NCBI GenBank assembly: GCA_900313905.1
Contig: OMTG01000076.1
Coordinates: 1-34,640 of the forward strand
Length of the DNA stretch: 34,640 nucleotides
Origin: an uncultured Actinomycetes bacterium
GTDB taxonomy: Bacteria; Actinomycetota; Coriobacteriia; Coriobacteriales; Atopobiaceae
Direction: 5' to 3'
Translations under genes and position numbers: made by a program
Notes under the pieces: generated by a model
What the model saw: only the letters and a program-made list of their open reading frames with translations
Told to the model about the DNA's origin: nothing
Database searches by the model: none
Shown: one piece after another, positions 1 through 34,640 of the stretch
Layout of the letters: each line of letters opens with the position of its first letter
Position numbering within the stretch: the stretch's first letter is position 1

Positions 1-586
1 GCTCCTCGGGGTCGAACTGGTGGCCGAGGTCGCACTCGTCGGCGTAGGCCTTCTCGCTCTTGCAGCCCTTGACGGGGCACTTGCCGATGACCTGGCGGCC
101 ATTGAGGAACTGGCCTGCCTTAACGTCGTAGAACTGGCGCGTGGACATCTTGCGGAGGCAGCCCTTCTCATAGAGCCTCGTAAGGACCTCCTTCGAGAGC
201 TTCGCATGGATGGGCTTTGCCGGCTCGAGACCCGATCCTGCGAAGATATCGAGGCTGATGCCGTAGGCATCGAGGGCTTCCTTCTGCTTGTTGTGGTTCG
301 CCTGCACGTAGTCGGTGATCGTGCCGGTGTATCCCTCGTCTTCGACCTTCTTGCGGAAGCCCTCCATGATGGGGGAGCCGTAGCAGTCGGTTCCGGACAC
401 GAAGATCACGTTCTCGCGGCCGATGCGGTCGCGCAGGAAGCGGGCAAAGAAGTCCGCCGGCACGAAGACCCCTCCGATATGGCCGAAATGCAGGTTCTTG
501 TTGCCATAGGGCATGCCGCCCGTTATGACAGCACGCTTCGGAAACTGCGGACGTCCGCTGAGTCCGCCCGTCTTTTCATCTGCCAT
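1..586 (-). CDS. metG: Methionyl-tRNA synthetase, N-terminal part (cut by window edge)
   Basis: Class I aminoacyl-tRNA synthetase that charges tRNA-Met (and the initiator) in the cytoplasm. The 195 codons present are the N-terminal end. After a short basic leader comes the first strand (ITGGMPYGNKNLHFGH), whose HFGH at residues 33-36 is the HIGH ATP-binding signature. Residues about 170-189 form the zinc knuckle of the connective domain, with Cys170, Cys175, Cys185 and His189 (CPVKGC...CDLGH). The KMSKS loop and anticodon-binding domain lie outside the window. The ATG at 586 is preceded by AAGGA about 8 bases upstream. It is transcribed divergently from the membrane protein at 715. The call is firm; only the length is unknown. 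Confidence 0.96.
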   Translation of the reverse strand, partial: MADEKTGGLSGRPQFPKRAVITGGMPYGNKNLHFGHIGGVFVPADFFARFLRDRIGRENVIFVSGTDCYGSPIMEGFRKKVEDEGYTGTITDYVQANHNKQKEALDAYGISLDIFAGSGLEPAKPIHAKLSKEVLTRLYEKGCLRKMSTRQFYDVKAGQFLNGRQVIGKCPVKGCKSEKAYADECDLGHQFDPEE

Positions 587-623
587 GTAATTCATCCTTC
601 ATGATCGGCGATATGGCACACAT

Positions 624-629
624 ATTGTA
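624..629 (-). promoter_or_regulatory. Possible -10 box for metG
   Basis: Read on the minus strand this is TACAAT, five of six matches to the sigma-70 -10 consensus, about 37 bases before the metG start. No good -35 box is found at 16-18 bases. It is a weak call, based on the -10 alone. Confidence 0.3.
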
Positions 630-714
630 AGCCAGCCGGAAGCGAATATGGCAGAATGGAACGCAAGTAATGGACCGCACGTGCTGAAAGCATGCAGCGC
701 AGGGGAGGCAGGCA

Positions 715-1257
715 ATGGAGGAAGGCCTCCATGAGATAGGGGAGATCGACATCTTCGGGGACGAGGCGCTGCTGCGCCGCCTTGCCTGGGAGCCTTGGCT
801 GGTCGTGGCGGCAGGCGGAGTGGCGCTGGCCTGCGTATGTGCTGTATCTGGCACAGGGTTCACAGGCGGACTTCCAGCATTTGCCCTCTCGCTTGCGCTC
901 CTCGCCGCATCCTTTGCCGTGCATGAGCTCGTGCATGGGCTCTTCTTCAAGATCTTCGGCGGACGAGCCTGCCACGTGAGCTTCGGCGCGAAGGCAGGGA
1001 TGCTCTATACAAGGTCTGCCGGCTGCCGGCTTCCCAAGGGCCAGTTCATCGTCGTCCTCATGGCGCCGACCGTTGTCGTGACAGCGCTTCTTGCCTGGGC
1101 AGGCGCCGCGCTCATGATGGAGGCCGATCTTGCCGCGTGCGCGATCCTGAATCTTTCCGGCTGCGTCGGCGACTGGGAGATGGTGCGCGCGATCGTGTCC
1201 ACCCCGGGCGTCACCATGGTCGAGGACACGGAGCGTGGCGTCAAGCTCCTGGGCTGA
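715..1257 (+). CDS. DUF3267-like integral membrane zincin (putative metalloprotease)
   Basis: A 180-residue membrane protein. Hydrophobic segments lie at about residues 26-45 and 55-75, with another pair around 105-145. An HExxH zinc-binding motif (HELVHG) sits directly after the second segment, around residue 70. This arrangement, in a small protein of about 180 residues, matches the DUF3267 'putative zincin peptidase' family, whose substrates are mostly unknown. The ATG is preceded by GGGAGG about 7 bases upstream. It stands alone between metG (divergent) and a convergent gene, and shares a bidirectional terminator with the latter. The motif and topology are seen; peptidase activity is inferred from the family. 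Confidence 0.7.
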   Translation: MEEGLHEIGEIDIFGDEALLRRLAWEPWLVVAAGGVALACVCAVSGTGFTGGLPAFALSLALLAASFAVHELVHGLFFKIFGGRACHVSFGAKAGMLYTRSAGCRLPKGQFIVVLMAPTVVVTALLAWAGAALMMEADLAACAILNLSGCVGDWEMVRAIVSTPGVTMVEDTERGVKLLG

Positions 1258-1269
1258 AAGGGCGAAAAG

Positions 1270-1296
1270 AAGGGGCAGCCCTGCGGCTGCCCCTTT
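1270..1296. terminator. Bidirectional intrinsic terminator
   Basis: A GC-rich perfect stem (AAGGGGCAGCC paired with GGCTGCCCCTT, 4-base loop) has a T run on the right and an A-rich stretch (GAAAAGAA) on the left. It can therefore end both the plus-strand gene ending at 1257 and the minus-strand gene ending at 1301. Confidence 0.85.
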
Positions 1297-1300
1297 GGTG

Positions 1301-2050
1301 CTACTGGCGGTATCGTGCCATCATCGTCGAGAAGAGCTCCTGGACCGAAGGCGGCGTATAGGTGATCGCATTGGCTCCTGCCTGGATCGTGGCGAGGATG
1401 CTTTCCGGGCTCTTGCCGCCGGTTGCGATGATGGGGACCTTCGGATGCTTCTTGCGGATGGAGCGGATGATCTCCGCTGTGTCCTTGCCGCCGGCCACGT
1501 TCAGGATGGCGGCACCTGCCGCGAGGCGGGCATCGATATCGGTCTCCTTGCTCACGACCGTGATGACGGTAGGGATATCGACGGCACGTGAGACCCCGAG
1601 CAGGTTCACGTTCGAGATGGGGGAGTTCAGGACGACGCCCATGGCGCCCTGCGACTCGACATCCTTCGCAAGCGAGATCGTGCGCATGCCGCGGGTGGTG
1701 CCGCCACCGACGCCGCAGAAGACCGGAACGCTGGCGCAGCTGATGATCGCATTGGAGATCGACTGCTGGGGCGTGAAGGGATAGACCGCGAACACAGCAT
1801 CCGCATCGCAGTTCTTGATGATGGCAAGGTCGGTCGTGAAGACGAGGCTCTTGATGCGCCGGCCGTAGATCACGATGCCGGATGCCTGGCGGATCTCCTC
1901 CGGCATCTTCAGGATGTTATGGCGCAGGCGGCTCTCGATCGAGGGAATCGTGCGTTCCTCCTTCGGGATCTGCGGATTGCCCGAAAGGGGCGGCTTGCTG
2001 TCGATGACAGGAGGGATGGCATTGGGATTGGATGCGCTGGGATCGGGCAT
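1301..2050 (-). CDS. Conserved TIM-barrel-like protein of unknown function (often labelled 'hydrolase')
   Basis: 249 residues. After a 30-residue Pro/Ser-rich leader, the rest reads as an alternating beta/alpha barrel: strands such as SLVFTTDLAII, AVFAVYPF, PVFCGVGGG, AMGVVLNSP, TVITVVS, AAILNVAGG and VPIIATGGKS, ending in AGANAITYTPPS. The late Gly-Gly turns (ATGGKSPESI and AGANAI) resemble the phosphate-binding loops of barrel enzymes such as the NanE/ThiE/PdxS group. I recall close relatives in Gram-positive genomes carrying only a generic 'hydrolase' label; no catalytic hydrolase motif is visible, so I do not assign a reaction. The ATG has GAGGTG 4-5 bases upstream on the minus strand. 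Confidence 0.65.
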   Translation of the reverse strand: MPDPSASNPNAIPPVIDSKPPLSGNPQIPKEERTIPSIESRLRHNILKMPEEIRQASGIVIYGRRIKSLVFTTDLAIIKNCDADAVFAVYPFTPQQSISNAIISCASVPVFCGVGGGTTRGMRTISLAKDVESQGAMGVVLNSPISNVNLLGVSRAVDIPTVITVVSKETDIDARLAAGAAILNVAGGKDTAEIIRSIRKKHPKVPIIATGGKSPESILATIQAGANAITYTPPSVQELFSTMMARYRQ

Positions 2051-2209
2051 GGGACACCTCGCTTGCTCTTGATGGGGGACGGGATGAATCTCTCGCTATG
2101 CTACCCAGATGCGCGGATTTTACGCTTTCATCTTTGCGGATGCTCCGGGGAGAGATTTTGCCCGGCGGTGATGCTACCCTGAAATGCTGCAATGTCTGGA
2201 AGGATGGCT

Positions 2210-2806
2210 ATGGGCATACCCCTGCTTCTGCATGCCTGCTGCGGGCCCTGCTCGCTCGAGCCGGTGAAATATCTGCGCGAGGAAGGCTTCGAGCCGACCA
2301 TCTGCTGGACCAATCCGAACATCCAGCCGAAAGCCGAGCATGACCGGAGGCTCGGGACGCTCATGTCCTGGGCACAGGATGCGGCGCACATCCCTGTCAT
2401 CATTGCAGACGACCGGCGCGACCTCTGGGAGAGGAAGGCTGCCCCCTGCGGATTCGAGCGGGAGGCGCGCTGCCGCGCCTGCTACACGGTACGGCTCGAG
2501 GAATCCTGCCGGATAGCCCAGGCGCAGGGCTTCCGCTACATCTCGACGACGCTCGTGGTCTCGCCCTATCAGCTCTTCGATGCCTGCTATGAGGTGCTCT
2601 CGAGGCTGGCGCCCCGCTACGGGCTCGAGGAGGTCTGGCGCGATTTCCGGCCCCATTATCCGGAATCGGTCACGGATTCGCGGGCGCTGGGGATGTATCG
2701 GCAGAACTATTGCGGCTGCCGCTTCTCTGCAGCAGAGGCAGCAATCGAGCGGCATGAGGCACGCGATGCCCGCAAGGCCGCCCGCCAGTCCGCAAAGGCT
2801 TCCTGA
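2210..2806 (+). CDS. queH: Epoxyqueuosine reductase QueH
   Basis: QueH reduces epoxyqueuosine to queuosine at tRNA position 34. It is the iron-sulfur alternative to QueG. Seen here are the hallmark HACCGPCS motif at residues 8-15 with the adjacent cysteine pair, RCRACYTVRL around residue 90, and NYCGCRFS near residue 166. About 198 residues is normal for the family (old name DUF208). ATG codons occur at 2192, 2204 and 2210. Only 2210 has a well-spaced ribosome site (GGAAGG, 6 bases upstream), so I chose it. queA follows after 44 bases, so the last and second-to-last steps of queuosine synthesis sit together. Confidence 0.93.
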   Translation: MGIPLLLHACCGPCSLEPVKYLREEGFEPTICWTNPNIQPKAEHDRRLGTLMSWAQDAAHIPVIIADDRRDLWERKAAPCGFEREARCRACYTVRLEESCRIAQAQGFRYISTTLVVSPYQLFDACYEVLSRLAPRYGLEEVWRDFRPHYPESVTDSRALGMYRQNYCGCRFSAAEAAIERHEARDARKAARQSAKAS

Positions 2807-2850
2807 GCGATCGATGGTGCGGCCCGCCTGTTGGGGCCTGAGAAGGAGAC

Positions 2851-4023
2851 ATGATCTTGATGCGTACTGACGATTTCGACTATCCGCTGCCTGACGAGCT
2901 CATCGCACAGGAGCCGGCAGATCCGCGCGATTCCTGCCGGCTCTTCGTGCTCCATCGCGATACCGGAGAGCATGAGTACAGGATCTTCACCGATATCGCA
3001 GACTACCTCGAGCCGGGCGACCTCCTGGTCGCGAACAGGACCCGCGTCATGCCGGCACGCCTCGTCGGCCGCAAGCGCCAGACCGGCGGCGTCTCGGAGA
3101 CCCTGCTGCTGAAGCGGCGCGAGGACCTCGATCCTCTGGGCCGCGTCTGGGAATGCCTCGTGAACCCCGGGAAGCGCCTGAAGCCCGGCAATGTCGTGGA
3201 ATACCGTCCGGGAGGCGCCCATGCCCCCGAGACGGCACCGGTCGTGCTCACAGGCGAGATCGTCGACTTCGTCGATGACAGCAGGGGAGGGCGCATCGTG
3301 CGCTTCGAGCCGGCAGAGGGCCTCACGCTCGACGAGGCGATGCACAAGGCGGGGCATGTTCCCCTGCCGCCCTACATCACCCAGTACGAAGGCGATCCGG
3401 AGAAGTACCAGACGGTCTACGCGATGCATGAGGAGCATTCGGCGGCAGCGCCGACGGCCGGCCTCCACTTCACGCCCGAGCTCATCGAGCGCCTCGAGAA
3501 GAAGGGGATTGGCTGGAAGACGGTCGAGCTCGAGGTCGGCATCGACACGTTCCGCCTCGTCGAGGAGGACGATCCGACGAAGCATGTGATGCACACCGAG
3601 CGCTACCATGTGCCGCAGGATGTGGTCGATGCAGTGCATGCCACGAAGAAGGCAGGCCATCGCGTGATCGCGGTCGGCACGACGAGCGTGCGTTCGCTCG
3701 AGAGCGCCTTCGATCCCGAGGCACCGGTGGCAGATCCCCCGATGGTGGCACAGCGCTTCGAGGATGCGCCTGATTCGGCCAAGGTTGCCGGCAAGGGCGA
3801 CCTCGTGGTCCGCGAGAATGCGACGACGAACCTCTACCTGATGCCGAGCTCCACCTACCACGTCGTGGATGCCCTCATCACGAACTTCCATGTGCCCCGC
3901 TCCACCCTCATGATGCTCGTCTCCGCCTTCGCGACCCGCGATGAGATCATGGATGCGTACCAGGATGCCATCGACCACCGGTTCCGCATGCTGAGCTTCG
4001 GCGATGCGATGCTGATCATCTAG
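2851..4023 (+). CDS. queA: S-adenosylmethionine:tRNA ribosyltransferase-isomerase QueA
   Basis: QueA transfers and isomerises the ribosyl group of AdoMet onto preQ1 in tRNA, giving epoxyqueuosine. The 390 residues show the family hallmarks: DYPLPDELIAQEP near the N-terminus, LLVANRTRVMPARL around 57-70, GHVPLPPYI, SAAAPTAGLHFTPEL, the ELEVGIDTFRLV segment, HTERYHVP, AVGTTSVRSLES and LITNFHVPRSTLMMLVSAFA. It is somewhat longer than E. coli QueA (about 356 residues) because of an internal insertion after the HVP segment. The start is fixed by AAGGAG directly upstream of the ATG. It is probably cotranscribed with queH and is closed by the terminator at 4152. Confidence 0.96.
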   Translation: MILMRTDDFDYPLPDELIAQEPADPRDSCRLFVLHRDTGEHEYRIFTDIADYLEPGDLLVANRTRVMPARLVGRKRQTGGVSETLLLKRREDLDPLGRVWECLVNPGKRLKPGNVVEYRPGGAHAPETAPVVLTGEIVDFVDDSRGGRIVRFEPAEGLTLDEAMHKAGHVPLPPYITQYEGDPEKYQTVYAMHEEHSAAAPTAGLHFTPELIERLEKKGIGWKTVELEVGIDTFRLVEEDDPTKHVMHTERYHVPQDVVDAVHATKKAGHRVIAVGTTSVRSLESAFDPEAPVADPPMVAQRFEDAPDSAKVAGKGDLVVRENATTNLYLMPSSTYHVVDALITNFHVPRSTLMMLVSAFATRDEIMDAYQDAIDHRFRMLSFGDAMLII

Positions 4024-4151
4024 CCATCCCGCGCAGCGGGAAGAAGCTCCTCGGGCCAGGCGGCTCAGGCGGCTGCTTGGCCTGCTTATGGGGCTTGCCG
4101 GCAGCCGAGATCGGCTGGCCCCTACACGGCGCGAATCGGCTGAAGACGAAG

Positions 4152-4185
4152 GAAGCCCTGGGGCTTGGGCCCCAGGGCTTCTCTT
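4152..4185. terminator. Intrinsic terminator between queA and the convergent coiled-coil gene
   Basis: A perfect 13-base stem (GAAGCCCTGGGGC paired with GCCCCAGGGCTTC) is followed by CTCTTGTGT on the plus strand and by CTTCGTCTTC on the minus strand. It lies in the 192-base gap 4024-4215 between convergent genes. The rest of that gap holds only short imperfect hairpins. Confidence 0.8.
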
Positions 4186-4215
4186 GTGTCCCTTCGATCC
4201 TGTGCGAGATCTCGC

Positions 4216-5502
4216 CTAATGTGTGAGGAACCAGATGACAAGGAGGATGACGGCAGCGACGAGGATGATGAGGGCGACGAAGGTGATCCGCTGCTTTCTG
4301 GTCGAGGTGCGGAGCTGCTTCTCCGAGCGGGCAAGGTCGGAGACCGCACGCTTCTGGAGATCGACCAGCCGCTGCTGCTCGTTGACCGATTCGGCGAGCT
4401 TCCGCGTGACCTCAGGGGTGTCATGGATGTCCTGCGCCTCGTCGAGGAGCTTCTGGGCAGCCTCGATGCGGGCCTTTGCCGCATCCTTGTCCTTGTTCGC
4501 ATCCCTCATGGCCATCTCGCGCTGCACGACATCGTTATCGAGGGTGGCCTCTTCGGTCTGGAAGGCCTGATAGCACTTGTCGTATTCGGCCTTGCGCTTC
4601 TTGGCTTCCTCGCGGGCCTCCTCGGCAGCCTTCTCGGCAGCCTCGAGCGCCTGCTGCTGGTTCCAGAGATGGCGCTGGGCAGCGTCGACGTTCTTCTGGG
4701 CCTCCTGTGTCACGGTCGGGATGTCTGCTTTCGTGGATTCGAGATGGGCCTTCTCGGCGGCGATCTCCTGCTCCATGCGGGCTATGGCGCCAGCGTCGGC
4801 ATCCGGCTTCAGCGTCTCAAAGTCGCTCGTGAGCTTGCGCAGGCGGGCCTGGGCATTGTCGTAGGCCTTGTTGGCGGCAGAGATGCGCTGCTCGCGGCGG
4901 GCCTGGGCGTCTGCGGCGTCGGACTGGGCGGCCTTCGCGTTCTTCTTGGCCTCGGCGAGGAGCTTGGCGGTGTCGTCGGCACGGCCCTTGGTGGACTCCA
5001 TCACGTTCTGGTAGGGCTGAATCGCCTCTGCATGCTCGGCCTTCATCTTCGCAAGGTCGTCAGCGAGCTTGTCGTGCTCCTTCTGGAGCTCGGCGAGGCG
5101 CTCGTCTGCAGCCTTCACCGCACGCTCGGCATCCGTGCGCTCCTTGGTCTGCTCTGCCACGATCGCGTCATAGCTGCGGGCGATATCGATGCGGTGATCG
5201 AGGGTCTTCTTGTCCTCGTTCAGGGCAGCCTCGGCCTTCTTCAGCTCGTTGCGGGCATTCGAATGCTCCTTCGAGGCCTGCCGCACCTTCCTCATGGCAG
5301 AATAGCCGCCGGTGACGGGAGCCATGGGTCCCGCACCTTTCTTCCTGCCCTTCTTGGCGCCCTCCTGGCCCTGGGCCGCAGGCGCCTTCTTCGGGCGGGC
5401 ACGGTGCGCAGCCCTGCCCTTGGGTGCCTCATGGCGGCCATGGCGGGAGGCCTTCCTGCCTGCGCCCTCTTGCTTCGTATCATCATCTGCGGTATCACGC
5501 AT
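4216..5502 (-). CDS. Long coiled-coil protein with C-terminal membrane anchor, unknown function
   Basis: About 428 residues from the start chosen here. The first 60 or so are strongly basic and Ala/Gly/Lys-rich (RHGRHEAPKGR, GAKKGRKKGAG). About 300 residues of Ala/Glu/Lys/Gln heptad-rich sequence follow, typical of an extended coiled coil. The C-terminus is one hydrophobic helix (TFVALIILVAAVILLVIWFLTH) with no signal peptide, so it looks tail-anchored with the coiled coil in the cytoplasm. The frame is open to an ATG at 5592, but GAGGAG lies 10 bases before the ATG at 5502, so that start is preferred. The basic end could contact nucleic acid or envelope polymers. I do not recognise the family. 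Confidence 0.7.
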   Translation of the reverse strand: MRDTADDDTKQEGAGRKASRHGRHEAPKGRAAHRARPKKAPAAQGQEGAKKGRKKGAGPMAPVTGGYSAMRKVRQASKEHSNARNELKKAEAALNEDKKTLDHRIDIARSYDAIVAEQTKERTDAERAVKAADERLAELQKEHDKLADDLAKMKAEHAEAIQPYQNVMESTKGRADDTAKLLAEAKKNAKAAQSDAADAQARREQRISAANKAYDNAQARLRKLTSDFETLKPDADAGAIARMEQEIAAEKAHLESTKADIPTVTQEAQKNVDAAQRHLWNQQQALEAAEKAAEEAREEAKKRKAEYDKCYQAFQTEEATLDNDVVQREMAMRDANKDKDAAKARIEAAQKLLDEAQDIHDTPEVTRKLAESVNEQQRLVDLQKRAVSDLARSEKQLRTSTRKQRITFVALIILVAAVILLVIWFLTH

Positions 5503-5657
5503 GATCTTCTGGCTCCTCGATGCATCTTGGGGTGAGTGCCCAATGAGAACATTCTGTACCATTTTGCGTCCAGAATGTAGCCAGATGGGCAAGCTGCTCC
5601 ATCATTCTCCCGATGTTGTGGCGGAAAAGTCCAGAATTCTTCCACTCACAAGAAAAT

Positions 5658-5687
5658 ATGTCACTCTCATAGCCTTTTTGTTAAAGT
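5658..5687 (+). promoter_or_regulatory. Probable ptsH promoter (-35 ATGTCA, extended -10 TGTTAAAGT)
   Basis: ATGTCA (4/6) is followed after 18 bases by TAAAGT (4/6), preceded by TGT as an extended -10. Initiation near 5694 would leave a leader of about 58 bases before ptsH. The same TGTTAAAGT box occurs before tRNA-Leu(CAA) at 17595-17603, which supports it. Confidence 0.5.
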
Positions 5688-5751
5688 AATATCAAATGCG
5701 CATAGCGGGGTGGTCCCGCGCGCCTCAATGTCGTTCTTTAAGGAGAAAACC

Positions 5752-6027
5752 ATGGTTTCCAAGCAGACGACCATCGTCAACGCCACTGGCCTTCATGCCC
5801 GTCCGGCTTCCCAGTTCGTTGCAGCTGCAAAGAAGTTCCCCTGCAACGTGACCATCCAGGACCTCACCAAGGGCTCTGCACCGGTCAACGCGAAGTCCAT
5901 CATGATGATCCTTGCTGCTGGTCTTGCTGCTGGCACCAAGGTCGAGGTTGCCTGCGACGGCGACCAGGAGCAGGAGGCTCTCGACACCCTCGTTGCCCTC
6001 ATCGACAATGGCTTCGGTGAGAAGTAG
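5752..6027 (+). CDS. ptsH: Phosphocarrier protein HPr
   Basis: Cytoplasmic phosphocarrier of the sugar phosphotransferase system, passing phosphate from Enzyme I to the sugar-specific EIIA proteins. The 91 residues contain the active-site motif ATGLHARPA with His15. The regulatory-serine region NAKSIMMILAAG has Ser49, which aligns with Ser46 of other HPr proteins after a short upstream insertion and is the HPr kinase site in Gram-positives. AAGGAG lies 6 bases before the ATG at 5752; the frame is open further upstream but has no ribosome site there. No ptsI is adjacent. Codon choice is strongly biased towards common codons, as expected for an abundant protein. Confidence 0.96.
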   Translation: MVSKQTTIVNATGLHARPASQFVAAAKKFPCNVTIQDLTKGSAPVNAKSIMMILAAGLAAGTKVEVACDGDQEQEALDTLVALIDNGFGEK

Positions 6028-6952
6028 CCTGGCACCCCAAGATCACAAAGGGTTAGCAGCAACAGCCCGATGCCCTGAAGGCGTCGGGCTTTGCTTGTTT
6101 GACCTGGATGGAACCATTCTGGATCACGTGAAGGGCATATCGCCCCGTGTGGTCGCGGGGCTCCAGGCGCTCCGCAAGGCAGGGGTTGCGACCGCTGTCT
6201 GCAGCGGCAGGCCCCGTGGGCTGGTCCGTGGCTGCGTCACGGATGCCGGCTGCATGGACTATTTCGTGACGGCAAATGGCGCCTGCGTGACCGACAAGGA
6301 CCTCAATGTCCTGATCCGCCGGCCTATCCCGCAGAAGGACGCCCTTGCGCTCTATGAGAGGCTGAAGCCGCTCAAGGCTTTCTGGCGCATCCATACTGGC
6401 GAGGATACCTATGCCGAGATGGGCGGGTTCTCCTATATGGCGGCAGGTACGCCTGATGCGGGAGGCAAGGGCCTTGTCCCGCTTGTGAAGAAGCTCTTCT
6501 CCTTCAAGACGGGGCGGATGCCTGCATGGCACAACCGGCCCAGCGCGCTTCCTGGTCTCCGACGTGCCACCGATGGGGTGGAGAAGATGGACTGCTCCTT
6601 CCCATCTCCTGAGAACATGGCGGTCGCCGAGCGCATCATGGAGCAGCAGGGCATCTGGGAGTACGCCGAGATGGGGGAGGCCGAGCTTGAGGTCACCCTC
6701 AAGGGCGTCACCAAGGGCACGGGCGCCGAGGTCCTGGCATCATATCTTGGGGTTCCTATCGAAAGGACCGTCTCGTTCGGCGATGGCGGCAACGATCTGC
6801 CGCTGATTGGCCATGTGGGGCATTTCGTCGCAATGGGCAACGCCACGCCGGAGCTCAAGGAGCAGGCCGACGAGGAGTGCCCAACGATCGAGGAAGACGG
6901 CGTCGCCGTCTGGATCGAGCAGGTGCTGGCAGAAGCGGCATCGTCCCGCTGA
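6008..6952 (+). CDS. Cof-type HAD-IIB phosphatase
   Basis: A cytoplasmic haloacid-dehalogenase phosphatase, probably acting on sugar phosphates or similar small molecules. All four HAD motifs are present: DLDGT (nucleophile and acid-base Asp), a motif II Ser in AVCSGRP, Lys in LKGVTKG, and GDGGND near the C-terminus. The cap between motifs II and III is the alpha/beta type of the IIB class. The start is uncertain. No ATG lies just before the first strand (GLCLFDLDG); the in-frame choices are ATG 6008 and GTG 6017, both inside the end of ptsH, or TTG 6095, which would cut the first strand. I chose 6008, implying a 20-base overlap with ptsH. The ptsH terminator hairpin falls inside this 5' end. 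Confidence 0.85.
   Translation: MASVRSSLAPQDHKGLAATARCPEGVGLCLFDLDGTILDHVKGISPRVVAGLQALRKAGVATAVCSGRPRGLVRGCVTDAGCMDYFVTANGACVTDKDLNVLIRRPIPQKDALALYERLKPLKAFWRIHTGEDTYAEMGGFSYMAAGTPDAGGKGLVPLVKKLFSFKTGRMPAWHNRPSALPGLRRATDGVEKMDCSFPSPENMAVAERIMEQQGIWEYAEMGEAELEVTLKGVTKGTGAEVLASYLGVPIERTVSFGDGGNDLPLIGHVGHFVAMGNATPELKEQADEECPTIEEDGVAVWIEQVLAEAASSR
6064..6100 (+). terminator. ptsH terminator embedded in the HAD gene 5' end
   Basis: AGCCCGATGCC pairs with GGCGTCGGGCT (11 bases, one G-T pair, 5-base loop) and is followed by TTGCTTGTTT. It lies 37 bases after the ptsH stop and would cut most transcripts before the HAD phosphatase, giving high HPr and low phosphatase from one promoter. Confidence 0.7.
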
Positions 6953-8119
<1,167 letters not shown>

Positions 8120-8140
8120 GTGCCCTCCCTGTGAAAAGCT

Positions 8141-8168
8141 CTGCTTCTGGCATGGAAGTCCCTATAAT
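8141..8168 (+). promoter_or_regulatory. Probable secDF promoter with perfect TATAAT
   Basis: A consensus TATAAT lies at 8163-8168 in the 93-base gap between tgt and secD. The best -35 is weak (CTGCTT at 8141, 16 bases upstream). It would give secD-secF-recJ-rel-MBL their own start, with a leader of about 38 bases. Confidence 0.5.
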
Positions 8169-8212
8169 AGGTCTGTTTAGTAAAACGGAGGGCCTTTGGC
8201 CCCGGGACAGAA

Positions 8213-9706
8213 ATGACAGGCATGGCTAAGAAGAGAGAAGAGGGGAAGGGCGCCCCCACTTCCGGCGTTGCACGCTGGAATGCCTCAGAAGGAACAGGCA
8301 GCGCTCAGAAAAGGAAGGCTCCCCAGAAGAAGAGGCTTCATGGCAACGCACGGCGCTGGGCATCCACGCTTGTGGTGCTCGCAGCCGTCTGCATCGCCTG
8401 CGTGATCGCATTCACGCCGCTTTCGAGCTCCATCAACCAGGGCCTCGATATCCAGGGTGGCGTATCGGTGATCCTCACCGCTTCGAAGTCGGATGGATCG
8501 GCTCCGACATCGGATGAGATGGCCACGGCCACCTCGATCGTGCAGAGCCGCGTGAACTCGCTGGGAGCCTCCGAGGCGACCGTGCAGCAGCAGGGCTCGA
8601 ACTCCATCCTCGTGCAGATCCCAGGAGCGACCGATGCAGAGGAGGCCGTGCGGACGATCGGCCAGACCGGCCAGCTCGAATTCGTGCGCCTCGACGATAT
8701 CGGCGATGCTGATGCCCTGCTGAAGCTGGGCAATGGGCAGGAGGATGTGAAGCTCGCCGAGGGCTCCTACACCGCCTTCATGGACGGCTCCTACATCAAC
8801 GGCACCGAGGTCCAGCAGACCCAGTCGGGCGAATATGTCGTGAACATCACCTTCAACAGCGAAGGCGCCAAGATCTTCGGCGACGTGACGAGCGAGCTTG
8901 CCCCCACGAAGGGCCAGATCGCCATCGTCCTCGACGGCGTCGTGAAGAGCGCCCCTGCAGTCCAGTCGGCCATCACGGATGGCAAGGTCTCGATCTCGGG
9001 CAACTTCACGCTTGATTCCGCAAAGAGCCTGAAGACGGTCCTCGATTCCGGGTCGCTTCCCGTCACCCTGACCTATTCGGAGAGCCGCGTCGTCGGACCT
9101 ACGCTTGGCCAGGACTCCCTCCATCAGGGCATCCTTGCCATCGCGGTGGGCGTCGCGCTTGTCGTGGCCTACCTCTTCGTCTTCTATCGTGGCCTCGGCA
9201 TCCTGACGCTCGGCTCGCTTGCCTGCTTCGCCGTCCTCTATCTGGGGCTTCTGGCAATCCTCTCGAAGAATGGGCTCTTCAGCCTGACGCTTCCGGGCCT
9301 TGCGGGCATGGTGCTCACGACCGGTTCGGCTGCAGACTCCTCGATCCTGGTCCTCGAGCGCTTCCGCGAGGAGATCAGGATGGGCAAGTCGGTCAAGAAT
9401 GCCTCCATCACCGGCACGAAGCACGGCATCCGCACGTCGCTCGATGCTGATATCGTGACGCTCGTCTCCGCCATCGCGCTCTTCGCCTTCGCTGCTGGCA
9501 CCGTCAAGGGCTTCGGCCTCACGCTTGCCTTGGGCGTCGTCTGCGACATCGTGACGATGTTCTGCTTCAAGGCACCAGCGCTGCGCCTGCTTGCACAGTC
9601 CTCCATCGAACGCCATCCCGGCTTCTGGGGCATCCGCGAAGACCTCGAGGAGGCCGAGCGTGTCCGTGTCGAGCGTGGCGTGAAGGGAGGTGTGGCCCAT
9701 GCGTAG
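8213..9706 (+). CDS. secD: Protein translocase subunit SecD
   Basis: SecD, with SecF, is an RND-type membrane complex that uses the proton gradient to pull preproteins through SecYEG. The 497 residues have a basic cytoplasmic tail of about 50 residues and a first membrane helix (TLVVLAAVCIACVIAFTPL). The GLDIQGGV motif at about 77-84 and the periplasmic P1 domain (IVLDGVVKSAPAV) follow, and then five C-terminal helices. The signature TTGSAADSSILVLERFREE is near residue 368. ATG 8213 and ATG 8222 are both possible starts. The gene overlaps secF by 8 bases. yajC, often found between tgt and secD, is absent here. Confidence 0.95.
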   Translation: MTGMAKKREEGKGAPTSGVARWNASEGTGSAQKRKAPQKKRLHGNARRWASTLVVLAAVCIACVIAFTPLSSSINQGLDIQGGVSVILTASKSDGSAPTSDEMATATSIVQSRVNSLGASEATVQQQGSNSILVQIPGATDAEEAVRTIGQTGQLEFVRLDDIGDADALLKLGNGQEDVKLAEGSYTAFMDGSYINGTEVQQTQSGEYVVNITFNSEGAKIFGDVTSELAPTKGQIAIVLDGVVKSAPAVQSAITDGKVSISGNFTLDSAKSLKTVLDSGSLPVTLTYSESRVVGPTLGQDSLHQGILAIAVGVALVVAYLFVFYRGLGILTLGSLACFAVLYLGLLAILSKNGLFSLTLPGLAGMVLTTGSAADSSILVLERFREEIRMGKSVKNASITGTKHGIRTSLDADIVTLVSAIALFAFAAGTVKGFGLTLALGVVCDIVTMFCFKAPALRLLAQSSIERHPGFWGIREDLEEAERVRVERGVKGGVAHA

Positions 9707-10652
9707 CCACTTCAGCAAGGAGATCCAGTTCATGAAGCACAGGAGGGCCTTCCTGACCCTTTCCTGCATCCTGATCGTCCTCTCGATTGTCGGCATCTGC
9801 GTCCGCGGCCTTGTCTTCGGCATCGAGTTCATCGGTGGCACCGAGATCGACTTCCGTGAGACGGGCGACATCACGATCGAGCAGATGCGTGACGCCTTGG
9901 CGGGCGCCGATGAAGGTGAGGCGACCGTCCAGACGGCTGTGACCGATGGGCAGGCGGGCTTCCTGGTCCGCTCCGGCACGACCGACCCGCAGGTGGCCGC
10001 CAACCATGCCTCCCAGGTCGCCCAGACCCTGGGGCTTGCCGACGACTCCTACCAGGTCACGACCATCGGCCCTGACTGGGGAGCGGATGTCACCCGGTCG
10101 TCCCTCATCGCCTTCTTCGTTGCAATCGCTGCGATCATCGTCTATGTCTCGATACGCTATGAGTTCAAGATGTCGATCTCTGCCGTCATCGCCCTTGTGC
10201 ATGACCTGCTGATCACGATCGGCGTCTATGCCTGGACGCAGATGCCCGTCACCCCGAATGTCGTGGCGGCCCTCCTCACGATCATGGGCTATTCGCTCTA
10301 CGACACAGTCGTGGAGTTCAACCGCATCGACGAGAATGCGAAGCAGCTCTCTGACGGCGTGCACCACACCTACGACGAGATTGCGAACTTCTCGATCAAT
10401 GAGGTGATCGTCCGCACCATAAACACGACCATCACCTCGGTCGTCCCGGTCATCGCCATGCTCGCTATCGGCGGGTCCACCCTGCGCGATTTCGCCTTCG
10501 CGATGCTCGTCGGCGAGATTCTCGGCACCTACTCGAGCTTCGCGGTCGCATCCCAGATCCTCTGCATCTGGAAGGCACGGGAGCCCAAGTGGGCCAAGAT
10601 CGCTGCCAAGTATGGCTCTGGCGCACGGGTGACGAAGGCACCGGAGGTCTAG
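9699..10652 (+). CDS. secF: Protein translocase subunit SecF
   Basis: Membrane partner of SecD. The 317 residues contain a first helix (FLTLSCILIVLSIVGICV), the GIEFIGGTEIDF motif around 42-53, a periplasmic domain, and five further helices. The SecF signature appears as GYSLYDTVVEFNRIDEN near 197, where many homologues have SINDTVVVFDR. The ATG at 9699 lies inside the end of secD with GGGAGGTG at the right spacing, so the pair is translationally coupled. A GTG at 9690 is in frame but sits on that ribosome site. Confidence 0.95.
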   Translation: MRSHFSKEIQFMKHRRAFLTLSCILIVLSIVGICVRGLVFGIEFIGGTEIDFRETGDITIEQMRDALAGADEGEATVQTAVTDGQAGFLVRSGTTDPQVAANHASQVAQTLGLADDSYQVTTIGPDWGADVTRSSLIAFFVAIAAIIVYVSIRYEFKMSISAVIALVHDLLITIGVYAWTQMPVTPNVVAALLTIMGYSLYDTVVEFNRIDENAKQLSDGVHHTYDEIANFSINEVIVRTINTTITSVVPVIAMLAIGGSTLRDFAFAMLVGEILGTYSSFAVASQILCIWKAREPKWAKIAAKYGSGARVTKAPEV

Positions 10653-10657
10653 GCACT

Positions 10658-13600
10658 ATGGCTGGCCTCAAGGACAGCAGGCGCTGGGATGTGCTCCCGG
10701 GGGATGCTGCGGCCGAGGCGGAGCTTGCAGAAGCGCTGGACGTGCCACCTCTGGTGGCACGTGTCCTCATAGCCCGTGGCATCCGCACCGAAGCGGAAGC
10801 ACGGCGCTTCCTCGCTCCATCACTTGACCGCGACTGGCTCGATCCTTCGGTCATCCCGGGCATGGAGGAGGCGGCAGACCGTGTCGAGCGCGCCCTCGAT
10901 GCGGATGAGCATATCGCCGTCTTCGGCGATTTCGATGTGGATGGCATGAGTGCGACCTGCCTTCTGACCTTGGGCCTGAGGGCGCTCGGAGGCACGGTCT
11001 CGCCCTTCATTCCGAACCGCTTCGGGGAAGGCTACGGCCTCTCGAAGGAAGCGCTCGCCCGGGTGCAGGAGCAGGCGCATCCAGACCTCATCATCACGGT
11101 GGACAATGGCATAGCAGCAGGCGCAGAGGTCGCATGGCTCCTCGAGGAAGGGGTCGACGTCGTCGTGACGGACCACCATGAGCCGGGAGATCTCGTGCCC
11201 AAGGGGGTCCCCGTGACCGACCCGAAGCTCGAGGCAGGCTGCCCTTCGCGCGACCTTGCAGGCGCAGGCGTCGCGCTCAAGCTCGTGCAGGAGCTGGGGT
11301 GCAGGCGGGGAAATCCCGACCTCTGGCGGCACTATACCGAGGTCGCGACACTTGGCACCATCTCCGACATGATGGACCTCACGGGAGAGAACCGGGCGCT
11401 TGTGGCAGATGGCCTTGTGCGCATGCGCCAGACGGACCGCCCTGGCATCGTCGCTCTGGCTGCCACCTCTGGCGTGAAGCTCAACGAGGTGACGAGCGAT
11501 AGCCTGCCCTTCTCGCTCATACCGCGCCTCAATGCGGCAGGACGCATGGGGTCGACCGATGTGGCCTTCCAGCTCCTGCTCACGGACGATCCCAAGGAGG
11601 CCACACGCCTTGCCGGCAGGCTCGAGGCCATCAACAACGAGCGCCGCGAGATCGAGGCCTCGCTCACCGACGAGGCCATGGAGATGGCAGACGCCCTCTA
11701 TACCGGTGGGCGGATCATCGTCGTCGGCGGCGAAGGCTGGCATGAGGGAGTGAAGGGAATCGTGGCCTCCCGCATGGTGAACAGGTACCATGTGCCGGCC
11801 ATCCTCTTCACGATCTCGGACGGCGTCGCCCGCGGATCGGGCCGCTCGGTCGGCTCGGTCGACCTCTTCCATGCAGTTGAGCAGTGCTCCGACCTTCTCA
11901 TCCGCTTCGGTGGGCATGCCGGCGCGGTTGGTGTCACGCTCGATGCCGCGAACATCGATGCCTTCCGTGACCGCATGGAGGCGATCATGGATGCGCTGCC
12001 AGCCGAGCAGTTCGAGGATCGGGGCGAGGTCGCCGCTATCGTCGACCTGTCCGAAATCGACCTCGGCACGATCAATTCGCTCGAGATCCTCCAGCCCTTC
12101 GGCATGGGGAACAAGAAGCCGCTTCTGGGCGCCTGCGGGGTCATGATGAGAGGGAGGGCACGCGTCGGCACGAATGGGGACCATCTGCGGTTCGTTGCGA
12201 CCGATGGCACCCATGCGGTGCCTGCCATCATGTTCCGGACCCCGCATATCGAGAAGGCGGCCTCGTATGACGGGGCGGTGGACCTCGTCTTCGAGGCCGT
12301 GAACGAGACCTGGCAGGGCCGCACGAAGCCGAAGCTCATGGTGAAGGACATCCTCTACAGGACAAGCGATGCAGCACCAGAGGATGGCGGAAAGCAGCTG
12401 GCAGACGAGCTCTTCGACCGCTCTGCCGATGTGCTCTCTGCCCCTGAGCATCTGGGCATCGCCGAGGCGGAGAGCTTCATAACGAAGATGGTGGGGCTGA
12501 AGCGCCTGGCGGGAGGAGGGTGCCCGGTGAGCCTGGGCGAGATCCTCCAGATCCGTCCTGATGCAGAAGATCCCGATGTGGCCTCCCTTGCGCTCGTCGA
12601 GGCGGATGGGATGGCGGTCGGGCATCTCAGGAGCCAGATAGCGGCAGCCCTTGCCCCGTACGTCCTGGCAGGCGTCACGTATCATGCCGAGGTGCGCAAG
12701 ATCATGGTGGCGGCCCATGCAGATGAGCTCACAGCTGACATCCAGGTCATCCGCCAGACCGCACAGGCCTCATCGCCCACGCGGCAGGAGACGGGTGCCC
12801 AGGGGCGGCGCCAGGAGCTCTCGGAGCTTGGCCCAGATGCCCTCACGCGCGAGCTCTGCCGCACCTTCATAGGCGACCATGAGCTGCTGCCAGCGCAGCG
12901 CGAGGCGCTCCGTCTCCTCGCAGAAGGGAAGTCCTGCTTCTGCGTGATGGCGACAGGAAGGGGCAAGTCGCTCATCTTCCATGTGCATGCGGCCCGGATG
13001 GCGCTTGCCGAGCACAGGGCGTCGGTCTTCATCTATCCGCTGCGCGCCCTCGTGGCAGACCAGGCCTTCCACCTTTCGGAGGCCTTCGGCTCGCTTGGCA
13101 TGAGCGTACGGGTGCTCACCGGCGCAACGGAGAAGGATGAGCGGGAAGACATCTTCTCTGCCTTGGTGGATGGCGCCCTCGATGTGGTGCTGACGACGCC
13201 TGAGTTCCTCTCCATCCACCGGAAGCGCTTTGCTGAGGGAGGACGGATCGGCTTTCTGGTCGTCGACGAGGCCCACCATGCTGGCGCTGCACGCTCAGGC
13301 CAGCGCGAGGCCTATCTCGACCTGCCTGACATCCTCGAAGCGCTTGGGCATCCGAGCGCCCTGGCTGTGAGCGCCACGGCCTCCACGCCCGTAGCGAAAG
13401 AGGTCTGCCGGCTGCTCTCGATCCCGGACCAGCAGGTCCTCATCGACAGGACAGCCCGCACGAACCTCACCATTGATGACAGGCGCGAGCTGCGCGACCG
13501 CGATGCTGCGCTCGTGCACCTGGTCTCCTCGGGAGAGAAGTGCGTCGTCTATGTAAATTCGCGCGAGCAGTCCGTGAAGGAGGCGAGGATGCTCCGGCAT

Positions 13601-14323
13601 TGCCTGAGCGACCTCGCAGAGCATATCGGCTACTACAACGCGGGCCTCTCCCGTGCAGACCGCTCACGGGTCGAGCGTGCCTTCCGCGAAGGGGACCTCA
13701 CCTGCATCGTCGCGACATCGGCCTTCGGCGAGGGCGTCAACATCCCGGACATCCGCCATGTGGTCCTCTACCACATGCCCTTCAGCGAAGCCGAGTTCAA
13801 CCAGATGTGCGGACGTGCCGGCAGGGATGGGAAGCCCGCGACGATCCATCTGCTCTTCGGCAGCCGCGATGCCCGCATCAACGAGCGCATCATCTGCGCC
13901 CAGGCGCCGGAGCGGGAAGACCTCGTGGTGCTCTACAAGGTCCTCATGCACGAGAGCAGGGCCTCGAGGGCTGCAGGCTTCGATGGCAGCATCTCCCTCA
14001 ACAATGCGGACATCGCCGAGCTCTGCCGCGACAGCGACCATAAGACGAACATCGATGAGGGGGCTGTCTCGTCGGGCATCGGCATATTTCGGGAGCTCGG
14101 ATTCCTCACGACGAGTGGATATGGTTCGATGCGGCGTATACTCATGGCAATCGCACCGGCGCGCATGGATCTCGAAGCGTCCATCCGGTATCTCGAAGGC
14201 CAGCGTTCCCGCGAGGATTTCGGGCAGTTCCGGGACTGGATCCTCACCTGCACCGCACAGGAGATGCTGCACAACGTGTGCCGGCCGATCGTGCCACGCT
14301 TTGGCCAGACCGTCGACGGATAG
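10658..14323 (+). CDS. recJ: RecJ exonuclease fused to a RecQ-like DEAH helicase
   Basis: A 1221-residue fusion. The N-terminal half is RecJ, the 5'-3' single-strand DNA exonuclease. It has VFGDFDVDGMSAT (DHH motif I) around 87-99, VVVTDHHEPGD near 168, the DHHA1 RFGGHAGAVG near 419, and an OB-type region after about 490. A linker with an unassigned region (about 580-735) follows. The C-terminal half is a superfamily 2 helicase: MATGRGKS (Walker A) near 765, VVDEAHHA near 868, VSATAST near 905 and NQMCGRAGRDG near 1049, closest in style to RecQ. A winged-helix-like tail ends the protein. GGAGG precedes the ATG, which lies 6 bases after secF. The frame is continuous through the junction. It would couple unwinding with 5' resection. 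Confidence 0.9.
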   Translation: MAGLKDSRRWDVLPGDAAAEAELAEALDVPPLVARVLIARGIRTEAEARRFLAPSLDRDWLDPSVIPGMEEAADRVERALDADEHIAVFGDFDVDGMSATCLLTLGLRALGGTVSPFIPNRFGEGYGLSKEALARVQEQAHPDLIITVDNGIAAGAEVAWLLEEGVDVVVTDHHEPGDLVPKGVPVTDPKLEAGCPSRDLAGAGVALKLVQELGCRRGNPDLWRHYTEVATLGTISDMMDLTGENRALVADGLVRMRQTDRPGIVALAATSGVKLNEVTSDSLPFSLIPRLNAAGRMGSTDVAFQLLLTDDPKEATRLAGRLEAINNERREIEASLTDEAMEMADALYTGGRIIVVGGEGWHEGVKGIVASRMVNRYHVPAILFTISDGVARGSGRSVGSVDLFHAVEQCSDLLIRFGGHAGAVGVTLDAANIDAFRDRMEAIMDALPAEQFEDRGEVAAIVDLSEIDLGTINSLEILQPFGMGNKKPLLGACGVMMRGRARVGTNGDHLRFVATDGTHAVPAIMFRTPHIEKAASYDGAVDLVFEAVNETWQGRTKPKLMVKDILYRTSDAAPEDGGKQLADELFDRSADVLSAPEHLGIAEAESFITKMVGLKRLAGGGCPVSLGEILQIRPDAEDPDVASLALVEADGMAVGHLRSQIAAALAPYVLAGVTYHAEVRKIMVAAHADELTADIQVIRQTAQASSPTRQETGAQGRRQELSELGPDALTRELCRTFIGDHELLPAQREALRLLAEGKSCFCVMATGRGKSLIFHVHAARMALAEHRASVFIYPLRALVADQAFHLSEAFGSLGMSVRVLTGATEKDEREDIFSALVDGALDVVLTTPEFLSIHRKRFAEGGRIGFLVVDEAHHAGAARSGQREAYLDLPDILEALGHPSALAVSATASTPVAKEVCRLLSIPDQQVLIDRTARTNLTIDDRRELRDRDAALVHLVSSGEKCVVYVNSREQSVKEARMLRHCLSDLAEHIGYYNAGLSRADRSRVERAFREGDLTCIVATSAFGEGVNIPDIRHVVLYHMPFSEAEFNQMCGRAGRDGKPATIHLLFGSRDARINERIICAQAPEREDLVVLYKVLMHESRASRAAGFDGSISLNNADIAELCRDSDHKTNIDEGAVSSGIGIFRELGFLTTSGYGSMRRILMAIAPARMDLEASIRYLEGQRSREDFGQFRDWILTCTAQEMLHNVCRPIVPRFGQTVDG

Positions 14324-14332
14324 GAGCCACAT

Positions 14333-16648
14333 ATGGCAGAGACCAACGCTATTCCGAATGCGGACAACTGGCGTCTTCTGGAGGTCACCTGTTCGCGCTA
14401 CATGGATGAGGAGGCCTTGGCGAAGATTGGCCGGGCCTACCGATTCGCTGCCGAATTCCACAAGGACCAGCGCAGGCGCTCAGGAGAGCCCTACATCAAC
14501 CATCCTGTCGAGGTGGCGCTGATCCTCGCCGACAAGCTCAAGATGGACGAGGACTCGATCTGCGCCGCGCTGCTGCACGACACGGTCGAGGACACCCCCG
14601 CGACGCTCTCGGACATCTCCGAGCAGTTCGGGGATACGGTCGCCGAGCTCGTGGACGGCGTAACGAAGCTCACCTCGATCGAGGTCGACTCGATGGACGA
14701 GAAGCAGGCCCTGAACCTGCGCAAGATGTTCCTGGCGATGTCGAAGGACATCCGTGTCATCATCATCAAGCTCGCAGACCGCCTGCACAACATGCGGACG
14801 CTTGCGGCGCTTCCGCCCGACCGGCGCATCTTCAAGGCGCATGAGACGATGGATGTCTATGCGCCGCTTGCCGACCGCCTTGGCATCAGCTCCATCAAAT
14901 GGGAGCTCGAGGATCTTGCCTTCTACTACCTCGAGCCTGAGGAGTACCAGCGCATCGCCCGCATGGTGCAGGATTCCCGCGCCCAGCGCGAACAGGACAC
15001 CGACGAGGCCATCAAGGTCCTCGACGACGAGCTCAAGCGTGTCGGCATCCAGAACTTCCAGATCACGGGCCGCCCGAAGCATCTGTGGTCCATCTACCAG
15101 AAGATGCTGCGCAAGGACCTCGAGTTCTCTGACATCTATGACCTGATCGCCCTGCGCGTGATCGTGCATACGGTCGGGGAATGCTATTCGGTGCTCGGTG
15201 CCGTGCACTCGCTCTGGCATCCGCTCCCAGGACGCTTCAAGGACTACATCGCGACCCCGAAGGCGAACCTCTACCAGTCCCTGCATACGACCGTGATCGG
15301 TCCCGATGCCCGGCCCATCGAGATCCAGATCCGCACGGTCCAGATGCATGAGCAGGCCGAGTACGGCATCGCTGCCCACTGGCTCTACAAGAAGGCCGGC
15401 AACTCCAAGGGCCTCATGAGCGCGGATGACAAGGACATCGATTCTGCCATCAACTACATCAGGAAGAACCTCGAGTGGACGACCGAAGGCGACATCGACG
15501 ATGCGCATGAGTTCCTGAACAACCTGCGCGTCGACCTCTTCGAGGATGAGATCTTCGTCTTCACGCCGAAGGGCGAGGTCCTGAGCCTGAGGCGCGACTC
15601 CACCCCGCTCGATTTCGCCTATGCGGTCCATACGGAGGTCGGCAACCATTGCGTCGGGGCCAAGGTCAATGGCACCGTCGTGCCGCTCACCTATCGCCTG
15701 AAGATGGGCGACCGCGTGGAGATCCTGACGAACAACAATGCGAAGCCATCCCGTGACTGGGTGAACATCGTGGCCACCCCTTCGGCGCGCGCCAAGATCA
15801 GGAAATACTTCGCAAACGTGACCCGTGCCGACGATATGGAGACAGGCAGGACGGAGCTTGCTCACGAGCTCAGGAAGCGGGGGTATGGCATCTCGACGCC
15901 CCGCGTCACGAAGGCCTGCGAGAAGGTCCTGCCGCAGTTCGATGTCCATTCGACCGACGACCTGATGGCATCGATCGGCGCAGGCAAGGTCACAGCGAAG
16001 ATCGTCGCGAACCGCCTCGAGGAGATCCTCACCGAAGGCGCGGCGGAGGGCAATCCGCAGAGCCAGATGCAGGCTGAGCGCGAGAAGGAGATGCAGCGCG
16101 CCATCGAGGAGGACCGTCCCCTCATCAAGCCGCCAAAGCCGACGCGCGAGGAGCGCAAGAAGCGCTCCAACTGTGGCGTCATCGTGAAGGGCGATCCCGA
16201 TCTGATGGTGCATCTGGCACACTGCTGCAATCCTGTGGCAGGAGACGATATCGTGGGGTTCGTGACGAGGGGTCGGGGCGTCTCGGTGCATCGTGCGAAC
16301 TGCCCGAACGTGAAGAGCCTGATGGACCATCCCGAGCGCATGATTCAGGTCGAATGGGATACGTCGGGTGCCACGGAGTTCCAGGTCGAGATCGTCGTGG
16401 AGGCCGGAGACCGCATGGGGCTCCTCAAGGACGTGACGATCGCCATCAACGATTCGGGCGGCAACATCCTTTCCGCTGCCACCCAGACCTCCGATTCAGG
16501 CATCGCCCGTCTGCGCTTCCTCATCGCCATATCCGATGCAAGCATCCTGATGCCGCTTCTGGCCAATGTGAGCCGGGTGCCGTCGGTCTACGATGCACGC
16601 CGCATCAAGCCGGGCGAAGGATCCAGCCAGATGAAGTGGAGGGTGTAG
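14333..16648 (+). CDS. relA: Bifunctional (p)ppGpp synthetase/hydrolase Rel
   Basis: Makes and degrades the stringent-response alarmones. The 771 residues show the full long-RSH order. The HD hydrolase has HDTVEDT at 82-88, with the metal-binding site intact. The synthetase follows (SDIYDLIALRVIV near 265, EQAEYGIAAHW near 339), then a TGS domain (IFVFTPKGEVLSL onward, about 404-460). Next are a helical region, the Cys-rich zinc-finger segment (HLAHCCNP...HRANCPN, about 626-655) and a C-terminal ACT domain from about 679. Both active sites look complete, so bifunctional Rel is the natural reading. AGGAG lies 6 bases before the ATG, and the gap after recJ is 9 bases. Confidence 0.96.
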   Translation: MAETNAIPNADNWRLLEVTCSRYMDEEALAKIGRAYRFAAEFHKDQRRRSGEPYINHPVEVALILADKLKMDEDSICAALLHDTVEDTPATLSDISEQFGDTVAELVDGVTKLTSIEVDSMDEKQALNLRKMFLAMSKDIRVIIIKLADRLHNMRTLAALPPDRRIFKAHETMDVYAPLADRLGISSIKWELEDLAFYYLEPEEYQRIARMVQDSRAQREQDTDEAIKVLDDELKRVGIQNFQITGRPKHLWSIYQKMLRKDLEFSDIYDLIALRVIVHTVGECYSVLGAVHSLWHPLPGRFKDYIATPKANLYQSLHTTVIGPDARPIEIQIRTVQMHEQAEYGIAAHWLYKKAGNSKGLMSADDKDIDSAINYIRKNLEWTTEGDIDDAHEFLNNLRVDLFEDEIFVFTPKGEVLSLRRDSTPLDFAYAVHTEVGNHCVGAKVNGTVVPLTYRLKMGDRVEILTNNNAKPSRDWVNIVATPSARAKIRKYFANVTRADDMETGRTELAHELRKRGYGISTPRVTKACEKVLPQFDVHSTDDLMASIGAGKVTAKIVANRLEEILTEGAAEGNPQSQMQAEREKEMQRAIEEDRPLIKPPKPTREERKKRSNCGVIVKGDPDLMVHLAHCCNPVAGDDIVGFVTRGRGVSVHRANCPNVKSLMDHPERMIQVEWDTSGATEFQVEIVVEAGDRMGLLKDVTIAINDSGGNILSAATQTSDSGIARLRFLIAISDASILMPLLANVSRVPSVYDARRIKPGEGSSQMKWRV

Positions 16649-17293
16649 ATGGCAGAGCTCCGACAGTTCGTGGTAAGCCCCTTTGCAACCAACTGCTATG
16701 CGCTTGTGAGCAACGGGAAATGCATGGTGATCGATCCTGGCGATCAGGGCGCCCGCATAGCCGAAGCGCTCTCCGATGTGGAGGTCGAGCTGATCGTCTG
16801 CACCCATGGGCACAACGACCATGTGTCGGGTGTCCGTGCCCTGAAGGAGGCGACGGGTGCCCGCTTCCTCATGCCAGAGGCAGACTACGAGTGGGCAAAG
16901 GAGCATTCCGGCAAGGTCGATGGATCGGGGATTGCGTACGGCGAGCAGATTCCCGATGCAGATGGCCTCCTCAAGGGAGGGGAGACCATAACGTTGGATG
17001 GCATCTCCTTCGAGGTCGTCCCTACGCCGGGCCATACACCGGGCGGCATCGTACTGCTCGGTCCTGGCCTGGCATTCACCGGGGATACGCTCTTCCGGGG
17101 CTCCTGCGGCCGCACCGACCTGCCAAGGGGAGACCATGGGGAACTCATGGGGTCGCTCAGGATGCTCAGGGAGAAGATTCCTCCGGAGACCGATCTCTTC
17201 TGCGGACACGGCGAGGCGACGACCATGGCGGAAGAGCTGAAGCGCAATCCGTGGCTGCAGGAAGGGCCGCTTGCCTCCGATGGAATCCATTGA
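16649..17293 (+). CDS. Metallo-beta-lactamase-fold hydrolase, glyoxalase II-like
   Basis: A 214-residue binuclear metal hydrolase. THGHNDHVSG (His53, His55, Asp57, His58), PTPGHTPG (His129), FTGDTLF (Asp146) and CGHG (His187) complete the metal site. This short form resembles the YcbL/GloB2 group rather than full glyoxalase II, which carries an extra C-terminal substrate domain missing here. The substrate is probably a thioester or similar small molecule, but the sequence does not say which. The ATG begins directly after the rel stop, with GGAGGG 5 bases upstream, so it is translationally coupled to rel. Confidence 0.88.
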   Translation: MAELRQFVVSPFATNCYALVSNGKCMVIDPGDQGARIAEALSDVEVELIVCTHGHNDHVSGVRALKEATGARFLMPEADYEWAKEHSGKVDGSGIAYGEQIPDADGLLKGGETITLDGISFEVVPTPGHTPGGIVLLGPGLAFTGDTLFRGSCGRTDLPRGDHGELMGSLRMLREKIPPETDLFCGHGEATTMAEELKRNPWLQEGPLASDGIH

Positions 17294-17404
17294 TGGACTC
17301 ACGACCTTCCCGAACTGCGCCAATGAGGACAAAATCCAATGATTTCAAAATAGTTGGATCAAGTCCTCGGGAAGTATGCTATTGTATCTCTCGCACCAAG
17401 CCAT

Positions 17405-17495
17405 GTCGGAGTGGCGGAATTGGCAGACGCGCTAGCTTGAGGTGCTAGTGACTGACTAAAAGGTCGTGCGGGTTCAAGTCCCGCCTCCGACACCA
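17405..17495 (+). tRNA. tRNA-Leu (anticodon GAG)
   Basis: Class II cloverleaf: the acceptor GTCGGAG pairs with CTCCGAC, the anticodon stem CTAGC/GCTAG encloses loop TTGAGGT (anticodon GAG), and a long variable arm and a T arm with GGTTCAAGTCC are present. CCA is encoded. It reads CUC/CUU leucine codons. Confidence 0.95.
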
Positions 17496-17504
17496 GAGAA
17501 TTCA

Positions 17505-17526
17505 GAGGCCCGCAAGGGCCTCTTTT
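17505..17526 (+). terminator. Terminator after tRNA-Leu(GAG)
   Basis: The stem GAGGCCC/GGGCCTC has a 4-base GCAA loop and is followed directly by TTTT. It lies 10 bases after the CCA end. Confidence 0.9.
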
Positions 17527-17574
17527 CGTATCTTGGCAGCCTGTGCATAGGCACTCCCAACAGGGATTTTGCTG

Positions 17575-17603
17575 TTGTCCTTGCGGGGGTGGTCTGTTAA
17601 AGT
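17575..17603 (+). promoter_or_regulatory. Promoter of tRNA-Leu(CAA)
   Basis: TTGTCC (4/6), a 17-base spacer, then TAAAGT (4/6) preceded by TGT as an extended -10. Initiation near 17610 leaves a 14-base leader before the tRNA. Confidence 0.65.
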
Positions 17604-17623
17604 AGAAATGTCTTTTCAAAGAC

Positions 17624-17710
17624 GCCCGAGTGATGGAATTGGTAGACGTGACGGACTCAAAATCCGTTGGCAGCAATGCCGTGTGGGTTCGAGTCCCACC
17701 TCGGGCACCA
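17624..17710 (+). tRNA. tRNA-Leu (anticodon CAA)
   Basis: The acceptor GCCCGAG pairs with CTCGGGC, and the anticodon stem ACGGA/TCCGT encloses loop CTCAAAA, giving anticodon CAA for UUG. A long variable arm and GGTTCGAGTCC in the T arm make it a leucine class II tRNA. CCA is encoded. Its 3' half is repeated in decayed form at 18332. Confidence 0.95.
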
Positions 17711-17783
17711 TGGAGATGATGCAGAGCTTGGAGTGAGATATCCAAGCCCTGCTTTTCAGTTCGTATAGTGTGATGAAATCAAG
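17656..17783 (+). repeat. Intact copy of a flanking direct repeat (tRNA-Leu 3' half plus terminator)
   Basis: From the anticodon loop of tRNA-Leu(CAA) through its terminator, this stretch aligns to 18332-18460. The offset is a constant 676 bases with no gaps for the first 56 positions, and one single-base indel follows near the terminator stem. Identity is about two thirds over the tRNA part and a little higher after it. The two copies bracket the 17.9-18.3 kb phage remnant. Confidence 0.75.
17721..17756 (+). terminator. Terminator after tRNA-Leu(CAA)
   Basis: GCAG-a-GCTTGGA pairs with TCCAAGC-c-CTGC (one mismatch, 8-base loop) and is followed by TTTTC. Confidence 0.8.
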
Positions 17784-17923
17784 GCTTTCTCAGGATGGGC
17801 CAGGCGCAGGCACCGTTAGCTGATCGAGGATGCTCACATCTGCAATCTGGAGAGCTCCGTGGGGCTTGGAAGTACCTGCCGAAGAGCTGCAATGCATATA
17901 GGAACGTCATGAGGGGGTGCTCG

Positions 17924-18133
17924 ATGGATAGGAGCTACGACAAGTCCGTCGAGGCAGAATATCGCCGCGTGGCGGATGAATACATGCGCGAGCTTAATAC
18001 AGGCATTGACTACGGCTGCTATCCCCCATGCAACATGGAGGGAATTGAAGCCTTCAAGCGTTGCATCAGGGAGCACAAGACTTATCTTGAGCTGGTCGGG
18101 TACGAGCCAGACGGCAGTGCCTTGTACCTCTAG
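17924..18133 (+). CDS. Small acidic protein of phage origin, unknown function
   Basis: 69 residues starting MDRSYDKSVEAEY, with GAGGGGG 6 bases before the ATG. The frame is open further upstream but without a ribosome site. The middle and end (FKRCIREHKTYLEL...YEPDGSALYL) resemble the small protein at 23543-23734 (VERCISEGKEYDSYG...APEDAVF): a charged N-terminal helix, then RCIxExKxY, then a short acidic tail. This suggests two members of one small phage family. It is followed after 17 bases by a truncated YjcQ-like gene, as part of a phage remnant. No function can be assigned. Confidence 0.55.
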   Translation: MDRSYDKSVEAEYRRVADEYMRELNTGIDYGCYPPCNMEGIEAFKRCIREHKTYLELVGYEPDGSALYL

Positions 18134-18150
18134 GGGACGCCGGGGGCCAT

Positions 18151-18285
18151 ATGAGCGACTTCAAGACCATAGCCCGCATCTCGGGCGCAATCCGCTTGTG
18201 CAAGGGCAGGCCGTTCGATATGGCGGCGGCGAGCCCCGGGGCCCTGGGAGTCTTCGAGGGGCAGCGTGACGTTCTGGCCGCCTAG
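18151..18285 (+). pseudogene. Truncated YjcQ-like gene (phage remnant)
   Basis: The 44 codons from ATG 18151 closely match the N-terminus of the intact minus-strand gene at 24224-24580. The two read MSDFKTIARISGAIRLCKGR and MSDFKTIARILGAIRSCEGR, and the match continues as PFDMAAASPGALGVFEGQRDVLA. The frame then ends at TAG where the intact copy goes on for another 74 residues. The winged-helix beginning is kept, but the C-terminal half is lost. The join to non-homologous sequence just after 18285 marks a deletion or recombination end point close to the decayed tRNA-Leu repeat. Confidence 0.75.
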
Positions 18286-18331
18286 GCTCTCACAAGACGC
18301 TTCCAGTATCTCTGCTGCAAGCATCAGCATA

Positions 18332-18460
18332 GTCAAAGTACGTTGATGGCAAAGTCGTGAGGGTTCTGGTTCTGCATTGGCCGCTATGGATATGAAGCAG
18401 GGCCTGGAATGAACTCTCCCAGACCCTGCTTCTCTATTTCCATGGTGTGAGGGAATCAGG
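18332..18460 (+). repeat. Decayed 3' half of tRNA-Leu(CAA) with terminator (attR-like scar)
   Basis: This is the second copy of the repeat described at 17656. It keeps TCAAA of the anticodon loop, CGTTG, the GCAA and CGTG of the variable arm, GGGTTC of the T arm, and the ATGGA...GCAG start of the terminator. It has lost the acceptor pairing and CCA, so it cannot be a working tRNA. No 5' half is found upstream. A 3' half beginning at the anticodon loop is what a tRNA-targeting integrase leaves at the far end of an inserted element. Confidence 0.7.
18394..18432. terminator. Hairpin in the repeat, probable terminator of the minus-strand kinase
   Basis: GAAGCAGGG-c-CTGG pairs with CCAG-a-CCCTGCTTC. 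It is the repeat's version of the tRNA-Leu terminator. Its T runs (TTCTCTATTTCC on plus, TTCATATCC on minus) are modest. It lies 45 bases beyond the end of the convergent kinase gene, which has no other candidate. Confidence 0.55.
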
Positions 18461-18477
18461 TCCCTGCTGGCTGGCTA

Positions 18478-19257
18478 TCAGATCGATGGACGGGATGAGC
18501 TGATGTCGCGGCTCGTGACCTTGCGGGAAAGATGGTTGATGCCCGACTGCTCCAAGGTGATGGCACAAGGGACACGGTGGGAGAGCACGCGTTGGACATT
18601 CCTGCCGTCGCTCGTCTCGTAGAACGCTTCAGCCTCATCCTTCTTCATGCCGCCTGCAACCTTGCGCTCGACGAGGCGTGCCTTCAGCTCGGAGGGGGAG
18701 GCCTCTATGAAGACGGAATCGTTGCAGTAGGCGCACAGCCCTCGCCAACCCGGCTCATCGAGCAGGAGATAGTTGCCCTCCACAAGCACGATCCTCGTAT
18801 CGACCAGGATGCCGCGCTCGTCCACCTCGTGGGTCTTCCTGCTATAGGACGGCATGGAGACGCGGCGTTCATGCTTGAGCTCGACGAGCTTCTTCCTGAA
18901 GGCAGGAAGGTCGAAGGTCTCAGGAGCCCCCTTGATATCGGAGAGCAGCACGTCCTTGCCCGCAATCGTTACCGCGTTCGAGCGGAGATAGGAATTGGGG
19001 TAGTGGAAGCCATCGAGGCCGACCGCCGTGAGAGGGAGCGCCCCTTCGACCTCGCGCGACAGCTCCTCAAGGGCGAGCGCACAGGTCGATTTGCCGGTGC
19101 CGGGCGCTCCTGCGAGAAAGACGATCATGCGCCTCCCCAGTCCCCGTGCGAGGTTCGACCAGCGCCTGATCAGAGGGACCAGGACATGATCGACGGTAGC
19201 CGAATCGTAGGCGGCCTTCACCTTGAGGCCATTGACGGTGAGATCGAATTCCTGCAT
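18478..19257 (-). CDS. P-loop nucleoside/nucleotide kinase family protein (uridine kinase/pantothenate kinase-like)
   Basis: 259 residues from the ATG at 19257, which has GGAG about 9 bases upstream; the frame is open beyond it. The Walker A sequence GAPGTGKST is at 50-58. Then come VGLDGFHYPNSYL (the substrate-side Asp and His of the uridine kinase/PanK fold), a KGAPETFD segment, SMPSYSRKTHEV, and VLVEGNYLLLDEPGW, with the lid helix KARLVERKVAGG later. These fit the family annotated as 'nucleoside/nucleotide kinase' or fructose transport kinase FrcK-like. The substrate cannot be read from the sequence. It is monocistronic, convergent with the tRNA-Leu cluster and divergent from infC. Confidence 0.8.
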   Translation of the reverse strand: MQEFDLTVNGLKVKAAYDSATVDHVLVPLIRRWSNLARGLGRRMIVFLAGAPGTGKSTCALALEELSREVEGALPLTAVGLDGFHYPNSYLRSNAVTIAGKDVLLSDIKGAPETFDLPAFRKKLVELKHERRVSMPSYSRKTHEVDERGILVDTRIVLVEGNYLLLDEPGWRGLCAYCNDSVFIEASPSELKARLVERKVAGGMKKDEAEAFYETSDGRNVQRVLSHRVPCAITLEQSGINHLSRKVTSRDISSSRPSI

Positions 19258-19296
19258 GTGGAACGGCTCCTTGGATTGTTCTGTGTTGCATATGCA

Positions 19297-19325
19297 AGTG
19301 TAGCAAGTAACCGGAGGCATGTGAT
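19297..19325 (-). promoter_or_regulatory. Probable promoter of the kinase gene
   Basis: On the minus strand ATCACA (4/6), a 17-base spacer, then TACACT (4/6) preceded by TGC as an extended -10. It would leave a leader of about 34 bases before the ATG at 19257. Confidence 0.5.
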
Positions 19326-19445
19326 CAGGAGATGCGTGCAAAGCAGGCTGGTTTCCACAAGTTGGATGCATCTGTAGGCACCGTGCATGCTAAGATGGCG
19401 AGTGCATGGGGAACTGTGTAGACCTGGCGCAGGAGAAATGCATGC

Positions 19446-19474
19446 TTGCTTCTTGCCTGTATGCCGTGTACTAT
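19446..19474 (+). promoter_or_regulatory. Possible infC operon promoter
   Basis: TTGCTT, a 17-base spacer, then TACTAT (4/6). Initiation near 19481 would give a structured leader of about 180 bases before infC. Confidence 0.4.
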
Positions 19475-19581
19475 ATCTCCTTGCGTTTATGAAGTGGGAT
19501 GGAGCGTTCATCCCCACCTTGCGGCGCCTGAGGGCAGCTGTCTGGTCAGACAACATGTGTGTACCCTTTCGAGGGTATTTG

Positions 19582-19621
19582 TCTCCTGGCAGCATGTCTT
19601 TGTGCGCCGGGAGATTTTTTT
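19582..19621 (+). terminator. Leader attenuator of the infC-rpmI-rplT operon
   Basis: TCTCCTGGC pairs with GCCGGGAGA (9 pairs, one G-T), followed by seven T residues. It sits in the leader, before infC rather than after a gene. A second small hairpin (TACCC/GGGTA with loop TTTCGA) lies just upstream at about 19561-19577. In Firmicutes this operon is controlled by L20 binding a leader that forms such a terminator. The same logic here is an inference from position and structure. Confidence 0.7.
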
Positions 19622-19657
19622 ATGTTCCATCGACGAGAAATCGTCAGAGAGAGGAAG

Positions 19658-20236
19658 GTGTCGGCAATAGCTAAGTCCGATGAGCCCCGCATCAACGGGG
19701 AGATTTCTGCTCGTACCTGCCGTCTGATCGGGGTCGATGGCTCGCAGCTTGGTCTGTTCGGCGTACGCGATGCGCTGCGCATCGCTGAAGAGCAGAACCT
19801 TGACCTGGTGGAGATCGCACCCAATGCAGAGCCTCCCGTCTGCAAGGTCATGGACTACAGCAAGTACAAGTATGACCAGGCCCGCAAGGCCAAGCAGGCT
19901 CGCAAGAACCAGGCGAAGATCGAGGTCAAGGAAATGAAGTTCCGGCCGAAGATCGACAAGGGCGATTACGAGACCAAGAAGAACCATGTGATGCGGTTCC
20001 TCAGGAAGGGTGCTCGTGTCAAGGTCACGATCATGTTCCGTGGCCGCGAGATGGCCCACCCCGAGCAGGGCCTCATGGTTCTGGAGAAGCTTGCGGACGA
20101 TCTCAAGCCTTTTGCTACGGTCGACCAGCAGCCGAAGATGGAAGGCCGCAACATGCACATGCTTCTTTCTCCCATCAAGGGTGCCTTCGACAACGTGGAC
20201 ACGGGAGAAGATAGCGAGACAGAGAAGGAGAACTGA
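19658..20236 (+). CDS. infC: Translation initiation factor IF-3
   Basis: IF-3 binds the 30S subunit and checks initiator tRNA and start codon. The usual IF-3 landmarks are [47 protein letters not shown], a Lys/Arg-rich linker helix, and the C-terminal domain with [39 protein letters not shown] and [10 protein letters not shown]. The start is uncertain. GTG 19658 is given (192 residues). ATG 19622 lies on the attenuator tail without a ribosome site. An ATA at 19667 has the best-spaced AAGG (8 bases) and would start just before the conserved region; non-canonical infC starts are known from E. coli. rpmI begins 2 bases after the stop. Confidence 0.95.
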
Positions 20237-20238
20237 GT

Positions 20239-20433
20239 ATGCCTAAGATGAAGACGCACAAGGGTACGGCAAAGCGCTTCCGCCGCACTGGCACCGGCAA
20301 GATCATGCGTGGCAAGGCCTATAAGAGCCACATCCTGACCAAGAAGTCCCCGAAGCGCATCCGTGGCTTCCGCAAGGAGACCGAGGTCGCTCCTGCAGAC
20401 GTGAAGGTCATCTCTTCACGCATGGGCAAGTAA
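20239..20433 (+). CDS. rpmI: 50S ribosomal protein L35
   Basis: 64 residues, beginning [21 protein letters not shown], with [20 protein letters not shown] in the middle. It has the length and lysine/arginine-rich make-up typical of L35. AAGGAG at the end of infC, 9 bases before the ATG, serves as its ribosome site, so it is translated from the infC message. Confidence 0.98.
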
Positions 20434-20468
20434 GCATCCTGAACAGCATTCACTAGGAGTTGATATAG

Positions 20469-20831
20469 ATGTCACGTGTCAAGCGCGCAGTCACTGGCCG
20501 CAAGAAGCGCCAGACTCTCAAGGAGCTCTCCAAGGGCTATTATGGCACCTCATCCCGCACCTTCCGCGGCATGAAGGAGCAGGTCGCCCACTCCCTCCAG
20601 TATCAGTATCGTGATCGCCGCACGAAGAAGCGCAACATTCGTTCCCTCTGGATCGAGCGCATCAACGCTGCTGCCCGCATGAACGATATGAACTACTCGA
20701 ACTTCATGCACGGCCTGAAGCTCGCCGGCGTCGATCTTGACCGCAAGGTCCTCGCACAGATCGCCTACGACGATCCTGAGGCATTCGCAGCCCTCGCTGA
20801 GGTCTCCAAGAAGGCACTCGCTTCTGCATAA
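20469..20831 (+). CDS. rplT: 50S ribosomal protein L20
   Basis: 120 residues with the conserved start SRVKRAVTGRKKRQTLKELS, KGYYGTSSRTFRGMKEQV and RDRRTKKRNIRSLWIERINAA. L20 is needed early in 50S assembly and in many Gram-positives represses its own operon through the leader. AGGAG lies 9 bases before the ATG. It is the last gene of the infC operon and is followed by a strong terminator. Confidence 0.98.
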   Translation: MSRVKRAVTGRKKRQTLKELSKGYYGTSSRTFRGMKEQVAHSLQYQYRDRRTKKRNIRSLWIERINAAARMNDMNYSNFMHGLKLAGVDLDRKVLAQIAYDDPEAFAALAEVSKKALASA

Positions 20832-20863
20832 GCTGCACAAGAGTGTGCAAGAATGCATGATGA

Positions 20864-20896
20864 GCCCCCGCATTCCTGGAATGCGGGGGCCTTTCT
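20864..20896 (+). terminator. Terminator of the infC-rpmI-rplT operon
   Basis: GCCCCCGCATT pairs with AATGCGGGGGC around a 5-base loop and is followed by CTTTCT. It lies 33 bases after the rplT stop. Confidence 0.9.
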
Positions 20897-21745
20897 ATGT
20901 GGGAATTCACCAGCACGGTCTCATCTTCCTTCAGGATTGAAGGGAGCTGCTGGCCAACATGCCGCAAGGGTTCGTGCAGGCTGCCCAGAGGGCATCTCCT
21001 CAGCATCCATTCCGGCAAGCCTTCGATGTGGAACCTATGCAAGCCAGGCAACGCAGGGGTGCAGCCATCTTGCAGATGATCCATGGAGACTCTCTGGCTG
21101 CTGGGGCAGGACCAATTGCCCTTCTGAGGGCTTCTGGCTGCGCTCTGGGGCGCAATCGATGCGGGGACAGGCAAGTTGCCGGTGTGACATCTAAATGGCC
21201 CTGACAAGTGCTGGTGGCGCCTGGCATGCAGGACCTGGAGCCAGCCATGATGGGGGATGCGCTGATGTCTGTGATGCGCTTTCCTCAGGCGCAGCGGGCG
21301 ATGCAGCTGCAGGCCCCGTATCAGCTGTGGGCTTGCAGAGGGGACACACAGCGGAAGACATCTGGCTCAGCCAACGTGGCAAGGCAACTGCTGGCCAAGG
21401 CTCTGCCCGAAAGAAGTCGCTATCCCATAGTCGGACTTCCGGCAGACAATCTCCGATCATGCATCACATGAGCACGATGCCAGGGAAGATCCTGCAGGCC
21501 ACTGCTGGCCTGCCATCTGGCCCAGTGCAGCTTGATGCAGCCATGTGCCGCATGCGGCTTCTAGTATGGCCAGAAAGGCCGTAAGAAGATTGCAGGATTC
21601 AAGGAATGGGGGAGCGCAAAGGCGATGGCCGGATGCGGAAGGCGGAACGGCAATGGCGAAAGCCGTGCTTCCATCGCAGCCCATAGAGGGCAGACAAGCA
21701 GAATCAGAAGGCTGCAAATGCTCTTGGACCGATGTTTTAGCCGTC
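20897..21745. other. About 850 bases without a convincing gene
   Basis: Open frames occur on both strands (for example 21191-21460 and 21457-21717 on minus), but their translations are rich in Ser, Cys, Trp and Pro, match no family I know, and lack ribosome sites. The DNA is rich in CTGGC/TGGCC-type words, such as CTGCTGGCCAA at two places. I see no tRNA, terminator-bounded RNA or phage gene. It may be decayed coding sequence downstream of the minus-strand TagO gene. Confidence 0.5.
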
Positions 21746-22945
21746 TCAGAGGCTGTGCTTGTGATGGTCTTTGTGCTCGTGCTGGAGCTTGTTCTCTTCG
21801 TCCTCGAAAGCAGGATCGTCGGGTGTTATGAGCTCATCGTCTCCGGTCATGGGATCCTGGTGATGCAGCAACACAGGCTCGAAGAGATGGAGGTGCCGGC
21901 AGAAGAGGGCAGAGATAACGATGAGGAGGGCGAAGATGAGGATGCGCGGCCATACCTCCACCTGCGTCATTACGTAAGATCCGACGCAGAGGATGACAGT
22001 CCAGGCATACATCAGAAGCACCGCCTGGCGCTGGTCGAAGCCCTCTGCGATGAGGCGGTGATGGATGTGGCCGCGATCGGCCTGTCCGATGCTCACATGG
22101 GCACGGCTGCGGCGGATGATGGCCGAGAAGGTATCGAGGATGGGGATGCCAGCGACAACAAGCGGGACGATGATGGTCGTGAGGCCAGCGATGCGGGTGA
22201 CATTCAGAAGCGAGATGGTGCCCAGGATGAAGCCTATGAGCATGGATCCGGAGTCGCCAAGGAATATCGAAGCCGGATGGAAGTTGTAGCGCAGGAATCC
22301 GAGGGAGGCGCCCGCCAGAGCGATGGAGAGGCCAGCAGCATCGAAACGTCCTGCTCCGAAGGCAAGGATGAACATCGTGAAGCTCGCGATGATGGCAATG
22401 CCGGAGGCAAGCCCATCCAGGCCATCGATCAGGTTGAAGATGTTCACATAGGCCACAAGGTAGATGACCGTGATGGGATAGGTCCAGATGCCGAGGTCGA
22501 TGAATCCCACGCCAAAGGGGTTCACGATGTTGCCGATAACGAGGCCGGAGGCTGCTGCGATGGTGGCCGCGAGCACCTGCCCAGCAAGCTTCTGGAGTGG
22601 CTTCAGCGATTTCATATCATCGATGAGGCCCGTGATGAAGATGATGAGGGCTGCAATAGCGAGAAGTGGGTAATTGATTGCGTGGTTGCGGGGTGGAACC
22701 AATGCAAATGGCCATCCGAAATGGTGGTAGCCGATGACCTGGACCACAAGCGCGACGGCAAGTCCCAGAAAGACTGCGATGCCTCCCATGCGGGGAATGG
22801 GCGTCTTGTTGATGCGGCGCTTCTCTGGATAGTCGACTGCATCGACCCTCCAGGCGATCCTCTTCGCAAGCGGCGTCGTCAGAAGCGCAGTCGCCAAAGC
22901 GCTCAGGAAGAGCAGCAGATACGGCATCCAATGTTCGATACGCAC
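21746..22945 (-). CDS. Undecaprenyl-phosphate sugar-1-phosphate transferase (TagO/WecA family)
   Basis: Integral membrane enzyme that moves a sugar phosphate, usually GlcNAc-1-P, from a UDP-sugar to undecaprenyl phosphate. This begins synthesis of wall teichoic acids or other wall glycopolymers. The 399 residues have about ten or eleven hydrophobic helices. The signatures are IPRMGGIAVFLG, GLIDDMKSL (metal-binding Asp pair), NIFNLIDGLDGLASG, FLGDSGSMLIGF and ADRGHIHHRL; the last marks WecA/TagO rather than MraY. A His/Glu/Asp-rich cytoplasmic tail (EHKDHHKHSL) ends the protein. The GTG start has GGGAGG 6 bases upstream. It is alone on the minus strand with no polymer-export gene in view. Confidence 0.92.
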   Translation of the reverse strand: MRIEHWMPYLLLFLSALATALLTTPLAKRIAWRVDAVDYPEKRRINKTPIPRMGGIAVFLGLAVALVVQVIGYHHFGWPFALVPPRNHAINYPLLAIAALIIFITGLIDDMKSLKPLQKLAGQVLAATIAAASGLVIGNIVNPFGVGFIDLGIWTYPITVIYLVAYVNIFNLIDGLDGLASGIAIIASFTMFILAFGAGRFDAAGLSIALAGASLGFLRYNFHPASIFLGDSGSMLIGFILGTISLLNVTRIAGLTTIIVPLVVAGIPILDTFSAIIRRSRAHVSIGQADRGHIHHRLIAEGFDQRQAVLLMYAWTVILCVGSYVMTQVEVWPRILIFALLIVISALFCRHLHLFEPVLLHHQDPMTGDDELITPDDPAFEDEENKLQHEHKDHHKHSL

Positions 22946-23115
22946 GTATGCCCTCCCCCAAAAAAGCGCCCCTGGATATTGCTCTGACCGTTCAATGATA
23001 CAGGAAAGACGCAGATAAAGGAAACAGGAGATGCTTTGGGCACAGACCTGCCATCAATGGCACCTTGAAGGCCCTATCAATCAATTTTGCAGTACCTGCG
23101 GCACAAGTCAAGACT

Positions 23116-23143
23116 TTGAAAGACACTCACGACAACGTATAGT
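23116..23143 (+). promoter_or_regulatory. Strong promoter of the 6S RNA candidate
   Basis: TTGAAA (5/6), a 16-base spacer and TATAGT (5/6), among the best sigma-70-type promoters in the window. No protein gene follows. Predicted initiation near 23150 coincides with the first base of the closing stem of the RNA. Confidence 0.75.
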
Positions 23144-23149
23144 AAAGGC

Positions 23150-23311
23150 GCCGACCCCCTGCAGCACAAACTGGGTGAACCGACAACATTTTTCAGGGAG
23201 TCCATATCTCGTACCTAGTACAGGTATCCTTCGGTGTTAAGGAAGCTGGAACAGGCGTCGAGGACACCCACCTTAGCAAGGTGGGTTCATGAACGTTCTG
23301 CAGGAGGCGGC
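23150..23311 (+). ncRNA. ssrS: 6S RNA candidate (SsrS-like)
   Basis: The ends pair as a closing stem: GCCG-a-CCCCCTGCAG at 23150-23164 with CTGCAGGAGGCGGC at 23298-23311. Further in, TTTCAG can pair with CTGGAA, and the tip is TACCT/AGGTA with a 5-base loop. The 3' side of the central open region holds a separate perfect hairpin (CCCACCTT AGC AAGGTGGG, 23268-23286). The size of about 162 bases, a long hairpin with a large central bubble, a hairpin in the 3' bubble strand, and a strong promoter all match 6S RNA, which binds the housekeeping RNA polymerase. The ACACCCACCTT...AAGGTGGGTTCA segment is what I recall from Gram-positive 6S RNAs. No open frame explains it. Confidence 0.7.
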
Positions 23312-23542
23312 ATCTTCGAATAAGAGCAGGCAGAAGCCTATGCTTAGGCATCTGCTGATTTAATGCCTGATGTTACTTTTGGTTTTAGTCTGCGGTTGGT
23401 CTGCGAACTTCCCAATCGCTTGTCCCTCAAGGCGTCTGTGTGCAGTGGACGCCGCTCCTTTATGGGCTGGAATTCCGGGCATAAGGAAGGGCCCCATCTT
23501 TCTGAGAGAGTCTGAAGCCTAGGTCCATTCTGGAAATGGATC
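23312..23542. other. Gap between the 6S RNA candidate and the phage remnant
   Basis: It holds a hairpin at 23330-23355 (GCAGA-a-GCCTA with TAGGC-a-TCTGC), followed by a weak T stretch that could end the 6S transcript. A shorter one lies near 23433-23455 (GGCGTC/GACGCC). I see no gene. A minus-strand frame running across it has no recognisable protein. Confidence 0.4.
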
Positions 23543-23734
23543 TCAGAATACTGCGTCTTCTGGAGCGCCTGTGAGCCCATACGAGTCGTATTCCTTGCCT
23601 TCGGATATGCACCTTTCCACGATGACTGTGCATTCTTTCAGGTCGCGTGGCATAGCGAAATCATGGCCCATCGGATGGCCGAACTTCCTCTCGTACCTCT
23701 CGCACGCCTCGCGAAACTGCTCTTCATCTGTCAT
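23543..23734 (-). CDS. Small acidic phage-type protein, unknown function
   Basis: 63 residues from the ATG at 23734 (MTDEEQFREACERYERKFG...), chosen because GGAGGTGA lies about 7 bases upstream. The frame is open back to an ATG at 23794 that overlaps the gp10-like stop. A charged helix is followed by ECTVIVERCISEGKEYDSYG and an acidic end, which matches the layout of the protein at 17924-18133. It is the last gene of the minus-strand phage block. Function unknown; it may be a small accessory protein. Confidence 0.55.
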   Translation of the reverse strand: MTDEEQFREACERYERKFGHPMGHDFAMPRDLKECTVIVERCISEGKEYDSYGLTGAPEDAVF

Positions 23735-23793
23735 GCCTGAGTCACCTCCAGTGTGTTCCCATAGGCTGACATGCCAATGGTATCGAAGCTGCA

Positions 23794-24120
23794 TCAGCCC
23801 TTCTCAAGCTTGAACTGGATTATGCCATGCTCGTCGACGTGGCCGGATATAGCCGACACGAGGAACGGCTGGGCGTCCATGCGGGAAGTCCCCAGCTCGA
23901 CGTACTTGCCGTACTCGACGTTCGTGCCGATGGCCTCGGTATGGCCATCGACCTGCGCGTGCGTTATCGAGTTGCGCAGCCTGCCCGTGTCCACGAGGCA
24001 CTTGGCCTTCGCATGGCCCTCTGCCGCAAAGCCTATCTGCTCCAGCCCGTGCGCGAGGGCGCTGCCCATCGCATCGAGCCATTCCTGCGTGTTGTCCTGG
24101 CTGACTTCCACGTTCGCCAT
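23794..24120 (-). CDS. HK97 gp10-like phage head-tail/tail completion protein
   Basis: 108 residues. An amphipathic N-terminal helix (EWLDAMGSALAHGLEQIGF) is followed by AKCLVDTGRLRNSITH and then VEYGKYVELGTSRMDAQPFLVSAI. The pattern 'VDTGxLRxSI ... YxxYVExGTxxMxAxPFL' is characteristic of the HK97 gp10 family, which helps join head and tail in siphophages. The length is close to normal for the family, so the gene itself looks intact. GAGGTG precedes the ATG by 8 bases. There is no capsid, portal, terminase or tail tube gene nearby, so it is part of a remnant. Confidence 0.85.
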   Translation of the reverse strand: MANVEVSQDNTQEWLDAMGSALAHGLEQIGFAAEGHAKAKCLVDTGRLRNSITHAQVDGHTEAIGTNVEYGKYVELGTSRMDAQPFLVSAISGHVDEHGIIQFKLEKG

Positions 24121-24164
24121 ATGGCATCACCTCGCGGCAATGGTCGCGGAACGGTCACGCGGCA

Positions 24165-24195
24165 CAAGAAAAGGCCCCCGCCGAAGCGAGGGCCT
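24165..24195 (-). terminator. Minus-strand terminator inside the phage block
   Basis: Read on minus, GGCCCTCGC-TTCG-GCGGGGGCC is followed by TTTTCTTGT. It is a tight stem with a stable TTCG loop between the YjcQ-like gene and the gp10-like gene. It would stop transcripts coming from the head-protein side, so the two halves of the block may not be one working operon. Confidence 0.85.
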
Positions 24196-24223
24196 TGTGG
24201 CCTGGCTATTCCCTTTGGATTGG

Positions 24224-24580
24224 CTACAGCATGGAGGAGAGCGCCGCGGCCGTGGCGGACACCGCCGCAGACACGGGCGCGCTGACCGCCTCGCGGGCGG
24301 CACGCCTGAGCGGCTCGCACGCCGCCATGTACTCCAGGCCGTCCAGCGTGACCTCCGGGCTCGACTGCTCCCAGAGCACGCGCAGCGGGGCGCTGTCGAT
24401 GTCCTCGGTGGTGACGAGGCCGTCCACCTTGCCCGAATGCTGGATCTTCACGGCAAGCACGTCCCGCTGCGCCTCGGAGACGCCCAGCGCCTCGGGGCTC
24501 ACCGCCGCCATGTCGAACGGACGGCCCTCGCAGGAGCGGATTGCGCCGAGGATGCGGGCTATCGTCTTGAAGTCGCTCAT
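24224..24580 (-). CDS. YjcQ-like winged-helix protein (phage-associated)
   Basis: 118 residues from the ATG at 24580, which overlaps the upstream gene's stop as ATGA. The sequence begins MSDFKTIARILGAIRSCEGR and continues FDMAAVSPEALGVSEAQRDVLA. After that come a linker and VTLDGLEYMAACEPLRRAA. A helix-rich start, a 'SPExLGxSE' turn, and a closing 'TLxGLEYL' strand before a last helix fit the YjcQ family. That family is a small winged-helix protein common in prophages, with unknown molecular role. The C-terminal tail (about 98-118) is Ala/Ser/Val-rich. A truncated copy lies at 18151. Confidence 0.7.
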   Translation of the reverse strand: MSDFKTIARILGAIRSCEGRPFDMAAVSPEALGVSEAQRDVLAVKIQHSGKVDGLVTTEDIDSAPLRVLWEQSSPEVTLDGLEYMAACEPLRRAAREAVSAPVSAAVSATAAALSSML

Positions 24581-24789
24581 TCCCCGAAGGCCTCCTTGCG
24601 CTTGGCCTCCCATTCCGCATAGTCCTCGTCATCGAGGACGGCGCGCATGTCTTCGTCCCTGTTCATGATGAAGACGGCGGGGATGTGCGCCCGACCATCA
24701 TGCAGGGCTTCGAAGGCGTAGAGCAGTGGCCTGGTGGACGTATAATCCCCAAGCTTCCCTGACTCGCGATATTTCTCCACGTATAGCAT
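24577..24789 (-). CDS. Small hypothetical protein in the phage block
   Basis: 70 residues from the ATG at 24789 (MLYVEKYRESGKLGDYTSTR). The C-terminal half is acidic (NRDEDMRAVLDDEDYAEWEAKRKEAFGE). The frame is open to an ATG at 24831 inside the head-protein gene; the shorter form fits the 7-base gap after that gene better. Neither start has a clear ribosome site; a TATAAT box lies 7 bases before the chosen ATG on the minus strand. It overlaps the YjcQ-like gene by 4 bases (ATGA). I do not recognise a family. Confidence 0.5.
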   Translation of the reverse strand: MLYVEKYRESGKLGDYTSTRPLLYAFEALHDGRAHIPAVFIMNRDEDMRAVLDDEDYAEWEAKRKEAFGE

Positions 24790-24796
24790 GTGTTTA

Positions 24797-25798
24797 TTAT
24801 ACCCCGCTCCTGCTTGTGTATCTGAACCCATATGACACGGAATTCTCCGAGAGCCACTGGTCCAGCTTCGGCTTCAGGAGCTTGTCCACCTCGATGTCGT
24901 CGCGCTCGTCCATCGGAACGCCGGCCGCCTCGTAGTGTTCCTTCCAATACTCATATCGAAGATCTTCGAATGTCTCCGAGTCATAGCCCGCAAAGTCCTG
25001 TTTGAACCTCTCGGCAGCCTCATCGGTGCATGACGGAAGCCTGTCGAGAATGTAGGTCGTGTCGGTCTCGGTGGCGTACACCTCATGGTGCCGCACCTTG
25101 CCGTCAACAGTCAGCTCTATGTCATCCACTCCAAACGTGCCGGCTACCGGCGTTGTGTGGGTGTGTCTTACGCTGGCCCCGCGAAGCAAGGGGAACACAT
25201 CGTCTGGGACCGAGACGCTTCCCGCGTCCCCGCTTAGCCTGACCACGTTGCCGTGTGCCGGCTTGATCTCCATCGTCTCGTCCGGGAACTGCGAAAGCCA
25301 TGCTTTCCTTGCCCTTGAGTCAGCATGCACGCCACTGCCGACCGCCCTCCCAAGCGTCTCCTGCTGCTCAGAGCGCGTCATCGACGGGAAGTCGCGGCCA
25401 GTCTTGCCCTGACGCCCCAGCTCGTCCAGGATTGCCCTGCGCACGCGCGTCCTGCTCATGTTCGGCTGCGACGCGGCCTTGCGCACGGCCGGGGTGTCCA
25501 TGAACTCCTTGAGGCTCCTGCCGCTGGGCTTCTGCTGCTTCGGGTCGCGCCCGGCCTTCCAGTCCTCGTAGCTGGTCTCCAGCTTGGACGTGTTGCGGTC
25601 CTCGAACGCGTCGTAGCCCGGCATGGACGCCACCAGCGTGCAGCGGCACCTCCACACCTCGGATGCCGGCCCCGTGGGGTCGCCCGGGTAGCGCAGGCCG
25701 TTGGAGAACCTGCCATCGTCGCCGGCCACCTCGCCGTATAGGCCGATGCTCAGGCTGTGCTGCGTGTGCTCAATGGCGCCCAGGGCGGTTTTGTGCCA
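24797..25798 (-). pseudogene. Truncated MuF-type phage head morphogenesis protein with C-terminal extension
   Basis: The frame is open from 25798, closed upstream by TGA at 25801. It begins in the middle of a known motif run: TALGAIEHTQHS, then GEVAGDDGRFSNGLRYPGDP and ASEVWRCRCTLVA. These form the C-terminal end of minor head (Mu gpF-like) proteins, so the first 200 or so residues are missing. A GTG at 25729 might allow translation of 310 residues. After the head motif come about 80 residues of linker. The extension then has VRHTHTTPVAGTFGVDDIEL around residue 187 from that GTG, spaced like a JAMM HxH-x10-D metal site, and HHEVYATETDTTYILDRLP. Extensions on MuF proteins are often toxin or enzyme domains; the role here is unproven. 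Confidence 0.75.
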
Positions 25799-25893
25799 TC
25801 ACCTGTATCGGTCTTGCCATCGTCCTGATTGCTGGCCTCTTGCAAGCAAGGTCCGCTCGGGATGTGAATGAGCCTGGTGGCAAAGAAGAATAG
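25795..25893 (+). pseudogene. Possible C-terminal remnant of a membrane protein at the phage junction
   Basis: Just past the broken end of the head-protein gene, the plus strand reads CIGLAIVLIAGLLQARSARD and then VNEPGGKEE before a stop. It looks like one membrane helix with a short charged tail. No start codon with a ribosome site precedes it, and its upstream sequence is antisense phage DNA. It may be the tail of a host gene cut by the insertion, or chance. The call is weak. Confidence 0.25.
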
Positions 25894-25949
25894 AGGGCGC
25901 GAGAAGTTTGCCGCGAGCAGCATGTCTCATGTGCAATGGAAATTAGGCA

Positions 25950-25978
25950 TTGACAGGCTTTCGATGAATTGCGAGAAT
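25950..25978 (+). promoter_or_regulatory. Promoter of tRNA-Ala(CGC)
   Basis: Consensus TTGACA, a 17-base spacer, then GAGAAT (4/6). Initiation near 25985 leaves about 14 bases before the tRNA. Confidence 0.75.
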
Positions 25979-25998
25979 ACACTTTGCGCAAACGAACT

Positions 25999-26074
25999 GG
26001 GGGTGTAGCTCAGCTGGGAGAGCGCTGCCTTCGCAAGGCAGAGGCCGAGGGTTCGAATCCCTTCATCTCCACCA
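25999..26074 (+). tRNA. tRNA-Ala (anticodon CGC)
   Basis: The acceptor GGGGGTG pairs with CATCTCC, including the G3-U70 pair that identifies alanine tRNAs. The anticodon stem CTGCC/GGCAG encloses loop TTCGCAA (CGC, reading GCG). The D arm has AGCTCAGCTGGGAGAGC and the T arm GGTTCGAATCC. CCA is encoded, 76 bases in all. Confidence 0.95.
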
Positions 26075-26087
26075 TTTGTCCTGTATG

Positions 26088-26117
26088 GCCCGGATGCCTT
26101 GGCGTCCGGGCTTTCTT
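26088..26117 (+). terminator. Terminator after tRNA-Ala(CGC)
   Basis: GCCCGGATGCC pairs with GGCGTCCGGGC (one G-T pair, 2-base apparent loop that opens to 4) and is followed by TTTCTTGT. It ends 15 bases before the next gene. Confidence 0.8.
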
Positions 26118-26132
26118 GTATGAAGGAGCCAG

Positions 26133-27071
26133 ATGGACTATCTGAGCGAAGATGTCTTCGAAGCCTGCAGGATCTGCCCGAGAAGATGCGGAGCTGCGCG
26201 TTCGGCAGGGAAGGCGGGCCTGTGCGGAGCGACTTCCCAGCTGCGCATTGCCCGTGCCGCTCTCCATTTCTGGGAGGAGCCTCCCATATCAGGCGAATCG
26301 GGATCAGGAGCCATCTTCTTCACGGGATGCCCTCTGCGCTGCGTCTTCTGCCAGAACCATAACATCTCGCAAGAGGGGTTTGGCCATCCCATCACCGTGA
26401 GGCGCTTGGCGAAGATCATGCTCGAGCTCCAGGACCAAGGTGCCCTGAACATCAATCTCGTGACGCCGTTCCATTTCGCGCCGCAGGTGCATGAGGCGCT
26501 CCAGCTTGCGAAGGAAGCAGGGCTGACGCTGCCCATCGTTGCGAACACGTCGGGATATGAGCTCCCTGCCCTGATCAATGCTGTTGCAGACGATATCGAT
26601 ATCTGGCTCACGGATTTCAAATATGCAAGCTCCGATCTTGCACGCAAGCTCTCGGGCGCAGCGGACTACCCAGAGGTGGCAGCAGAAGGCCTCAGGCATA
26701 TGCATCGGCAGCTTGTCTCGAAGGGCGGCCGCAAGGAGGATGCAGATGGACGCATGCTCCAGGGCATCATCGTCCGTCATCTGGTCCTGCCAGAGCAGAC
26801 CGATGATTCCTGCAATGTCCTCGATATGGTGTGGGACATCTGCGGGAACGATGCCGATCTTTCAGTGATGAACCAGTACACGCCGAACGAAAGGTGCCGC
26901 ACGGCCGGAGGCCCTCTTTCGAGGCCCCTTTCCCGCGATGAGTATGAAATCGTGCTCGACCATGCGGATGACCTCGGATTCGAGCGGCTCTGGTGGCAGG
27001 AGGGCGGCACAGTCTCTGAGAGCTTCGTTCCCGCTTTCGATGCGACCGGCGTGGAAGGGGAGGAGCTCTAG
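26133..27071 (+). CDS. PflX-like radical SAM protein (pyruvate formate-lyase activase homologue)
   Basis: 312 residues. The radical SAM cluster motif is GCPLRCVFC (Cys66, Cys70, Cys73), preceded by a Cys-rich N-terminus (Cys12, Cys15, Cys19, Cys31) and the run IARAALHFWEEPPISGESGSG, which is typical of the PflX (COG1313) group. Later parts follow the PflA fold: NLVTPFHFAP, IVANTSGYE, DIWLTDFKYAS and a VMNQYTPN segment. It presumably makes a 5'-deoxyadenosyl radical. The target protein or substrate is unknown for this group, and no glycyl-radical enzyme is adjacent. AAGGAG lies 4 bases before the ATG. Confidence 0.85.
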   Translation: MDYLSEDVFEACRICPRRCGAARSAGKAGLCGATSQLRIARAALHFWEEPPISGESGSGAIFFTGCPLRCVFCQNHNISQEGFGHPITVRRLAKIMLELQDQGALNINLVTPFHFAPQVHEALQLAKEAGLTLPIVANTSGYELPALINAVADDIDIWLTDFKYASSDLARKLSGAADYPEVAAEGLRHMHRQLVSKGGRKEDADGRMLQGIIVRHLVLPEQTDDSCNVLDMVWDICGNDADLSVMNQYTPNERCRTAGGPLSRPLSRDEYEIVLDHADDLGFERLWWQEGGTVSESFVPAFDATGVEGEEL

Positions 27072-27164
27072 GCAACAAGTGCTCCCTTCCGGGGAATAAG
27101 GGTCTGGAGCCCGACATTGAGCTATCGATTGCATGGCGCATGCCGTGCAGGTTAGGTGGTATTC

Positions 27165-27476
27165 ATGGATGAGAACAAAGGCACCCTCACGGATGAGGAG
27201 CGCAAGGAGCTCGAGGAGCTCAGGGCCGAGAAGCGTGCCCGTGCCAAGCGGGAGCAGGAGGCACGCGATGCCGCTGAGCTGAACCAGCTCCGTGAGGAGA
27301 AGAAGCGCTCGGAGCTCGACAAGGCTGAGGCTGAGCGCATCGCAGCCCAGCGGGAGAAGGGGCGCGAGCTCATGGAGCCAGACGACGATCTCCATATGCC
27401 GCTTGGCCAGAAGATCGTCCTTGTTGTGGTGGCAGCGATCGCGGTTGCCTTCATCCTCTCCATCATCTTGGGCTAG
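27165..27476 (+). CDS. Small coiled-coil, tail-anchored membrane protein
   Basis: 103 residues from the ATG at 27165 (AGGTGG 5 bases upstream). Residues about 8-70 are almost entirely Glu/Lys/Arg/Ala/Leu in heptad order (EERKELEELRAEKRARAKRE). After an acidic patch (EPDDDLHMP), one membrane helix ends the protein (KIVLVVVAAIAVAFILSIIL). The layout is a miniature of the protein at 4216-5502: cytoplasmic coiled coil, C-terminal anchor, no signal peptide. I do not recognise the family. It sits alone between the radical SAM gene and pncB. Confidence 0.65.
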   Translation: MDENKGTLTDEERKELEELRAEKRARAKREQEARDAAELNQLREEKKRSELDKAEAERIAAQREKGRELMEPDDDLHMPLGQKIVLVVVAAIAVAFILSIILG

Positions 27477-27496
27477 AGGTGCAAGAACCTAAAGTT

Positions 27497-27524
27497 TTGC
27501 CTGAAAGAGTGGTACGCTTGCAAT
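27497..27524 (+). promoter_or_regulatory. Possible pncB promoter
   Basis: TTGCCT (4/6), a 16-base spacer, then TGCAAT (4/6), placed 36 bases before the pncB start in an 84-base gap. Confidence 0.4.
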
Positions 27525-27560
27525 GTTTGCGCACGTCCAAGAGCGCGGGAGGTTTATCTC

Positions 27561-29051
27561 ATGTCACTCACCGATCGAACCAAGCCAACTGATGTGGCCC
27601 TCAACACCGACCTCTATGAGCTGACCATGGCACAGGGCTTCTGGGAGTCTGGACTCGTCGACACCCAGGCCTGCTTCAATGTCTTCTTCCGTGAAAACCC
27701 CTTCGACGGCGGCTATGCCGTGGCCTGCGGCATGGGGCAGATCGCTGATCTCGTCGAGAACTTCACCTTCGACGATGATGCGCTCAGCTATCTGGCCTCG
27801 GTGCCCGCTCCAGGCGGCGGCCGCATGTTCAAGGAGGGCTTCATCGACTATCTCCGCGACTTCCATCTCGACGTGGATGTCTGGGCAATCCCTGAAGGCG
27901 ATATCGTCTTCCCACGCGAGCCGATGGTCAGGGTGCAGGGCCCCATCATCGATTGCCAGCTGCTCGAGACGGCGCTTCTGAACCTCGTGAACTTCCAGAC
28001 GCTCGTGGCCACGAAGACTGCCCGTGTCGTCCAGTCTGCACAGGGCCATCCGGTGTCCGATTTCGGCCTGCGCCGCGCGCAAGGGCCTGATGGCGGATTG
28101 GCCGTTGCCCGTGCCTCCTATGTTGGCGGTGCGTCTTCGACCTCCAATGTGCTTGCTGGCAAGATCTATGGGATTCCTGTCTTCGGCACCCATGCCCACT
28201 CCTGGGTCATGGCATTCCCGTCCGAGCTCGAGGCCTTCCGCGCCTTCGCGAAGTCGATGCCGAAGAACTGCGTGCTGCTCGTCGATACCTACGATGTCCG
28301 CAAGGGCATCCAGAACGCCATCACAGTCGCAAAGGAGATGGAGGAGCGTGGCGAGCGCCTTGCCGCCATCCGCATCGACTCCGGCGACCTTGCAAAGCTC
28401 TCGAAGCTTGCCCGCAAGGAGTTCGATGAGGCAGGGCTTCCCTATGTGAAGATCTCCGTCTCGAATGACCTCGATGAATATACGATCCAGTCGCTCTTCG
28501 CGCAGGGCGCTCCGCTCGATTCCTTCGGCGTCGGCACGAAGCTTGCGACCTGCGACCCGCAGCCGTCTCTTGGCGGCGTCTACAAGCTCTCTGCCACGAA
28601 GCCGGCAGGGGCTGAGGAGTGGACGCCGGTCATCAAGCTCTCCGAGATGAGCTACAAGCGCACCATCCCGGGCATCCAGCATATCCGCCGCTTCACGGAC
28701 GCCGAGGGCGTGCCGGTGGGCGACATGATCGTCGATGACTCCGTGGCGACCGAGAACCCCACCACGATCGTCGATATCATGGATCCGGACTACACCTACG
28801 ACGTGGCGGGATACGAGTCCCATGAACTGCTCGAGCAGGTCGTGGCTGGTGGCAAGAGGACCGAGTGCCAGCAGACGCTCGAGCAGTCCAAGCATCGCTG
28901 CCGCGAGGCCCTCATGCATCTCGATCCGGCCGTCAAGCGCTTCCTGAACCCGCAAATCTATCCGGTGGGCATGGAGCCGGGCCTGGCAAAGCTCAGGAGC
29001 GATCTTGCCCGCGAGGAGCGTTCCGGCTCCGGCAGGCATACGCTCGCCTAG
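27561..29051 (+). CDS. pncB: Nicotinate phosphoribosyltransferase
   Basis: Converts nicotinate and PRPP to nicotinate mononucleotide with ATP hydrolysis, the salvage entry to NAD. The 496 residues match the Gram-positive long form. They include LNTDLYELTMAQGFWESG near the N-terminus, FRENPFDGGYAVACGMGQ, DFGLRRAQGPDGGLAVARAS (substrate loop), GIPVFGTHAHSWVMAFPSE (catalytic His region), RIDSGDLAKLSK and a SFGVGTKLATC phosphate-binding segment. GGGAGG lies 8 bases before the ATG. It is a single-gene unit closed by a strong terminator. Confidence 0.96.
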   Translation: MSLTDRTKPTDVALNTDLYELTMAQGFWESGLVDTQACFNVFFRENPFDGGYAVACGMGQIADLVENFTFDDDALSYLASVPAPGGGRMFKEGFIDYLRDFHLDVDVWAIPEGDIVFPREPMVRVQGPIIDCQLLETALLNLVNFQTLVATKTARVVQSAQGHPVSDFGLRRAQGPDGGLAVARASYVGGASSTSNVLAGKIYGIPVFGTHAHSWVMAFPSELEAFRAFAKSMPKNCVLLVDTYDVRKGIQNAITVAKEMEERGERLAAIRIDSGDLAKLSKLARKEFDEAGLPYVKISVSNDLDEYTIQSLFAQGAPLDSFGVGTKLATCDPQPSLGGVYKLSATKPAGAEEWTPVIKLSEMSYKRTIPGIQHIRRFTDAEGVPVGDMIVDDSVATENPTTIVDIMDPDYTYDVAGYESHELLEQVVAGGKRTECQQTLEQSKHRCREALMHLDPAVKRFLNPQIYPVGMEPGLAKLRSDLAREERSGSGRHTLA

Positions 29052-29076
29052 GTCCGCTTATTTCACGCAATCCGGC

Positions 29077-29115
29077 GATGCCACCCCGCGTGCAGGTGCG
29101 GGGTGGTATCTTTTT
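29077..29115 (+). terminator. pncB terminator
   Basis: GATGCCACCCCGC pairs with GCGGGGTGGTATC (13 pairs, one G-T, 8-base loop) and is followed by TTTTTC. Confidence 0.92.
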
Positions 29116-29177
29116 CTGTGCTGTCAGAACAGGAGCGCACGGCAGGTGCGCTGATATGCATGAAGGAGCAATAGCAG

Positions 29178-31022
29178 ATGCCCGAGACCATTGAGCAGAT
29201 GGTGCGCCGTGCCCTTGCGGCCGCGCAGCAAGCAGGAGACCTTCCCGCCTTCGAGGTCGAGGATATGGGCCTCGAGCGACCGAATGAGACGAGCCACGGC
29301 GACTGGACCTCGACAGTGGCCATGCGCTCGGCACGCCTTGCGCATATGGCGCCCGCAAAGATTGCCCAGGCCATCGTCGCCCGCATCGAGCCTTCCCCCG
29401 AGGTCTCGAAAGTGGAGATTGCTGGCCCCGGCTTCATCAATTTCTATCTGAGCACCGCTGCCAACAACGAGGTATTCCGTACCGTGCGCGAAGAAGGCGC
29501 CGATTTCGGCAGGTGCGATGTGGGCCATGGACAGAAGGTCCAGGTGGAGTTTGTCTCCGCCAACCCGACGGGCCCCATGCACGTGGGCCATGGCCGCTGG
29601 GTCGCTCTGGGCGATTCCCTCTGCCGTGTGCTCGAGCATGCGAACTACCAGGTCGAGCGCGAATACTACATCAATGATCACGGCTCTCAGATGGATGTCT
29701 TCGGCCGCTCGGTCGCAAAGCGGTATCTCCAGCTCTTCTCGATCATGGAGAGCGAGAGCACCGACCTCGAGGGCGCTGCCGATGCGCTCTTCCAGGACCG
29801 CGAGCGCTATGTGCAGGATGAGGAGGATGAACATCCGGAGACCCATCCCTTCATGGATGCCTTCAATGAGGATCTCGGTGGCAATGCCTATGGCGGGGAT
29901 TACATCATCGATATCGCCCGCCGCTTCGCCGAGACCGATGGCGACCGCTGGGTCGAGGCCTCCGAGGACGAGCGTGTCGCGACCTTCCGCGAGCGCGGCT
30001 ACAAGATGATGCTCGAGACCATCCGTGCGACCTGCCACGATGCACGCTGCGATTTCGATGTCTGGTTCAGCGAGCGCAGCCTCTACGAGAAGGGCGCTGA
30101 CGGAAAGAATGCCGTCGAGCGTGCATTTGCCGCCCTCGACGAGAAGGGCTACCTCTACCGGACCGATGATGGGGCGCTGTGGTTCCGTTCGACCGATTTC
30201 GGCGACGATAAGGACCGCGTCCTCGTGAAGACGAATGGCGAATACACCTATTTCGCCTCCGATATCGCCTATCACTGGAACAAGTTCCAGCGCGTCGACC
30301 ATGTGATCGACATCTGGGGCGCAGACCACCATGGCTATATCGCGCGCGTGAATGCTGCCTGCGAGGCGCTGGGCTATCCCGGCGAGTTCGAGGTGCTGCT
30401 GGGCCAGCTCGTGAACCTGCTCAGGAACGGGACGCCGGTCAGGCTCTCGAAGCGCAAGGGCGTGATGGTGACCTTCCGCGAGCTGCTCGATGAGGTGGGC
30501 GCCGACGCCGTGCGCTACACGCTGATCTCCAAGAGCTCGAACCAAACCATCGACTTCGATATCGAGGCAGCGAAGCGCCAGAGCAACGACAACCCGGTCT
30601 ACTACGTGCAGTATGCCCATGCCCGCATCTGCTCGATCCTGAGGCGCGCTGCGGGCGTGAGCCTCGAGGAGGGCGAAGAGCTTGGCATGGATGCCGTGGC
30701 AGAGCGCTCGATCGGCCAGGACTACGACCTCTCGCTCCTGAAGGATCCGACCGAGCTTGCCCTCTCCCGCAAGATCTCCGAGTTCCCGGAGCTCGTGGAA
30801 GGCTGCGCACGCGACCGTGCGCCGTTCCGCCTCACACACTACGCCGAGGAGCTTGCAGGGGCCTTCCACGCCTTCTACGGCGTCTGCCAGGTGCTTCCGA
30901 GCGAGGGCCGTCCGGTTGACCCCGAGCTCTCGCGTGCACGGCTGGCAGCCGTCGATGCGGTGAGGCGCGTGCTCGCCCTCACACTGAGTCTTGTCGGTGT
31001 CAGTGCTCCGACGCATATGTAA
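29178..31022 (+). CDS. argS: Arginyl-tRNA synthetase
   Basis: Charges tRNA-Arg in the cytoplasm. The 614 residues have the Arg-specific N-terminal domain (GDWTSTVAMRSAR, GPGFINFYLS). Then come VEFVSANPTGPMHVGHGRW, with the HIGH motif as HVGH near 135, the YYINDHGSQMD segment, DIWGADHHGYIARV, and VRLSKRKGVMVTFRELL near 424 in place of KMSKS. The C-terminal helical DALR anticodon-binding domain follows. AAGGAG lies 9 bases before the ATG. The gap after pncB carries that gene's terminator, so argS must have its own promoter within about 60 bases; I see no clear one. Confidence 0.97.
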   Translation: MPETIEQMVRRALAAAQQAGDLPAFEVEDMGLERPNETSHGDWTSTVAMRSARLAHMAPAKIAQAIVARIEPSPEVSKVEIAGPGFINFYLSTAANNEVFRTVREEGADFGRCDVGHGQKVQVEFVSANPTGPMHVGHGRWVALGDSLCRVLEHANYQVEREYYINDHGSQMDVFGRSVAKRYLQLFSIMESESTDLEGAADALFQDRERYVQDEEDEHPETHPFMDAFNEDLGGNAYGGDYIIDIARRFAETDGDRWVEASEDERVATFRERGYKMMLETIRATCHDARCDFDVWFSERSLYEKGADGKNAVERAFAALDEKGYLYRTDDGALWFRSTDFGDDKDRVLVKTNGEYTYFASDIAYHWNKFQRVDHVIDIWGADHHGYIARVNAACEALGYPGEFEVLLGQLVNLLRNGTPVRLSKRKGVMVTFRELLDEVGADAVRYTLISKSSNQTIDFDIEAAKRQSNDNPVYYVQYAHARICSILRRAAGVSLEEGEELGMDAVAERSIGQDYDLSLLKDPTELALSRKISEFPELVEGCARDRAPFRLTHYAEELAGAFHAFYGVCQVLPSEGRPVDPELSRARLAAVDAVRRVLALTLSLVGVSAPTHM

Positions 31023-31047
31023 AGCGAGTCTTTGCAGAGTTATGCAT

Positions 31048-31093
31048 ATACGCTCCCGAGTCAGCCAAAGCTGGCACGGGAGCGTATTTGTTT
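31048..31093 (+). terminator. argS terminator
   Basis: ATACGCTCCCG pairs with CGGGAGCGTAT (11 pairs) around an 18-base loop that itself forms a small hairpin (CAGC/GCTG). It is followed by TTGTTT. Confidence 0.88.
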
Positions 31094-31225
31094 CGGGAAA
31101 CTGATGCTTTCGATTAAAAGCTAACTACACAATCAGGCACAAGAATCGCCGAATGAAGCGTGAAACGTAAACTTGATGCAGGACGGGCATGGAGGGCTTG
31201 ATAGACGGATTGCGAGGTGCGCTTC

Positions 31226-31906
31226 TTGGAACTCCGCGATTACATTGCACTGAGACGTGGCTACAATCTCGTGCGGAGGGGCTACCCATCGGAGGAGCGC
31301 CTGACGTTCGAGGAATTCGCTGTGCTCTGCAAGCTCTATGCCGGGCATGCCCGCATGAAGACCTCGGATATCGCTGATTACCAGCATTCCCTTCGCCCCA
31401 CCATGACGCACAGGACGAACCATCTGGTCGAGCTCGGCTATATCGAGCGTGCCTTTGGCCAGGTGGACCGCCGCAATGTATACTGCTCGCTGACCGAGAA
31501 GGGCACAGACCTCACCGCCGAGCTGTGCGAAGCCATCAGGCGCCAGGTCATAGCCGAGAGCCCCTCGAGGCGCCTCACGGCTGACAGGGTGTGCCGCATG
31601 GCCGAAGCGATGGGCACGCAGGCCTTCCATGCAGGCGATCTCATGCTGGTCGGCCTCAGGTACTGCAGCGACGAGAATGCGACGATCTCCGACCTCGTGA
31701 AGCTCCTGGGCCTTCTGCAGCCGACCGTATCGATGTCGATAGCGACGCTCGAGAAGCGTGGATATGTGGTCCGCGAGCAGGCTGAGCATGATACCCGTGT
31801 CGTGCATATCGCGCTCACCGATGAGGGAAAAGAGAAGGCCGATCGGCTGATAGGCCTCATCAGGAAGATGAACATCCCGCGGAACCGGATAGCAGACATG
31901 CACTGA
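31226..31906 (+). CDS. MarR-like regulator with two winged-helix domains
   Basis: 226 residues from TTG 31226, preferred because GAGGTG lies 6 bases upstream; GTG 31217 is in frame but overlaps that site. There are two MarR-like halves. The first is LTFEEFAVLCKLY, SDIADYQHSLRPTMTHRTNHLVELGYIER, then DRRNVYCSLTEKGTDL. The second is DLMLVGLRYC, ISDLVKLLGLLQPTVSMSIATLEKRGYVVR, then HDTRVVHIALTDEGKEKAD. Each half has its own recognition helix and wing. MarR proteins usually dimerise from single-domain chains, so this looks like an internal duplication giving a fused pseudo-dimer. The gene stands alone between argS and rho with no obvious target. The signal it senses is unknown. Confidence 0.75.
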   Translation: MELRDYIALRRGYNLVRRGYPSEERLTFEEFAVLCKLYAGHARMKTSDIADYQHSLRPTMTHRTNHLVELGYIERAFGQVDRRNVYCSLTEKGTDLTAELCEAIRRQVIAESPSRRLTADRVCRMAEAMGTQAFHAGDLMLVGLRYCSDENATISDLVKLLGLLQPTVSMSIATLEKRGYVVREQAEHDTRVVHIALTDEGKEKADRLIGLIRKMNIPRNRIADMH

Positions 31907-32256
31907 GTGTGCATGGAAGCAAGAAGGATGCTTCGCATGATGCATAGGTGATGCCGATTCCGGGAATGGCCGGAAATATGGGCCATGCAGCTTTCGTTTT
32001 CTTGCATTTTTCCCGTGTCAACGGCAAGGATGTGTTATAGTCGCTTTGTTGCTTCACGTATACTGCGTGGAATAAAAGACCTCATACATGCTGATGGTGA
32101 TGGATGGCAGACTGCCGTGCTGCCTGCATGCCATCAATTGCAGCCATATCATGCAACAAAACGCAGCTCAGATACAGGTATCGCGCATGCTATGGAAAAT
32201 ATGCTGGACAATGCTTGGCTGAGCGAGAAAGCAGGAAGATCTTGTCGGAAGACACA
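31907..32256 (+). other. Long leader region before rho
   Basis: About 350 bases without a supported gene. It includes a small TTCCGG/CCGGAA hairpin near 31958-31975, a T-rich stretch (31990-32012), the extended -10 at 32033, and about 200 bases of untranslated rho leader after it. Rho often controls its own message through the leader, which would fit this length; no specific element is recognisable. Confidence 0.45.
32033..32041 (+). promoter_or_regulatory. Extended -10 promoter of rho (TGTTATAGT)
   Basis: TATAGT (5/6) is preceded by TGT. The best -35 is GTGTCA (4/6), only 15 bases upstream, so the extended -10 probably carries recognition. Initiation near 32048 would give a leader of about 200 bases. 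Confidence 0.45.
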
Positions 32257-34293
32257 ATGGCAGGCGACGCCCTGGCGCCGCAAGTCCCTGTTGCAGCTGA
32301 AGAGATGCACGAGGAAGCTCCGAAACCCAGAAGGCGCAGGACAACCAGGAAGAAGGCCGAGACGTCTGCAGAAGGCGATACGCCCCAGCCCCAGGATGGG
32401 GAGGCACCGGCTGCGGAAGAGGCGCCGAAGCCGAGAAGGCGCAGAGCGTCCCGCAAGAAGGCTCAGGAAGGCGAAGCCCCTGCATCCGCAGCTGCAGACA
32501 ATGCCCAGGCAGAAGCTCCAGAGCCTGCGCCTGCGGCAGAAGAGGCTCCGAAGCGCACCCGCCGGCGCCGTACGAAGAAATCGGATGATGCAGCGGAGCA
32601 TGCAGACGAGCATGCCTCCGAGAATGCAGGCGAGACGTCAGGACAGACGGGTGCAGCCCCTGCCTCTGAGGCTGCAGATGCGCAGGGCGACTCCCACAAG
32701 GAGGAAGCGCCTGCACCGCAGGCAGAAGCAGCCGAAGCTCCTGAAGCCGGACACCGCCATGAGGAGCATGACGGGAATGCCGATGCGGCTGAGGGCCAGG
32801 ACGAGCACGAAGAGCATGTACGTGGCCGCCGTGGCAGGAACGGCCGGCGCTTCGAGCATCGCGATGAGCACAATGGCGGCAATGAGCACAGCAATGGCGG
32901 GCGCTACAATGGAGGCCAGATGGGCCAGCGCAACGACCGCTATGGCAACCAGCGCAATGGCCGCAATGGGAACCGCCGCCGCAGCAACCGCCGCCAGCAG
33001 GAGGTCATCGAGCCGAGCCTGACGCGCGACGAGCTCAAGGAGATGAAGGTCGCCGAGCTCAGGAGCAAGGCAGCAGAGCTCGGCGTGGAGTATGTCGGTG
33101 CCAGGAAGGCAGATCTGGTCGACCGGATCTATGAGGCGGCAGCGAAGGCTGAAGGGTTCCGCCCGGTCGATGGCATCCTCGAGATCCAGCCAGAGGGCTA
33201 TGGATTCATCCGCACTGGCAATTACATGCAGGGCGACGACGATGCCTTCGTCTTCCAGCAGATGATCAAGCAGAATGGCCTGCGCACCGGCGACCAGATC
33301 GTCGGCACGGTCGGCCCGAACCGCTCCAACTCGAAATTCCCGCCCCTCATCTCCATCGACACGGTGGATGGGATGACAGTGGAGGAGCTCCGCCATCGTC
33401 CGCGCTTCCGCGATCTCACGCCGATCTACCCGAATGAATGCCTGAAGATGGAGCATGGCAAGGATTCCATCACCGGCCGTGCCATCGATATCGTATCGCC
33501 CATCGGCAAGGGCCAGCGTGGCCTCATCGTCTCGCCGCCGAAGGCCGGCAAGACGACGGTCCTCAAGAAGGTCTGCGAATCCATTGCCGCAAACAACCCT
33601 GAGGTGCATCTGATCTGCCTGCTCGTCGACGAGCGCCCCGAAGAGGTCACCGACATGCAGCGCTCCATCAGGGGCGAAGTGGTCGCTTCGACCTTCGATA
33701 TGCCCGCATCGAACCATACGGCCGTGTCCGAGCTCGTGATCGAGCGCGCCAAGCGCCTCGTGGAGCTCGGAGAGGACGTCGTGGTGGTCCTCGACTCCAT
33801 CACCCGCCTTGCCAGGGCCTACAACCTTGCCATGCCCGCAAGCGGACGCATCCTGTCGGGCGGCGTCGACTCTGCGGCCCTCTATCCTCCCAAGAAGTTC
33901 TTGGGAGCAGCCCGCAACATCGAGAATGGCGGCTCGCTCACCATCCTGGCTTCTGCCCTCGTCGATACGGGTTCGAAGATGGATGAGGTCATCTTCGAGG
34001 AGTTCAAGGGCACAGGCAACATGGAGCTGAAGCTCGACCGCGATCTTGCGGACAAGCGCATCTTCCCGGCCATCGACCCGGTCGCTTCGGGCACGAGGAA
34101 CGAGGAGCTCCTGATCGACCCGGAGATGCAGCCGTTCGTCTGGGGCATACGCCGCATCCTCGCGAACATGAACAACGTCGAGCGTGCCGAGACTGCCCTG
34201 GTGAAGAGCCTCAAGGCAACTTCGTCGAACGAGGAGTTCCTGATCCGTTCTGCCAAGAAGGCAGCACAGAGCGAATACCTCGACGCCATCTAG
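32257..34293 (+). CDS. rho: Transcription termination factor Rho, with long N-terminal insertion
   Basis: Hexameric RNA helicase that ends transcription. 678 residues from ATG 32257 (GGAAG upstream); TTG 32242 is an alternative with AGGAAG. The first 245 or so residues are low complexity. Three repeats of the type EEAPKPRRRRTTRKKA begin near residues 21, 57 and 97. After them come an Ala/Glu/His-rich acidic stretch and a Gly/Asn/Arg/Gln-rich stretch (GRYNGGQMGQRNDRYGNQ). The core begins near 249: TRDELKEMKVAELRSKA, the RNA-binding cold-shock part with EGYGFIR, PPKAGKTTVLKK (Walker A) near 429, LLVDERPEEVTDM, VLDSITRLARAYN, GRILSGGVDS (Q/R loop) and MELKLDRDLADKRIFPAID. Long N-terminal insertions are known in actinobacterial Rho. 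Confidence 0.96.
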   Translation: MAGDALAPQVPVAAEEMHEEAPKPRRRRTTRKKAETSAEGDTPQPQDGEAPAAEEAPKPRRRRASRKKAQEGEAPASAAADNAQAEAPEPAPAAEEAPKRTRRRRTKKSDDAAEHADEHASENAGETSGQTGAAPASEAADAQGDSHKEEAPAPQAEAAEAPEAGHRHEEHDGNADAAEGQDEHEEHVRGRRGRNGRRFEHRDEHNGGNEHSNGGRYNGGQMGQRNDRYGNQRNGRNGNRRRSNRRQQEVIEPSLTRDELKEMKVAELRSKAAELGVEYVGARKADLVDRIYEAAAKAEGFRPVDGILEIQPEGYGFIRTGNYMQGDDDAFVFQQMIKQNGLRTGDQIVGTVGPNRSNSKFPPLISIDTVDGMTVEELRHRPRFRDLTPIYPNECLKMEHGKDSITGRAIDIVSPIGKGQRGLIVSPPKAGKTTVLKKVCESIAANNPEVHLICLLVDERPEEVTDMQRSIRGEVVASTFDMPASNHTAVSELVIERAKRLVELGEDVVVVLDSITRLARAYNLAMPASGRILSGGVDSAALYPPKKFLGAARNIENGGSLTILASALVDTGSKMDEVIFEEFKGTGNMELKLDRDLADKRIFPAIDPVASGTRNEELLIDPEMQPFVWGIRRILANMNNVERAETALVKSLKATSSNEEFLIRSAKKAAQSEYLDAI

Positions 34294-34319
34294 CGACAAG
34301 ATACCTGAATTGCAAGGAA

Positions 34320-34360
34320 AGGGCCGGATTCCTGATGCAGGATTCCGGCCCTCATTCTTT
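34320..34360 (+). terminator. rho terminator
   Basis: AGGGCCGGATTCC pairs with GGATTCCGGCCCT (one mismatch, 7-base loop) and is followed by CATTCTTT, 27 bases after the rho stop. Confidence 0.8.
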
Positions 34361-34383
34361 GCGGGAGAAGCACACTGCCCATG

Positions 34384-34412
34384 AAAAAAGCCGCACCCTC
34401 AGGATGCGGCTT
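34384..34412 (-). terminator. Terminator of tRNA-Ala(GGC)
   Basis: On the minus strand AAGCCGCA pairs with TGCGGCTT and is followed by a run of six T. It lies 10 bases after the tRNA's CCA end. Confidence 0.9.
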
Positions 34413-34421
34413 GCGTATGCA

Positions 34422-34497
34422 TGGTGGAGAATAGGGGATTCGAACCCCTGACCTCATGACTGCCAGTCATGCGCTCTCCCAACTGAGCTAATTCCCC
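34422..34497 (-). tRNA. tRNA-Ala (anticodon GGC)
   Basis: The acceptor GGGGAAT pairs with ATTCTCC, with the alanine identity pair G3-U70. The anticodon stem CATGA/TCATG encloses loop CTGGCAG (anticodon GGC, reading GCC and GCU). The D arm has AGCTCAGTTGGGAGAGC and the T arm GGTTCGAATCC. CCA is encoded, 76 bases. Confidence 0.95.
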
Positions 34498-34510
34498 GTC
34501 GGCTCAGGAT

Positions 34511-34519
34511 ACTATAGCA
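34511..34519 (-). promoter_or_regulatory. Extended -10 of tRNA-Ala(GGC) (TGCTATAGT)
   Basis: On the minus strand TATAGT (5/6) is preceded by TGC, 13 bases upstream of the tRNA start. No convincing -35 is seen. Beyond it, 34520-34640 shows no gene. Confidence 0.5.
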
Positions 34520-34640
34520 GAATATTTCGGGATGGTATCCGAGAATATGCAAGTTGCCAGAAAAGGTATGCGGTCTGCCTTGCAAGGTGGATTGAATTTG
34601 TAAGCGCAACACTGCAATCCGAAGCGCAACGGTTGCAGCA

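Follow-up and report, generated by a model that had tools for sequence, protein, structure and literature searches.

Does an open reading frame that joins a RecJ nuclease to a RecQ-like helicase encode a real single-chain enzyme, and if so, what would such an enzyme do and from what kind of ancestor might it descend? The question is raised by positions 10658–14323 (+ strand) of the window, as we call the whole 34,640-nucleotide stretch of coriobacterial DNA that was analysed. An earlier note, made from the sequence alone, had read here, in one uninterrupted frame, a complete RecJ and after it a complete superfamily 2 helicase, and this reading was borne out. The frame is single, unbroken and 1221 amino acids long; the enclosing ORF (10589..14323, +) is open throughout without an internal stop, with ATG 10658 as the likely start, and the RecJ (TIGR00644), DEAD and Helicase_C profiles all score over their cut-offs.

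The gene and its locus

The gene, its domains and its neighbours are as follows.

8213..9706, + strand: secD, neighbour in the standard recJ locus (PF22599/PF21760/PF02355)
9690..10652, + strand: secF, neighbour (PF02355, 3e-53)
10658..14323, + strand: recJ-helicase fusion gene, 1221 aa; its ATG lies 5 nt past the secF stop codon, and its end 9 nt ahead of the relA ATG
10748..12352, + strand: RecJ nuclease core, residues 31–565, with DHH 85–234 (PF01368), DHHA1 352–444 (PF02272) and RecJ_OB 461–564 (PF17768)
12473..12757, + strand: degenerate HIRAN domain, about residues 606–700, with predicted strands (E 0.088 in the window copy, strong matches in relatives)
12890..13393, + strand: helicase RecA-like domain 1, residues 745–912 (PF00270, DEAD, 1.6e-21), with Walker A ATGRGKS and DEAHH
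13508..13831, + strand: helicase RecA-like domain 2, residues 951–1058 (PF00271, Helicase_C, 9.3e-25), with TSAFGEG and QMCGRAGRDG
13904..14320, + strand: C-terminal winged-helix-like domain and tail, residues 1083–1221, with predicted winged-helix elements; the part of the helicase that is retained in PF10141 tails of Bacillota RecJ
14333..16648, + strand: relA/spoT, neighbour (PF13328, PF04607, PF02824, PF19296)

The order tgt, secD, secF, recJ fusion, relA/spoT is that of an ordinary recJ locus, and the fusion is thus the resident RecJ of the genome rather than an additional copy. No second RecJ was found in a search of the window's own genome. The queuosine genes queH, queA and tgt (window 2192–8119) lie upstream of secD-secF-recJ.

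An assembly or frameshift artefact as the source of the fusion has a probability close to nil. A stop or frameshift between the halves, named in the earlier note as the sign that would speak against a fusion, was not seen, and RecJ and helicase share one frame in each of the 62 distinct genomes of the class whose stretches were read, which excludes an error of sequencing or assembly. The same frame recurs in other classes and in Bacillota, and several of these genomes are single-contig.

The nuclease and helicase halves

Residues 31–565 match the recJ profile TIGR00644 with 466.2 bits (cut-off 396.9) and contain the DHH, DHHA1 and RecJ OB domains with their catalytic motifs; most of the catalytic residues are invariant in an alignment of 38 members of the class. 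The AlphaFold model of the window protein (pLDDT 88) matches the RecJ structure 5f55 with a Z-score of 49.3.

The C-terminal half is a helicase by profile, with PF00270 and PF00271 over the Pfam cut-offs, and the residues of Walker A, DEAHH, SAT, motif V and motif VI are invariant across the 38 aligned members. Its core is RecQ-like, as previously proposed: TIGR00614 matches with 178.9 bits, and structures of RecQ, WRN and BLM match model residues ~700–1191 with Z-scores of 24–27. DpdF and other helicase families were considered and rejected as weaker than RecQ (127 versus 179 bits). The likeness does not extend to RecQ proper. Both curated RecQ cut-offs are missed (TIGR00614, 178.9 against 219.8; TIGR01389, 178 against 640.2), no zinc-binding, RQC or HRDC family is among the Pfam matches of the 38 class members, and no cysteine cluster was found past motif VI of the fused helicase. 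In RecQ, an aromatic-rich loop couples the binding of single-stranded DNA to ATP hydrolysis. This loop, located after DEAH and of the CISQWGHDFRPEY type, is reduced in the fused helicase; its position reads DEAHHAGAARSGQREAY in the window protein, and all that is left of it in other members is FRPxY or HRPxY. A tree places the fused helicases from three sources (the class, Oleimmundimicrobium-type Actinomycetota and Bacillota) in one clan, set apart from free RecQ with 100/100 support. The helicase is one subfamily, close to RecQ in profile and structure and separate from RecQ proper.

The region between the halves

Residues 580–735 had been taken for a possible new coupling domain that matched neither family. 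The region corresponds instead to HIRAN (PF08797), which in the Pfam scan matches the homologous segment in 14 of the 38 class members (best 4e-16) and is found in distant relatives among the Bacillota and the Oleimmundimicrobium-type Actinomycetota (L134, 57 bits, E 1.8e-15; L093, 39.4 bits, E 5.4e-10). A new fold is ruled out by these matches in the class and beyond it. The window linker itself scores 13.1 bits, below the cut-off of 24.7 (E 0.088), and is a degenerate copy from which a motif around N-P-(Y/H)-D-x-N-A-I, kept in the relatives, has been lost. The structure prediction that had been suggested for the linker shows six predicted strands and one helix in the AlphaFold model. In many Coriobacteriales the HIRAN is deleted, with 13 to ~110 residues left. 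The linker is therefore a known module whose constraint has relaxed rather than a new coupling domain.

Distribution and coexisting enzymes

Within the class the fusion is near-universal: a match was obtained in 298 of 298 sampled genomes of Coriobacteriia. A genome that might have represented a true split of RecJ and helicase (G061) was rejected as such, its two matches stopping at the ends of two contigs; besides this one, G131 had matches on two contigs. In another genome (G007), secF is followed by a RecJ of 571 aa alone (L095/L072) and then by relA, and the fusion is retained in a sister from the same genus; this RecJ without a helicase is a natural deletion.

The suggestion that the fusion is characteristic of the lineage holds for its near-universal presence in the class and fails for exclusiveness. 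Full fusions were found elsewhere in the Actinomycetota, in four genomes of one Oleimmundimicrobium-type family and in one genome of another family, and the helicase was detected at E < 1e-42 in 20 of 199 sampled genomes (~10%) of one Bacillota phylum, that of a Desulfosporosinus genome; restriction to the class is ruled out by both groups. Twenty Bacillota stretches were read and comprised 17 full or near-full fusions, two motor-dead forms (L149 and L150) and one free-standing HIRAN-helicase (L148). The last is encoded, intact and downstream of a 311-aa frame, in the same genome (G721) that elsewhere carries the motor-dead RecJ fusion L149.

The earlier note had also asked whether free recQ is absent from such genomes. 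RecQ often coexists with the fusion: RQC-bearing free RecQ is present in 172 of the 298 class genomes, and a short RecQ (L002, G000:C141) with zinc-binding and HRDC domains and no recognisable RQC is encoded in the window's own genome. Loss of free recQ as a consequence of the fusion is thereby ruled out. Nucleases of the AddA/AddB type (PF12705) occur in 58 of 59 class genomes, and the fusion is therefore probably not the main double-strand-break enzyme and is unlikely to be the sole enzyme of end resection.

Decayed helicases and the tails of other RecJ proteins

Three Bacillota RecJ proteins (L149, L150 and L167) keep the layout of the fusion, but Walker A, DEAH and motif VI are gone, and they are inactive as judged by motif. 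L164 is reduced to the second RecA domain plus the winged helix (blastp 1e-19 to window residues 936–1190), and L165 and others continue the series of decay from there. PF10141 (ssDNA-exonuc_C), the C-terminal domain of Bacillus-type RecJ, falls on the same residues in the decayed proteins; in L150 it covers the winged-helix portion of the pseudo-helicase. Many seemingly unfused RecJ proteins of the Bacillota, including the PF10141 type of Bacillus and Staphylococcus, look like proteins that end in a decayed copy of the fused helicase. Such a resemblance was observed for PF10141 and other tails in L166, L158, L164, L165 and L214–L227, and two proteins of other Actinomycetota (L201 and L202) have RecJ tails of ~310 aa without a match to the helicase profile.

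Descent from the helicase has to be weighed against the possibility that tail and helicase share a winged-helix or Rossmann-like fold and nothing more, which we consider improbable. At E < 1e-3, a profile built from the second half of 87 intact helicases matched 26 of the 30 RecJ tails with a length of 150 aa or more; in so small a database the E-values are relative only. No reversed tail, used as decoy, had an E-value below 0.01, and when 1,993 open frames, drawn from all loci, were searched, every match was a RecJ or a helicase and none was unrelated. By hhalign, the intact helicases align to strict PF10141 tails with 94.6% probability (E 7e-8) and, by way of intermediates, with 99.9% (intact helicases to intermediates) and 98.1% (intermediates to PF10141); the C-terminal domain of intact helicases aligns to RecJ tails with 97.9%. 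The controls stay far lower, with reversed profiles at 0.2% or less and free RecQ against PF10141 at 0.9%, which speaks against a merely shared fold. So do the pseudo-helicases, direct intermediates with HIRAN and all domains in place, and the identical position of tail and helicase after the RecJ OB domain. What favours a shared fold is that direct matches of PF10141 to intact fusions lie under the Pfam cut-off and that the structural likeness of the tail model to helicases is middling, at Z-scores of only 6–7.5. PF10141 is the commonest Pfam match in the C-terminal domain of the intact fused helicases (7 of 38, best 1.8e-5, below the gathering score where one was printed); no PF10141 match was returned by Pfam for this domain of the window protein.

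The PF10141 tail model (pLDDT 89) matches the C-terminus of S. aureus RecJ (8y30, residues 559–756) with a Z-score of 17.2; next come winged-helix proteins and RecQ-type helicases, WRN among them, in their second half (Z 6–8, middling). On the full window model, the alignment of 8y30 covers residues 1..1177 (Z 46.5), and that of Deinococcus RecJ stops at 546. A PDB sequence search with the C-terminal domain of intact helicases returned weak winged-helix matches and did not find 8y30. For S. aureus RecJ a direct link from profile to sequence is therefore not significant; the helicase link to this protein rests on intermediates, profile-profile comparison and structure. In a RecJ tree made by a quick method, with weak deep branches, the fused, motor-dead, decayed and tail-less forms are scattered, a pattern that would agree with an old fusion followed by many losses without proving it. 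We regard it as likely that the RecJ-HIRAN-helicase chain is an ancient form of RecJ in the branch of Bacillota and Actinomycetota, and that many RecJ C-terminal domains of that branch, PF10141 included, are fossils of the motor that decayed repeatedly and in parallel into a binding domain.

Proposed function of the fused enzyme

A RecQ-type motor moves 3′-5′ and displaces the 5′-ended strand, which is the substrate of RecJ. By analogy, the fusion is somewhat more probably than otherwise a single-chain resection enzyme in which a 3′-5′ helicase feeds 5′ ends to RecJ, polarity and coupling being those expected of the two families. From an end or a gap, the helicase would move 3′-5′ on one strand and displace the complementary 5′-ended strand, which the tethered RecJ would degrade 5′-3′; with both travelling in one direction, 3′ single-stranded DNA would remain for RecA. 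Where intact, HIRAN would aid the placement of the enzyme on single-stranded DNA. The fusion would thus be a built-in counterpart of the RecQ and RecJ resection step of E. coli, made one step. According to a passage of PMC4846377 that cites Morimatsu and Kowalczykowski 2014, E. coli RecJ alone handles 5′ overhangs and RecQ is needed for blunt or 3′-overhang ends, which is the job a fused 3′-5′ helicase would do. In genomes for which AddAB or other helicases are enough, the motor would have decayed, and its end may have been kept for binding or docking. Several observations run counter to this reading: the loop that in RecQ links DNA binding to ATP hydrolysis is altered here, AddAB-type nucleases are present in nearly all class genomes examined, and the helicase half is dispensable, being absent in G007 and dead by motif in L149, L150 and L167.

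Two other functions were weighed. The chain could carry two engines with different jobs, the HIRAN-helicase acting as an HLTF-like remodeller of forks and gaps that is merely delivered with RecJ. HIRAN is the DNA-end module of HLTF in fork remodelling (PMC4666394), AddAB is present for break resection, and one HIRAN-helicase, L148, is encoded apart from RecJ; this stand-alone form falls inside the fused clan, however, so that its separation looks secondary, and RecJ and helicase remain fused although HIRAN has degenerated in this protein and has been deleted from many relatives. We hold such a division of labour to be unlikely. Less likely still is that the helicase half serves mainly as a scaffold or regulator, binding SSB, DNA or a partner, with motor activity of little weight. 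Its repeated loss or decay in Bacillota and its clean absence in G007 would fit such a role, as would the Deinococcus RecJ C-terminal domain, which binds SSB and HerA (PMC4846377, PMC4663267), but the invariance of the five motor motifs in 38 class members is not expected of a scaffold. A coupled resection enzyme remains the preferred reading.

Comparison with known systems

The window fusion and the RecQ and RecJ pair of the E. coli RecF pathway have in common a RecJ family nuclease, a RecQ-related superfamily 2 helicase of the 3′-5′ type and the expected geometry, in which the helicase exposes the strand that RecJ degrades. They differ in that the fusion is one chain with HIRAN between the halves and usually coexists with free RecQ, and in that its helicase, unlike E. 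coli RecQ, is without zinc, RQC and HRDC domains and the full aromatic-rich loop. PF10141-type RecJ (Bacillus, Staphylococcus, Lactococcus; 8y30) shares the RecJ core and a C-terminal domain whose profile matches the fused helicase at its RecA2/winged-helix end, whereas it lacks the first helicase domain, HIRAN and every motor motif (~760–820 aa against ~1200). WRN also unites a nuclease and a RecQ-type helicase, with the structural match given above, on one chain; its nuclease is a 3′-5′ DEDD enzyme unrelated to RecJ, and it has the RQC and HRDC domains that the fused helicase lacks. RecJ of Deinococcus and Thermus resembles the fusion in its core and in having a C-terminal domain that matters for function, but has no motor and binds SSB and HerA through that domain, for which no homologue was found by HHpred in 2015 (PMC4663267). 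DinG of S. aureus and B. subtilis, with its N-terminal exonuclease, is likewise a bacterial nuclease-helicase fusion, though of other families (XPD-type helicase and 3′-5′ exonuclease; PMC12345164).

Significance

A literature search, in which coverage of subscription papers was incomplete, found no report on RecJ-HIRAN, on RecJ-helicase fusions or on the origin of the RecJ C-terminal domain. Bacterial HIRAN domains fused to phosphoesterases or nucleases were remarked upon in the HLTF paper (PMC4666394), and the link of RecJ to HIRAN may therefore already have been noted; public domain databases probably already show the architecture of the fusion. The interpretation of RecJ tails as relics appears to be new, and would explain the uncharacterised RecJ C-terminal domain of well-studied Firmicutes as a helicase remnant. 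The fusion would be a naturally occurring form of the RecQ-RecJ resection step on one chain, so that point mutations in a single gene could test the coupling, and natural experiments are at hand in the form of intact, HIRAN-less, motor-dead and motor-less relatives.
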